DNA of 46,284 bases, from IMG/VR virus record IMGVR_UViG_3300043411_001121, positions 1 to 46,284 of that record; one strand, given 5' to 3'. Under the pieces are notes generated by a model. That model was not told where the DNA came from. It made no database searches and was given only the letters and a program-made list of their open reading frames with translations. The position numbers were made by a program, and so were the translations under genes. The DNA is from a virus. Shown here piece by piece: positions 1 through 46,284 of this stretch (positions within the stretch are counted from its first letter, which is position 1; every line of letters begins with the position of its first letter).

Positions 1-19
1 TAATGAATTCAAAGGCTCA
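1..19. repeat. Left copy of terminal 19-bp direct repeat (circular overlap)
   Basis: Bases 1-19 are identical to bases 46266-46284. An open reading frame on the minus strand runs through this point and continues in frame at the right end, so the repeat is best read as an assembly overlap of a circular or circularly permuted molecule rather than a biological terminal repeat. Confidence 0.9.
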
Positions 20-378
20 AAGACTATTTTAGCTAATTCTCCGTAGGCTTTACGCGGGTCTTTATGTTTCTTCAACTCGTCTTGTAGTACGATTGATGAA
101 ATCTCGCTGATACTGTCGATACCCACAGTATCGTATTGATCCGCTTCCCGTGAACTGAAAAGCCAGCGGAAAAAATCTTGTACTAAGGCAACGGTAGGGG
201 CAAGACAGCACGGTGTATTGCTGTTGCGCATCGAGAGCAAGCCAGGCTCAACAGCCAGTAGAACAGGGCGTGGCGCTGTATCGATAAGCGGTGTCTTGCC
301 GGAGCCTGGTGGCCCGAAGACGATGCATTTAACACCGAATTGTTGTGCGTGGGCGTGGGCTGGCGCAAAGGTTGGCAT
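1..378 (-). CDS. Sak4-like RecA-fold ATPase, N-terminal part (continues at 46284)
   Basis: This is the N-terminal 126 codons of a 219-residue protein whose remainder is encoded at 45984-46284. Residues 22-29 read GPPGSGKT, a Walker A loop. Residues 83-88 (DTVGID) after a Tyr form a Walker B-like strand. This layout and size match the Sak4 group of phage single-strand annealing proteins (RecA-like core), which promote recombination of phage DNA together with single-strand-binding proteins. The start at 378 overlaps the upstream stop by one base (TAATG), so translation is coupled. The DUF669 gene and a Cas4-type nuclease follow in the same operon, which is the usual setting for Sak4. Family assignment is by motif, not by search. 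Confidence 0.8.
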   Translation of the reverse strand, partial: MPTFAPAHAHAQQFGVKCIVFGPPGSGKTPLIDTAPRPVLLAVEPGLLSMRNSNTPCCLAPTVALVQDFFRWLFSSREADQYDTVGIDSISEISSIVLQDELKKHKDPRKAYGELAKIVFEPLNSL

Positions 379-662
379 TAGTTCTTACCTCTGGCCTGGC
401 GAATACAGTGCTTTAATCTGGTTATCGAAATGTCGTCGTATAGTTTGGCTTCTTCAAGCAGGAGCGAACTGAATGTATCGAGGGCTTCGTCTGTCGCTGC
501 CATTATCTCGATAGCGTCGTCGCCAGGTTGCACGAAAGTGTCATCGAGATGCGTAATTGTATCGATGAAGCGCGAGCGAATGCTGCCGTTTTTTAACTTG
601 ATTTCGCCGACTACTGCGCGATCGAATAGAATTTCGTTATCAATGACTTGGATATCTACCAT
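378..662 (-). CDS. Hypothetical protein, 94 aa, replication operon
   Basis: Acidic, soluble 94-residue protein with no motif I recognise. The central part contains a PGDDAIEIMAATDE stretch and the C-terminus is basic (RLKHCIRQARGKN). Its ATG overlaps the upstream stop as TAATG, with CGGAGA upstream as ribosome binding site, and its own stop overlaps the Sak4 start by one base. This tight coupling suggests it is made together with Sak4 and may act in recombination or replication, but that is only context. Confidence 0.75.
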   Translation of the reverse strand: MVDIQVIDNEILFDRAVVGEIKLKNGSIRSRFIDTITHLDDTFVQPGDDAIEIMAATDEALDTFSSLLLEEAKLYDDISITRLKHCIRQARGKN

Positions 663-1093
663 TAAAGTTCTCCGGTTTTAGGTGCAATCAATTCCAAAGA
701 AGAACTACCCTCTTTGATTTCCAAAAAGATATTAACTTTTTCCTGTTCTTCTTTATTCAATTTCTTATAGCGTGATTCACTTAAGTTTGGTTCCCATCGC
801 ACTAGTTCGTCCGCGACCTCTTGCGGAAGTTGTGCGAGGACATCCAGGATGTAACCGTAATCGGCAGTAATAGGATGCTTCATTATTTTATAATTGAGCT
901 TCACATTTGCTTTCAACGACCAATCGTTGCCGAGATCAACTTTCTGCGTACCCGGTTTCGACGTATCGAAACTCATAGCAAGCACTTCTTTGCGCAAAAT
1001 CGCCTCGCGATCTTTAGCAACCTGCAACGCATTTTTAGCCTCGTGCCAGGCAAGCACTACAGCGTCTCTATTGTGGGTAGGGGATAAATTCAT
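662..1093 (-). CDS. Hypothetical protein, 143 aa, first gene of replication operon
   Basis: The start at 1093 is chosen because GAGGTG lies about seven bases upstream. A longer reading from 1117 lacks a good site. The N-terminal 40 residues are predicted helix (VLAWHEAKNALQVAKDREA). The centre has a beta-like segment (WSLKANVKLNYKI) and the C-terminus ends in an acidic helix. The layout resembles small phage proteins that precede recombination genes, but I cannot name a family with confidence. It is the promoter-proximal gene of the leftward operon, 138 bp from the divergent gene at 1232. Confidence 0.75.
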   Translation of the reverse strand: MNLSPTHNRDAVVLAWHEAKNALQVAKDREAILRKEVLAMSFDTSKPGTQKVDLGNDWSLKANVKLNYKIMKHPITADYGYILDVLAQLPQEVADELVRWEPNLSESRYKKLNKEEQEKVNIFLEIKEGSSSLELIAPKTGEL

Positions 1094-1128
1094 GGCAAAA
1101 CACCTCGTGATTATCAATTTCGAGTTGG

Positions 1129-1156
1129 AGTTTATCAGTTAAAAACAATATGTCAA
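1129..1156 (-). promoter_or_regulatory. Candidate sigma70 promoter for leftward replication operon
   Basis: On the minus strand TTGACA (1156-1151) is followed after 16 bases by TAAACT (1134-1129), a perfect -35 and a 4/6 -10. It lies just upstream of the GAGGTG ribosome site of the gene starting at 1093. Confidence 0.5.
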
Positions 1157-1170
1157 ACGTTATTTAGTCG

Positions 1171-1199
1171 TTGACGTTGAAAAAGTTATAGCGTAAGTT
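1171..1199 (+). promoter_or_regulatory. Candidate sigma70 promoter for small basic protein and primase-polymerase
   Basis: TTGACG (1171-1176), a 17-base spacer and TAAGTT (1194-1199) lie 32 bases upstream of the ATG at 1232. The -35 is 5/6 and the -10 is weak. It is divergent from, and close to, the leftward promoter at 1129-1156, so one regulator could control both arms. Confidence 0.4.
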
Positions 1200-1231
1200 A
1201 ATCCTCGGTTTAAACTCATATAAGGACTTAA

Positions 1232-1444
1232 ATGCCAAAAAAACCTAAACGAAAAAGTGAAAAAAACGAACGACCTACGATTACTCGACGACTCGGTGTT
1301 AGTTTCACCGCCGAGGATAACAACATTATAATTAGATTGCGACACTTTTATGAAAATAAATATGGAACACAGTATTCTTCCATTGCGGTAATTCGTAAAG
1401 CTTTACGAACACAGGCCGAGAAAGAGGGTATTGAATGCGATTAA
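1232..1444 (+). CDS. Small basic protein, possible ribbon-helix-helix-type DNA-binding protein
   Basis: This 70-residue protein has a strongly basic N-terminus (PKKPKRKSEKNERP), then a beta-like segment (TRRLGVSFTAED) and two predicted helices ending RKALRTQAEK. That order (basic arm, strand, helix, helix) is what ribbon-helix-helix repressors and plasmid copy-control proteins look like. It is a structural guess, not a family match. The gene overlaps the primase-polymerase start by 10 bases. A role as autoregulator of the divergent promoters or as an origin-binding partner of the primase would fit the context. Confidence 0.65.
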   Translation: MPKKPKRKSEKNERPTITRRLGVSFTAEDNNIIIRLRHFYENKYGTQYSSIAVIRKALRTQAEKEGIECD

Positions 1445-3768
1445 ACGCTCAACGCATCCCGCAAGAGATGCGAGGATATCATCAATGGATTGTCTGGCGT
1501 TACGAAGACCGAAACGCTAAGAAACCAACGAAAGTACCATACGACCCGCGAACGGGATTAATGGCTAGTGTTATTGATCCCGTGACGTGGTGCGATTTTG
1601 ATACCGCGCTCGCGATATTAAGCGCGGGTACCGCCTACAATGGCCTAGGTTTCGTACTAACCGGCAGCGATCCGTATACGTTTATTGACCTTGATGACTG
1701 TGGCGGTAAACAGGTCGATATTGATCGACAGATAAAAATCTACCAAGAATTTGATAGCTACAGCGAACGCAGCCCGTCTGGTACAGGTTTGCATATCATT
1801 GTCAAAGGACATATACCACAGGGTCGCCGTAGAAGTTCAATTGAACTCTATTCCAGCGAACGTTATATGACGATGACTGGCGATGTTTTCAACGATAAGC
1901 CTATCCAGCATAAACAAGACGTGCTTCAACTGTTATGGGCGCAAATGGGAACGCATAGCGCGAATAATACCCACACTGGTGATGAGCCTGAAACAATGAC
2001 CGATCAACAAGTTGTCGAGAAGGCGCTAAACGCGGTTAACGGCGTTAAGTTTAACGCTTTGCTCTGTGGGAATTTTACTGAATTTTACCCTTCACAATCA
2101 GAAGCTGATTTTGCTTTCATCGATATTATTGCGTTTTACACACAAAATCGCGCACAAATTATACGTATTTTTTCTGCGTCACCGCTCGGCCAACGCGATA
2201 AAGCTAAACGCCCCGATTATGTCAATCGTATGATTCTACGGGCTTTCGATAACCTATTGCCGCCTATTAATATTATTGATTTGAAGAACAAAACGGACGC
2301 GCAAATCCAGGAAATAAAGCATGCTTTTTCTGCCATGCCGCATGTTAAATCCACCGATGATACGAACTTAAGTCGTATGAAGAAATTTTGGATACCGCAA
2401 CCGATAACACCGCCACCTGGTCTATTAGGAGAAATGGCTCGCTTTATTTATGCAGCATCACCGCGCCCTGTGGCAGAAACCGCTATTACTGCGGCTATCG
2501 GAATGCTGGCCGGGATTGCCGGTCGTGCGTTCAACGTTAGCGGTACAGGGCTTAATCAATACGTACTGTTGCTTGCGCCGACCGGTACCGGTAAAGAAGC
2601 TCTCGCTGGTGGTATCGGCAAGCTTTTCGATGCGATAAAGACCGCAGTACCCGCGTCCGCTGATTTTCGCGGCCCAAGCGAGATTGCGTCAGGACAAGCC
2701 TTGCTGAAGACAATCGATAACCCGAATAAACGCTCGTTCGTGAGTATAGTGGGGGAATTTGGTTTGAAATTACAGCAGCTTGCCAGCCCTCGCGCAAGCA
2801 GTAGTGAATTAATGCTGAAACGGGTGTTGCTCGATCTATACAATAAGTCAGGACATAGCGACAAGGTAATGCCCTCAATTTATGCAGCTAAAGAAAAAGA
2901 TACCGATGTTATCGACAATCCAGCCGTTTCAATCTTAGGTGAAAGCACGCCCGAAACTTTTTACGACAGTATTGACGAAAAGCTCATTACCGATGGTTTA
3001 CTACCGCGTTTTATTATCATCGAATACACAGGCAAACGGCCACCGCGCAATAAAGCCCACACACAGGCCCGGCCATCATTTCCTTTAATCGAAAGTTTAG
3101 CGGAAATAACCGGTTACTCCTTGTTGCTGCAACGCGAGAATCAAGTTATAAACGTAGAGACGGATGACGCGGCGTTGGCATTCCTTGACGAGGTTGATCG
3201 TCTTGTCGATGAAGCAATTAACGACACAACAACCGACGTTTTGCGGCATTTGTGGAACCGTGCGCATCTTAAGACGCTAAAGCTGGCCGCACTCGTCGCT
3301 GTTGGTTGCAATTTCACGCAACCCGTAATAACCGAGGAAATAGCGAAATGGGCGTACAACTTAGTTTCTGCGGATGTTGTGGGAATTGTTTCGCGTTTTT
3401 CTCGTGGAGAAATTGGTAAGAATACCGATGAGAACAAACAAGGTGTTACCGTTCTCAATTTATGTGCTGAATATCTAAGCCGCACTTTTAAGGAATTAAG
3501 AGCGTATCAAATAGATGAAACGCTTCATGCGGATCGCATAATTACGTATAATTTTATATCAAAACGTGTAGCTATGCGGGGTGTATTTCGTAACGATAAA
3601 ATGGGCGCAAGTACCGCATTAAAACGTACGGTGCAAGGGTTACTCGATGCTGGCGATTTGCAAGAAGTAGGTAGGCATACATTGCAACAAAAATATGCGT
3701 ATCATGGACGTGCGTTTGTCATACCACGACCAGAAAAGCTAGCCGCATCTATGGTAGAACAATATTAA
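1435..3768 (+). CDS. Primase-polymerase fused to P-loop ATPase (PrimPol/DUF3987-like)
   Basis: A 777-residue replication protein. The N-terminal ~160 residues carry archaeo-eukaryotic primase signatures: a DxD pair at D85/D87 (FIDLDD), SPSGTGLH at 113-120 with the catalytic-type His120, and RYMTMTGD at 143-150, as in P4-type and NrS-1-type primase-polymerases. Residues ~222-270 (ADFAFIDIIAFYTQNRAQII) match the linker that normally follows this primase domain. The C-terminal part has a Walker A-like APTGTGKE at 381-388 followed by a DUF3987-like ATPase region. It probably synthesises primers and may unwind or load at an origin. The stop codon lies inside the first of three iteron-like repeats. 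Start at 1435 overlaps the upstream gene in the usual coupled way. Confidence 0.88.
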   Translation: MRLNAQRIPQEMRGYHQWIVWRYEDRNAKKPTKVPYDPRTGLMASVIDPVTWCDFDTALAILSAGTAYNGLGFVLTGSDPYTFIDLDDCGGKQVDIDRQIKIYQEFDSYSERSPSGTGLHIIVKGHIPQGRRRSSIELYSSERYMTMTGDVFNDKPIQHKQDVLQLLWAQMGTHSANNTHTGDEPETMTDQQVVEKALNAVNGVKFNALLCGNFTEFYPSQSEADFAFIDIIAFYTQNRAQIIRIFSASPLGQRDKAKRPDYVNRMILRAFDNLLPPINIIDLKNKTDAQIQEIKHAFSAMPHVKSTDDTNLSRMKKFWIPQPITPPPGLLGEMARFIYAASPRPVAETAITAAIGMLAGIAGRAFNVSGTGLNQYVLLLAPTGTGKEALAGGIGKLFDAIKTAVPASADFRGPSEIASGQALLKTIDNPNKRSFVSIVGEFGLKLQQLASPRASSSELMLKRVLLDLYNKSGHSDKVMPSIYAAKEKDTDVIDNPAVSILGESTPETFYDSIDEKLITDGLLPRFIIIEYTGKRPPRNKAHTQARPSFPLIESLAEITGYSLLLQRENQVINVETDDAALAFLDEVDRLVDEAINDTTTDVLRHLWNRAHLKTLKLAALVAVGCNFTQPVITEEIAKWAYNLVSADVVGIVSRFSRGEIGKNTDENKQGVTVLNLCAEYLSRTFKELRAYQIDETLHADRIITYNFISKRVAMRGVFRNDKMGASTALKRTVQGLLDAGDLQEVGRHTLQQKYAYHGRAFVIPRPEKLAASMVEQY

Positions 3769-3864
3769 ACAGCGGTACCTCATTTAAATTTCAGTGGCAG
3801 TGCCATTAAGCGCACCGCCGCATCGAATATAAACGGCGGTACCACAGATATAAACGGCGGTACC
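3766..3864 (+). repeat. Iteron-like repeats, candidate replication origin
   Basis: TAAACRGCGGTACC occurs at 3766-3779, 3830-3843 and 3851-3864. The last two copies extend leftwards as identical 17-mers (3827-3843 and 3848-3864) spaced exactly 21 bp, two helical turns. An inverted core (ACCGCC) lies at about 3815. Direct repeats on one helical face directly downstream of a primase-polymerase gene are typical of plasmid and satellite-phage origins. The first copy contains the stop codon of that gene. Confidence 0.6.
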
Positions 3865-4175
3865 TGCAGGCCAGGGACCAAAGTTGATCGGCGCGCTTTG
3901 TTCTGTTGTTGATAAAAGCTGGCGAAATTTAAGCAAAACGATACCTATATACTTTGCGCTATAGACGCGATGTAAACATCGGTTATGTGATTTAGCGTCG
4001 AAAAGCTAGCTATGCTGTACGGGCTTTAAAATCGGTTTAATACCAAGGATCAAAATGAAGCCCTAGCGTCACCCATGGGTATTGGCAAACACAGGTGACG
4101 CAGGAACCGAATATATCTATTGCATACTACGTTTAAGTTGTCAAAAGAAAGCTCAGTTAAGGGCACCTAATAAAG
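3865..4175. other. Gene-free structured segment (possible origin or small RNA)
   Basis: No credible coding frame is present. Three inverted repeats follow one another: CGATGT/ACATCG with a 2-base loop (3968-3981), GGGCTT/AAGCCC (4021-4026 with 4058-4063), and GCGTCACC/GGTGACGC (4066-4073 with 4094-4101), whose loop contains the palindrome ACCCATGGGT. A -10-like TATACT sits at 3948-3953 without a clear -35. The segment could be the rest of an origin or a small RNA that ends at the terminator hairpin at 4176. I cannot decide between these. Confidence 0.4.
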
Positions 4176-4211
4176 ATAAACCCCGCACCGGTTGAGGAGT
4201 GCAGGGTTTAT
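4176..4211. terminator. Bidirectional hairpin terminator
   Basis: ATAAACCCCGCAC (4176-4188) pairs with GTGCAGGGTTTAT (4199-4211) with one mismatch and a 10-base loop. Because the stem ends are A/T-rich, it gives a T-tract on either strand. It lies between the rightward primase gene and the end of the leftward small-gene cluster, the expected place for a two-way terminator. Confidence 0.75.
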
Positions 4212-4257
4212 GTATCTAACAATCTTAGGCTCGTTTTAACTTTAAAGGTATGTAACG

Positions 4258-4506
4258 CTATTTGTCAAGCTTCTCTTTTGGTTTAGGTTGATTCATTTCT
4301 TGTTCTTTTAATCCGATTAACGCGTCTAATTTCCATTGCAAATCTTCTAACTGATCTTGCGTTTGTTTCTTTACTTTCTTGCCTTGTCGAGTAAATACCC
4401 ACATGACAATAAACAATAGATAGCGTGGATCGTGGAATAGCCAGGCTGTTAAGAGGGCGAAAACTAAGATTGATACACGGGTTAGTGCTGTTGCTAATTC
4501 GTTCAT
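4258..4506 (-). CDS. Small membrane protein, 82 aa, last gene of leftward cluster
   Basis: The ATG at 4506 has AAAGGA eight bases upstream. The longer frame starts with TTG and lacks a site. Residues ~10-40 are two closely spaced hydrophobic segments (VSILVFALLTAWLF and YLLFIVMWVF) separated by HDPR. A charged, helical C-terminus follows (QDQLEDLQWKLDALIG, then a Lys-rich tail). This suggests an inner-membrane hairpin with a cytoplasmic coiled coil. No family is recognised. Superinfection exclusion or another membrane-linked early role is possible but unproven. Confidence 0.7.
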   Translation of the reverse strand: MNELATALTRVSILVFALLTAWLFHDPRYLLFIVMWVFTRQGKKVKKQTQDQLEDLQWKLDALIGLKEQEMNQPKPKEKLDK

Positions 4507-4510
4507 TTTG

Positions 4511-4702
4511 TTATTCCTTTTCAAATAATAACTTTAATTCGTGTAGCCCATCAATAATCTTTTTGAGGCTTTTTGACATTTGTTTCGCTCTATGTTCGTC
4601 ATCCACACTAAATTTTATCTTTTTGATACAATATTCATGTGTTGCTGTGTATAATTCGATGTGTTTCGTTATACTAGATAACGCTTTACTGGTTGTACCC
4701 AT
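4511..4702 (-). CDS. Hypothetical protein, 63 aa
   Basis: The start at 4702 is preferred because GGGAGA lies seven bases upstream and the codon follows the stop of the preceding gene immediately. The protein is helical and basic with Lys-rich segments (HRAKQMSKSLKKIIDGL) and a single Cys. No motif identifies it. It is cotranscribed with its neighbours in the leftward cluster. Confidence 0.65.
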   Translation of the reverse strand: MGTTSKALSSITKHIELYTATHEYCIKKIKFSVDDEHRAKQMSKSLKKIIDGLHELKLLFEKE

Positions 4703-4703
4703 G

Positions 4704-5375
4704 TTATTCTCCCTCAGTTTCATTAAGAGCGTCGAGTAATTCAATAAATTCTTTATTTGCGTGGTTAAAGATTAATTCTGCGATAGCACCGTTACAGCGT
4801 AAGTCTTCCATCAAGCTAAATGCGGATAACGCATGCTGTAATTCGTCAACGTACTGACTTAACCAAAATTCGAGCAATGAACCTAACCGCGCTTCTCCCC
4901 ATTCAGCGATATCTACAGGCCATTCATTAACATTTGACGGATAGAAGCTAAAAAAGCCGTCATAGCTTGTGTATTCTGCTTTAACGAATTCAGCCCATTT
5001 TGTCGCGTTAAACCGGCTTAGACGCGGTATTGCTTTAAATATATTTGTATCAACATTTGCATAGATACAGTCAGTCGAAAAGTTATACTCACGCGGGCTT
5101 GTTAACTCAATAAATTCAGCATTCAGCTTGATTCTAGTTTCATTTGCGACAAATTCGTTAAACGTCTCAACGTATTTTTTAGCGTAAGCAAGATGTACGG
5201 CTTTCCAGTCGATATTTTCCGCGAAAGACTCAGCCAATTCTTGCACTTGCTCTAAAGTTTTTCCTTTTTCTGTCATTAACACGTCTTGTTCGTATTCCAA
5301 CCAATCATCTAATATAGCTTGATGTGTTGATTCGTAAAATCCTTCAAATGGTATTTTAATTGCTAATTTTGTCAT
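4704..5375 (-). CDS. Conserved-looking acidic protein, 223 aa, SPREYNF motif
   Basis: Largest protein of the leftward cluster. It is acidic (many Glu/Asp, Trp and Tyr) with no membrane segment. Residues ~92-100 read SPREYNFST, a phrase I recall from uncharacterised proteins of other phages and plasmids, but I cannot attach a function. Helical regions flank it and the C-terminus is rich in Glu. Acidity and position among early small genes would suit a DNA-mimic or host-inhibitor role, which is speculation. AAAGGAAT lies upstream of the ATG. Confidence 0.75.
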   Translation of the reverse strand: MTKLAIKIPFEGFYESTHQAILDDWLEYEQDVLMTEKGKTLEQVQELAESFAENIDWKAVHLAYAKKYVETFNEFVANETRIKLNAEFIELTSPREYNFSTDCIYANVDTNIFKAIPRLSRFNATKWAEFVKAEYTSYDGFFSFYPSNVNEWPVDIAEWGEARLGSLLEFWLSQYVDELQHALSAFSLMEDLRCNGAIAELIFNHANKEFIELLDALNETEGE

Positions 5376-5380
5376 AATCT

Positions 5381-5605
5381 TTATTCCTTTTGTTTGAGTG
5401 TTACATCATATTCTTTCAATAGAGCCCTAGCTTGCGCTAGGGCTTGATCTGTGTAAGACTGCGGCACGGCGTATTGTCGCGGGGTTAATCCTGTTGGAAA
5501 TCTATCTTGCATAGCTTTAATCCTGTCAACACCAAACCCGCATTCTTTCATCCGCGCATCGTGTAGTAATTTAGCTATATCAAAAATTTGTTGCTCTTTT
5601 GACAT
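5381..5605 (-). CDS. Hypothetical protein, 74 aa
   Basis: Soluble 74-residue protein with two probable helices around a central Pro-rich turn (RFPTGLTPRQYAVPQSY). It has no recognised motif. The start at 5605 lies three bases after the upstream stop, and AGGTAT is the only ribosome site candidate, so translation probably depends on coupling. Confidence 0.65.
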   Translation of the reverse strand: MSKEQQIFDIAKLLHDARMKECGFGVDRIKAMQDRFPTGLTPRQYAVPQSYTDQALAQARALLKEYDVTLKQKE

Positions 5606-5608
5606 AAA

Positions 5609-5812
5609 CTATACCTGTGGATTTAATTTGTTAAATTCAAACTCTTCGTTAAATTCAACCTCATGCATCTTGCAATAAACATCGAAGAACACCTGAGCCG
5701 TAATTTCGTCGGTGATATTGTTATGCAGGGTTTCACGAATTGTATCATCCATCAAGTTAACAACTGCATCAAAATCAAATTCTTTTCCATGGGCATTTAT
5801 AATTTTAGTCAT
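5609..5812 (-). CDS. Small acidic conserved phage protein, 67 aa
   Basis: The sequence begins MTKIINAHGKEFDFDAVV and continues LMDDTIRETL. I recall this opening from a family of uncharacterised small proteins in other phages and mobile elements. The rest is acidic (VEFNEEFEF). A perfect TAATTAGGAGATAAACAA leader precedes the ATG, nearly identical to that of the gene at 7734. A dedicated promoter lies at 5867-5906. The function is unknown. Confidence 0.75.
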   Translation of the reverse strand: MTKIINAHGKEFDFDAVVNLMDDTIRETLHNNITDEITAQVFFDVYCKMHEVEFNEEFEFNKLNPQV

Positions 5813-5863
5813 TTGTTTATCTCCTAATTACAGTTAAAGTTGCATTTCCCATTCCGTCATAAA

Positions 5864-6220
5864 TTAATCATAGCACGTTAAATTATGATAGTCAACAGCT
5901 AATTTCGTTTTAAGTGATAAATTACGTTCAATCGCCTTTTTACGCCACGTTTCAACTTCATTAATTACGTCGTCAGACAAAAGTTTATCGTTCCACGCTT
6001 TATTTACTCTACTTATACGTTCAGCGAGTTTATCCGCAGGAAACATACGCGCGACAAAATCTACGTTTCGACCACAGAATAATGTGTTATCGTGGCGAAT
6101 GCCCACAATCTCGCATAAAACGTGTAGTTTACCGTGTTTAATATCCCATAAAATCCGCGCTTCGCAATCGCTTGCCGATCCTTGACCAAAAGCGCATCTA
6201 CCCAAAGTTAATGTAGGCAT
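5864..6220 (-). CDS. Hypothetical protein, 118 aa, C-terminus overlaps a promoter
   Basis: No family is recognised. The N-terminal half is beta-like with two Cys (RCAFGQGSASDCEAR), and the C-terminal half is helical and basic. The last 14 codons are the same DNA as a near-consensus promoter for the next gene (5867-5906), so the tail sequence may be dictated by promoter function. The ribosome site GAGGGG lies upstream of the ATG at 6220. Confidence 0.7.
   Translation of the reverse strand: MPTLTLGRCAFGQGSASDCEARILWDIKHGKLHVLCEIVGIRHDNTLFCGRNVDFVARMFPADKLAERISRVNKAWNDKLLSDDVINEVETWRKKAIERNLSLKTKLAVDYHNLTCYD
5867..5906 (-). promoter_or_regulatory. Near-consensus sigma70 promoter inside a coding region (copy 2)
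   Basis: On the minus strand TTGACT (5895-5890), 17 bases, then TATGAT (5872-5867). The 17 bases from 5906 to 5890 (GAAATTAGCTGTTGACT) match those at 7810-7794 except at two positions, and both copies have TGC before the -10. The downstream leaders also share a 17-base ribosome-site block. It drives the gene starting at 5812 and those after it. Confidence 0.75.
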
Positions 6221-6283
6221 AGTATCCCCTCGTTTGTGATTGATTAGTGCATTTTCCAGATCAGCACAGGGGCAAAGTGATAT

Positions 6284-6562
6284 CTAAAGCTTATCAGGTT
6301 CTATTTTCTCACGCAATTGCTCTTTTAAGCGGTATGCGTGCATCGCGAGTGCCAAGATACCATATTCTTTGAGTTCATGCTGCAAGGTGTATTTTCGTTC
6401 CATTCTAAGCAAATATTGGTAACCGCGTCGTTCCCCGATTGAGTCTTCAATCACGCCCATGTTTTCCCCGCGTACCAAAATGTTAACTGATATAGGTTTA
6501 AAGTCAAATTCAACGTATATTTTATCTATTTTAAAATCAAATGTATGCGTTAATTTAGTCAT
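6284..6562 (-). CDS. Hypothetical protein, 92 aa
   Basis: The N-terminal half is a run of beta-like segments (THTFDFKIDKIYVEFDF), followed by an amphipathic basic helix (HAYRLKEQLREKIE). No family is recognised. AAAGGAAA is the ribosome site. Upstream DNA holds TATAAT at about 6584-6589 on the minus strand, preceded by TGGAAAATGCGC. A related TGGAAAATGC lies upstream of the gene at 6220, so these may be local promoter elements. Confidence 0.65.
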   Translation of the reverse strand: MTKLTHTFDFKIDKIYVEFDFKPISVNILVRGENMGVIEDSIGERRGYQYLLRMERKYTLQHELKEYGILALAMHAYRLKEQLREKIEPDKL

Positions 6563-6613
6563 ATAGCTTTCCTTTTGTTTAAATTATAGCGCATTTTCCA
6601 TAACTTATTTTAA

Positions 6614-6823
6614 TTATTGTGCAACAATCTTAAATTCAGAACTAAAATGTCGGCAATGCGAATTGAACGCTTTCCAGGCGCTATCTTGTTGTTCTATTGC
6701 TGCATCAATATACTTTTGATCAGCACCTGACCTAATTAGTTTAATCATTCGTTTGTCGCATGTAGCTACAGTACGACTTAAACTTTTTGCTTTCACTGTT
6801 AACGGTATTGTCGCATATGCCAT
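6614..6823 (-). CDS. Hypothetical protein, 69 aa
   Basis: The start at 6823 has AAAGGAG seven bases upstream. Longer readings do not. It is basic, with helix-forming segments (AKSLSRTVATCDKRMIKLIR) and a C-terminal aromatic stretch. No motif is recognised. It follows the upstream gene by two bases. Confidence 0.65.
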   Translation of the reverse strand: MAYATIPLTVKAKSLSRTVATCDKRMIKLIRSGADQKYIDAAIEQQDSAWKAFNSHCRHFSSEFKIVAQ

Positions 6824-6825
6824 AA

Positions 6826-7176
6826 CTATTCTCCTTTCTCTTTGTTGCACCAAAAATCAGTATGGTTATATAAATTGCTATAAAATAAGTCTTCAAACAG
6901 TTCAAATGTATCGCGCGGATAGTGTCTAAATATAAATTCACGTAATTCAGTTTGAAGTTCCTCTGTGTATGTTACTCTCACACCTAGCCTAATATCCCGA
7001 TTAGCCGCTATGCAAATTAGTTGATCTTTCAAAGCCGGTGAAATGTCTTCAATATACATTACGTAATCGCCTTTAACAACGCTTTCACGTATCGTGCATT
7101 GTTTACCGTTTAATAAAGCTCTTAAATCAGTTTTCATATTAATTACGTTAGGTGATTCTTTTTCATATTTAGCCAT
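6826..7176 (-). CDS. Hypothetical protein, 116 aa
   Basis: Mixed alpha/beta protein with a central beta region (CTIRESVVKGDYVMYIED) and an aromatic, acidic C-terminal part (YPRDTFELFEDLFYSNLYNH). No family is recognised. GGAG precedes the ATG, and the gene lies two bases after its upstream neighbour. Confidence 0.68.
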   Translation of the reverse strand: MAKYEKESPNVINMKTDLRALLNGKQCTIRESVVKGDYVMYIEDISPALKDQLICIAANRDIRLGVRVTYTEELQTELREFIFRHYPRDTFELFEDLFYSNLYNHTDFWCNKEKGE

Positions 7177-7178
7177 TT

Positions 7179-7523
7179 TTATTCTCCGATAAGATTAACA
7201 CGTTCTTGTTTGTATATACATGTCGAGTAGTTAGCGACGTAAAGAACACATTCGTTAAGTTTGAATTCGGCTAATTCTTCTTGCGTAGCTTTATCTCCTT
7301 CTGTGTTTTCCATGCGTCCCCATTCTAGCCTATTATTCATCTCGTCTATGTTTATATCTTCTAATTCAATATCAAAAAACGCAGCTATCTTAAATTTTAA
7401 CTCGTCAATAATTCCGGCCTCAAAATCAATGTCTAATTCAAAGTAGATTGTTTCACCGGTACAACCTGTGTCAAAGTTATCACGTTCAGTGTGTTTATAA
7501 ATTGTTCCATTTAAGTATGTCAT
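7179..7523 (-). CDS. Hypothetical acidic protein, 114 aa
   Basis: The ATG at 7523 is chosen because AAGGAA lies eight bases upstream; the frame is open to 7649 without a site. The protein is very acidic, with the central segment FELDIDFEAGIIDELKFKI followed by IELEDINIDEMNN and several Cys near the C-terminus. High acidity would suit a DNA mimic, but no family is recognised. Confidence 0.68.
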   Translation of the reverse strand: MTYLNGTIYKHTERDNFDTGCTGETIYFELDIDFEAGIIDELKFKIAAFFDIELEDINIDEMNNRLEWGRMENTEGDKATQEELAEFKLNECVLYVANYSTCIYKQERVNLIGE

Positions 7524-7548
7524 TTGTTTATTCCTTATTTTACAGGCA

Positions 7549-7734
7549 TTATTCGTGATCGTTAAATTCAATTGTTCCACATGTATTTCCGTTGTTGTCG
7601 CGCAACGATAATTCTTCGTTTGGTCTAGATATTGCGCGATTGAAATCAATACGCTTTATTACGTTCTCAATTTCACTAATCATATCGTCAATAAATGCGT
7701 CATTGTTCAGGTTTATTTTAATTGTTAATTCCAT
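7549..7734 (-). CDS. Hypothetical acidic protein, 61 aa, first gene of leftward cluster
   Basis: Short protein with a beta start (MELTIKINLNN), an acidic helix (FIDDMISEIENVIKR) and a C-terminal beta hairpin-like part. AGGAGA precedes the ATG. It is promoter-proximal, directly downstream of the strong promoter at 7771-7810, and so probably among the first proteins made after infection. The function is unknown. Confidence 0.68.
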   Translation of the reverse strand: MELTIKINLNNDAFIDDMISEIENVIKRIDFNRAISRPNEELSLRDNNGNTCGTIEFNDHE

Positions 7735-7770
7735 TGTTTATCTCCTAATTACGTTACTTGTTACCTTTAT

Positions 7771-7810
7771 ATGATAGCACTCTAATTCCGCTATGTCAAC
7801 ACCTAATTTC
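7771..7810 (-). promoter_or_regulatory. Strong sigma70 promoter for leftward small-gene cluster (copy 1)
   Basis: On the minus strand TTGACA (7799-7794), 17 bases, TATCAT (7776-7771), with TGC just before the -10 (the spacer ends AGTGC). The box GAAATTAGGTGTTGACA (7810-7794) recurs at 5906-5890. Transcription would begin near 7764, 30 bases before the first ATG. Confidence 0.8.
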
Positions 7811-8114
7811 AATAAAAATACGTTTCCCACAAAATAAGTTAAACCATAAGTTCTATCGTATAGAATGTGTACGACGTAGTGTACGAATAAACTAAATAAC
7901 ATAAAACGTACCATAGTTCCACAGATTTAACATGTTCAACCTATACTCTATCTATATAGGATTAATATCAAGAACCCTTATGTTATATGGTCTATATATA
8001 TAATCAATACATTAATATAAATAAAAGAAAAAGAGAGAGAATAACCAAAAGATCCTATACGCTAAGAATACGACGAATGGTATAATTACGATAGAGAGTA
8101 CGTTATACGATAGA

Positions 8115-8141
8115 AATAATAATAATAATAATAATAATAAT
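8115..8141 (+). repeat. (AAT)9 trinucleotide repeat
   Basis: Nine uninterrupted AAT units followed by an alternating TA stretch. It lies in the gene-free segment and could ease strand opening or vary in length. Confidence 0.95.
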
Positions 8142-8594
8142 ATATATTATATAGATAGACCAATAGAATCAAGGGTTGTGGCGACCAATACGTGGGTATA
8201 GGTTAATACGTAATTTCGTTGTCGTAATGAACTCGTACCGTCGTATTGAAACATTTCATACATGAAATCAAACATTCCACGCGAATAGTAATCAACTTAG
8301 TAATGTAATTAACACGAAGCCGCATAACTGTTATTATGGAAAATAACACGGAATCAATAACGTATATATAACAGTACCTTAGCATTTCGCCCTTGTTTAC
8401 GCGAGTACGAAACACTATATATGGTATTCTACGTGTTATAGTTGTGCTTCTATGTGCGATATACGACAGTACGTTGTGCGCTAGGCATACCCCCACCCCC
8501 TAGAATTTATACGTCAACCGCCGGGTATACGACATTAATTTCGGCGGGGAGACTCTCTTCGTCGTAATTAAGACGTATTTTAGCAATAAACCGC

Positions 8595-8623
8595 TTGACA
8601 AACTCGAACATTCCAGCTATCGT
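8595..8623 (+). promoter_or_regulatory. Sigma70-like promoter for rightward arm
   Basis: TTGACA (8595-8600), 17 bases, TATCGT (8618-8623). The expected start near 8630 coincides with a copy of the over-represented octamer (TGTGGGCA, 8630-8637). The first rightward gene begins at 8670. Confidence 0.6.
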
Positions 8624-8669
8624 ACATACTGTGGGCAATCACGTTCACACTAAAAATAAGAGGAATCTT

Positions 8670-9587
8670 ATGTTAAATACGACAGAGAATACGCGAGAAA
8701 TTGCGCTAGAAAAAGCGGCAGGTATTGTCGCAACGTTGTTTCGTCATGGTTACGTTGTTAATCTCGTGACTTCGACACACGACGTTATCGGTGCGGATGC
8801 GCGACTACTAATTGATTGCCTGAGAAATCAGGGCGGGGATGCATTTCAATTGGTGTGTCCGCAGGGTTCGGTACAACTTGATTTACGGTTAGGCGCTAAT
8901 TGCGTTACCAAGAATACGTTTCCGCTTGACCTTACGACGCTTGCTATTTTCGATGCGGTTCCGGCTGCCGGTCAGTTGCGTGCCGTACTTATAGCGGTCG
9001 TTAAGTTCTTGTTAGAATTGGAAAGTGGCGGCTTTGTGTCCGGCGGCAATACCGCTGCGTTGAAAATGAAGGAGCAAACACGCGAACTTCGGGCGCTCGT
9101 CATCGATGCTTGTGGCGCAATGCAAGGCGAGACGCCGAAATCGTATAAAGAACAAATCCGCGAAATGGAAGCAAATGACGGCGAGGAGCAACGGGCTTTG
9201 CTTAAACCAGGCGCGACAGCGCAACAGGATGGTCGAATCGAGAAGCTATTTAAATCGGTGCTTATTTGCGAAGCAGTGCTGCGCTGCGTCCTGGAGGCGG
9301 GTTACTCTATTTCAATTTATGGCCCGGCACAGGCAACGCGGGGTTGTTGGTATTCTGTGCCCAGGCAAACAATCGAAGAACTCAGTAAAGAAGCTCTCGA
9401 CGCTATTTTTGCGAATGAACAAGTCGCCTTTATCTACTGTATGCGCAAAACTGATAAAGCTAACCAAGAGAAGGCGATTCAACTGGATATACGTAAGGGC
9501 ATCGATGTTATTCAACAATACGACGTGGGTTTCGGCGATGAACTTAATCCGGCGCTCGATCTGGCCGAAAAATTGAGGAGGGCTTAG
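8670..9587 (+). CDS. Hypothetical protein, 305 aa, possible internal duplication
   Basis: The ATG at 8670 has AGAGGAA six bases upstream. An in-frame TTG at 8595 is the -35 box and is rejected. Two parts look related: an early one with FRHGYVVNLVTS leading to QLDLRLG, and a late one with VLEAGYSISIYGP leading to IQLDIRKG. They are joined by a helical, charged linker. No catalytic motif or family is recognised. It is the first gene of the rightward arm, so a delayed-early role is possible. Confidence 0.75.
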   Translation: MLNTTENTREIALEKAAGIVATLFRHGYVVNLVTSTHDVIGADARLLIDCLRNQGGDAFQLVCPQGSVQLDLRLGANCVTKNTFPLDLTTLAIFDAVPAAGQLRAVLIAVVKFLLELESGGFVSGGNTAALKMKEQTRELRALVIDACGAMQGETPKSYKEQIREMEANDGEEQRALLKPGATAQQDGRIEKLFKSVLICEAVLRCVLEAGYSISIYGPAQATRGCWYSVPRQTIEELSKEALDAIFANEQVAFIYCMRKTDKANQEKAIQLDIRKGIDVIQQYDVGFGDELNPALDLAEKLRRA

Positions 9588-9589
9588 TA

Positions 9590-9769
9590 ATGCTTAGATT
9601 AGTTATTATACTATATGCCGCAATAGCGCTGCTGTTATACGGCGCGATAGTACAGGATTGTCACGTTAATTGGGGAGCGCCTGTGGATAAGACGATGTGT
9701 TGGTCTGCCGGTACCTTGACAGCGCCACTTTGGCCTTTATGGCTATCTTCTTATCTATGGAGTCATTGA
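9590..9769 (+). CDS. Small membrane protein, 59 aa
   Basis: It starts two bases after the upstream stop, with GAGGAGG upstream. Two membrane segments are visible: residues ~3-22 (RLVIILYAAIALLLYGAIV) and ~42-57 (AGTLTAPLWPLWLSSYLW), with a short loop containing two Cys between them. The hairpin architecture would fit a small holin or antiholin, but it lies about 2.5 kb before the lysis cassette and the family is unknown. The next gene follows by one base. Confidence 0.7.
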   Translation: MLRLVIILYAAIALLLYGAIVQDCHVNWGAPVDKTMCWSAGTLTAPLWPLWLSSYLWSH

Positions 9770-9770
9770 T

Positions 9771-10250
9771 ATGTTTAAAAGTATACTTAAATCGATTAAA
9801 GCTCGGTTCTGTAATGGGTACGCGAAAGGAGGCTATGCTTCTAGTGATGAAAGTAAGCCAAAGCTTTGCGATTTCGTGGTTATTGATGAGTTTCGTTCTA
9901 TTGCAGACACTGAATGGGCGGATTTGAACGACCGCCTAACGAATAGAAACAATCGTATCCATTCTGTGACAGTAGTTGTTGGCGACAACCCAACGGGTAG
10001 CACAATGTGGGGAAAATCAATCGCCGAACAAGCACTCGACCCAAGTTATGGCATGACGTTAAGCGAACAACTGGAGGCCACCACTAATCAATTACGCACA
10101 AACGAACATCGAGCGCTTAAAGCTGCCGAATACGCGTACAAACAACACTTGGCCGAAACAGACGGTGCTAGCGATACATTTTTAACTGTACAAACTATCG
10201 TTGAAGCGTATACTGATTACAGAAACGCAACAAACGAACAAAAGGAATAA
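9771..10250 (+). CDS. Hypothetical protein, 159 aa
   Basis: It starts at an ATG one base after the preceding stop. The N-terminus is basic (FKSILKSIKARFCNGYAKGG). The middle is mixed (CDFVVIDEFRSIADTEW) and the C-terminal 70 residues look helical (EQLEATTNQLRTNEHRALKA). I recognise no family. Confidence 0.68.
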   Translation: MFKSILKSIKARFCNGYAKGGYASSDESKPKLCDFVVIDEFRSIADTEWADLNDRLTNRNNRIHSVTVVVGDNPTGSTMWGKSIAEQALDPSYGMTLSEQLEATTNQLRTNEHRALKAAEYAYKQHLAETDGASDTFLTVQTIVEAYTDYRNATNEQKE

Positions 10251-10254
10251 ACAA

Positions 10255-10878
10255 ATGTGGTATGAACTAATTAAATCGCTAAAATTGTGGTTAACCATAG
10301 ACTACCTTGTTACGGCAAGTATCTTGTACATACTCTTTTTTCTAGCAGCGTTATCCGCACTTTGGGTACACGACGCAGGGGCTGCCGAACCGGTTCCCGC
10401 TAAATGGGCGCGAGTCCAGGACTGGTTCAATCAACAGACCTACACCGAGAAGGCCATAAGCGATGCTGAATTCACAAAGCTACTCGTGGGTACCAATCAA
10501 CGCATTAATCAGCGGCGATATCAGAGCGACAAGGGCGATCACTGGAAGACACCCGCTGAATTTAGGGCCGATGATGGCGGTGATTGCGAGGATTATGTAA
10601 TAGCTAAGATGGATGCGTTGGCTCGTGCCGGTATTCCGTTAGAATCGATGGAACTACTTATAGTTAAGCGCAATCAGCTTTTTTCCCATGCGTTACTCGC
10701 GGTTCAACGGGGCGGCGGCACTATGTTGCTCGATAATCAGAGCGACTTACCCACAGTATCGTTAAGCGCGTCCTATCGTATAGTTTACCGTATAGTTATA
10801 CATAAAGTAGCTAATAGGGTGTATGCTACGTATGACGAACTAGAACGCGTAATGTCGTTTAACACAATGGGTTACTAG
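10255..10878 (+). CDS. Transglutaminase-like cysteine peptidase (BTLCP/DUF920-like), membrane-anchored
   Basis: The ATG at 10255 has AAAGGAA upstream. Residues ~17-37 are a membrane segment or signal anchor (LVTASILYILFFLAALSALW), so the catalytic part should face the periplasm. The motif DDGGDCEDYVIAKMDAL at about 106-122 is the signature of bacterial transglutaminase-like cysteine proteinases, with Cys111 as nucleophile. His145 (FSHALLAV) and Asp160 (LLDNQ) complete the triad. Chromosomal members process surface adhesins; phage members are uncharacterised. It precedes a nuclease and the lysis genes. Confidence 0.85.
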   Translation: MWYELIKSLKLWLTIDYLVTASILYILFFLAALSALWVHDAGAAEPVPAKWARVQDWFNQQTYTEKAISDAEFTKLLVGTNQRINQRRYQSDKGDHWKTPAEFRADDGGDCEDYVIAKMDALARAGIPLESMELLIVKRNQLFSHALLAVQRGGGTMLLDNQSDLPTVSLSASYRIVYRIVIHKVANRVYATYDELERVMSFNTMGY

Positions 10879-10879
10879 T

Positions 10880-11386
10880 ATGGCTGTCGTATACACACCG
10901 GATTATTTAGCGTCGCGTGGCGACGAGCACGGAGAGCAAGCCGCAGTTATCGCTTGGGCGAATAAGGCAGCCGACTTGTGTAATTTCGCTGCCGGTTGGG
11001 ACGCTAAGACTTATTCAGATAGGGAATACGCCTTACAGTGGTATAGACCTAGGAATTTATTGGCCTGGAAGCTGTGTTTGCTCTATGCGATACCGAATGG
11101 CGGACAGCGCAGCCGTGTCACTGCGACACGCCTTAAGACCGAAGGTGTGAAGGCCGGCATGCCCGATCTTCACTTGCCCGTGGCTTGTGGGCCGTATCAT
11201 GGTTTATTTATTGAGATGAAAAAGAAAGGGGGTAAAACAAGCGACAAGCAGAAAGATATAATACGACAACTTCGTAATGAAGGAATGTATTGTTGTGTAT
11301 GCGATAGCTGGAAAGATGCCGTTAAGGTACTAGAAACGTACTTGACACAGACAAACGAATACGCTAGACTAAACTTAACAACGTAA
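10880..11386 (+). CDS. VRR-NUC domain nuclease
   Basis: A 168-residue protein whose second half reads IPNGGQRSRVTATRLKTEGV, then KAGMPDLHLPV, then GLFIEMKKKGGKTSDKQKD. This is the VRR-NUC fold of the PD-(D/E)XK superfamily: Asp in MPDL, Glu and Lys in FIEMKKK and the following SDKQ helix. Phage members are small standalone nucleases thought to act on branched DNA before packaging. An N-terminal region (~80 residues) rich in Trp and Tyr has no assignment. The start overlaps nothing but follows the upstream stop by one base. Confidence 0.88.
   Translation: MAVVYTPDYLASRGDEHGEQAAVIAWANKAADLCNFAAGWDAKTYSDREYALQWYRPRNLLAWKLCLLYAIPNGGQRSRVTATRLKTEGVKAGMPDLHLPVACGPYHGLFIEMKKKGGKTSDKQKDIIRQLRNEGMYCCVCDSWKDAVKVLETYLTQTNEYARLNLTT
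11342..11370 (+). promoter_or_regulatory. Possible internal promoter
   Basis: TTGACA, 17 bases, TAGACT (4/6) lies in the last codons of the VRR-NUC gene, 32 bases before the next ATG. This resembles the embedded promoter at 5867-5906 in placement. Confidence 0.35.
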
Positions 11387-11401
11387 TTAACAAGGAACTT
11401 T

Positions 11402-12034
11402 ATGACCAACAATTATAACTTAACACCAATCGAATACACGAACTTAGAGCGTATTGTCGAAGCAACAATGTCACCGCAAGGATACGCGTTGGCTAACCAA
11501 GTCGCTATGGTCGGTTTGCTCGCCAAGGGGCTTGTTGAATGCAATTCAGCTATTATCGATCCAGCGACAGGCGATATCGCGTTTAAAGCAACTGTGGCCG
11601 GTCATGAGGCGGTAACGCTTATGGGCGGCGCTACGCCTCCCGCTGCGCAATGGTCAGCGCCTGGGGCAACAGCGTCGCCCGATAGTACAGTTATGCGGCG
11701 TCAACCTTATTATGATGTTCAAGAGGGCTTTAAGCTTCCCGTAAACGCGGCAAAGCGTGCTAGCGTTGGCGGTCGTGCCTATCCTTTTGATACGATGCCG
11801 TTGAATGGCGCTATTTTCATTCCAGCTACCGAAGCGCGACCTAATCCGAAGAAAGCATTAGCGTCGACAATTTCTAGTGCGAATAAACGGTTGTTCGATG
11901 CGGAGCCGCGTCGTTTCTTTAAATTGGTACGCGCTACCGCAGGTCAGCGATTTGGCGATATTGTCGCTCCCGCAGACGGCGCATATATAGTACGTATCGA
12001 GCCGCCTATCGCGCCCGAACCGGTTGTTGAATAG
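11402..12034 (+). CDS. Hypothetical protein, 210 aa, possible DUF7303-like C-terminal domain
   Basis: The N-terminal 60 residues are helical, followed by a Pro/Ala/Ser-rich linker (~78-95). The C-terminal part has YPFDTMPLNGAIFIPATE followed by NPKKALASTISSANKRL, a layout recalled from small phage proteins of the DUF7303 type (beta strand, FxxP, then a Ser/Ala-rich helix), whose function is unknown. AAGGAAC is the ribosome site. It ends just before two successive hairpins. Confidence 0.65.
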   Translation: MTNNYNLTPIEYTNLERIVEATMSPQGYALANQVAMVGLLAKGLVECNSAIIDPATGDIAFKATVAGHEAVTLMGGATPPAAQWSAPGATASPDSTVMRRQPYYDVQEGFKLPVNAAKRASVGGRAYPFDTMPLNGAIFIPATEARPNPKKALASTISSANKRLFDAEPRRFFKLVRATAGQRFGDIVAPADGAYIVRIEPPIAPEPVVE

Positions 12035-12037
12035 AAT

Positions 12038-12078
12038 ACTCCACCTTATGCCTTAATCCTTTTGTGCTAAGGCGGAGT
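12038..12078 (+). terminator. Stem-loop after the 210-aa gene
   Basis: ACTCCACCTTA (12038-12048) pairs with TAAGGCGGAGT (12068-12078) with one mismatch. No T-run follows directly, so it may protect the RNA 3' end or cooperate with the next hairpin. Confidence 0.5.
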
Positions 12079-12081
12079 AGG

Positions 12082-12122
12082 GGAGCGGGAATTTTTCGTG
12101 ATTGATTAGCCCGCTCCTTTTT
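12082..12122 (+). terminator. Rho-independent terminator before the lysis cassette
   Basis: GGAGCGGG (12082-12089) and CCCGCTCC (12110-12117) form a perfect 8-bp stem followed by TTTTT. It separates the first rightward genes from the endolysin gene, implying either a further promoter downstream or antitermination. Confidence 0.75.
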
Positions 12123-12140
12123 AATGTAAAGGAATTCATT

Positions 12141-12635
12141 ATGATTAATTTTCGCCCTGCATGGTTAGTTGCTGCTTTACGTTATGTCGGTACGCACGAG
12201 ATAGCCGGTAAACAACACAATCCACGCATCCTTAACTGGTGGGCGAAAATACGCGCTCCGTTCACGAATGACGAAACGCCTTGGTGTGCTGCATTCGTGG
12301 GCGGAGTGCTGGAAGAGTGCGGTATCGAATCGACGCGTAAAGCATCCGCTAAATCATACGGTCAGTGGGGCGCTCGTCTCACAAAACCATCGCCAGGTGC
12401 AATCGCCGTGCTATCGCGCGGTAGCGATGTTCGTTTCGGACACGTCGGTTTTGTTGTGGGTAAAGATAGAAATAATAATATTTTATTACTTGGCGGTAAT
12501 CAAAACAACTGTGTATCGATTAAACCGTTTGCTTTAGAGCGTGTTTTGTCTTATCATTGGCCGCTTAATTATAGTGTACCGTCGTGCGAATTGCCTACAT
12601 TACGATGGGATGGTACGCACTGGATTAGTTCATAG
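12141..12635 (+). CDS. Endolysin, TIGR02594/CHAP-like cysteine peptidoglycan hydrolase
   Basis: A 164-residue enzyme. TPWCAAFVGG places the nucleophile at Cys49 and GHVGFVVG the His at 101. GGNQNN follows, where an Asn or Asp completes the site. This is the pattern of the TIGR02594 family of phage and prophage cell-wall hydrolases. There is no signal peptide, so release needs the holin encoded next. AAAGGAA precedes the ATG at 12141. An N-terminal extension in the same frame from 12102 overlaps the terminator and is rejected. Confidence 0.88.
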   Translation: MINFRPAWLVAALRYVGTHEIAGKQHNPRILNWWAKIRAPFTNDETPWCAAFVGGVLEECGIESTRKASAKSYGQWGARLTKPSPGAIAVLSRGSDVRFGHVGFVVGKDRNNNILLLGGNQNNCVSIKPFALERVLSYHWPLNYSVPSCELPTLRWDGTHWISS

Positions 12636-12644
12636 GAGATTGTC

Positions 12645-12824
12645 ATGCCAGAGATTATAGGTGGAATTGTACGTACGTTATTTGCTACGGCGGGTGGTTC
12701 TTTGCTTGCAAAAGGTTTTATCAATAGCGGTGATATCGAGAGCGCTGTCGGCGCTATTACGGTGTTAATTACGTTAGGCTGGTCGATGTGGCAGAAATAT
12801 CGCACAGCAAGTGCGGTTCGTTAA
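12645..12824 (+). CDS. Holin, Pam3-gp28-like, 59 aa
   Basis: The sequence MPEIIGGIVRTLFATAGGSL, then LAKGFINSGDIESAVGAITV and LITLGWSMWQKYR, matches the pattern of the Pam3 gp28 family of small holins: an N-terminal amphipathic segment, a Gly-rich turn, and one hydrophobic segment ending WSMWQK. AGGAGA precedes the ATG. The stop overlaps the next start (TAATG). It sits between endolysin and spanins, the expected place for the holin that opens the inner membrane. Confidence 0.8.
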   Translation: MPEIIGGIVRTLFATAGGSLLAKGFINSGDIESAVGAITVLITLGWSMWQKYRTASAVR

Positions 12825-13054
12825 TGTCTATTGTCGCGCTTATCGTCGGTCTGCTAAAACTCGTTAATAGTCTAATCGATTACGCGCAGAAAAAGCAGAT
12901 AGTCAACGAAGCTCAACTTACTTTAATTAATGAGAATCTTTGTGTTTCATTCAGTCTTATCGCTAAATCACATGTTGCGCGTAAACTTGCTTTCGATAAG
13001 TTTAATGCTACTAACAGCTTGCCAGACGAATCAGACCCCAACCTCCGCGATTGA
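12824..13054 (+). CDS. Inner-membrane spanin subunit (Rz-like)
   Basis: A 76-residue protein with an N-terminal membrane anchor (SIVALIVGLLKLVNSLI), a periplasmic helical stretch (YAQKKQIVNEAQLTLINEN) and a polar end. Its last third overlaps, in a different frame, a lipoprotein gene. That nested arrangement is the hallmark of i-spanin/o-spanin pairs, which fuse inner and outer membranes at lysis. It is shorter than lambda Rz. Confidence 0.75.
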   Translation: MSIVALIVGLLKLVNSLIDYAQKKQIVNEAQLTLINENLCVSFSLIAKSHVARKLAFDKFNATNSLPDESDPNLRD

Positions 13055-13181
13055 CGCGTCGCTGGTCGCCTGTGGCGCATTCATGCTTATCACATATTCC
13101 CGGCATGATACGGTCGAGACGCGAAAGCAGATAGTCCAACACAACGCCGCCTGGGAAAGTGTATGCAGGAAGAAGTCTTAA
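12972..13181 (+). CDS. Outer-membrane spanin lipoprotein (Rz1-like), overlapping
   Basis: The start at ATG 12972 gives a signal peptide MLRVNLLSISLMLLTACQTN with a lipobox (LTAC) and lipidated Cys17. The mature part holds the stretch TYSRHDTVETRKQIVQHNAA before a terminal WESVC, a pattern seen in other short o-spanins. The first 83 bases overlap the i-spanin gene in the +1 frame. An outer-membrane lipoprotein means a Gram-negative host. The stop overlaps the next start (TAATG). Confidence 0.82.
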   Translation: MLRVNLLSISLMLLTACQTNQTPTSAIDASLVACGAFMLITYSRHDTVETRKQIVQHNAAWESVCRKKS

Positions 13182-13507
13182 TGGCAGGTGATTACGTTTC
13201 GCTAATGGTACTTATCGGTATGATCGGCGCTGTCGGCGGCATCATCGCGCGTGACCGTGCAATAGGTGGTATGATCGTTTCCGGCGATAAATCGGTGCAT
13301 GACGATCTTGGGCGAAAACTCGACATCATGCATGAGCGTATAAATAAGACGCGCGATGAATTTGTCCGTAAGGATGATCTTGACGCACATGTTACACGTA
13401 TGGAACGTATGATGGAACACATGTACGAAGAAATGAAGGGAACAAACCAACGTATAGACAATTTTATGTCGAACATGGTGAGAGAACGAAGTGGACAACG
13501 AGCTTGA
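13181..13507 (+). CDS. Membrane-anchored coiled-coil protein of lysis region, 108 aa
   Basis: An N-terminal hydrophobic segment (YVSLMVLIGMIGAVGGIIA) is followed by a charged helix with heptad-like spacing (LGRKLDIMHERINKTRDEFV and MERMMEHMYEEMKGTNQRI). The form resembles XhlA-type haemolysin/holin helpers and other short proteins found after spanins. An accessory lysis role is likely but unproven. The C-terminal 17 bases overlap the terminase small-subunit start. Confidence 0.65.
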   Translation: MAGDYVSLMVLIGMIGAVGGIIARDRAIGGMIVSGDKSVHDDLGRKLDIMHERINKTRDEFVRKDDLDAHVTRMERMMEHMYEEMKGTNQRIDNFMSNMVRERSGQRA

Positions 13508-13964
13508 ATTAAAAAAGACATTCGCACTGGAACTATTGAAATCGCCAACCGAGGGATTCAAGATCGCGGCTGCTCTTTTTCCTGAAAACGCAGGTAAGGC
13601 GCTCGAAATTGCTACGCGGTGGCCGCGCGATAAAGATGTGACCGCCTTTATGACTGAGGCGCTCGATAACCTGGGCGAGATTCATTTCTTACCCACAAAG
13701 GGTAATTTGGCGCGGTCTGTGTGGAATATGTCGCAGGATGCGCGGCTTTGTGTCGACGATAAGTTAAAGGCAATGCGGCTCTACGCTGACATCATGGGCT
13801 TTGTGGAAAAGGCCGCACCGGTTAACATCAATAACAATATGCTGGTACAGAATAGAACCATGGTTGTGTCTGATCACGGTAACGATGCGCAATGGGAAGC
13901 GCGGCTAGAGCAGCAACAAGCTCGGTTAATCATTGACGCACATGCTCCCGTCCAACAGCAATAA
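13491..13964 (+). CDS. Terminase small subunit
   Basis: The frame begins with GTG at 13491. The pattern FALELLKSPTEGFKIAAALF, then LPTKGNLARSVWNMSQD and DDKLKAMRLYADIMGFVEK, matches a family of small terminase subunits in siphophages. These proteins recognise packaging sites on DNA. The gene directly precedes and overlaps the large subunit. The C-terminal ~35 residues are Gln-rich (LEQQQARLI) and probably contact the large subunit. Confidence 0.82.
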   Translation: MDNELELKKTFALELLKSPTEGFKIAAALFPENAGKALEIATRWPRDKDVTAFMTEALDNLGEIHFLPTKGNLARSVWNMSQDARLCVDDKLKAMRLYADIMGFVEKAAPVNINNNMLVQNRTMVVSDHGNDAQWEARLEQQQARLIIDAHAPVQQQ

Positions 13965-15507
13965 TCCACAGCACCGCTCAACCATAGTGTGGGAACCGAT
14001 CCCGAATAGCTCACAGGCGTTAGCGCTCGATACGCGGTGTAAACATACGTTATACACAGGCGCACGCGGCCCCGGTAAAACAGATATTCAATTAATGCGG
14101 TTTAGACGAAGGGTTGGATTAGGTTATGGCGCATTTTGGCGCGGTATCATTTTAGACAGAGAGTATAAGCATCTTGACGATCTAGTCGCTAAATCAAAAC
14201 GCTGGTTCCCTCGTTTTGAGGATGGCGCTAAATTTCTTGAAGCGGCAAAGGATTATAAGTGGGTTTGGCCGACGGGCGAGGAATTGCTCTTTCGTTCTAT
14301 TAAGAAATTGGAAGAGTATGACAATTATCACGGGCACGAGTATCCGTTTATTGGTTGGAATGAATTAACGAAGTATCCGTCTCCGGCGATTTACGATGCG
14401 ATGGTATCGACGAATCGATCATCGTTTACGCCGGAAAAAGATTCGCCAACTCGTATAAGTTTAACCGGTAAGTTTCTCGGCTATAATACGCCCGATGGAC
14501 AAATGCTACCCAAAATACCGTTGGAAGTGTTTTCGACGTGTAACCCATGGGGGCCTGGACACGGTTGGGTGAAAAGTCGATTTATTACGGTTGCACCGTA
14601 CGGTAAGGTTGTACGCCGTTCAATGAACTTATTCAATCCGCAGACACAACGAAATGAGGATATCGAAATTACACAGGTTGCTATTTTTGGTTCGTATCGT
14701 GAAAACATTTATCTTGCGCCGGAGTATGTGGCCGAGTTGGAGAGTATTACCGACGAGAACAAGCGGCAAGCGTGGTTGCACGGTAACTGGGATATCGTGG
14801 CAGGTGGCGCACTCGACGATGTTTGGAAGTCTAAGGTACACATCGTGCCTCGGTTCAAAATACCCAAGACATGGTACGTTGATCGATCTTTTGACTGGGG
14901 TTCGTCGCATCCTTTTTCCGTTGGATGGTGGGCGGAGGCGAATGGCGAAGAAGCAACGCTTCCCGACGGTAGCACCTTTTGCCCTCCTGCCGGTACGCTT
15001 ATTCAAATATATGAATGGTATGGCTGTACAGCAGGAAAGCATAATGAGGGTTTACGTTTGTCCGCAGCAACAATAGCGAAGCAGATAAAAGAAATAGATA
15101 CTATGTTATATACCGAAGGTTGGATACCAGAATCGCCATGGCCCGGCCCTGCCGATAATCAGATACGCGATGTTCGCGAAATAGAAGTTGATACAATCGA
15201 AAAGAAGATGGAAGACGAAGGTGTACGTTGGACGCACAGCGATAAGTCTCCAGGCTCGCGAATTAACGGATTACAGTTGATGCGTGACCGATTAAGTGCT
15301 AGTATCGCTAAAGAAAGGCCGGGTCTTTATTTCATGCAGAATTGTAAAGCGTCAATAGACATTTTACCCACACTTCCGCGCGATGAAGATAAGCCGGACG
15401 ACGTAGACACAGAATCGGAAGATCACGTCTACGACATGACGAGATATAGGGTGCTTTCAGGTAACAACCGATTTGCACGATCAATAGTTGCGACACAGGC
15501 GAGATAG
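13942..15507 (+). CDS. Terminase large subunit
   Basis: DNA-packaging motor of about 521 residues. The Walker A is GARGPGKT at residues 40-47. A Walker B-like FIGWNEL follows, with Asn-Glu in place of the more common Asp-Glu. The C-terminal nuclease half contains SFDWGSSHPFSVGWW (acidic Asp of the RNase H-like fold) and GPADNQI. ATG at 13942 and TTG at 13933 are both possible starts; ATG is preferred. It overlaps the small subunit by 23 bases. Confidence 0.9.
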   Translation: MLPSNSNNPQHRSTIVWEPIPNSSQALALDTRCKHTLYTGARGPGKTDIQLMRFRRRVGLGYGAFWRGIILDREYKHLDDLVAKSKRWFPRFEDGAKFLEAAKDYKWVWPTGEELLFRSIKKLEEYDNYHGHEYPFIGWNELTKYPSPAIYDAMVSTNRSSFTPEKDSPTRISLTGKFLGYNTPDGQMLPKIPLEVFSTCNPWGPGHGWVKSRFITVAPYGKVVRRSMNLFNPQTQRNEDIEITQVAIFGSYRENIYLAPEYVAELESITDENKRQAWLHGNWDIVAGGALDDVWKSKVHIVPRFKIPKTWYVDRSFDWGSSHPFSVGWWAEANGEEATLPDGSTFCPPAGTLIQIYEWYGCTAGKHNEGLRLSAATIAKQIKEIDTMLYTEGWIPESPWPGPADNQIRDVREIEVDTIEKKMEDEGVRWTHSDKSPGSRINGLQLMRDRLSASIAKERPGLYFMQNCKASIDILPTLPRDEDKPDDVDTESEDHVYDMTRYRVLSGNNRFARSIVATQAR

Positions 15508-15513
15508 AAGAGC

Positions 15514-16956
15514 ATGGCAGTATCATATAAGCGAAAAGAATTGGTTGAAGCAGAAAAGCGCTACAGTGTTATTCGCGATTGTTTGGCCGGTGAGATTACG
15601 ATTAAAGCACGCGGTACGCAGTACCTACCTGTGCCGAACGCTGACGAAGTTGATTCGGCGAGCGCACGTTATATTGCGTATCGATTACGCGCCACGTTCT
15701 ATGGCGTAACGAAGCGCACGCTTGACGGTCTTTGTGGGCAAATCTTCGTGCGCGAACCTGTAATTGAACTGGAACCGCAATTACAGTTTCTTATTGACGA
15801 TGTTGACGGCGCTGGCGTTAGTTTGGTGCAACAAGCCAAGGAAGCGGTGCAACTCGTTCTTGCCTATGGACGCTGTGGTTTACTTTGCGATTATCCGGCA
15901 GTCGATGGTGCTGCGACAAAAGCGCAGATTGATAGCGGCGAAGTGCGTCCAACTATTGCGCTATACGCTCCTTGGCATATTTTAAATTGGCGAACACGGA
16001 GACGTGGCGCAAAGACGCTACTTTGTTTGGTTGTGCTGGAAGAGTGCTATCTTGAAGATACTGACGCGTTCGAATCAAAAGAAGTAAAGCGGTGGCGCGT
16101 GCTTCGTTTGGTAAATAATGGCGCAACGGATATGTATGTCGTCGAACTCTGGGAAGGCACAGCCAGTGCCGCGGCACCGATATCAAGAGCGATACCACTT
16201 GACTATACCGGTAACCCATTCACGGAAATTCCATTCTTGTTCGCCGGTGCTGTGAACAATGACGATAAGATTGACGATGCGCCTATGTACGACATCGCGT
16301 CTTTGAATATTGCGCACTATCGAAATAGCGCTGACTATGAGGAGAGCGCCTTTATGGTAGGGCAACCTACACCCGTACTCAGCGGATTGTCTGAAGACTG
16401 GGTGAAGAACGTGCTAAAGGGTAAAGTACATTTGGGTTCGCGTGGCGCAATTACGCTTCCGCCTAACGCGTCAGCGGAGCTTTTACAAGCGAGTCCGAAT
16501 ACACTTCCGTTCGAAGCGATGCAGCACAAAGAGAAACAAATGGTGGCGCTCGGCGCACGGTTGGTAGAACAACGTTCGGTGGTCAGGACGGCTAGCGAAG
16601 CTAACATCGATCAAGCATCCGAAAGTTCCGTGCTAGCGTCTACAGCTAAGAATGTAGCGACCGCAATAACACACGCTTTGAAAGTGGCGGCTTCGTTTAT
16701 CGGCGCGAGTACAGATAAGTTAAGCTTCTCGTTGAATACCGACTTCGACATCGCAACCATGTCGTCCGAAGATCGCCGACAGTTGATAGACGAATGGCAA
16801 GCGGGTGCGGTATCGTGGGGCGAAGTGCGAACTAACTTACGTAAGAGCGGTATCGCCACACTATCCGATGAGGAAGCGCGTTCGATAATAGACGAAGAAC
16901 TGGCAGCACTTCCGCAACCGCTAGTAACAAAGTCAACGGGTGCCGTCAGTGCCTAA
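15514..16956 (+). CDS. Portal protein, DUF4055-like
   Basis: A 480-residue protein placed between terminase and MuF-like genes. The N-terminal part (ASARYIAYRLRATFYGVTKR, then TLDGLCGQIF) and the block VQLVLAYGRCGLLCDYP match DUF4055 portals. The portal forms the dodecameric ring through which DNA is packed and leaves. AGAAGAG precedes the ATG. Confidence 0.85.
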   Translation: MAVSYKRKELVEAEKRYSVIRDCLAGEITIKARGTQYLPVPNADEVDSASARYIAYRLRATFYGVTKRTLDGLCGQIFVREPVIELEPQLQFLIDDVDGAGVSLVQQAKEAVQLVLAYGRCGLLCDYPAVDGAATKAQIDSGEVRPTIALYAPWHILNWRTRRRGAKTLLCLVVLEECYLEDTDAFESKEVKRWRVLRLVNNGATDMYVVELWEGTASAAAPISRAIPLDYTGNPFTEIPFLFAGAVNNDDKIDDAPMYDIASLNIAHYRNSADYEESAFMVGQPTPVLSGLSEDWVKNVLKGKVHLGSRGAITLPPNASAELLQASPNTLPFEAMQHKEKQMVALGARLVEQRSVVRTASEANIDQASESSVLASTAKNVATAITHALKVAASFIGASTDKLSFSLNTDFDIATMSSEDRRQLIDEWQAGAVSWGEVRTNLRKSGIATLSDEEARSIIDEELAALPQPLVTKSTGAVSA

Positions 16957-17929
16957 AAACAATACCGCGCTACTTGATATAATGACACGTCATCAGGTTT
17001 ATCTTGAAGGACTTAAGCGACACACGGGAGCGCAGTTTCTCGCTACTATAACCGCACTTCGACGCGACATACGCGAACTTTTCCTTGATGCGTCGTTTAC
17101 GTCGTTGAGTGATATGAACAAACGTGAATTGAATTTGTTCGTTAAACAAATAGTCGCATTACAGAATGAACATTTTAATGCCTACACACAAAGCGTATTG
17201 AAAGACTTACGTTCATTTCTTGCAATCGATCTCGAAATGAACGCAATAATAATGGAGAAGACGCAAGAACGGAATACACGCGCCTTGGCAGGGTTAATCG
17301 GTCTGACATCGATACGCGGTCGAGATAGATTGTGGGCAACGCTGACGAATCAACCGACTCCGGCTACCGGATTGACTGTACAGGAAACATTGACGGCTAT
17401 TGTTAAAGGCTCCGGTGGCGCTTTAGCCGCTTTGGTTATGAAAGGTTATGCCAATAAGAATACTATGCGAGAAGTTCTTGATTCTATTTTCGGTGCTCAA
17501 CGTACAAATTTTCGTGACGGCTGGCTTTTGCGTTCTGTTGCACAAATGGAAAACGTATCTTCGACATTAATTCAGCACATAGCGAATGGCGTGAGCGCCG
17601 CTGCCGCTTCGCAATATTTTAGCTTCTACGCTTGGGTGTCGATTATCGACGGAAGGACTAGCAATATTTGTCTTTCGCGCAATGGACACGTGTATCGCTA
17701 CGGGAAAGGGCCGCTTCCACCAGCGCACGTTCGTTGTCGTAGCAAGACCGTACCTGTAACGCGCGAAGAGAATATTGATGTACCGACGTACAAAGAATGG
17801 TTACGCGCACAGCCGTCGGAATTTAAGAAAGATATTAAAGCGAATACAACGAACTCCGGCATGTTTAACGCGATTTCGCCGTTGACGCTAGATCAATTTA
17901 AGGCTAAATTGAAGCTCATATTAGGATAA
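16940..17929 (+). CDS. MuF-like head morphogenesis protein
   Basis: A 329-residue protein. Residues ~228-271 read YAWVSIIDGRTSNICLSRNG, then VYRYGKGPLPPAHVRCRS, the Mu gpF C-terminal signature (DGRT.xx.C...PPxHxxCRS). MuF-like proteins bind the portal and are packaged in proheads. It starts with GTG at 16940 (or GTG 16949), overlapping the portal gene. The N-terminal ~150 residues are mainly helical. Confidence 0.85.
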   Translation: MPSVPKNNTALLDIMTRHQVYLEGLKRHTGAQFLATITALRRDIRELFLDASFTSLSDMNKRELNLFVKQIVALQNEHFNAYTQSVLKDLRSFLAIDLEMNAIIMEKTQERNTRALAGLIGLTSIRGRDRLWATLTNQPTPATGLTVQETLTAIVKGSGGALAALVMKGYANKNTMREVLDSIFGAQRTNFRDGWLLRSVAQMENVSSTLIQHIANGVSAAAASQYFSFYAWVSIIDGRTSNICLSRNGHVYRYGKGPLPPAHVRCRSKTVPVTREENIDVPTYKEWLRAQPSEFKKDIKANTTNSGMFNAISPLTLDQFKAKLKLILG

Positions 17930-17939
17930 GGAACACAGT

Positions 17940-18677
17940 ATGAAACTTAAACAAAAGATTAACAAAGACATTTACGATAAACTAACTGAAGAACGTAAAG
18001 CGCTTTACGTAGAGAAAGATGACGGTTACGTACTGGATGTCGAAATCGACGACGCTGACGATGTCGGTAAGTTGAAACGCGCTAAAGATAGAGAAGTTGC
18101 AGCCGCTAAAGAGTACAGGGCCAAAGCAGAGGAACTGCAAGCGAAACTCGATGAGTTAACCGGTAATGACGCAAAACGTCGGGGTGATATCGAAACTCTC
18201 GAAAAAGCGTGGAAGGAAAAGACCGAGAAACAGGTTAACGAATTGAGCGCCAAGCTAGAGAATAAAGATAATTTTATTGCCAAGACGTTAGTCGACGCTA
18301 AAGCGGCGCAACTCGCCGCCAAGCTCTGTGGGGATAAGGCTACTCTAATTCTACCGCACATTAAAGCGCGTTTATTAGTCGATTTAGATGGTGACGAGCC
18401 TATGACAAAGATACTCGATGCCGCAGGTAAACTTTCTGCGCTTGATTTGGGTGATTTGGAAAAAGAATTCATTGCAAATAAGGATTTTTCGTCTATTATC
18501 ATCGGGAGTAAAGCCAACGGTAGCGGTGCTGCTAAGGATGGCAAGCAACAAGGTCAAGGCAGTGCCCCCCTCAATGCGAACGGTCAACCCAAGTCATTAC
18601 GCGAAATGAACGTAACGGAAAAGGTTGATTATATGAAACAACAAAAAGCGGATCAAGCCGCAAGCAAAGGGAATTAA
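17940..18677 (+). CDS. Capsid scaffolding protein
   Basis: A 245-residue protein located directly before the capsid gene. Residues ~45-125 form a long charged coiled coil (KAEELQAKLDELTGNDAKRR and so on), and the C-terminal third is Gly/Ser/Gln-rich with a basic end (KQQKADQAASKGN). This is the usual build of a scaffold that guides prohead assembly. The assignment is by position and composition. AAGGAAC precedes the ATG. Confidence 0.75.
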   Translation: MKLKQKINKDIYDKLTEERKALYVEKDDGYVLDVEIDDADDVGKLKRAKDREVAAAKEYRAKAEELQAKLDELTGNDAKRRGDIETLEKAWKEKTEKQVNELSAKLENKDNFIAKTLVDAKAAQLAAKLCGDKATLILPHIKARLLVDLDGDEPMTKILDAAGKLSALDLGDLEKEFIANKDFSSIIIGSKANGSGAAKDGKQQGQGSAPLNANGQPKSLREMNVTEKVDYMKQQKADQAASKGN

Positions 18678-18680
18678 TTT

Positions 18681-19658
18681 ATGGCACTATCTGACTTGGC
18701 AGTATATTCGGAGTATGCCTACTCCACGATGACCGAAATGGTCGCGCAAGAAGTTGAAAAATTCAATGCAGCGTCACAAGGTACTATTATTTTGTCACCA
18801 GGAAATAACCAAGGTGATTATAGCGATGTTGCTAAGTGGCAGAAAATTTCCGGCTTAGTTCGCCGTCGTAACGCGTACGGTAGTGGTTCGGTTAGCGCTA
18901 AGACGCTTGTCAATATCGTAGACACAATGGTCAAAGTTGCTGCGGGTACGCCGCCAGTGCGCATTGATCCATCTCAATTTTTGTGGATTCAAAGATCGCC
19001 AGAAGAAGCCGGTGTTGTTCTCGGTACGCAGTTGGCGGGTGATATGCTTGCTGATATGCTGAATACCGCTATTCTTGGCGCATACGCCGCGATGGTGCAA
19101 ACAACCGCTATTTTATACGATGCTACAGGCGACACCCCTGACGAAATGACACCGTCTGCTTTGATGAAAGCGGCACGGAAGTTGGGCGACCGCTCCGGTG
19201 AAATCGCCGCGTGGGTCACACACTCTGTGCCTATGCATGATTTTTGGGCGGATAACGTTGCCAATGCAACTTCACTCTTTACGTATGGTACTGTCAGTGT
19301 AAATCGCGATCCTTTTGGACGTGTGTTCGTTGTTTCCGATTCACCTTCTCTTATTCAAACTGCGCCTTCTCCTGATACTTATGTGGTATTGGGTTTAGTG
19401 CCTGGTGCCGTAATTGTCGAGAAGAACAACGATTTCCTCGCTAATGAGCAAACCGTCAATGGCGATGAGAATATTCAACGCACATGGCAAGCTGAATGGT
19501 CGTACAACTTAGGTATCAAAGGCTACGCTTGGGATAAAACCAACGGCGGCAAGTCACCAACTGACGCGGCTATCGGCACTACAACTAACTGGGATAAATA
19601 CGTGACCTCTGATAAAGACGGGCCGGGTGTTATCCTTAAAGTAGATTTTGCTGCTTAA
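18681..19658 (+). CDS. Major capsid protein
   Basis: A 325-residue protein. The opening MALSDLAVYSEYAYSTMTE, together with QGDYSDVAKWQKISGLVRRR and NAYGSGSVSAKTLVNIVD, is the pattern of a capsid family in siphophages of Gram-negative hosts (HK97-type fold expected). It sits just after the scaffold and is followed by a very stable hairpin that can set its transcript level. Confidence 0.86.
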   Translation: MALSDLAVYSEYAYSTMTEMVAQEVEKFNAASQGTIILSPGNNQGDYSDVAKWQKISGLVRRRNAYGSGSVSAKTLVNIVDTMVKVAAGTPPVRIDPSQFLWIQRSPEEAGVVLGTQLAGDMLADMLNTAILGAYAAMVQTTAILYDATGDTPDEMTPSALMKAARKLGDRSGEIAAWVTHSVPMHDFWADNVANATSLFTYGTVSVNRDPFGRVFVVSDSPSLIQTAPSPDTYVVLGLVPGAVIVEKNNDFLANEQTVNGDENIQRTWQAEWSYNLGIKGYAWDKTNGGKSPTDAAIGTTTNWDKYVTSDKDGPGVILKVDFAA

Positions 19659-19667
19659 TTTAATCAA

Positions 19668-19692
19668 GGGGTCGCGCTTCGGTAGCGACCCC
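19668..19692 (+). terminator. Stable hairpin after the capsid gene (UUCG loop)
   Basis: GGGGTCGC (19668-19675) pairs with GCGACCCC (19685-19692). The inner bases GCTTCGGTA allow an extra C(UUCG)G tetraloop. The following T content is modest (GTTGTT), so it may act as partial terminator or RNA-stability element that raises capsid mRNA over downstream genes. Confidence 0.7.
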
Positions 19693-19712
19693 GTTGTTAC
19701 AAGGAACGCAAC

Positions 19713-20027
19713 GTGTTAAAATTTCCGCGTATTATTTATTTCATCCAAAACGCATTACCGACGAGAGAGGATTTTGCTGCCGCACTTCCGTATGGCGCAA
19801 ACACCGTATTTCGTAATGCAGGACTGGTCGATATAGAAAGCAATGTGGAAATCTGTGACGGTGTAGCTGGCGCAATTCCACATAAGTATAAGTCGGTGCC
19901 TGACGGTGCGGTTGTTATTCGGGATTTCATAGCACGCAACGCCGGTACGCCAGTTGTGGCCGCTCCGCCTTCGCCACCATCCGATGCGGGATGGGGCAAA
20001 CCGCCAATACCGCCTACTCAACTCTAA
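19713..20027 (+). CDS. Hypothetical virion-region protein, 104 aa, paralogue of next gene's N-terminus
   Basis: It starts with GTG at 19713 behind AAGGAAC. The opening RIIYFIQNALPTREDFAAAL aligns with RIIYFTAAAKPTSGELLEIA in the next gene. The C-terminus is Pro-rich (PPSPPSDAGWGKPPIPPTQL). It could be a capsid decoration or chaperone, but no family is recognised. Confidence 0.7.
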   Translation: MLKFPRIIYFIQNALPTREDFAAALPYGANTVFRNAGLVDIESNVEICDGVAGAIPHKYKSVPDGAVVIRDFIARNAGTPVVAAPPSPPSDAGWGKPPIPPTQL

Positions 20028-20042
20028 TAGAGAGCAAATGCC

Positions 20043-20858
20043 ATGACGCAGAGAATTATTTATTTCACGGCAGCCGCAAAACCCACAAGTGGTGAGCTGC
20101 TTGAAATCGCTGGCCTAAACGACGCTGCCGCCGCAAAGTACGAGGTACTGGTGCGCAATAAGCTTAATTCTAATGATTACGGCGCTGGCCCGGAAGAATG
20201 CGATTTTGTCGCAGGTGACCCGCCATCGGCATATTCCGAAGTCAACGTGTTTGACGTGGACGAAGAGCCTATCACGCTTGGCGAAGACGAGACTGTGGCT
20301 GTAGAGAATAGCGCAGGATCGAACACTGTTGATGGAACGACAATCATTACAGATGGCGTAATGAAGGTTGTACTCGATGCGACAGATCAAATTGTCTCCG
20401 ATACGGATACGATTGTTGTTAAGAACTCGGCAGGTACGGTAGCTAAGAACGCGACTGCAACTGTTGCGTCTGGTGTAATCTCTGGCGCAGCGCTAGGCTC
20501 CACAGAAGCGATCGTATCGCATGGCGCAACAAATATTCCTGTCAAGAACTCAGCAGAAACAAAAACCGGCGGTACCGCTACAGTAACTGTAGCGGCTGGT
20601 CTGGCAAGTAAGATATTATTACCGGCAACCGATCAGATTGTGGGTAACGGTGATACCGTGGTTGTTAAAAACTCTGCTGCTTCTGTGTCGAAAAATGGCG
20701 TAGCGGCTGTAGCCTCCGGTGATATAACTGGTGTTGCGCTGGCTTCAAGCGTTGCTTTGGTCACAGATGCCGATGTCTTTGCTGGTGTAACTGGTTCAGG
20801 TACGACCGCGACAATAACAGTAACAAATGGCGTTATATCCGCTATTGCTTTATCTTAG
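20043..20858 (+). CDS. Repetitive beta-rich virion protein (decoration/head-fibre-like)
   Basis: After an N-terminal ~75 residues shared with the preceding gene, the rest is about four beta-rich repeats of ~45 residues, each built around VKNSAGTVAKNATATVASGV-like and ATDQIV segments. Thr, Val, Ala and Gly dominate and there is no Cys in the repeats. The build fits a surface decoration or short head fibre. Assignment is by composition and position after the capsid gene. Confidence 0.7.
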   Translation: MTQRIIYFTAAAKPTSGELLEIAGLNDAAAAKYEVLVRNKLNSNDYGAGPEECDFVAGDPPSAYSEVNVFDVDEEPITLGEDETVAVENSAGSNTVDGTTIITDGVMKVVLDATDQIVSDTDTIVVKNSAGTVAKNATATVASGVISGAALGSTEAIVSHGATNIPVKNSAETKTGGTATVTVAAGLASKILLPATDQIVGNGDTVVVKNSAASVSKNGVAAVASGDITGVALASSVALVTDADVFAGVTGSGTTATITVTNGVISAIALS

Positions 20859-20867
20859 GAGAGTTAA

Positions 20868-21296
20868 ATGTCAAAAAGCAACGCACTCGAAACCGCTCTG
20901 TTAGGGCTATTATTTAACGCAACTCCGATCGCCAATATTGCCGACAACGCAGGTTCGGGGCCGCTGACAAATCTTTACGTTTCATTACACACGTCCGATC
21001 CGGGCGAAGCCGGAAACCAGCAATCAAACGAAGCCTCGTATACCAGTTATGCGCGTGTGGCTGTTTCGCGTGATTCGGGTGGTTGGACGGTAAGCGGCAA
21101 CAGTGTTGTACCTGCGGCAGAGATTTCTTTTCCGGCGTGCACTGGCAGTACAAATACGATTACTCACATGGGTATCGGTACCGCGTCGTCAGGCGCTGGT
21201 GTTCTGCTTTATTCTGGCGCAGTTTCGCCGAACATCGCAGTATCGACAGGTGTTACGCCTATTCTAACCGTAGCTACTGCCATCACGGAAGATTAA
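20868..21296 (+). CDS. Virion protein of the gp80-like tail fibre family
   Basis: A 142-residue protein. The phrases ALETALLGLLFNATPIANIA, LTNLYVSLHTSDPGEAG and YTSYARVAVSRDSGGW match a widespread phage family usually annotated as tail fibre protein (gp80-like). Here it sits beside the capsid gene, so a decoration role is equally possible. AGGAGAG precedes the ATG. Confidence 0.75.
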   Translation: MSKSNALETALLGLLFNATPIANIADNAGSGPLTNLYVSLHTSDPGEAGNQQSNEASYTSYARVAVSRDSGGWTVSGNSVVPAAEISFPACTGSTNTITHMGIGTASSGAGVLLYSGAVSPNIAVSTGVTPILTVATAITED

Positions 21297-21320
21297 TTCT
21301 GAAAATAAAGGTTTAGGTAT

Positions 21321-22172
21321 ATGGCTGCTCTCGCCGATCTAAGCGATATCGTCAACCGGCTCACGGGCGGTAATAGTGGTACGCCGGAACACCTGTTCGG
21401 TTTTATCGACGGTAGGGTCGGCGCAGCCGCAGCCGCAGCCGCAATAGCGGGTCGTTGGACATCTCTATGGCAATATAATAAATCGCCAGGCGGCGGCGGT
21501 GCTGCGCCCGGTGCTGCCGCTATCCCTGTAAATGATACAGCGGGAGCCGCTTTTCAAACCGATCCAGGTGGCGGTCGACAAAAATGGTTGCTCGGCGGAG
21601 CTGCCGGAGCAAATACTAACGGTTTATTAATGTTGTATGATCGGTTAGCGCACGCAGGTGGACTATCCGGTACGACCACAACAGCCCAAACAACGAATCT
21701 ACCCACAGGCGCTTTATCGCGTTATGGCAGCACAGCTAGTGTGGGTAATATGATCTTTGTTGAGATAACGACCCAAATCGGTACGTCAGCGACTACGGCT
21801 ACGGTTGACTATAAAGATCAAAGCGGAAACGCATCAACGAGTAAATCCTTTGCGATAGGCGGTACGGGTTTACGCGAAGCTCAACGCATGATTCCAGTGC
21901 CTCTCGCCGACGGTGATACTGGTGTTACGACAATTGAGAATCTCGATCTACTGGCTACGACGAACACAGCGGGTGATATCGCGCTTGTACTAGCACGACC
22001 GTTAGCGGTATTTCCTATCGCTAATGTAGGCGGTGGCTGTGTGCGTGATTTCATTGCAGGATTGCCAGAGATAAAAGAGATATTAGCCGATGCGTGTTTG
22101 TCGTGGGCATGGCTTGCCAACGGAACGACTATTCCATCGATAAATTACGATCTGCATTTCATCGAGGCGTAA
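21321..22172 (+). CDS. Virion protein, 283 aa, first of a tandem paralogue pair
   Basis: It shares several blocks with the next gene: LYDRLAHAGGLSGTTTTAQT then NLPTGALSRY here, and LVDRLSHQGGL...TTNLPTAALTRY there. VPLADGDTGVTTIENLDLL corresponds to VPLADGDLGVKSVESL. An Ala-rich run lies at residues ~34-42. The family is an unnamed structural one. The pair probably arose by duplication and may form a mixed oligomer on the virion. Confidence 0.72.
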   Translation: MAALADLSDIVNRLTGGNSGTPEHLFGFIDGRVGAAAAAAAIAGRWTSLWQYNKSPGGGGAAPGAAAIPVNDTAGAAFQTDPGGGRQKWLLGGAAGANTNGLLMLYDRLAHAGGLSGTTTTAQTTNLPTGALSRYGSTASVGNMIFVEITTQIGTSATTATVDYKDQSGNASTSKSFAIGGTGLREAQRMIPVPLADGDTGVTTIENLDLLATTNTAGDIALVLARPLAVFPIANVGGGCVRDFIAGLPEIKEILADACLSWAWLANGTTIPSINYDLHFIEA

Positions 22173-22174
22173 AT

Positions 22175-23035
22175 ATGGCCTTATCGACATTTGCTGACTT
22201 TCAATCATTATGCCACACAGCGCTCCCGTTAACGCTAATGAAAAACGGTGTAGCCGGTTCTAGTAGTACCAATCGTGCGCGTAGTTGTTTTCTTTCGCAG
22301 CCGAATGCCGGTAGTGCACCTTCGACAGCCGCTGTATGCGACGCAACAATGGCCGGTGCCGCGTTGTTTCCGAGCATCCCAGGTTCGCGCACTAACGCGC
22401 TTTATCTCGCACAACTAGAAGGTATTCTTGGTTCGTTTAATGGCGGTCAGGGCGCAGACAGCGCAGGTATGATCTGGCTTGTTGATCGCCTAAGCCATCA
22501 AGGTGGTCTGGCGTCGGATACCGCAAGCACGCAAACAACAAACTTACCCACAGCGGCGTTAACTCGCTATACCAACGGTATAGGTGTCATGGCCGCTGTT
22601 CAATGCTATTCGTCATCGGCTGGAACAGGAACAACGGCTACAATTACGTATACGAATAGCGCAGGAACAGGTAGTCGCGTATCTAAAGCGTTTTCCTTCG
22701 GATCGGTTACCGATGGCTCTAACGATGCGGGTAAGTTCCTAATTGTACCACTTGCGGATGGCGATCTTGGTGTAAAATCCGTAGAAAGTTTAACGGCGGC
22801 CAGCGCCGACGCAACAGCCGGAAACTTCGGAATAACGCTGTTTAAGCCACTTATCTCGCTACCTAGTGTGGGCACATCACTGCCTGGTGGTAATGCGTCG
22901 TACTGGAATGGCTTACTCGGTAGCGGCGGCGGACTTATTGAAGTTGCCGACGACGCGTTTTTAGATATTATACACGTTAACGCGCGATCTTTATTAGGCG
23001 CTGAATTTTTAGCAAAGTTTATTGAGGTTGCGTAA
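22175..23035 (+). CDS. Virion protein, 286 aa, second of a tandem paralogue pair
   Basis: The start at ATG 22175 is chosen because it begins MALSTFADFQ, parallel to the MAALADLSDI start of the preceding paralogue. A longer frame from 22094 runs into that gene. The conserved blocks are the same as in the neighbour, while the N-terminal 120 residues differ strongly. The stop overlaps the next ATG by one base (TAATG). Confidence 0.72.
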   Translation: MALSTFADFQSLCHTALPLTLMKNGVAGSSSTNRARSCFLSQPNAGSAPSTAAVCDATMAGAALFPSIPGSRTNALYLAQLEGILGSFNGGQGADSAGMIWLVDRLSHQGGLASDTASTQTTNLPTAALTRYTNGIGVMAAVQCYSSSAGTGTTATITYTNSAGTGSRVSKAFSFGSVTDGSNDAGKFLIVPLADGDLGVKSVESLTAASADATAGNFGITLFKPLISLPSVGTSLPGGNASYWNGLLGSGGGLIEVADDAFLDIIHVNARSLLGAEFLAKFIEVA

Positions 23036-24642
23036 TGCGCGGCATTATACGTAGGGCGTATTTTGATGGTGCTCAAATCGAGATTGAGCAAATACCGATT
23101 GTCGCTGGCGCTACTGAGGTTGAGGCTGTAGGCGCTTCCGCTGGCGTAGCGACTTGCGCGGCTGTTGGTCGTGCTAAGTTTAAAGGCACGGGTACGGCGA
23201 CGTGCGCCGCTTCAGTCACCGGCGTAAGTCGTGTAAAATTTAGAGCCAGCGGAAGCGTTGCCGGAGTCGCTTCTTGTACCGGAATAAGCCGCTTAGTAAG
23301 TCGTAGTGCGGGTTCGTCACCCGGTATAGGTTTGTGTGCGGCGGTTAGCGCAGCAATTAAACGATCCGGCGGTAGCTGCGCTGGAACGAGTGCGGTTAGT
23401 GGCGTACTTCGGGCGACAAATCACGGTGCTGGAACAATTAGTTGCACGGCTACGTTGGCTGGTGTTCTTTACGAACGTTTCGCGGCTGCCGGTGCGCTCA
23501 GCGGTACGTCTACGGTAGCCGGTGTTGGTACATTTAAATACGCAGTTACAGGAATAAGCACGGGTCAGGCGACAGTATCGGGCGCATCGCGCAGTGTTAA
23601 TCGAACGGTAGGCACGGCAAACGGAATAGCGACAGTAACCGGCTACAGCGCAGTTTTATCGCGTTCGCAGAGCGGCAGTGCCGGATCGAGCGCGTGTAGC
23701 GGCGCGACAAGAACGTATTCACGATCAAGCGCACTAAGTAGCGGAACAGGCACATGCGCCAGTGTGGGCATAGGTGAGGCGCATATTGTCGGTGCGATTA
23801 GCGGTATTGGTAGCTGCGTAGGCGCTATCTACGGTGAAGGCACGAGTAGCGGTGTTCTGGCAGGTTTGTGTAGCGTAAGTGGCACAAGTCGCGCAATTGT
23901 GCGAACAGCGTCAGGTGTTACAGCACAAGGGGCGGTACAGGGCGCGTCGCGTTCGCTTAATCGAGCTAACGGTAGTGTTTCCGGTACGAGCGCTGTCGCA
24001 GGTGTAGGCGCGGAGCGTATACGTACGAGTGGCACGAGTGGTGGAATCGCCAGTGTTAGTGGATACAGTCGTTCACTAAATGCAGCGCATGGAAGTGCGA
24101 ACGGTAGTGCTACTGTATCGGGTATTGGATCGGCGGATACAGAAGGTATCGGTAGCGCAAGCGGTATAGCGGGTTGTAGCGGTGTGGCACGTACTCTTGT
24201 TAGGGGTGTTGGTGCAAGCAACGGTATAGGCGCAGTAACCGCAGCAATACGTGTCGCTTATCGGTGTACAGGTGTCAATAGTGGCGGCGGTACGTGTACC
24301 GGACATACCCAATTCGGTGTACCGGGTTTGGTGCAAGGAACAAGTACCGTCACCGCTGTTGGTACGATTAAACGTCATGCTGCGGGAACACTAAGCGGTA
24401 TAGGCGCGTTAGCCGGAGTCGGTCGACTATCGATCGCAGAACCCGGTAGTATTAGCGGATCGAGCGTAGTAACCGGTGTTGGTGAGGCGCGTTTCACACC
24501 AGAGCGCTTAAATATTAATATCAGAACTACGCTTGAACGTGAATATATTGACGTAACGCTTATAAAGTACGATATTGGTATTGAACTTGAAGCCCAAGCG
24601 ATAACGATAACCACAGAAATTCAAAGCGTGAGTTTAGTATGA
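23035..24642 (+). CDS. Tandem 20-residue repeat protein, 535 aa
   Basis: After ~32 residues the protein consists of about 23 near-tandem units of 20 residues (60 bp), to about residue 495. Each unit follows the pattern G-s-x-s-G-x-a-x-v-s-G-v-x-r-x-x-x-r-x-x, with Gly/Ser/Ala/Thr dominant and almost no aromatic residues. Example units are GTANGIATVTGYSAVLSR and ANGSVSGTSAVAGVGAERIR. The C-terminal ~40 residues are ordinary (LEREYIDVTLIKYDIGIELE). The period suggests a beta-solenoid rod or fibre. No function is assigned. Confidence 0.78.
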   Translation: MRGIIRRAYFDGAQIEIEQIPIVAGATEVEAVGASAGVATCAAVGRAKFKGTGTATCAASVTGVSRVKFRASGSVAGVASCTGISRLVSRSAGSSPGIGLCAAVSAAIKRSGGSCAGTSAVSGVLRATNHGAGTISCTATLAGVLYERFAAAGALSGTSTVAGVGTFKYAVTGISTGQATVSGASRSVNRTVGTANGIATVTGYSAVLSRSQSGSAGSSACSGATRTYSRSSALSSGTGTCASVGIGEAHIVGAISGIGSCVGAIYGEGTSSGVLAGLCSVSGTSRAIVRTASGVTAQGAVQGASRSLNRANGSVSGTSAVAGVGAERIRTSGTSGGIASVSGYSRSLNAAHGSANGSATVSGIGSADTEGIGSASGIAGCSGVARTLVRGVGASNGIGAVTAAIRVAYRCTGVNSGGGTCTGHTQFGVPGLVQGTSTVTAVGTIKRHAAGTLSGIGALAGVGRLSIAEPGSISGSSVVTGVGEARFTPERLNINIRTTLEREYIDVTLIKYDIGIELEAQAITITTEIQSVSLV

Positions 24643-24962
24643 CATTAGCAACAGAAATTTATCAAGGCGATTCCAGCGATGTTATCGCGGTAAGTGTGTA
24701 TTATAATGAAGAGGCTGTTGCGGACTTAACTGGATATACCGCTACGTTATCTGTTGTGAGTTGCCTAGGCGCTGACCCGCTTATCGAAAAATCAATGAAC
24801 GCCGATGATAGCGTATTCACCGCACAAATAGCGCCGGACGAATCGGAAGAGCTTGACGTGGGTTCGTATATTATAATTGCGCAAGTCGAAAATCTTGATC
24901 TTGATTTTCGTAAGGAACAGCACATCGCGCTAGAGGTCTTAAAACAAGGATACACAGCATGA
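24639..24962 (+). CDS. Small beta-rich virion protein, 107 aa (BppU N-terminal-like)
   Basis: It begins MTLATEIYQGDSSDVIAVSV and continues YNEEAVADLTGYTATLSVV, an alternating strand pattern seen in N-terminal domains of baseplate/upper fibre proteins that attach to virions. It overlaps both neighbours by four bases (ATGA), so it is coupled. It may link the repeat protein to the particle. The family match is weak. Confidence 0.6.
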   Translation: MTLATEIYQGDSSDVIAVSVYYNEEAVADLTGYTATLSVVSCLGADPLIEKSMNADDSVFTAQIAPDESEELDVGSYIIIAQVENLDLDFRKEQHIALEVLKQGYTA

Positions 24963-25459
24963 CGATTTTAGTTGAAGATGGAACAATTGTTACCGACGCT
25001 AATTCCTACGTTACGGTGGAAGAAGCTCGCGCCTACGCGCGTGCGAGAGGTACATATATATCCGATGCTACGCGTGTCGTTGAGCAAGAATTAGTACAGG
25101 CCATGGATTATCTCGAATCGCTCCGAAATAGCTATAAAGGCAAGAAAACCGATGTAACGCAGACTTTACAGTGGCCGCGTCAATCGGTCTATATTGACGG
25201 CGAGCTTTTCGCGAGTGACGCTATCCCCACAGAGTTGAAAGCTGCGCAAATGCGGTTGGTTATGGAAATCGAAGCGGGTTTCGATCCGATGGGTAATTCT
25301 GATGGTTTGCCATTTATTGTTAGCGAGCGTGTCGATGTATTGGAAACAAAATATTCAGAGGGAATTGCTACTTCCGGTCTGCCTATCCTACGCAAGGTGG
25401 AAGCCTTACTTGCGCCATTATTAACAACTGACGGTCTATTGACTGTCGTGCGAGCATGA
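24959..25459 (+). CDS. Head-tail connector, DnaT-like family
   Basis: A 166-residue protein. It opens MTILVEDGTIVTDANSYVTV with EEARAYARARG following, then QWPRQSVYIDG. This matches the phage family labelled DnaT-like single-strand-binding protein, which in neck-gene position is a head-completion or adaptor protein. The position between capsid and tail terminator supports the neck role. Confidence 0.8.
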   Translation: MTILVEDGTIVTDANSYVTVEEARAYARARGTYISDATRVVEQELVQAMDYLESLRNSYKGKKTDVTQTLQWPRQSVYIDGELFASDAIPTELKAAQMRLVMEIEAGFDPMGNSDGLPFIVSERVDVLETKYSEGIATSGLPILRKVEALLAPLLTTDGLLTVVRA

Positions 25460-25460
25460 T

Positions 25461-25838
25461 ATGGACTATCAACGCCAGATTACGCGAGCTTTAGCGCAGA
25501 TACAGGATCGAGGGCAAAGAGTGATCTGGAGAACGGTCGAAAATGCGCCTCCGGTTAACGCGGACGAACCGTGGAAACCGAATGGTCTTATTACCGTAGA
25601 TAAAACGGTATACATCGTTTTTCTGCCAATTAAACGCATCGGCTTTGAGACGTTGTTATTGCGTAACGGCATGGATGTTCCAAAGGGCAATCTGGCCGGG
25701 ATAATGGGCGCAGTTGATTTTACACCCGCATTGAAAGATGTTATTATTCGCAACGGTGTACAGTTGCACGTGTGTAAAGTCGATCCGCTAGCGCCCAACG
25801 GTACGACTATACTTTATAAATTAGAGTTCGAATCATGA
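25461..25838 (+). CDS. Head closure (stopper) protein, 125 aa
   Basis: Beta-rich small protein with two or three strand pairs (GLITVDKTVYIVFLPIKRIG and ALKDVIIRNGVQLHVCKVDP). It lies between the connector and the tail terminator, where head-closure proteins are encoded in siphophages. Assignment is mainly by position. The stop overlaps the next start (ATGA). Confidence 0.68.
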   Translation: MDYQRQITRALAQIQDRGQRVIWRTVENAPPVNADEPWKPNGLITVDKTVYIVFLPIKRIGFETLLLRNGMDVPKGNLAGIMGAVDFTPALKDVIIRNGVQLHVCKVDPLAPNGTTILYKLEFES

Positions 25839-26293
25839 CCGCTACCTACTCAGAAGCTATCGATGCCATGTTCACGCTTTTCAATACAGCGTGGAAAGAC
25901 GGAGCCACGGCAATTGTGGGTAATGTGCCGCAAATACGCTGGCAGGGCGTTGAAAGCGCAGGTACACCGCCTATGTCGAATTTTTGGGCGCGAGTGCTTG
26001 TTCAAAACGTTACAGAGAAACAAACTTCGTTTGAATCAGGCATTGCGTCAGACGAAAAGAAACGGTATACTGCGCATGGTTTATTGTTTGTACAAATCTA
26101 TTGTCCTATGTCGCATAGTCGATCAATGGAAAAAGGACGACAATTAGCAGAACTGGCGCGTAATGCTTTTCGCGGAAAACAAACTGTCAATGGCGTATGG
26201 TTTAGGAATGCGAATATCATAGAATTAACACCACAGGACGATTCGTATCGCATAAATGTTGTGATTGAATACGAATATGATGAAATAGGGTAA
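25835..26293 (+). CDS. Tail terminator protein, 152 aa
   Basis: Contains EAIDAMFTLFNTAWKDG, then ARVLVQNVTEKQTSF and LLFVQIYCPMSHSRSMEKGR, the alternating pattern of phage tail-terminator/completion proteins (DUF4128-like). Such proteins cap the tail tube at the neck. It directly precedes the tail tube gene. Confidence 0.75.
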   Translation: MTATYSEAIDAMFTLFNTAWKDGATAIVGNVPQIRWQGVESAGTPPMSNFWARVLVQNVTEKQTSFESGIASDEKKRYTAHGLLFVQIYCPMSHSRSMEKGRQLAELARNAFRGKQTVNGVWFRNANIIELTPQDDSYRINVVIEYEYDEIG

Positions 26294-26305
26294 GGAGTAC
26301 CGCTA

Positions 26306-27826
26306 ATGGTAAATAAGATTGACAGTAATTTAACTGGTCTGGCCTTTGCAGAAGAGGAGACGCCTAAGACGCTGCCGGGTTCTCCCGTATGGTATGCGCT
26401 TGCGCCTAACTCTTATCCTGATTTCGGTGGCGATATTAAAACTGTTGCGCGTGAACCGATTAACGCATCGCGTCAAGATGAAAAAGGTACGACAACCGAT
26501 CTCGACGCTGCTGGCGGTTTTAGTATGGATTTAACACAGCAAAATAGTGTGCGCTTGGCGCAAGGTTTTATGTTCGCCGATGCGCACGAGAAATTTGATA
26601 CAGCGCCGTTGAATGGGTCAAGTATCACGATAACCGCAGTTGACGGCACCAACGACCAATTTGAAGCTTCAAGTGGATTAACCGGTTTCGCTGTCGGTGA
26701 TTTAATTTTAGCTACCGGTTTCGGGTTAGACGCGAACAACGGATTACACGTAATTGAAGGCGTTGCCTCCGCTGCCGTAGACGTAGCAACTAATTTAACC
26801 GCAGAGGCATCCCCTCCAGCGGATGCGCGTATTCAAGCCGTTGGATTTCAGTTTGAAGCCGGAGACGCAACCCTCACTTTGACAAGTGGTGTACTGAAAT
26901 TAAGCGCGACCACGAAAAACTTGACGCAACTAGGTCTATCCGTCGGTGAGTGGATATGGCTTGGTGGTGACTCTTCTAGCTTGCAATTTAGCCAAAAAGG
27001 TTTTGCGAGAGTTCTTTCTATTGCTGCGGGTCAAATCGTATTTGACAAAGTCACAAACGGTAGTTTCGCAACCGACGCTGCGGGCGCTAAAACGGTTCAA
27101 ATATTTTTTGGTAAATTCATCAAAAATGAAAAAGAGCCAGAAGACATCATCATGCGTTCGTACCAGTTCGAACGTACACTCGGTAGCGATGACGATGGCG
27201 TGCAAGCTGAATATATTACCGGTCAGGTGGCGAATGAACTATCGATTAAAGTACCGTCCGCAGATAAGGTAACGGTTGATTTCGGTTTCATTGGATTAGA
27301 CCACTTAACCACAACTGGCGCGGAAGGTCTAGCCGACGGCGACCGTGTTGACCTGGTAAACGAGAATGCATTCAATACGTCATCATCCGTTTATCGTCTT
27401 AGAATGAATATTATCGATCCAGCGACACTGCTACCCACAGCTTTGTTCGCGTATGTGACCAACGCGACGATCAATATCAAGAATAACGCTTCTGCGGTTA
27501 AGGCCGTCGGTACGTTGGGCGGTATCGATATCAGTGTGGGTAACTTTAATGTGAGTGGCGATGTTGAGGCATATTTCACGAATGTGGCCGCTATTTCAGC
27601 TATTCGGGATAACTCCGATGTAACGCTCGATCTAATTTTTGCGCAAGAAAATGCGGGTGTTGTTGTGGATATTCCACTGCTCGGCTTGGGTGGCGGAAAA
27701 CTAAACGTACAAAAAGATCAACCGATTAAAGTGCCGTTGCAAATTAAAGCCGGTAGATCAACAAGCGATTTCACATTCGGTATGACGTTCTTGCCTTACT
27801 TGCCGACTGTGGCTATGCCTAGCTAA
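26306..27826 (+). CDS. Major tail tube protein, 506 aa
   Basis: It begins VNKIDSNLTGLAFAEEETPK and includes a large beta domain with TQQNSVRLAQGFMFAD, the pattern of the tail tube family (Phage_tube_2-like). At 506 residues it is longer than the usual ~300, with an inserted ~150-residue beta domain near residues 95-240 (SSLQFSQKGFARVLSI) that may project from the tube. AAGGAG precedes the ATG. Confidence 0.78.
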   Translation: MVNKIDSNLTGLAFAEEETPKTLPGSPVWYALAPNSYPDFGGDIKTVAREPINASRQDEKGTTTDLDAAGGFSMDLTQQNSVRLAQGFMFADAHEKFDTAPLNGSSITITAVDGTNDQFEASSGLTGFAVGDLILATGFGLDANNGLHVIEGVASAAVDVATNLTAEASPPADARIQAVGFQFEAGDATLTLTSGVLKLSATTKNLTQLGLSVGEWIWLGGDSSSLQFSQKGFARVLSIAAGQIVFDKVTNGSFATDAAGAKTVQIFFGKFIKNEKEPEDIIMRSYQFERTLGSDDDGVQAEYITGQVANELSIKVPSADKVTVDFGFIGLDHLTTTGAEGLADGDRVDLVNENAFNTSSSVYRLRMNIIDPATLLPTALFAYVTNATINIKNNASAVKAVGTLGGIDISVGNFNVSGDVEAYFTNVAAISAIRDNSDVTLDLIFAQENAGVVVDIPLLGLGGGKLNVQKDQPIKVPLQIKAGRSTSDFTFGMTFLPYLPTVAMPS

Positions 27827-27843
27827 TTAATAATGAGGAACCA

Positions 27844-28290
27844 ATGAGCTTAAAACATAAATTCAAAATTGACGCGATTGCAGCTAATGAGGGCGTATGG
27901 GTCGAATTCTCGGATTGTCCAAATAAGGACGGAAGTATTCCAAGTTTCTTATTGGCGCGTGCCAGTAAGCAAAATACGCGTTATCAACTCGAATTGCACA
28001 AAGTAAATAAACAAATCGGAGTAGATCGACGCGGTATGCTAGATATGGCGAGCATAACCGAGGACAAAGCGGAAGCGATGGAATTAGATATGTTCCTCGG
28101 TACTATTTTGCTTAATTGGTCAAACTTTCAACCGGAAGACGATGGCGTTGAATTAGATTTTTCACGCGAGAATGCGCGTATGATTTTCAGTTCGCGCGAT
28201 TGGCTCGATCTCTACGATGAGCTTAATCTAAAAGCGTTAACAGCGGCTACTTTCCGCGATAAGCAAGTGGAAGCCGAAGCAAAAAACTAA
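27844..28290 (+). CDS. Tail assembly chaperone, short form (lambda gpG-like)
   Basis: A 148-residue protein whose gene ends in GCA AAA AAC TAA, so the -1 slippery heptamer AAAAAAC is directly followed by the stop. The centre is acidic and helical (DGVELDFSRENARMIFSSRD). With the frameshift product it should prevent aggregation of the tape measure before tail assembly. Placed between tube and tape-measure genes, as in lambda. Confidence 0.85.
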   Translation: MSLKHKFKIDAIAANEGVWVEFSDCPNKDGSIPSFLLARASKQNTRYQLELHKVNKQIGVDRRGMLDMASITEDKAEAMELDMFLGTILLNWSNFQPEDDGVELDFSRENARMIFSSRDWLDLYDELNLKALTAATFRDKQVEAEAKN

Positions 28291-28337
28291 TTGAAGTTCT
28301 TCTTTATTCCAGCGAAATGGCGGATATAGAGAAGAAC
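28281..28337 (+). promoter_or_regulatory. Programmed -1 frameshift site with stimulatory stem-loop
   Basis: The heptamer A AAA AAC (28281-28287) is in the zero frame. Eight bases downstream, 28296-28307 pairs with 28326-28337 in a 12-bp stem (one G-U) with an 18-base loop. After the slip, reading is open through 28317 to 28622, giving a 259-residue fusion. Confidence 0.88.
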
Positions 28338-28622
28338 ATCATTGACCAAGCGATTAGATTCAACGAACCGATACCGGATCGTATTCAAAATAAGCCCGTA
28401 TTAGGCGTTTCTTCTCTATTCTTTTTCAACTCGTTTATCGAGCTAGATACAGACCGCCCACATGGTATGTCCGCGGGGCCAATTCCGTGGACATCGTTGC
28501 ACGCTTATGCTATGTTCCATGCGTTGTCAGGCGAGCTTTACGACGATTTCTTTTGCATACTGCGCAAAATGGATACCGCCTGGCTAAAGCATCTTAGGAA
28601 TAACAATGGGAACGTTGAATAG
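28317..28622 (+). CDS. Tail assembly chaperone, frameshift extension (gpT-like domain)
   Basis: This frame is -1 relative to the preceding gene and open from the slippery site. Its own ATG at 28317 lacks a ribosome site, so it is most likely made only as the C-terminal part of the fusion: ten linker residues, then 101 residues. It contains an aromatic-rich helix (SLHAYAMFHALSGELYDDFF) and likely binds the tail tube protein. Only a fraction of ribosomes should make it. Confidence 0.83.
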   Translation: MADIEKNIIDQAIRFNEPIPDRIQNKPVLGVSSLFFFNSFIELDTDRPHGMSAGPIPWTSLHAYAMFHALSGELYDDFFCILRKMDTAWLKHLRNNNGNVE

Positions 28623-29007
28623 TTTTGCTTTAACAATGGATAAGCTTCGCGAGGATTTACCTAATATCGCGAACGAAGCCGCTATTGATATCGCGGCGGC
28701 TATTCTAAGCGATATGCTTACGGTAACGCCGGTTGACACGTCTAAAGCGGTGTCCAACTGGCAAATCGGTTTAGGTACACCATACACCGTTGAACGTGAA
28801 CCCTACTACAAAGGTCGACGCGGCTCGACACGCCTTGTAAGCTCTAATGCTGCGCTTAAAGATGGCGTTCTTGCGATACAGCAAAAGAAACCAGGCGAAC
28901 CGCTGTACATTTCGAATTCGGCGCATTACATCGAAGATTTAAACGATAGGGGCAACTTTACGCATCGCGCGGCCTTAATCGCTAAATTGAATTTGAGGAA
29001 TGTGTAA
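28606..29007 (+). CDS. HK97 gp10-like or small tail protein, 133 aa
   Basis: It contains ANEAAIDIAAAILSDMLTVT and PVDTSKAVSNWQIG, followed by LYISNSAHYIEDLNDRG, the form of the HK97 gp10 family of tail-completion/minor tail proteins (PVDTG...NW and the SAHY..LE motif). Its normal place is before the tape measure; here it overlaps both neighbours. Confidence 0.75.
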   Translation: MGTLNSFALTMDKLREDLPNIANEAAIDIAAAILSDMLTVTPVDTSKAVSNWQIGLGTPYTVEREPYYKGRRGSTRLVSSNAALKDGVLAIQQKKPGEPLYISNSAHYIEDLNDRGNFTHRAALIAKLNLRNV

Positions 29008-31478
29008 TGACGAAGCAAAGAATCGATATTGAGATTCAAGATAGAGTCGCCCCTAGTGTGGGCACAAAACTCGTTGCGTTGGCCGACGGTGCGCGTAGTG
29101 CGGATACGGCAATTGAACGGCTAAAACTTTCGTTATCGACGTTGAATACGACATCGTTGGACAGAGTCGCAAATTCGTCAGCTCGTATCATAACCGCACA
29201 GGCACGACAAACATCGGCGCAAGCGCGTCTCGAAGCGGCACAGGCACGCGCAGCTTTAACTAATTCGCGCATCGAGTCAGCAAATGCGCGATTAGCGTTA
29301 TCGCAGCAACGTGTGGCGACAGAAACCGCTAAGACAGAAGCAGTTCAACAACGTGCGGCAGCGAGTTCGGCTAAAGTCGCGCTAACTACTGTGCAACAGC
29401 AACAAGCGACTGCGCGACTGGCCGCGGAACAACAAAGACAAAAGGTCGTACAAGCAACAGCGGCGGCACAAATCAGCGCAGCTAATACGAAAGCGGCTAT
29501 TTCACAGCAACAGTTAACGACGGAAGCCGCACGTACTAATCTTGTACAGGCGCAAGCTGCCGGAGCCGCCACAAAAGCCGCTACAGCCACGATACAACAA
29601 GAATCAGCAGTACTTCGCTTAGCCGCTGCCGAGGATCGTCAAGCGGCAGCGGCAAGGGCGGCCAACTCAGTAACACGGATTAATAACCAGCTAAAACAAC
29701 AGGGTAATGCGGTGACGCGGCAGAGCCTCTATCAAACACAGAATTTACTGTATCAGTTAAATGACGTGGTCGTCGGCTTAGTTTCCGGGCAAAAACCGTT
29801 AACTGTACTGGTGCAACAGGGTTCGCAAATATCGACTATTTACGGCCCAGGTAAAGGCGTTCTTGGTGTTTTCAAAGCGCTAGGCGCTTCATTAGCTACG
29901 ATATTCGTACCATTAGCGCCTGTTATCGCGATTGTCGCCGCGTTGGGTGCGGGTTTCCTTGCGCTTAATCACGAGATAAAGAAAGTAACCGGTACTAAGA
30001 TTCAACTCGGCGACACGTTCAAAGCAATATTTCAAGTCGCGGCCAGAGATATCGAGAGCAAGCTGAAACCCGCAATAAGCAGTATTCGACCGCTGTTCAT
30101 TTATGTTTACGCAGGTGTCAAGGAGGCCACGAAATCTATTATCAATAGCATTGTGGGTACATTTGTCCTTGGGTATAACTTCATAAAGATTATTTGGAAT
30201 GATTTCCCTAAATTCTTATTAGGGCGCTTTAAAGACGCGTTTAATGAAGTATTAGCCGCTATTCAAGAATTCGCAAATTCGTCGAGCGGTTTATTGAACA
30301 AAGCGATCCAGACAGCGAATAGTCATCTAGGTTCCGATAAACAAATATCATTGATACCCACATTAGATTTTGATATCGATAAAACGAAACAAGGTGTTGC
30401 GGCAGCTAAAACATTAATGACTGACCTGGCCGAGTCCGCTAAATCCGCATTCGCTACGGATTACGTGGATGGATTTTTTAACGACGTAACCAAGCAAGCG
30501 GAAAAAAACAGGGCAAAACGCCAAGCCGAAGAAGACGCTAAGAATCATAAACCGACATTCGCCAAAATACTGAAAGAATATCAAGTTGAGGCCGAAGGTT
30601 TACGTAATGTCGGATCGGCGCGTGAACGTATTATAGCTATTGGCGAAGCCGAACGTAAATTGAATAGGGCATTAACCGCTGACGAGAAAAAGCGGTTGGG
30701 AGGTTTGGTCAACACCATTGAGAAATTGAAGTTGATTAATGATTTAAACGCACCGCTGTTGGAGTTAAAGACGCAGCAACCGCTATTAAATGCCGCGTTT
30801 AAAGAAGGTGCGATTTCGGAGCAGCAATACACGCAACGCATGATCGATTTACGCCTGGCGGCGCTGGCGTTGACCAATACAATTGATGGCGGCCTTAAAA
30901 CAGGCTTACTGACGATTCAACGTCAGTTTACCGATGTGTCTGGTCTGGCGTCTAATTTGATCGTCAATTCGTTTCAGAGCGCAGAAGATGCCATGGTAAG
31001 CTTGTTCACGACTGGTAAATTCGGATTCAAAGAAATGATAGACAGCATCCGCGCAGATTTAGCGCGGCTCGCTATTCGCCAAGCGATAACCGCTCCGCTA
31101 GCTGGCTTACTCGGCGGTATCGGAAGTAGTGCGCTGTCTATTGGATCGAGCTTCTTAAGCAGCCTTCCTTCCTTCGATGTCGGCACGTCTCGTGTACCGC
31201 ACGATATGATCGCGCAAATTCACAAAGACGAAATAATTGTTCCCGCATCACAGGCCAACGCAATTCGTTCTGGTCAAACAGGATCGAATAACCAAGCAAT
31301 TACGTTTAGCCCACAGATTAATATTGATGTCAAGGGCGGTAATGGTGATAATAGTCGCGATATGGCGATTAATATGGCGCAGTTGGTTAAGGTTCAATTA
31401 GAACAAGCCATGGCGCAATTCACGCGCCAACAACAGAAAATAGGTGGCATGTTAAGGGGAGGCATAGTAGTGCAATGA
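29007..31478 (+). CDS. Tape measure protein, 823 aa
   Basis: It is the longest gene between the chaperone and the tail-tip genes, starting on TAATG. Residues ~60-240 are a very Ala/Gln/Arg-rich coiled coil (QARLEAAQARAALTNSRIES). Residues ~270-310 contain the hydrophobic LATIFVPLAPVIAIVAALGA. The C-terminal part holds an Ala-rich globular segment. Length predicts a tail of roughly 120 nm by the usual scaling. Confidence 0.88.
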   Translation: MTKQRIDIEIQDRVAPSVGTKLVALADGARSADTAIERLKLSLSTLNTTSLDRVANSSARIITAQARQTSAQARLEAAQARAALTNSRIESANARLALSQQRVATETAKTEAVQQRAAASSAKVALTTVQQQQATARLAAEQQRQKVVQATAAAQISAANTKAAISQQQLTTEAARTNLVQAQAAGAATKAATATIQQESAVLRLAAAEDRQAAAARAANSVTRINNQLKQQGNAVTRQSLYQTQNLLYQLNDVVVGLVSGQKPLTVLVQQGSQISTIYGPGKGVLGVFKALGASLATIFVPLAPVIAIVAALGAGFLALNHEIKKVTGTKIQLGDTFKAIFQVAARDIESKLKPAISSIRPLFIYVYAGVKEATKSIINSIVGTFVLGYNFIKIIWNDFPKFLLGRFKDAFNEVLAAIQEFANSSSGLLNKAIQTANSHLGSDKQISLIPTLDFDIDKTKQGVAAAKTLMTDLAESAKSAFATDYVDGFFNDVTKQAEKNRAKRQAEEDAKNHKPTFAKILKEYQVEAEGLRNVGSARERIIAIGEAERKLNRALTADEKKRLGGLVNTIEKLKLINDLNAPLLELKTQQPLLNAAFKEGAISEQQYTQRMIDLRLAALALTNTIDGGLKTGLLTIQRQFTDVSGLASNLIVNSFQSAEDAMVSLFTTGKFGFKEMIDSIRADLARLAIRQAITAPLAGLLGGIGSSALSIGSSFLSSLPSFDVGTSRVPHDMIAQIHKDEIIVPASQANAIRSGQTGSNNQAITFSPQINIDVKGGNGDNSRDMAINMAQLVKVQLEQAMAQFTRQQQKIGGMLRGGIVVQ

Positions 31479-31813
31479 CAACGTTTACGCCAGCGTATGC
31501 GCCTTCGTACGGTGCGAGCTATGCCACGAAATACCGTGTATTACAGAATGATTTCGGCGACGGTTACGACCAGACCGTACAGGACGGCTTAAATAATGTG
31601 CAACAAATATGGGAGGTGCCTTGGAATAATATTTCTGACGAGAATGCGCAGGATATCCTTACGCAACTGGATGCGCTGGCCGGAAAAGTATTTGAATGGC
31701 TAACGCCTAACGGTGAGACAAAGAAATTCCGGTGCAAAAGTGTCAACCAGTCTTTCGTGGGTTTCCAGACACGAAATATCAGTGCAACTTTCGAGGAGAG
31801 CTTTAGCCAATGA
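31475..31813 (+). CDS. Minor tail protein M-like
   Basis: A 112-residue protein. The pattern RVLQNDFGDGYDQTVQDGLN, then ITWEVPW-like WEVPWNN and FRCKSVNQSFVGF, fits lambda gpM/Phage_min_tail proteins, which join tape measure and tip. It overlaps both neighbours by four bases. Confidence 0.78.
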   Translation: MTTFTPAYAPSYGASYATKYRVLQNDFGDGYDQTVQDGLNNVQQIWEVPWNNISDENAQDILTQLDALAGKVFEWLTPNGETKKFRCKSVNQSFVGFQTRNISATFEESFSQ

Positions 31814-32751
31814 CGCTACCTTCTTCGATTGCGCAAGAAGCGCAAAAGTTATCCACAGACAAATTAGTTAGACTCTATTCTATTGACGCTACTGCGTTAG
31901 GCGGAGGCATATTTAATTTTGTCAGCTCAATTGACGATTCTATCGCTATTGACAATATTGACTTTGTCGATACTTTAGTCACAGTGACTACGATTAACGC
32001 GCATCTATTAGATACCGGCAATGCTGTGCGGATTTCTAATGCATCACCGGAACTATTTAATGGCGATTTCACAGCTACGGTTATTGATGCGCATACATTC
32101 ACGTATAACCTCACGTCGATTCCTCCCGTTGCCGCTTCTGGCGCGTACCTAATCGCAACACGGCTCGCCAGTTTAACTAAGTTTGGTGGCGTAACGTACA
32201 CACCGATTAACATTGAGGTATCCGGTTTCGAGTGGAACGGCCAAGGTTCGCAACCGAACCCGACACTATTAATTTCGAACGTAAATAAAGTACTAATTTC
32301 CTCGATTATTACACTTAAGAATCTGGTAGGCGCGAAATTTACACGCACACGCACATTTAGGAAACATTTAGATGATGGTGACGATCCTGACGGCGATATG
32401 TTCTTCCCTCGCGATATCTATCGCGTACACCGTAAAGTGAAGCAAAACAAAATATTCTGTGAATTCGAACTGGCGACGGCGGTAGATCAAGAAGGTATTC
32501 AAATACCTGGGCGCACGTGCTTGAAGCGCACGTGTACGCAACGATATCGAATATGGGATGCGCAATTGAATAGTTTCGATTACACGAATGCCACGTGTCC
32601 GTACACCGGCGGGAGCCTATTCAATCAGAATAATCAAGCAGTTTCCGATGCGGCACTCGATCGCTGTTCAAAGCAGCTTTCCGGCTGTATCCTACGTTTC
32701 GGTACAGCACCGCTACCCACAACAGCAATACCAGGTATAGGAGGCCAATAA
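31810..32751 (+). CDS. Minor tail protein L-like, probable iron-sulphur protein
   Basis: A 313-residue protein in the lambda M-L-K-I-J order. The C-terminal third carries five or more cysteines (RTCLKRTCTQRYRIWD, ATCPYTGGSL, DRCSKQLSGCILRFG), consistent with the iron-sulphur cluster known in gpL-like proteins. An insertion near residues 55-115 (TVTTINAHLLDTGNAVRISN and FTYNLTSIPPVAASGAYLIA) is a beta sandwich-like module found in other phage tail proteins. Confidence 0.8.
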   Translation: MTLPSSIAQEAQKLSTDKLVRLYSIDATALGGGIFNFVSSIDDSIAIDNIDFVDTLVTVTTINAHLLDTGNAVRISNASPELFNGDFTATVIDAHTFTYNLTSIPPVAASGAYLIATRLASLTKFGGVTYTPINIEVSGFEWNGQGSQPNPTLLISNVNKVLISSIITLKNLVGAKFTRTRTFRKHLDDGDDPDGDMFFPRDIYRVHRKVKQNKIFCEFELATAVDQEGIQIPGRTCLKRTCTQRYRIWDAQLNSFDYTNATCPYTGGSLFNQNNQAVSDAALDRCSKQLSGCILRFGTAPLPTTAIPGIGGQ

Positions 32752-33483
32752 ATGTTTGATCGTTCAATTATCGATGCGGCTAAAGCGCACGCCTTAGCCG
32801 AGTTCCCGAAAGAGGCATGCGGGGTAATTGTGGGTAACGTTTACTTACCCTGTGAAAACATAGCCGACGATCCAACCGCAACATTCTTGATTCAAAGTAG
32901 TTTAGTTGAAGCGTATATAATTAGCGAGCAATTACAGGGAGTTATCCACAGCCATCCGTTTGCTAAGCTAACCGAATTGAGTTCGCCAAGCGCAACCGAC
33001 ATAACCGGTCAAATGAATACGGGCGTACCTTGGGGCATTGTTGACACCGACGGTAGTTTTGCCCGTGACCCTTATTGGTTTGGCGATCCGCTTTTAGACG
33101 AGCCGCTTATCGGTACCGAATTTCACCATGGCGTTCGCGATTGTTATGTTGCCGTGCGTAAATGGTTTTGGCAAAAACGCGGTATAAAATTAACAGATAT
33201 TCCGCGCGACGATAAGTGGTGGGTCAATTCGCCTAGTTTATACGTTGAACATTTTGAGCGTTGCGGCTTCCAGCGTATCTCGTTACGTGATATCCAGGAC
33301 GGTGACTGTCTACTCGGAAAAGTTAACGCGAAAGTTGTTAATCACGCCGCTGTTTATTTGAGCAACGAATTAGATGGTCTAGGTACGCTTTACCATCATT
33401 TGCCCGGAAGATTATCGCGTCGAGAATCAGCAGCGCCATGGCTAAGTCGCGCAGACATGATAGTGAGGTATAATGCTAACTAA
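32752..33483 (+). CDS. Tail tip protease/amidase K-like (JAB plus NlpC/P60)
   Basis: Two catalytic domains are visible. The first has JAB/JAMM motifs: H66-x-H68 (VIHSHPF) and S80-x2-D83. The second is NlpC/P60-like: Cys131 in GVRDCYVAVRKWFW, His198 in NHAAVYL, and YHHLPGRLS. In lambda, gpK processes or assembles the tail tip and may cut cell wall during entry. It overlaps the I-like gene by 11 bases. Confidence 0.85.
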   Translation: MFDRSIIDAAKAHALAEFPKEACGVIVGNVYLPCENIADDPTATFLIQSSLVEAYIISEQLQGVIHSHPFAKLTELSSPSATDITGQMNTGVPWGIVDTDGSFARDPYWFGDPLLDEPLIGTEFHHGVRDCYVAVRKWFWQKRGIKLTDIPRDDKWWVNSPSLYVEHFERCGFQRISLRDIQDGDCLLGKVNAKVVNHAAVYLSNELDGLGTLYHHLPGRLSRRESAAPWLSRADMIVRYNAN

Positions 33484-34114
33484 CGTTCATTTATACGGTT
33501 CACTTGCTGAAAAATATGGCAGTTCCCACAAGTTCGATATTGTTAACGCGCCGCAAGCCGTCCGCGCCCTGTCTGTAGGTTATAAGGGCTTCGAACGCGA
33601 TTTCGTCGAAGGCGAATATCATATTAAGATCGGTAACCATTATATTGGCGAAGATGCGTTACGCCTACGTTTGGGCGCCGGTCGCGATGTACATGTCATC
33701 CCTGTTATTCATGGCGGTAAACGTAGCGGTGGTCTAAAGGCGATTGCCGGTATAGCGATTCTTGCAGTAGCCACGGGTGGCGCAGCAGCCGCAATAGGCC
33801 CGTTTGCTGCGGGAGCCTCCGGGTTCTCGGCCACAGCGTTTAGTGTAGGCGGTTTTGCCGTTAGTTACGGTTCACTAGCCTCTACCGGTCTGTCCATGCT
33901 TCTTGGTGGTTTATCCGGACTTTTAACGCCCGTGCCGAAATCAGGTGACTATAACAACAGAAACCCGGTTGACCAGCAAGCGTCGTTCCTGTTTAATGGC
34001 GCTACTAATCGATCTGCCGAAGGTACGGCAATACCGCTTGTTTACGGCAGGCATAAATGCGGAAGTGTCGTAGCCAGCGCCGGTATGGTCGTCGAACAAT
34101 TATTGAGTCAATAA
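33473..34114 (+). CDS. Tail tip assembly protein I-like
   Basis: A 213-residue protein. It begins MLTNVHLYGSLAEKYG, then has the ubiquitin-like DIVNAPQAVRALSVG. A central hydrophobic Gly/Ala region (LKAIAGIAILAVATGGAAA) follows, then EGTAIPLVYGRHKCGS, the gpI C-terminal signature. It probably helps gpK-like and gpJ-like proteins assemble. Confidence 0.82.
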   Translation: MLTNVHLYGSLAEKYGSSHKFDIVNAPQAVRALSVGYKGFERDFVEGEYHIKIGNHYIGEDALRLRLGAGRDVHVIPVIHGGKRSGGLKAIAGIAILAVATGGAAAAIGPFAAGASGFSATAFSVGGFAVSYGSLASTGLSMLLGGLSGLLTPVPKSGDYNNRNPVDQQASFLFNGATNRSAEGTAIPLVYGRHKCGSVVASAGMVVEQLLSQ

Positions 34115-34117
34115 ACC

Positions 34118-37100
34118 ATGATCGAAAACAACATCATGCATAGGGTTATTCAGGGAGCAAAGGGCGGCGGCAAGGGCGGCGGCGGCACGCAACGCGCCGC
34201 GCTGGAAGCGCCTAATACGTTACAAAGTAAGGCGACGCTACGCGTTGTTGAAATACTGTCAGAGGGCGAAATCTTAGGCTTGGTTGATGGCGCTAAATCA
34301 ATCACGTTCGATGGTACACCGCTACAGAGTAGCGACGGTACATATAACTTCAATGGTATAAACTATCAATTACGCACAGGTACGCCAGACCAGGCGCACA
34401 TCGAGGGTTTTACTGCGGTTGAAAGCGAAGTTACCGTCGGTACGCAAGTTATGGCGACAGCGCCTATCGTGCGCACTATAACCGATTCAGACGTTGACGC
34501 TGTGCGGGTAACATTACGGTTTAACGGGTTAAGTGAGCAAGACAAAACTAACGGTGATTTGAATGGCAGTCAGGTCGTTTACACTATTGAATATCAACCG
34601 AATGGCGGTTCCTATATTATGGCCGTTGACCAAGACCAGGGAATTGTCACGGGCAAAACAACATCGACGTACGAATTGCAGCGACGTATTAATCTGACCG
34701 GCGCTGCTCCCTGGAATATCCGCGTAACGCGCATAACGCCGGATAATGAAGCCGTGAACATCGTTAATGATATGTTCTGGTCTTCGTACACGCTCGTCCT
34801 TGACCATAAACTCATTTATCCCGACTGCGCTATAATCGGGCATGAAGTCGATAGCTCTCTTTTCGGCGCGAACGTACCACAGCGTGCGTATGAAATATAC
34901 GGAATAGTAGTACAGGTTCCGTCAAACTATACACCCTCGACACGCGCCTATGACGGCGTATGGGATGGCACATTCCAACGGCAATGGTCAGATAATCCAG
35001 TGTGGGTATTGTACGATATGCTATCCAATAAACGGTACGGGTTAGGTAACTATATCGATGTTGACGAGGTCGATAAGTACGGACTGTACGAAATAGCTCA
35101 ATATTGTGATGGTCTGGTCGATGATGGGCAAGGAGGATTAGAGCCGCGCTTCACCTGTAATATTGTTGTCGAGAAACAAGACGACGCGTTAAAAGTACTT
35201 CAACTAGTCGCATCCGCTTTCCGTGGTATGCTCTATTGGGGCGCACAGGGCGATTCTGGTATCATTACCGCAGTTAACGACGCTCCCGCTGACGCAATCA
35301 AAATATTTACACCAGCCAACGTCAAAGATGGTTTATTTACCTACAGTTCGTCAGCGTCTACGGCAAGGCACAGTGCTATCTATGTAACGTGGAATGATCC
35401 CGATAATGGATATGAACCGGCTATTGAAGTTGTTGAAAGTCCGTCAATATCGGATATTCGCTTGTACCGAACGGATGGTGTTGTCGCCCTCGGCTGTACA
35501 TCACGTGGCCAGGCGCATCGCTTCGGTAAATGGATATTGGATAAAGAAGAATACGGCGATGAAACCGTTAGCTTTTCGGTTGGTTTAGCTGACGCTGATT
35601 TACGCCCCGGCCACGTTGTGAAAATTGCCGATCCAGCCTATTCTGATGTTCGCGCCGGTGGCCGTATTATTTCCGCCACTACCGATCAAGTAACGCTTGA
35701 CGCGCCGTTTGAAATTGAGGCTGGCGAACTTTACACTATCGACGTTATTTTACCTGACGGCTCGTTAGCAGAAGCAACCATCGCGAACACGCCCGGAACA
35801 TATACCGTCATGGATTTCGACGATTCGCTACCACAAGTACCAGCCGCACTCACCATGTGGGCAATAACTTCGACAAGCCTGGCTCCTCGTCAATTTAGAG
35901 TGGTTGGCGTTAAAGAAGTAACCCCTATCGAATTTGAAGTCGCAGCTGTGTTACATGATCCGAACCAGTATGCTCGCGTTGAGCGTGATATTACGCTCAC
36001 GTCGACACCGTTTAGTAAATTAGTTTCTGGCGTACCCACAGTACCAAGTAATATGACTTTCTTTGAGTTTCTCGTGAGTAGCGGTGCGCTTGTTCGCTCG
36101 GCGGTAACGGTATCGTGGCGTGCTTCGACAGATTCACGCGTGGTTCGTTACGAATTAGAAGCGATGCGGCCAGGCGGCTCAAACAACTATGAGATAGTTA
36201 AATCCACTAACGGTTTAACGCATACCATTGAAGGAACGATTGATGGTACGTGGAGCTTTAGGCTACGCGCGTTTGATGCGTTAAACACACCGAGTAGCTA
36301 CGTTTACGCGACGAACGTTTCACTGGTTATTAACGGTACACCTCCTGACGATGTCGAGGATTTCGCTATTACGAATTTAACCGACACGTCAATTTTAACG
36401 TGGAGTCCGGTAACCAATAAGAATATAAGCCATTATGAACTACGTTATTCGAGCTTGTTGGTCGGCGCAGCATGGAATAGCTCAATCGTCGTTTCAGAGC
36501 GCATCGCCAAAGACCTCACGACGACGACAATAGCGAGCCGCACCGGATCATTCCTAATCAAAGCAGTAACATTACCCACAAATTCGCATCCGATGGGCGT
36601 TTACAGCCGTGACCCGTCGATTATAAGTACCGATGTTGATTTCTTGCGGTCTTTCGATTTTGTGCAAGACGTAGTTGAAAACCCAACTTTCAGCGGTAAT
36701 AAGACCGATGTTGTTGTTAATGCCGGGAATCTAGAACTTGACGTTTCCGCGCCTGACGTGCACATTGCGTTCGGCGTTTATGAGCACGATACCATCGTCG
36801 ATCTAACCGATGTGTATAATTGTCGTGTTACACCGCATATAGTCGTGGCTGGAAACTTGACGACGAACCTGGTCGATGACTGGGCTAACGTCGATTTAAT
36901 CACTAATGTCGATGGCGGCTCCGACGGACAATGGGCGGTAACAACCCAAATATCGACAACGAAAGATGATCCGGGTGGTTCGCCTGTTTGGTCTGATTAT
37001 ACGAATTTAGACGTTGGTGACGTCAACACGCGTGCGATGAAATTCAGAACATTGCTCTATTCGTATTACGCACCAGTAACACCTTCGATCGAAGAACTTT

Positions 37101-37378
37101 CGATATCGATTCACATGCCTGGCTTTATTCAATCAGGTGAGGATTTAGTTTCTGACGATTCTGCCGATACCATTGTTACATTCCCTTCGGTATTTAGATC
37201 AACGCGTCCAGCGGTCGTTATAACTCCACAGGGGATGGCAACAGGCGACTATGTTGACCTTGATCCAGCCGACATAAATGAGACTGGCTTTACCTTCAAC
37301 ATTCGTGATAATATGGGCGCACGCGTGGAGCGCACATTTGATTATCACGTCAAAGGGTTTGGCGTTCTAATTACATAG
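34118..37378 (+). CDS. Host specificity/tail tip protein J-like, 1086 aa
   Basis: It starts at ATG 34118 (ATG 34136 possible). A basic Gly-rich start (GAKGGGKGGGGTQRAALEAP) leads into ATLRVVEILSEGEILGLVDG, the gpJ N-terminal motif. The middle contains YDMLSNKRYGLGNYIDVD and FRGMLYWGAQGDSG, also typical. Residues ~650-820 look like fibronectin type III domains. It is the central tip hub and first receptor contact. Confidence 0.88.
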   Translation: MIENNIMHRVIQGAKGGGKGGGGTQRAALEAPNTLQSKATLRVVEILSEGEILGLVDGAKSITFDGTPLQSSDGTYNFNGINYQLRTGTPDQAHIEGFTAVESEVTVGTQVMATAPIVRTITDSDVDAVRVTLRFNGLSEQDKTNGDLNGSQVVYTIEYQPNGGSYIMAVDQDQGIVTGKTTSTYELQRRINLTGAAPWNIRVTRITPDNEAVNIVNDMFWSSYTLVLDHKLIYPDCAIIGHEVDSSLFGANVPQRAYEIYGIVVQVPSNYTPSTRAYDGVWDGTFQRQWSDNPVWVLYDMLSNKRYGLGNYIDVDEVDKYGLYEIAQYCDGLVDDGQGGLEPRFTCNIVVEKQDDALKVLQLVASAFRGMLYWGAQGDSGIITAVNDAPADAIKIFTPANVKDGLFTYSSSASTARHSAIYVTWNDPDNGYEPAIEVVESPSISDIRLYRTDGVVALGCTSRGQAHRFGKWILDKEEYGDETVSFSVGLADADLRPGHVVKIADPAYSDVRAGGRIISATTDQVTLDAPFEIEAGELYTIDVILPDGSLAEATIANTPGTYTVMDFDDSLPQVPAALTMWAITSTSLAPRQFRVVGVKEVTPIEFEVAAVLHDPNQYARVERDITLTSTPFSKLVSGVPTVPSNMTFFEFLVSSGALVRSAVTVSWRASTDSRVVRYELEAMRPGGSNNYEIVKSTNGLTHTIEGTIDGTWSFRLRAFDALNTPSSYVYATNVSLVINGTPPDDVEDFAITNLTDTSILTWSPVTNKNISHYELRYSSLLVGAAWNSSIVVSERIAKDLTTTTIASRTGSFLIKAVTLPTNSHPMGVYSRDPSIISTDVDFLRSFDFVQDVVENPTFSGNKTDVVVNAGNLELDVSAPDVHIAFGVYEHDTIVDLTDVYNCRVTPHIVVAGNLTTNLVDDWANVDLITNVDGGSDGQWAVTTQISTTKDDPGGSPVWSDYTNLDVGDVNTRAMKFRTLLYSYYAPVTPSIEELSISIHMPGFIQSGEDLVSDDSADTIVTFPSVFRSTRPAVVITPQGMATGDYVDLDPADINETGFTFNIRDNMGARVERTFDYHVKGFGVLIT

Positions 37379-37387
37379 GAAATTAAG

Positions 37388-38896
37388 ATGGTACAATCAA
37401 CCGATATTACGCTTTCGCCGGGAATCAGCGGCACCGAAGAACGCACCGAGTTAAACGACATTTTGGCGGCCATTTTATCGAATCATTCGGGCGCATCACG
37501 TCCAGGCTATTTGACCGATCCAGGCTACTGGACAAAAGAAGTAAGCGGTACGGTCTATGAGAGTTATTTCTTTGATGGCACTGACGACATTCTAATCGGT
37601 ACGCTTAACACGAGCGCTAACACGTTTGTGGCCGCTGGTCAACTCGGTACATTTGGCAGTATTGTTGCGTCCAAGACTGGCTCATTTTCTGCGTCAATTA
37701 CCGACTTCGGTACGCTTTTCTCCTGTAATGCAACCAGCGGTAATATCACGGCCACAATAGGTGCAACTGCCGATTTAGGTACGACATGGTTTGCGATTTA
37801 TCAGAAAACTGACGCATCGGCCAACACAATAACAATCGATCCAGATAGCGCAGATACAATTAATGGCGCAACAACCATAACGTTAAGCAATCAAGACGAC
37901 GCGATCATCGTTATTAAAGCGACATCCTCGACATTTGTGGGCATATACTGTCCTGGTGTTGGTGACTTAGCGAGACTTTCGACTGTTTTTAATTACATTA
38001 CTTCGCTGACAGGGCTAACCGCACCTGACAAGGCTGACTTATTTGCGCTATACGATACGAGCGCCGGCGCTGGCCGGAAAATCACGGTAGAAGACTTATT
38101 TAAAGTCATAAATACGTTTACTGCGGATACGTCACCCGATGGCGCGACGGACTATATCCAAACTTACGATAACTCGGCCACAAGCGCGAAAAGAGTTTTA
38201 TTAAATAATCTGTTTAAGATAATAAATACCCTATCTGTGATTGCGCCTGATACAGCTAACGATTATATACCTTTTTACGACGTATCTGGTGCTGTCGCAG
38301 GTAAATGTTTGCTATCGGCGATATTACCGTCGGCTGTCGTAACTCCGACAATTCAGGTATTCGCGACACCGGGCGCGGGTACGTGGAATAGACCGAGCGG
38401 TTGCAAGAAGATTAAGGTAACAAATGCGGCGGCTGGCGGCGGCAGCAGAGCGGGCGGCGGCGGCGCTGCCGGTGACGGAGGTGATACAAATTTTGGCGCA
38501 CATTGCTCGGCGACAGGCGGAAAAGCGGGTACAATAAGCGGAGGTGGTTTGGGTGGCGAGGGTATAGACGGTGATTTAAATATTAATGGAAGTGACGGCG
38601 GCCAACATAAAACAGACGGTACGAATCAGCGCGGGATAGCGCTTGGCGGTAGCTCATTTTTAGCAGGAAGTTCCACGCAGACAGGTAAAGACAATGGCGG
38701 TGGTGCCGGTATACCGAGTATTAGTGGATCAAGTGGTGCGGGTTACGCTGGCGGCGGTGGTGGCACATCAATAAAATATATCGACGTAACCGCAATAAGT
38801 AGCGTTAGTTTAGTCGTAGGCGCGGGTGGTACCGCTGGCGGAACTGGTTATGTAGGCGGCGCTGGCGTAATTATCGTAGAAGAATACTACGCTTAA
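37388..38896 (+). CDS. Tail fibre with Gly-rich receptor-binding end, 502 aa
   Basis: The N-terminal ~320 residues are beta-rich, with two repeats ending in AKRVLLNNLFKII and AGRKITVEDLFKVI. From about residue 325 the segment TPGAGTWNRPSGCKKIKV opens a Gly-dominated domain (AAAGGGSRAGGGGAAGDGG, SGAGYAGGGGGTS) that ends YVGGAGVIIVEEYYA. Such polyglycine sandwiches occur in adhesins of Gram-negative phages and vary in loops that choose the receptor. Its end overlaps the polymerase stop on the other strand by four bases. Confidence 0.82.
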   Translation: MVQSTDITLSPGISGTEERTELNDILAAILSNHSGASRPGYLTDPGYWTKEVSGTVYESYFFDGTDDILIGTLNTSANTFVAAGQLGTFGSIVASKTGSFSASITDFGTLFSCNATSGNITATIGATADLGTTWFAIYQKTDASANTITIDPDSADTINGATTITLSNQDDAIIVIKATSSTFVGIYCPGVGDLARLSTVFNYITSLTGLTAPDKADLFALYDTSAGAGRKITVEDLFKVINTFTADTSPDGATDYIQTYDNSATSAKRVLLNNLFKIINTLSVIAPDTANDYIPFYDVSGAVAGKCLLSAILPSAVVTPTIQVFATPGAGTWNRPSGCKKIKVTNAAAGGGSRAGGGGAAGDGGDTNFGAHCSATGGKAGTISGGGLGGEGIDGDLNINGSDGGQHKTDGTNQRGIALGGSSFLAGSSTQTGKDNGGGAGIPSISGSSGAGYAGGGGGTSIKYIDVTAISSVSLVVGAGGTAGGTGYVGGAGVIIVEEYYA

Positions 38897-40875
38897 TCAA
38901 TGGAACCCCAATTCGGGCCACGACCAGAATCGACAAGAACAGGAACACGTAACGGAATCGCATTCTCCAATACATAACGCATGTATCGATACGCTTCTCT
39001 TTGTGGAGGCGAATCGTCAATAACACTAAAACCGAGTTCGTCATGCACCTGTAGTTTAGGTACACCGATAACATCGAATACACCTTCACTCGCGCAACGC
39101 TGCATACCGCGTTTTATCATATCCGCCGCGCTTCCTTGCAGCTTACGATTGATCGCCTTGTGGGTATTTGCGCGAATAATATCAACACCGTAATTTTGCA
39201 CGGCACTTGCGTAGGGTAAAGCATACGCTCTTTGTTCATAATTTATTTGACGTGGTTCCCACAGTGTAAATCGACTTCTGCGGCCAAGTATCGTTTCAAT
39301 AAAGCCGCTCAATTGCGCTTCGTTCGCCGCCGCGTCCATTGTCGCTTTAACGTAGGGGTTGCCGGTGTGATACGCTTTAAATACTTCTTTCGCGACGACT
39401 TTAGCGATGCCGATTTGTCGGGCGAGTTTCGGTTCACCCATGCCGTATAGCAAACCAAAATTGATATTTTTTATGGGTTTACGTTCAATGACAATGTTGG
39501 TTATCATTTTCACCAGCTCTTGCGTCATGACGTGATAATCTGTTGTAGGATCGCTATTATAGCGTAAACGCCCTTCGTCCGAACCGGCACCAACCGCGAA
39601 ATGCATGAGGAAACGATATTCGATTTGTGAGTAGTCGTTTTTTTCCCAAGCCGTATGGCCGTCGTCAGGAATGAATAGTTTTCTAACTTTCTTACCGAGT
39701 GCGCTGCGCACGGGGATATTCTGTAAGTTAGGATCGGATGATGCAAAACGGCCAGAGCGTGTACCTCCGATATCGTTGCGCAGAGGGTGAAACTGGCAGT
39801 GCACACGTCCATTAATATTTCGTTCGAGTAAATAGGCGCGAACGAAAGTATTACGTATTTTCATCGATTCGCGAATTTCGCGGATAATATCGGCAATAGG
39901 ATGTTCAACCAATTTCAGGAAATCTTTCGTAAAGCTCGGCGCACCTTTTGAAGTTCTTCTGTATTCAATCCCCGCAGCGTCGAATACTTTAGCTAAGTCA
40001 GTACCACTATCTACATTAGCGTGAACACCTGTTTGTTCGTACAGAAGCTGGTTAAGACGTTTAATCTCAATATCTAATTCAGCGTAAAGCTGTTCGGCGG
40101 CGGGAATATCAATGTTTACACCAGTTAAGCGCATTCGCGTGAGCAATGGAATCGAATCGCATTCCATACGATAAACATCGAGTAAATTTTCTTCGGCCAT
40201 CAATTTAAATTGCTTCTCGATGATCTTTAGTGGTAAATCCGCGTCAGTTTCACCATAAGGCCCGACTAGACGCGGCGATGTTCGATATAGGTTAGCGCGT
40301 TGACTTCCATTCACAGCGCCGCCGTACGCTTCTGCTAGCCATTGATAGAGTGTACCGCTGTCTTTCCCGGTGCCTACATACTTTTCGCCGAGATAATCGA
40401 GTGCGACTTGCCCTTCTTCATGCAGCAATGCCTCGGCATATTGCACGTCATGCAGTTCGCCTTGAACGAAGATGTTTTCGGAAGTTAACCAGCCAATATC
40501 GTACAGAAGATTCGCGCCGACTTTAGCTATATGTGGGGTTTCTAGCTGCGTTTTTAACCAGGCGAAACATGTGACTGGGTCAAGGTTATATTCTGGTTCT
40601 AATTCATGCCGAACAGGAAAATACCACTTGCCGCAATTTCCTTGCGCATCTTTGGCGGCTAAAGAGAAACCGATAATATGGCCTTTACCTCGCGCCCAAC
40701 CAGGGCCATGCTCAAAGTCGGTTTCTTTCGTTTCGGTATCGAGCGAAATAACGATTGCACTACTGAGATCAGGGAACGACGCGGGCGGGAGCCAACTGGT
40801 TTCGGGAATCGGAGGCGGAACGCGGAGCGCTGCGCGTTTCTTGAATTCACCTAAATCTTCGTCATCAAAAAACAT
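38893..40875 (-). CDS. DNA polymerase family A with 3'-5' exonuclease
   Basis: A 660-residue enzyme, last gene of the leftward operon. Exonuclease residues are intact: D46/E48 (SLDTETK), D126 (NLLYDIGW) and Y207-x3-D211. Polymerase motif A is DYSQIEYR at 414-421 and motif C VHDE at 610-613. The O-helix is R465-x3-K469-x3-F473-x3-Y477-G. F473 equals E. coli Pol I F762, the residue that sets sugar discrimination and that tends to be Leu in temperate phages. No 5'-3' exonuclease domain is fused. AAAGGAT precedes the ATG. Confidence 0.93.
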   Translation of the reverse strand: MFFDDEDLGEFKKRAALRVPPPIPETSWLPPASFPDLSSAIVISLDTETKETDFEHGPGWARGKGHIIGFSLAAKDAQGNCGKWYFPVRHELEPEYNLDPVTCFAWLKTQLETPHIAKVGANLLYDIGWLTSENIFVQGELHDVQYAEALLHEEGQVALDYLGEKYVGTGKDSGTLYQWLAEAYGGAVNGSQRANLYRTSPRLVGPYGETDADLPLKIIEKQFKLMAEENLLDVYRMECDSIPLLTRMRLTGVNIDIPAAEQLYAELDIEIKRLNQLLYEQTGVHANVDSGTDLAKVFDAAGIEYRRTSKGAPSFTKDFLKLVEHPIADIIREIRESMKIRNTFVRAYLLERNINGRVHCQFHPLRNDIGGTRSGRFASSDPNLQNIPVRSALGKKVRKLFIPDDGHTAWEKNDYSQIEYRFLMHFAVGAGSDEGRLRYNSDPTTDYHVMTQELVKMITNIVIERKPIKNINFGLLYGMGEPKLARQIGIAKVVAKEVFKAYHTGNPYVKATMDAAANEAQLSGFIETILGRRSRFTLWEPRQINYEQRAYALPYASAVQNYGVDIIRANTHKAINRKLQGSAADMIKRGMQRCASEGVFDVIGVPKLQVHDELGFSVIDDSPPQREAYRYMRYVLENAIPLRVPVLVDSGRGPNWGSID

Positions 40876-40881
40876 TTAAGG

Positions 40882-41856
40882 TTAATCCTTTATTTGCGCT
40901 AAAGCACCACGAATATTTTCGCCATAAAAATACGATACACCGTTGTGACCTACGAAGTCAATTGTTTTTATTAGTTCTTCGAGTAGCGTTAAGTGTTTTA
41001 AGTTCAATGTTATGTTCGCTACTAGATCAGATACGGCATAATTAGCACCAATATTATCTTGTTCGTGTGTTTTAACTATACCGTTACGTAAATAAATACG
41101 TCCCTCTTGCGCGAAATCTGCTATTGTGTTTATCCCTTCAAAGAAATCTTTGGGTATGTCGTGCGGTCTGTGCGGTTTGGCCATTATACTATCTATATCC
41201 GGCCATTTTTCCGTGTACAGTTGCGTCTTTAGCCAACTGTTATCCTCAAAGTATACGGTGAAGCTGGTGTCTGAAAATCCAAATTGTGTTAAATTCTTCG
41301 TTATCTTGCTTAACGCGTTGATGAATACTTTTGGCAGTAAAAGCTTAGGTGGGAGGTCAATACCGTGCCAGTACTCGACCAATACAACGCCGTTGGTCGC
41401 AATCATCGTGCCAGAACGCACCATCGCAGATGCCATAATAACGCGTAAGCTGTTTTCGGTAATAAACGGCGAGAGTAGCGTCAAGCCGGTGCGCAAGCGA
41501 TTATCTAACATACCCACAGGTGGGTCGGGGTAGATGCCGGGCAAAACAGCATCGGGCATACACGGTACGTTCGCCATGAATTTACCCGCACGAATACACA
41601 ATTGCCCTTGATTCGGCTTGGTAATCGACAATGCCCCAGGCGCTTTTTTCAACGCAGACACCAAAGTCAAGGTATGTGGGCAAGCCTGTAAATCTTCGTC
41701 AATAATATGTCCAGCGGCTAGAATACCGTCAAAGGCGATGGCTGTGTTGTTTTGTAACATTACGTGTGTTTGATACGGCGCTCCTTTGTCTTTTTGCGCT
41801 AGCGCAATAAACGATAGCGCTTTCAGTAGACTTGATTCTAATTTTTTCTTAGACAT
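40882..41856 (-). CDS. Beta-clamp-like DNA sliding clamp
   Basis: A 324-residue protein (start ATG 41856; ATG 41871 also possible). Three successive alpha/beta parts can be followed: QNNTAIAFDGILAAGHIID, SAMVRSGTMIATNGVVLVEY and GRIYLRNGIVKTHEQDNIG. The size and repeated fold pattern fit bacterial DnaN-type clamps, although the sequence is remote. Adjacent to polymerase A, it probably raises processivity. It overlaps the tiny zinc-ribbon gene. Confidence 0.7.
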   Translation of the reverse strand: MSKKKLESSLLKALSFIALAQKDKGAPYQTHVMLQNNTAIAFDGILAAGHIIDEDLQACPHTLTLVSALKKAPGALSITKPNQGQLCIRAGKFMANVPCMPDAVLPGIYPDPPVGMLDNRLRTGLTLLSPFITENSLRVIMASAMVRSGTMIATNGVVLVEYWHGIDLPPKLLLPKVFINALSKITKNLTQFGFSDTSFTVYFEDNSWLKTQLYTEKWPDIDSIMAKPHRPHDIPKDFFEGINTIADFAQEGRIYLRNGIVKTHEQDNIGANYAVSDLVANITLNLKHLTLLEELIKTIDFVGHNGVSYFYGENIRGALAQIKD

Positions 41857-41963
41857 ACAGTGCACTGCCATTCATTGTTTATCAATACGATAGAACCCGT
41901 ACACGGTGATTCGTCGCATGGGAAACTTTGTTCTTTATCTTCGGGTATTGATTCGGGTGTCAT
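41838..41963 (-). CDS. Tiny zinc-ribbon-like protein, 41 aa
   Basis: A good AAGGAG site lies six to seven bases before the ATG at 41963. The 41 residues contain Cys16-x4-Cys21 and Cys34-x2-Cys37 (PCDESPC and WQCTVC), a plausible zinc ribbon. The last 19 bases overlap the clamp start. The gene is short but well placed in the operon. It may help the clamp or polymerase, or only couple translation. Confidence 0.6.
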   Translation of the reverse strand: MTPESIPEDKEQSFPCDESPCTGSIVLINNEWQCTVCLRKN

Positions 41964-41976
41964 ATTACGCTCCTTG

Positions 41977-42198
41977 TTAAAATGGTATATCATCATTATC
42001 TACGTAGCTTTCGCAGCTATATGCGATAACCCGCGCCGGTGGCCTGGCTTGATATTTTTGACATGTTTCGTTCTTTTCGATGAAATACGCGCAAGTCAAA
42101 CAGCTTTGCGTCGCAGGATTATCGTGAATTCTTTTCAAACCTTCATGCAGAATAGAATAAGCAGTGCTAAGTGCATGATCGCGCAGTTTAGTACTCAT
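41977..42198 (-). CDS. Cys-rich small protein, 73 aa
   Basis: Cys33-x2-Cys36-x9-Cys46-x15-Cys62 (SCLTCAYFIE...TCQKY...SCESYVD) is a probable zinc site. A very similar set ends the nuclease encoded at 44013-45170. The N-terminus is a short helix. Its ATG overlaps the helicase stop by 11 bases. It may bind DNA or the same partner as the nuclease tail. Confidence 0.72.
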   Translation of the reverse strand: MSTKLRDHALSTAYSILHEGLKRIHDNPATQSCLTCAYFIEKNETCQKYQARPPARVIAYSCESYVDNDDIPF

Positions 42199-43777
42199 AG
42201 GCTAATACCTCTGGATATTTCTTATTTGTCCATACTTTGATTTGATTTGGTACGCGTAGTTGTGTTATGGTTGTGAGCGCTTCCGCTGTAGTGTCTGGTA
42301 CGAAATCACCAGGGAATCGTTGTCGCCACCAATCACGCGCTTTCTTTCCGGCAAAACCGGTATGCTCAACGCAAACCCATTCATCGAATCGCTTCAAACC
42401 GCCATTACAGTAGTAAGTGACCCTAATACTCGGCGCATGTCCGGGCTTTTCGTGTAGGAAATAATGGACTTGTTGAACTTCGAACCAGTCAATTATCGGT
42501 AAATCACTGCGTATCAATTCATCGGTTCCGGCTGCGGCTACGAGTTTTGTTTGAAACGTAAACTCTTCCAGGCAGAATACGCATTTACGCGCAGCCGCAT
42601 GATTATACGTACCGCACGAATCGCAAATACGTATTGGCGGTTCTCCGCCTCCACCACCTTTGCGCCGTGGCAAAACAGGATCATTAATCGGCCCAAGCCG
42701 TCGCGTATTTCCAGCAAAGTCCAGCACCAGGCAATTCTCTTTCCTGGTTTCAGGTGATGGCCGTGTTCCTCGACCAAGCATTTGTACCCACAGACCTGGC
42801 GACATGGTCGGGCGTAGCATACCAATAAAGTCCAATCCCGGATGATCGAATCCCGTAGTCAACACGTTATTGTTGACCATGGCGCGTATTTTGCCCGACT
42901 TAAAATCACGAATACGTATATCGCGTTCTTTTGCCGTAATTTTTCCATGTACAAACGTAGCTGTAATACCAAACGAGTTTAACATCGCGGCGATGTGTTC
43001 GGCGTGTTCAATGCCGCTCGCAAAGATTAGCCACGATTGTCGATCCGAGGCTTTGTCGCACATTTCAACCAAAGCACGATACGTAATTTCTTTTTTGTCT
43101 ACAGCTTCCTGCAATGAACTTTGCGTAAAATCGCCCCCGCTCATTGATACGGTCGACACGTCCAACTCGTTATTAACCCTCTGTGGGATAAGCGGTGCGA
43201 GATAGCCCTCATCGATGAAGCGATTGAACACGTCTACGCCTGTCATGTCACAGCAAATGTCGGTGAAAATTCCGCCTTCTGTAATCATACCCTGGCCGAG
43301 ACGATAAGGTGTTGCAGAAAAACCACAAACCTTAAGATAAGGATTAAGCTCCTTAAGTTCTAAAATTATGCTCTGGTATGTAGTATCCGCGTTCGGCGAA
43401 AGCAAATGGCATTCGTCTATAAACAGCAGGTCGCGCTTACCAAACATTTGAACACAATTCACTACGCTGGCGGCACCTCCAAAAATAATCGGCATGACAG
43501 TATCGCGCTGTTTTAAGCCAGCCGAGTAAACGCCCATCGGAGCCGACGGCCAGACCTGTTGGAGCTTATGCGCGTTCTGTTCAATGAGTTCCTTGACGTG
43601 TGTTAAAACTAATATACGTTGGTTCGCCCAGGTCTTCATTATTGTTTCGATTAAGCCAGCGATAACCAAGGACTTTCCCGTTCCTGTGGGCATGGCAACA
43701 ACCGGATTGCCCTCCGCGCCGCGAAAATAATCAATGACCGAATCTACCGCTTCAAGCTGGTAATCACGAAGTTTCAT
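42188..43777 (-). CDS. SF2 DEAD/DEAH-type helicase, 529 aa
   Basis: Motif I is MPTGTGKS (29-36), motif II DECH (121-124), motif III SATPYR (154-159), and motif VI lies in QMLGRGTRPS. A Cys pair ribbon CDSCGTYNHAAARKCVFC follows the helicase core. The form is that of phage branch-migration or restriction-type-I-like helicases used in replication and recombination. The start overlaps the upstream stop (ATGA). Confidence 0.9.
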   Translation of the reverse strand: MKLRDYQLEAVDSVIDYFRGAEGNPVVAMPTGTGKSLVIAGLIETIMKTWANQRILVLTHVKELIEQNAHKLQQVWPSAPMGVYSAGLKQRDTVMPIIFGGAASVVNCVQMFGKRDLLFIDECHLLSPNADTTYQSIILELKELNPYLKVCGFSATPYRLGQGMITEGGIFTDICCDMTGVDVFNRFIDEGYLAPLIPQRVNNELDVSTVSMSGGDFTQSSLQEAVDKKEITYRALVEMCDKASDRQSWLIFASGIEHAEHIAAMLNSFGITATFVHGKITAKERDIRIRDFKSGKIRAMVNNNVLTTGFDHPGLDFIGMLRPTMSPGLWVQMLGRGTRPSPETRKENCLVLDFAGNTRRLGPINDPVLPRRKGGGGGEPPIRICDSCGTYNHAAARKCVFCLEEFTFQTKLVAAAGTDELIRSDLPIIDWFEVQQVHYFLHEKPGHAPSIRVTYYCNGGLKRFDEWVCVEHTGFAGKKARDWWRQRFPGDFVPDTTAEALTTITQLRVPNQIKVWTNKKYPEVLAYEY

Positions 43778-44013
43778 AAAGCATGATCCAATAGTCTATG
43801 CTGTAAACAAGAAAGCGCCCCAATTAGAGCAACGCCGTTAACTCCTTTCAATGTTGACCAGCATGTTGATGTAGCTCCGGTAACACTTATACACGCCATT
43901 GCTATGCTTGTTATCTCACCGTTTCGTGCTCGCAATAAGAGTTGTTCGCACAATTCGATAATTTGCCTTTGCTCCGCATCGTAGATAACAATGGTGTCGG
44001 TGTGTTGTTGCAT
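43774..44013 (-). CDS. Hypothetical protein, 79 aa
   Basis: The phrase IIELCEQLLLRARNGEITSI followed by an Ala/Val/Cys-rich strand and a final GALSCLQHRLLDHAL helix recalls small uncharacterised proteins common in phage replication operons. There are no catalytic residues. Both ends overlap neighbours (TAATG and ATGA), so expression is coupled to the nuclease and helicase. Confidence 0.72.
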   Translation of the reverse strand: MQQHTDTIVIYDAEQRQIIELCEQLLLRARNGEITSIAMACISVTGATSTCWSTLKGVNGVALIGALSCLQHRLLDHAL

Positions 44014-45170
44014 TATCGAACTTCCTGCCAGCTAGCGCAACCCTGCGCAATAAAGTCGGGTGGGATTATACCGTAATGCCCACACTGCCATTGGCCGTTG
44101 GCTGCCGGTTGCGCAAAGGCACAACTTCTACAGTTTTTTTCGTAAGCGGCCTGGCCGTGACAAACTGAAGCGAAATCGCACATCTTGCACGTGAAATAGG
44201 CGCTGTTTTCTGATATTTTTTTCGGAGGAATCGCTGCGTTGATAATTGTTCGCGCTTTATCGAGCATCTCGTCAGCGCACTTTAGATCGAGCTTAACTAC
44301 TTCTGCGTAAATTTCATCCGTATTTTTATTTACGCAAAGATAAAGCGCGTACTCTACACCGTAATATTTACCGTAGGTCGACATTTGGCAGAAATGTTGA
44401 TATTTTTCTTTCTTAACGCCAGCTTCCTTGAGCTTATCGAAATATTTATCACTCGATGTTTTAAACTCAGTTAGCATGCGCGGTAACGCACCGTACTTGG
44501 CCGGAAATTGGACAAAGCCGTCGCATGATCCACCGAAGTGTCCGTCAACATCTTTTATACGAAATTGTTGTGGTTTACCTTGTTTGTCTAAACCTTGTGA
44601 TGCGTCGTATTCTTCGACGATGAAACCCATTTCACGTAACCATTCCACAAAGCGAAACTCTTCTTTATGGCCTCGGTTAAAAAGACGCAGCATGCGTCCT
44701 TTATGGTTCTCGCCCTTGACGTTCACATAGGTAGGTGTTTTAACCCATCTAAAATTGTACCATAGTTTTCTCGCGCAACCATCGCCAATAAGCGAAGCGC
44801 CTAAATGCTTACGGTGACCATCATCGTATTTTTTTGCGGTGTGCGCATCAATGTCAGCTAAAACTTGCGCGGCCAATTTTTTAGTGTCAATAAGCATGCT
44901 TTTTCTCAATCTCTGTACCAGCGCCTTTAGCCCCGGTTTATTTGGATGTTTATGTACCCACATACCCGAATGTGGGTTGAAATGTTTAGCAAAGAACTTA
45001 TCGTGAATCGGATTATCGGTCGAAATCGATACGTCAACCAAGGCGCATTCACGATCAAATACCGCATCATCGACAAGTGGATCATTATCTATCTCATACG
45101 CGTAGGCGTATGCAGCAACGAATATGCGACGGCGGCGTTCCTTTTCGACAGGTGTACCCCAACCGTGCAT
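44013..45170 (-). CDS. PD-(D/E)XK nuclease, Cas4-type, with extra N- and C-terminal modules
   Basis: A 385-residue protein. The nuclease core has D217 (GSCDGF) and E235-x-K237 (TEFKT). Cys132 plus Cys328-x2-Cys331-x5-Cys337 fits the Cas4/AddB iron-sulphur clamp. The first ~90 residues (AYAYEIDNDPLVDDAVFDRE and FNPHSGMWVHKHP) match a separate small phage protein resembling the start of NAD-dependent ligases, so this looks like a fusion. The end adds a second Cys set (C347, C350, C363, C378) like the 73-aa protein. It probably resects DNA for Sak4. Confidence 0.85.
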   Translation of the reverse strand: MHGWGTPVEKERRRRIFVAAYAYAYEIDNDPLVDDAVFDRECALVDVSISTDNPIHDKFFAKHFNPHSGMWVHKHPNKPGLKALVQRLRKSMLIDTKKLAAQVLADIDAHTAKKYDDGHRKHLGASLIGDGCARKLWYNFRWVKTPTYVNVKGENHKGRMLRLFNRGHKEEFRFVEWLREMGFIVEEYDASQGLDKQGKPQQFRIKDVDGHFGGSCDGFVQFPAKYGALPRMLTEFKTSSDKYFDKLKEAGVKKEKYQHFCQMSTYGKYYGVEYALYLCVNKNTDEIYAEVVKLDLKCADEMLDKARTIINAAIPPKKISENSAYFTCKMCDFASVCHGQAAYEKNCRSCAFAQPAANGQWQCGHYGIIPPDFIAQGCASWQEVR

Positions 45171-45186
45171 ATTCGTTCCCTATAGC

Positions 45187-45978
45187 CTAGCGTGCGCCCC
45201 AAGGAGCGGTGTTTGCTGCCGGAGCCGCTGCAACAGGCGCTTGTGTCCATTGCGGCGCGGCTGGCGCTTGTGGTGCCGCCGGTATCGATTGCGTACCTGC
45301 AAATGGGGATACTGGAGCGGCTGGCGCATCTACGACGTAAGCGTTGGTCGCCGGATCGTAACGGTGGCCTGGATAATGTTGGACGTTGTGGCGTTTAGCG
45401 AGAGCTTCTGCGTCTTCAACAGTAGGCGCAGCGACGATTGTCGGAGCCACAGGTGCTTGTGGTGCTGGTGCGTTAGCTACACCACCTGTGCCCCAGTTTG
45501 TCGCCGGCGTAGCCACAGCTACAGGAGCGGTTAATGGTTGTTGCGCCCCACGTCCGGCACGATTTGCTTTATTGCCATTGACATCCAGTACTTCTTTAAC
45601 TGAGTTAAATTTACCGTCATTATCAACACGCATTTTTCCACGAGCGTGCAACAACGCTGCGCCGCCATTGTTGAAGTCGATGGTGAATACGCCAGTGACA
45701 TGCGAAAGTGCAGATAATTGAGCGTGTGCGATAGCGACAGCTTCAGGACTAATTTTATGCCAGAGATTATAATTGTTTGTTACTTTACGTCCTTTATATT
45801 GACCCGAAGCAATATCAAAAGTAATAGCCAGATACTGGCCTTTATCATCACGCATATCTTTAATTTGAACAGCGGAAATATCGAAATCGTACGTATCAGC
45901 GGGTACAGCCTCGATACCCACATCCGGTTCGTGTTCGGCTGCATTAAAAATGTAATTTAGTGTTTGTGCACTTGACAT
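45187..45978 (-). CDS. DUF669-like protein (single-strand DNA binding/recombination partner)
   Basis: A 263-residue protein. The N-terminal ~140 residues with PADTYDFDISAVQIKDMRDD, then GQYLAITFDIASGQYKGRKV and NYNLWHKISPEAVAIAHAQL, fit DUF669. These proteins accompany phage recombinases and are thought to bind single-stranded DNA. The C-terminal ~110 residues are a disordered Pro/Ala-rich tail, as in many SSB-like proteins. It lies directly after Sak4 (six bases). Confidence 0.85.
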   Translation of the reverse strand: MSSAQTLNYIFNAAEHEPDVGIEAVPADTYDFDISAVQIKDMRDDKGQYLAITFDIASGQYKGRKVTNNYNLWHKISPEAVAIAHAQLSALSHVTGVFTIDFNNGGAALLHARGKMRVDNDGKFNSVKEVLDVNGNKANRAGRGAQQPLTAPVAVATPATNWGTGGVANAPAPQAPVAPTIVAAPTVEDAEALAKRHNVQHYPGHRYDPATNAYVVDAPAAPVSPFAGTQSIPAAPQAPAAPQWTQAPVAAAPAANTAPWGAR

Positions 45979-45983
45979 AATTT

Positions 45984-46284
45984 TTATCCTATGATTTTGT
46001 TAAACAATTGACCTAAATGTGGTTGCTCGAATTCAGCGAGTTTTCCACTCCTATCACGCGCGAGAACGTTGTGAGCTTCTCGCGTACGTAATGCCGTAAC
46101 CTCGCCGACGTTTGGTATCAACGTCTTGCCTAGGTGTAATATTTCGTCGTATTTATGTGGTATTTCCGTTTTTAACCATTGACCCTCGAATTGTGGGATA
46201 CGTTTACCGTCATCGTCACGTGTTTCCTTGGCAATTAGATAAGCATGCTTTGTTCGCATATAATATAATGAATTCAAAGGCTCA
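45984..46284 (-). CDS. Sak4-like RecA-fold ATPase, C-terminal part (begins at 378)
   Basis: The frame continues without stop from the left end of the window. Counted on the circle (1-378 plus 45984-46265) it is 660 bases, exactly 220 codons. This part contains YLIAKETRDDDGKRIPQFEG and ends near LGQLFNKIIG; a segment with TALRTREAHNVLARDR is basic and may touch DNA. The TTG at 46277 is not a start. Its stop is five bases before the DUF669 start. Confidence 0.8.
   Translation of the reverse strand, partial: EPLNSLYYMRTKHAYLIAKETRDDDGKRIPQFEGQWLKTEIPHKYDEILHLGKTLIPNVGEVTALRTREAHNVLARDRSGKLAEFEQPHLGQLFNKIIG
46266..46284. repeat. Right copy of terminal 19-bp direct repeat
   Basis: Identical to bases 1-19. 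See the left copy for the reading as circular overlap. Confidence 0.9.

Follow-up and report, generated by a model that had tools for sequence, protein, structure and literature searches.

A putative early counter-defence cassette with an AcrIC5-family gene in a distant relative of KL1-like phages

Results

A leftward cluster of eleven small genes

The minus strand between positions 4258 and 7734 of the window (the whole stretch of DNA analyzed, which is an entire IMG/VR virus record of 46,284 bp) was found to contain all eleven of the small leftward ORFs described in an earlier note on this sequence (Table 1). When ORFs were called together with a Shine–Dalgarno (SD) sequence, 11 were recovered, filling 93% of the strand in the interval 4258–7760, with none on the opposite strand of the same interval and no more than one in any of 300 dinucleotide shuffles. 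The starts of g2, g4, g10, and g11 were revised to ATG codons with an SD sequence (7523, 6823, 4702, and 4506, respectively), and an SD match of 4–6 nt is present 7–9 nt ahead of the start in 11 of the 11 genes. The composition of the products was as previously described: g1, g2, g7, and g9 are acidic (net charges of −7, −16, −9, and −22), and a membrane segment is present only in g11, whose maximum 19-residue hydropathy is 1.82, compared with 0.92 or less for the other ten. Basic proteins are encoded by g4, g6, g8, g10, and g11. No relatives of g2 and g6 were found in the phage collection. Matches of the small proteins to Pseudin, BORCS8, UL51, and anti-sigma families scored below the cut-offs and were rejected.

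Table 1. Coordinates of the cluster genes and associated features in the window.
Feature	Position	Strand	Description
Primase/helicase gene	1435..3768	+	flanks the cluster, convergent to it; anchor for comparing relatives
Terminator-like hairpin	4176..4211	-	14-bp stem; past g11, before the convergent primase gene
g11	4258..4506	-	82 aa, membrane protein; L146 counterpart at same position
g10	4511..4702	-	63 aa, basic
g9	4704..5375	-	223 aa, acidic, phrog_37559 family
g8	5381..5605	-	74 aa, basic
g7	5609..5812	-	67 aa, AcrIC5-family anti-CRISPR protein (PF22147)
g7 leader	5813..5830	-	TAATTAGGAGATAAACAA, includes SD; copy of g1 leader
Promoter P3	5867..5895	-	TTGACT-17-TATGAT, extended −10; within 3' end of g6, upstream of g7
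g6	5864..6220	-	118 aa, basic
g5	6284..6562	-	92 aa
g4	6614..6823	-	69 aa, basic
g3	6826..7176	-	116 aa
g2	7179..7523	-	114 aa (ATG start), net −16; weak phrog_18030 match; probable L146 counterpart
g1	7549..7734	-	61 aa, acidic (net −7); weak phrog_9027 match
g1 leader	7734..7751	-	TAATTAGGAGATAAACAA, includes SD; identical to g7 leader
Promoter P1	7771..7799	-	TTGACA-17-TATCAT, extended −10; upstream of g1

Promoters and leaders

The pattern TTGAC-N15-TGNTATNAT has exactly two matches in the 46 kb (0.01 expected), both on the minus strand, which bears out the earlier claim of near-consensus host promoters. The two sites, P1 and P3, also have GAAATTAGNTGTTGAC around the −35 element in common. 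The 18-nt leader TAATTAGGAGATAAACAA is present in two exact copies in the window, the expected number being 0.04 even when up to 3 mismatches are allowed. The arrangement is best explained by two leftward units, g1–g6 transcribed from P1 and g7–g11 from P3. Because the promoters, the shared GAAATTAGNTGTTGAC, and the identical leaders go together, both units open with a copy of the same promoter–leader cassette, and g1 thus has the same signals as the acr gene g7. A TATAAT element lacking a −35 match is located about 20–26 nt upstream of g5. The type and position of the promoters suggest early transcription of the cluster, since they are of the host type and no phage RNA polymerase was recognized among the matches listed in a whole-window Pfam search.

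Genome context

An exact 19-bp repeat is present at both ends of the record (window 1–19 and 46266–46284), a feature expected when a circular assembly covers the complete genome, and the record is probably complete. Replication, head, and lambda-type tail families are among the window-wide Pfam matches listed (25 of 26 families), and an integrase is not among them. The cluster comes directly after the primase gene in genome order, its GC content is 0.31–0.41 compared with 0.46 genome-wide, and it is best explained as an accessory cassette that separates the replication half from the structural half of a siphophage genome of the Kilunavirus/Septimatrevirus type. Since an Rfam scan of 3700–8700 gave no match, no known RNA family was recognized there. 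An AT-rich stretch of ~860 bp without a convincing gene (window 7800–8660) separates two divergent transcription units; it includes an AAT repeat run near 8110–8142 and promoter-like sites, and may contain regulatory sites or an origin. At window 10201–10878, a gene for a Peptidase_C93 (transglutaminase-like cysteine peptidase) protein adjoins a VRR-NUC nuclease gene; this protein had a partial match in only one primase relative. DNA searches of 392 and 369 genomes revealed no credible protospacer or prophage, and the matches obtained were short, diverged, and mostly to one conserved stretch, so that no host was assigned from them.

As judged by protein identity, the phage is distantly related to KL1/Septimatrevirus. 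Its primase shares 50–52% identity with the primases of Burkholderia phage KL1 (Kilunavirus) and of Pseudomonas Septimatrevirus phages, several of which have been described as lytic. In the case of KL1, identities were 51% for the primase, 56% for the helicase, 44% for the exonuclease, and 37% for the clamp, with the same arrangement of genes. A megablast search with 3500–9000, the sole stretch compared as DNA, produced no match among 50,697 phage records, and identity at the genus level was not reached. Exact peptide patterns taken from the single primase, g7, or g9 sequence found no close relatives, and alignments were needed.

g7 belongs to the AcrIC5 family

The earlier note had described the cluster proteins as lacking recognized domains. 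This does not hold for g7, which matched Pfam family PF22147 (AcrIC5) with a score of 61.9 bits (cut-off 27; E = 6.5e-17) over positions 1–53 of the 53-position profile. The profile is not promiscuous, since searches of 397 other Pseudomonadota genomes and of 14 controls gave no match to it. A phmmer search linked g7 to PDB 7YHR (E = 1.8e-8), the Pseudomonas delhiensis protein (L040), to which it is 42% identical. All 10 columns invariant in 18 family sequences are kept in g7 (G9, V18, M21, D22, R26, E27, Q40, F42, Y46, and H50), and the protein is small and acidic (67 aa, pI 4.4). An AlphaFold2 model of g7 based on these sequences had a pLDDT of 89, and a Foldseek search with this model returned 7YHR first (probability 1.00; TM 0.78/0.88, with 0.88 by target length; rmsd 1.3), while every other PDB match had E > 1, making 7YHR the sole significant fold. 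Membership of g7 in the AcrIC5 family is thus strongly supported by profile, identity, and predicted fold. The gene is the first of the second promoter unit. No HTH family, as would be expected of an aca-like regulator, was recognized among g1–g11 in Pfam, PHROGs, or NCBIfam.

In published work, AcrIC5 relieved CRISPRi by a type I-C system, an assay that reports on DNA binding by Cascade, from which it follows that AcrIC5 blocks this binding; a distantly related I-C system of Eggerthella lenta was inhibited as well (León et al., PMC7913775). In a later paper, the group that determined the 7YHR structure counts AcrIC5 among Acrs that are small and acidic and bind at the site for target DNA (PMC10478522). 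By analogy with the tested protein, we infer that g7 is a type I-C CRISPR inhibitor.

Other members of the family were found in diverse viruses, and no neighbour in common with the other ten cluster proteins was seen beside any of them. Two gut microviruses, recognized by their major capsid protein (Phage_F), contain AcrIC5-family ORFs that are unannotated in their records: L003:3769-3954 (MG945373), at 89 bits, and L005:3702-3902 (KT264799), at 75 bits to PF22147. A search of the literature for microviruses and anti-CRISPRs, at the level of titles, found no paper on such ORFs. A third ORF (L018:5990-6172, 70 bits) is on a contig of 7.4 kb that also encodes Zot and a G2P replication protein of the filamentous-phage type; besides tailed phages and microviruses, the carriers of the family therefore include an inovirus-like contig. 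For the small contigs L012, L013, and L016, microvirus identity is not claimed. In a gut phage, an 87-aa helix-turn-helix-like ORF (L004:4660-4923) is located immediately upstream of the AcrIC5 gene (5001-5198), and is possibly a new aca regulator.

g9 represents a widespread family of acidic phage proteins

g9 is no orphan and belongs to a widespread phage family. It matched phrog_37559 (E = 7e-7), and the same profile matched 40 of 45 aligned family members. A search with the family alignment, which included relatives from phages PCA1, TaPaz, LS06, and BS-TP1, revealed relatives in at least 253 viral contigs. Aligned members were acidic without exception (45 of 45; pI 4.1–5.1). Signatures of the family are [LI]PFxGFYxSxHD, SPREYNFxTDRIF, and SRSGFISFYS. 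In PCA1, the g9 relative is also part of a small-gene cluster, between the primase and the terminase.

The g9 model (pLDDT 93.8) matched only unannotated viral proteins, with no PDB fold at E ≤ 0.001 (best E, 0.42), and a Pfam match was likewise absent; neither ArdA nor another solved DNA mimic was thus matched by sequence or fold. Neither g7 nor g9 had a match in plasmids. ArdA was found near g9 relatives at 6 of 84 loci, compared with 0 of 107 comparison loci; as these six include four nearly identical loci, the linkage is taken as a hint only. That g9 acts as a DNA mimic is put forward as a hypothesis.

Comparison with related phages

AcrIC5 was present in none of 66 IMG/VR relatives collected through the primase, and g9 was present in only one of them, L146. 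Small genes after the primase start leftward in a few other relatives too and run rightward in most, as judged with a simple ORF caller. L146 (identities of 62% for the polymerase, 65% for the helicase, and 62% for the portal) has the closest layout, with twelve leftward small genes after the primase. Among these, counterparts of g9 (E = 3e-19), g11 (3e-8), and probably g2 (4e-5) were found in the same order. No AcrIC5 gene occurs anywhere in the L146 record, and no known Acr family was recognized among its cluster proteins. The turnover raised by the earlier note was thus seen for most genes, which are replaced in L146, and does not extend to g9 and g11, which are conserved there. By gene content, the two loci are a conserved frame with exchanged content.

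Discussion

We consider the locus to be a counter-defence cassette that is expressed early and in which one gene can be identified as coding for an inhibitor of type I-C CRISPR, the roles of the other ten genes being inferred, and give this reading a probability of about three in four. Given near-consensus promoters and no phage RNA polymerase among the Pfam matches listed, the host σ70 RNA polymerase would transcribe the cluster soon after injection. The small, acidic g7 protein would then bind type I-C Cascade and keep it off phage DNA, as expected from the tested AcrIC5. By association, g1, which belongs to the other unit and has the same promoter–leader cassette, and the conserved, acidic g9 may be further counter-defence or host-interaction proteins, while the remaining genes may be swapped among phages to match host defences. 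The anti-defence role proposed in the earlier note is therefore upheld for g7, by profile, identity, and fold; for the other ten it is guilt by association. Since g7 belongs to the AcrIC5 family, these neighbours are good candidates for more anti-defence proteins.

The strongest competitor is a general host-takeover region, coding for proteins that inhibit host transcription, replication, or nucleases, which acquired a single acr gene by insertion and whose other genes are not related to immunity. We rate this at somewhat less than an even chance. It fits the retention of g9 and g11 without AcrIC5 in L146, the occupation of the same place by other small genes in related phages, and the fact that the other ten genes never accompany AcrIC5 elsewhere; on the other hand, anti-defence genes of other kinds are often found clustered with acr genes (PMC7648647), and g1 has the same promoter–leader cassette as the acr gene. 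A role in the virion or late in infection, with no part in defence, is highly improbable: nothing was found in its favour, and it is opposed by promoters near the host consensus, by the separation of the cluster from the structural genes and its location on the opposite strand, by the finding of no structural-family match among g1–g11 in Pfam and PHROGs, and by the AcrIC5 membership of g7.

The activity of g7 itself could also differ from that of its namesake. To our knowledge, the Pseudomonas AcrIC5 is the only family member tested. Since g7 shares 42% identity with that protein, and family members occur in viruses that are not related to one another, microviruses and an inovirus-like contig among them, one can imagine that g7, despite its AcrIC5 fold, acts in its own host against a different CRISPR subtype or a different defence, or that its activity was lost. 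We find this unlikely, as g7 keeps the invariant family columns, the acidity, and the fold, and the tested AcrIC5 is active against two I-C systems that are distant from each other (PMC7913775). An extension of the counter-defence cassette reading, in which the g9 family would be new-fold, broad counter-defence proteins, perhaps DNA mimics, and g1 a second new inhibitor, is doubtful at present.

The analysis turns a vague set of "eleven unknown genes" into a testable locus, in which g1 and g9 are the next genes to assay. It also adds a recognizable inhibitor of type I-C CRISPR to a phage group that has no other AcrIC5 carrier among the relatives found. The g9 family is common in phages and has a confident fold without a known function or a solved structure, and a single assay could therefore annotate hundreds of phages. 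Its closest entries, phrog_37559 and phrog_8431, are uncharacterized families; g9, which matches phrog_37559, is full-length, and its model is confident.

Compared with the AcrIC5 of Pseudomonas delhiensis (WP_089394111, PDB 7YHR), g7 is alike in profile, invariant residues, acidity, small size, and predicted fold. It differs in being 7 residues longer at 42% identity, in having a tail that contains NP, common to other environmental members, and in being located in a KL1-like phage without a recognized adjoining aca gene. As in the present phage, small genes come right after the homologous primase in KL1 and Septimatrevirus; they share nothing detectable with g1–g11, and in KL1 and UF_RH5 they run rightward, whereas here they run leftward. 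The arrangement as such is known, and this locus adds a new case of it, in which g1 and g9 are the most promising genes to follow up. In archaeal viruses, anti-defence genes have been successfully located through the early promoters that they share, and there too acr and small genes are found behind one strong upstream regulatory sequence (PMC11065993); here, in contrast, the sequence is a bacterial σ70-type promoter, present in two copies only.
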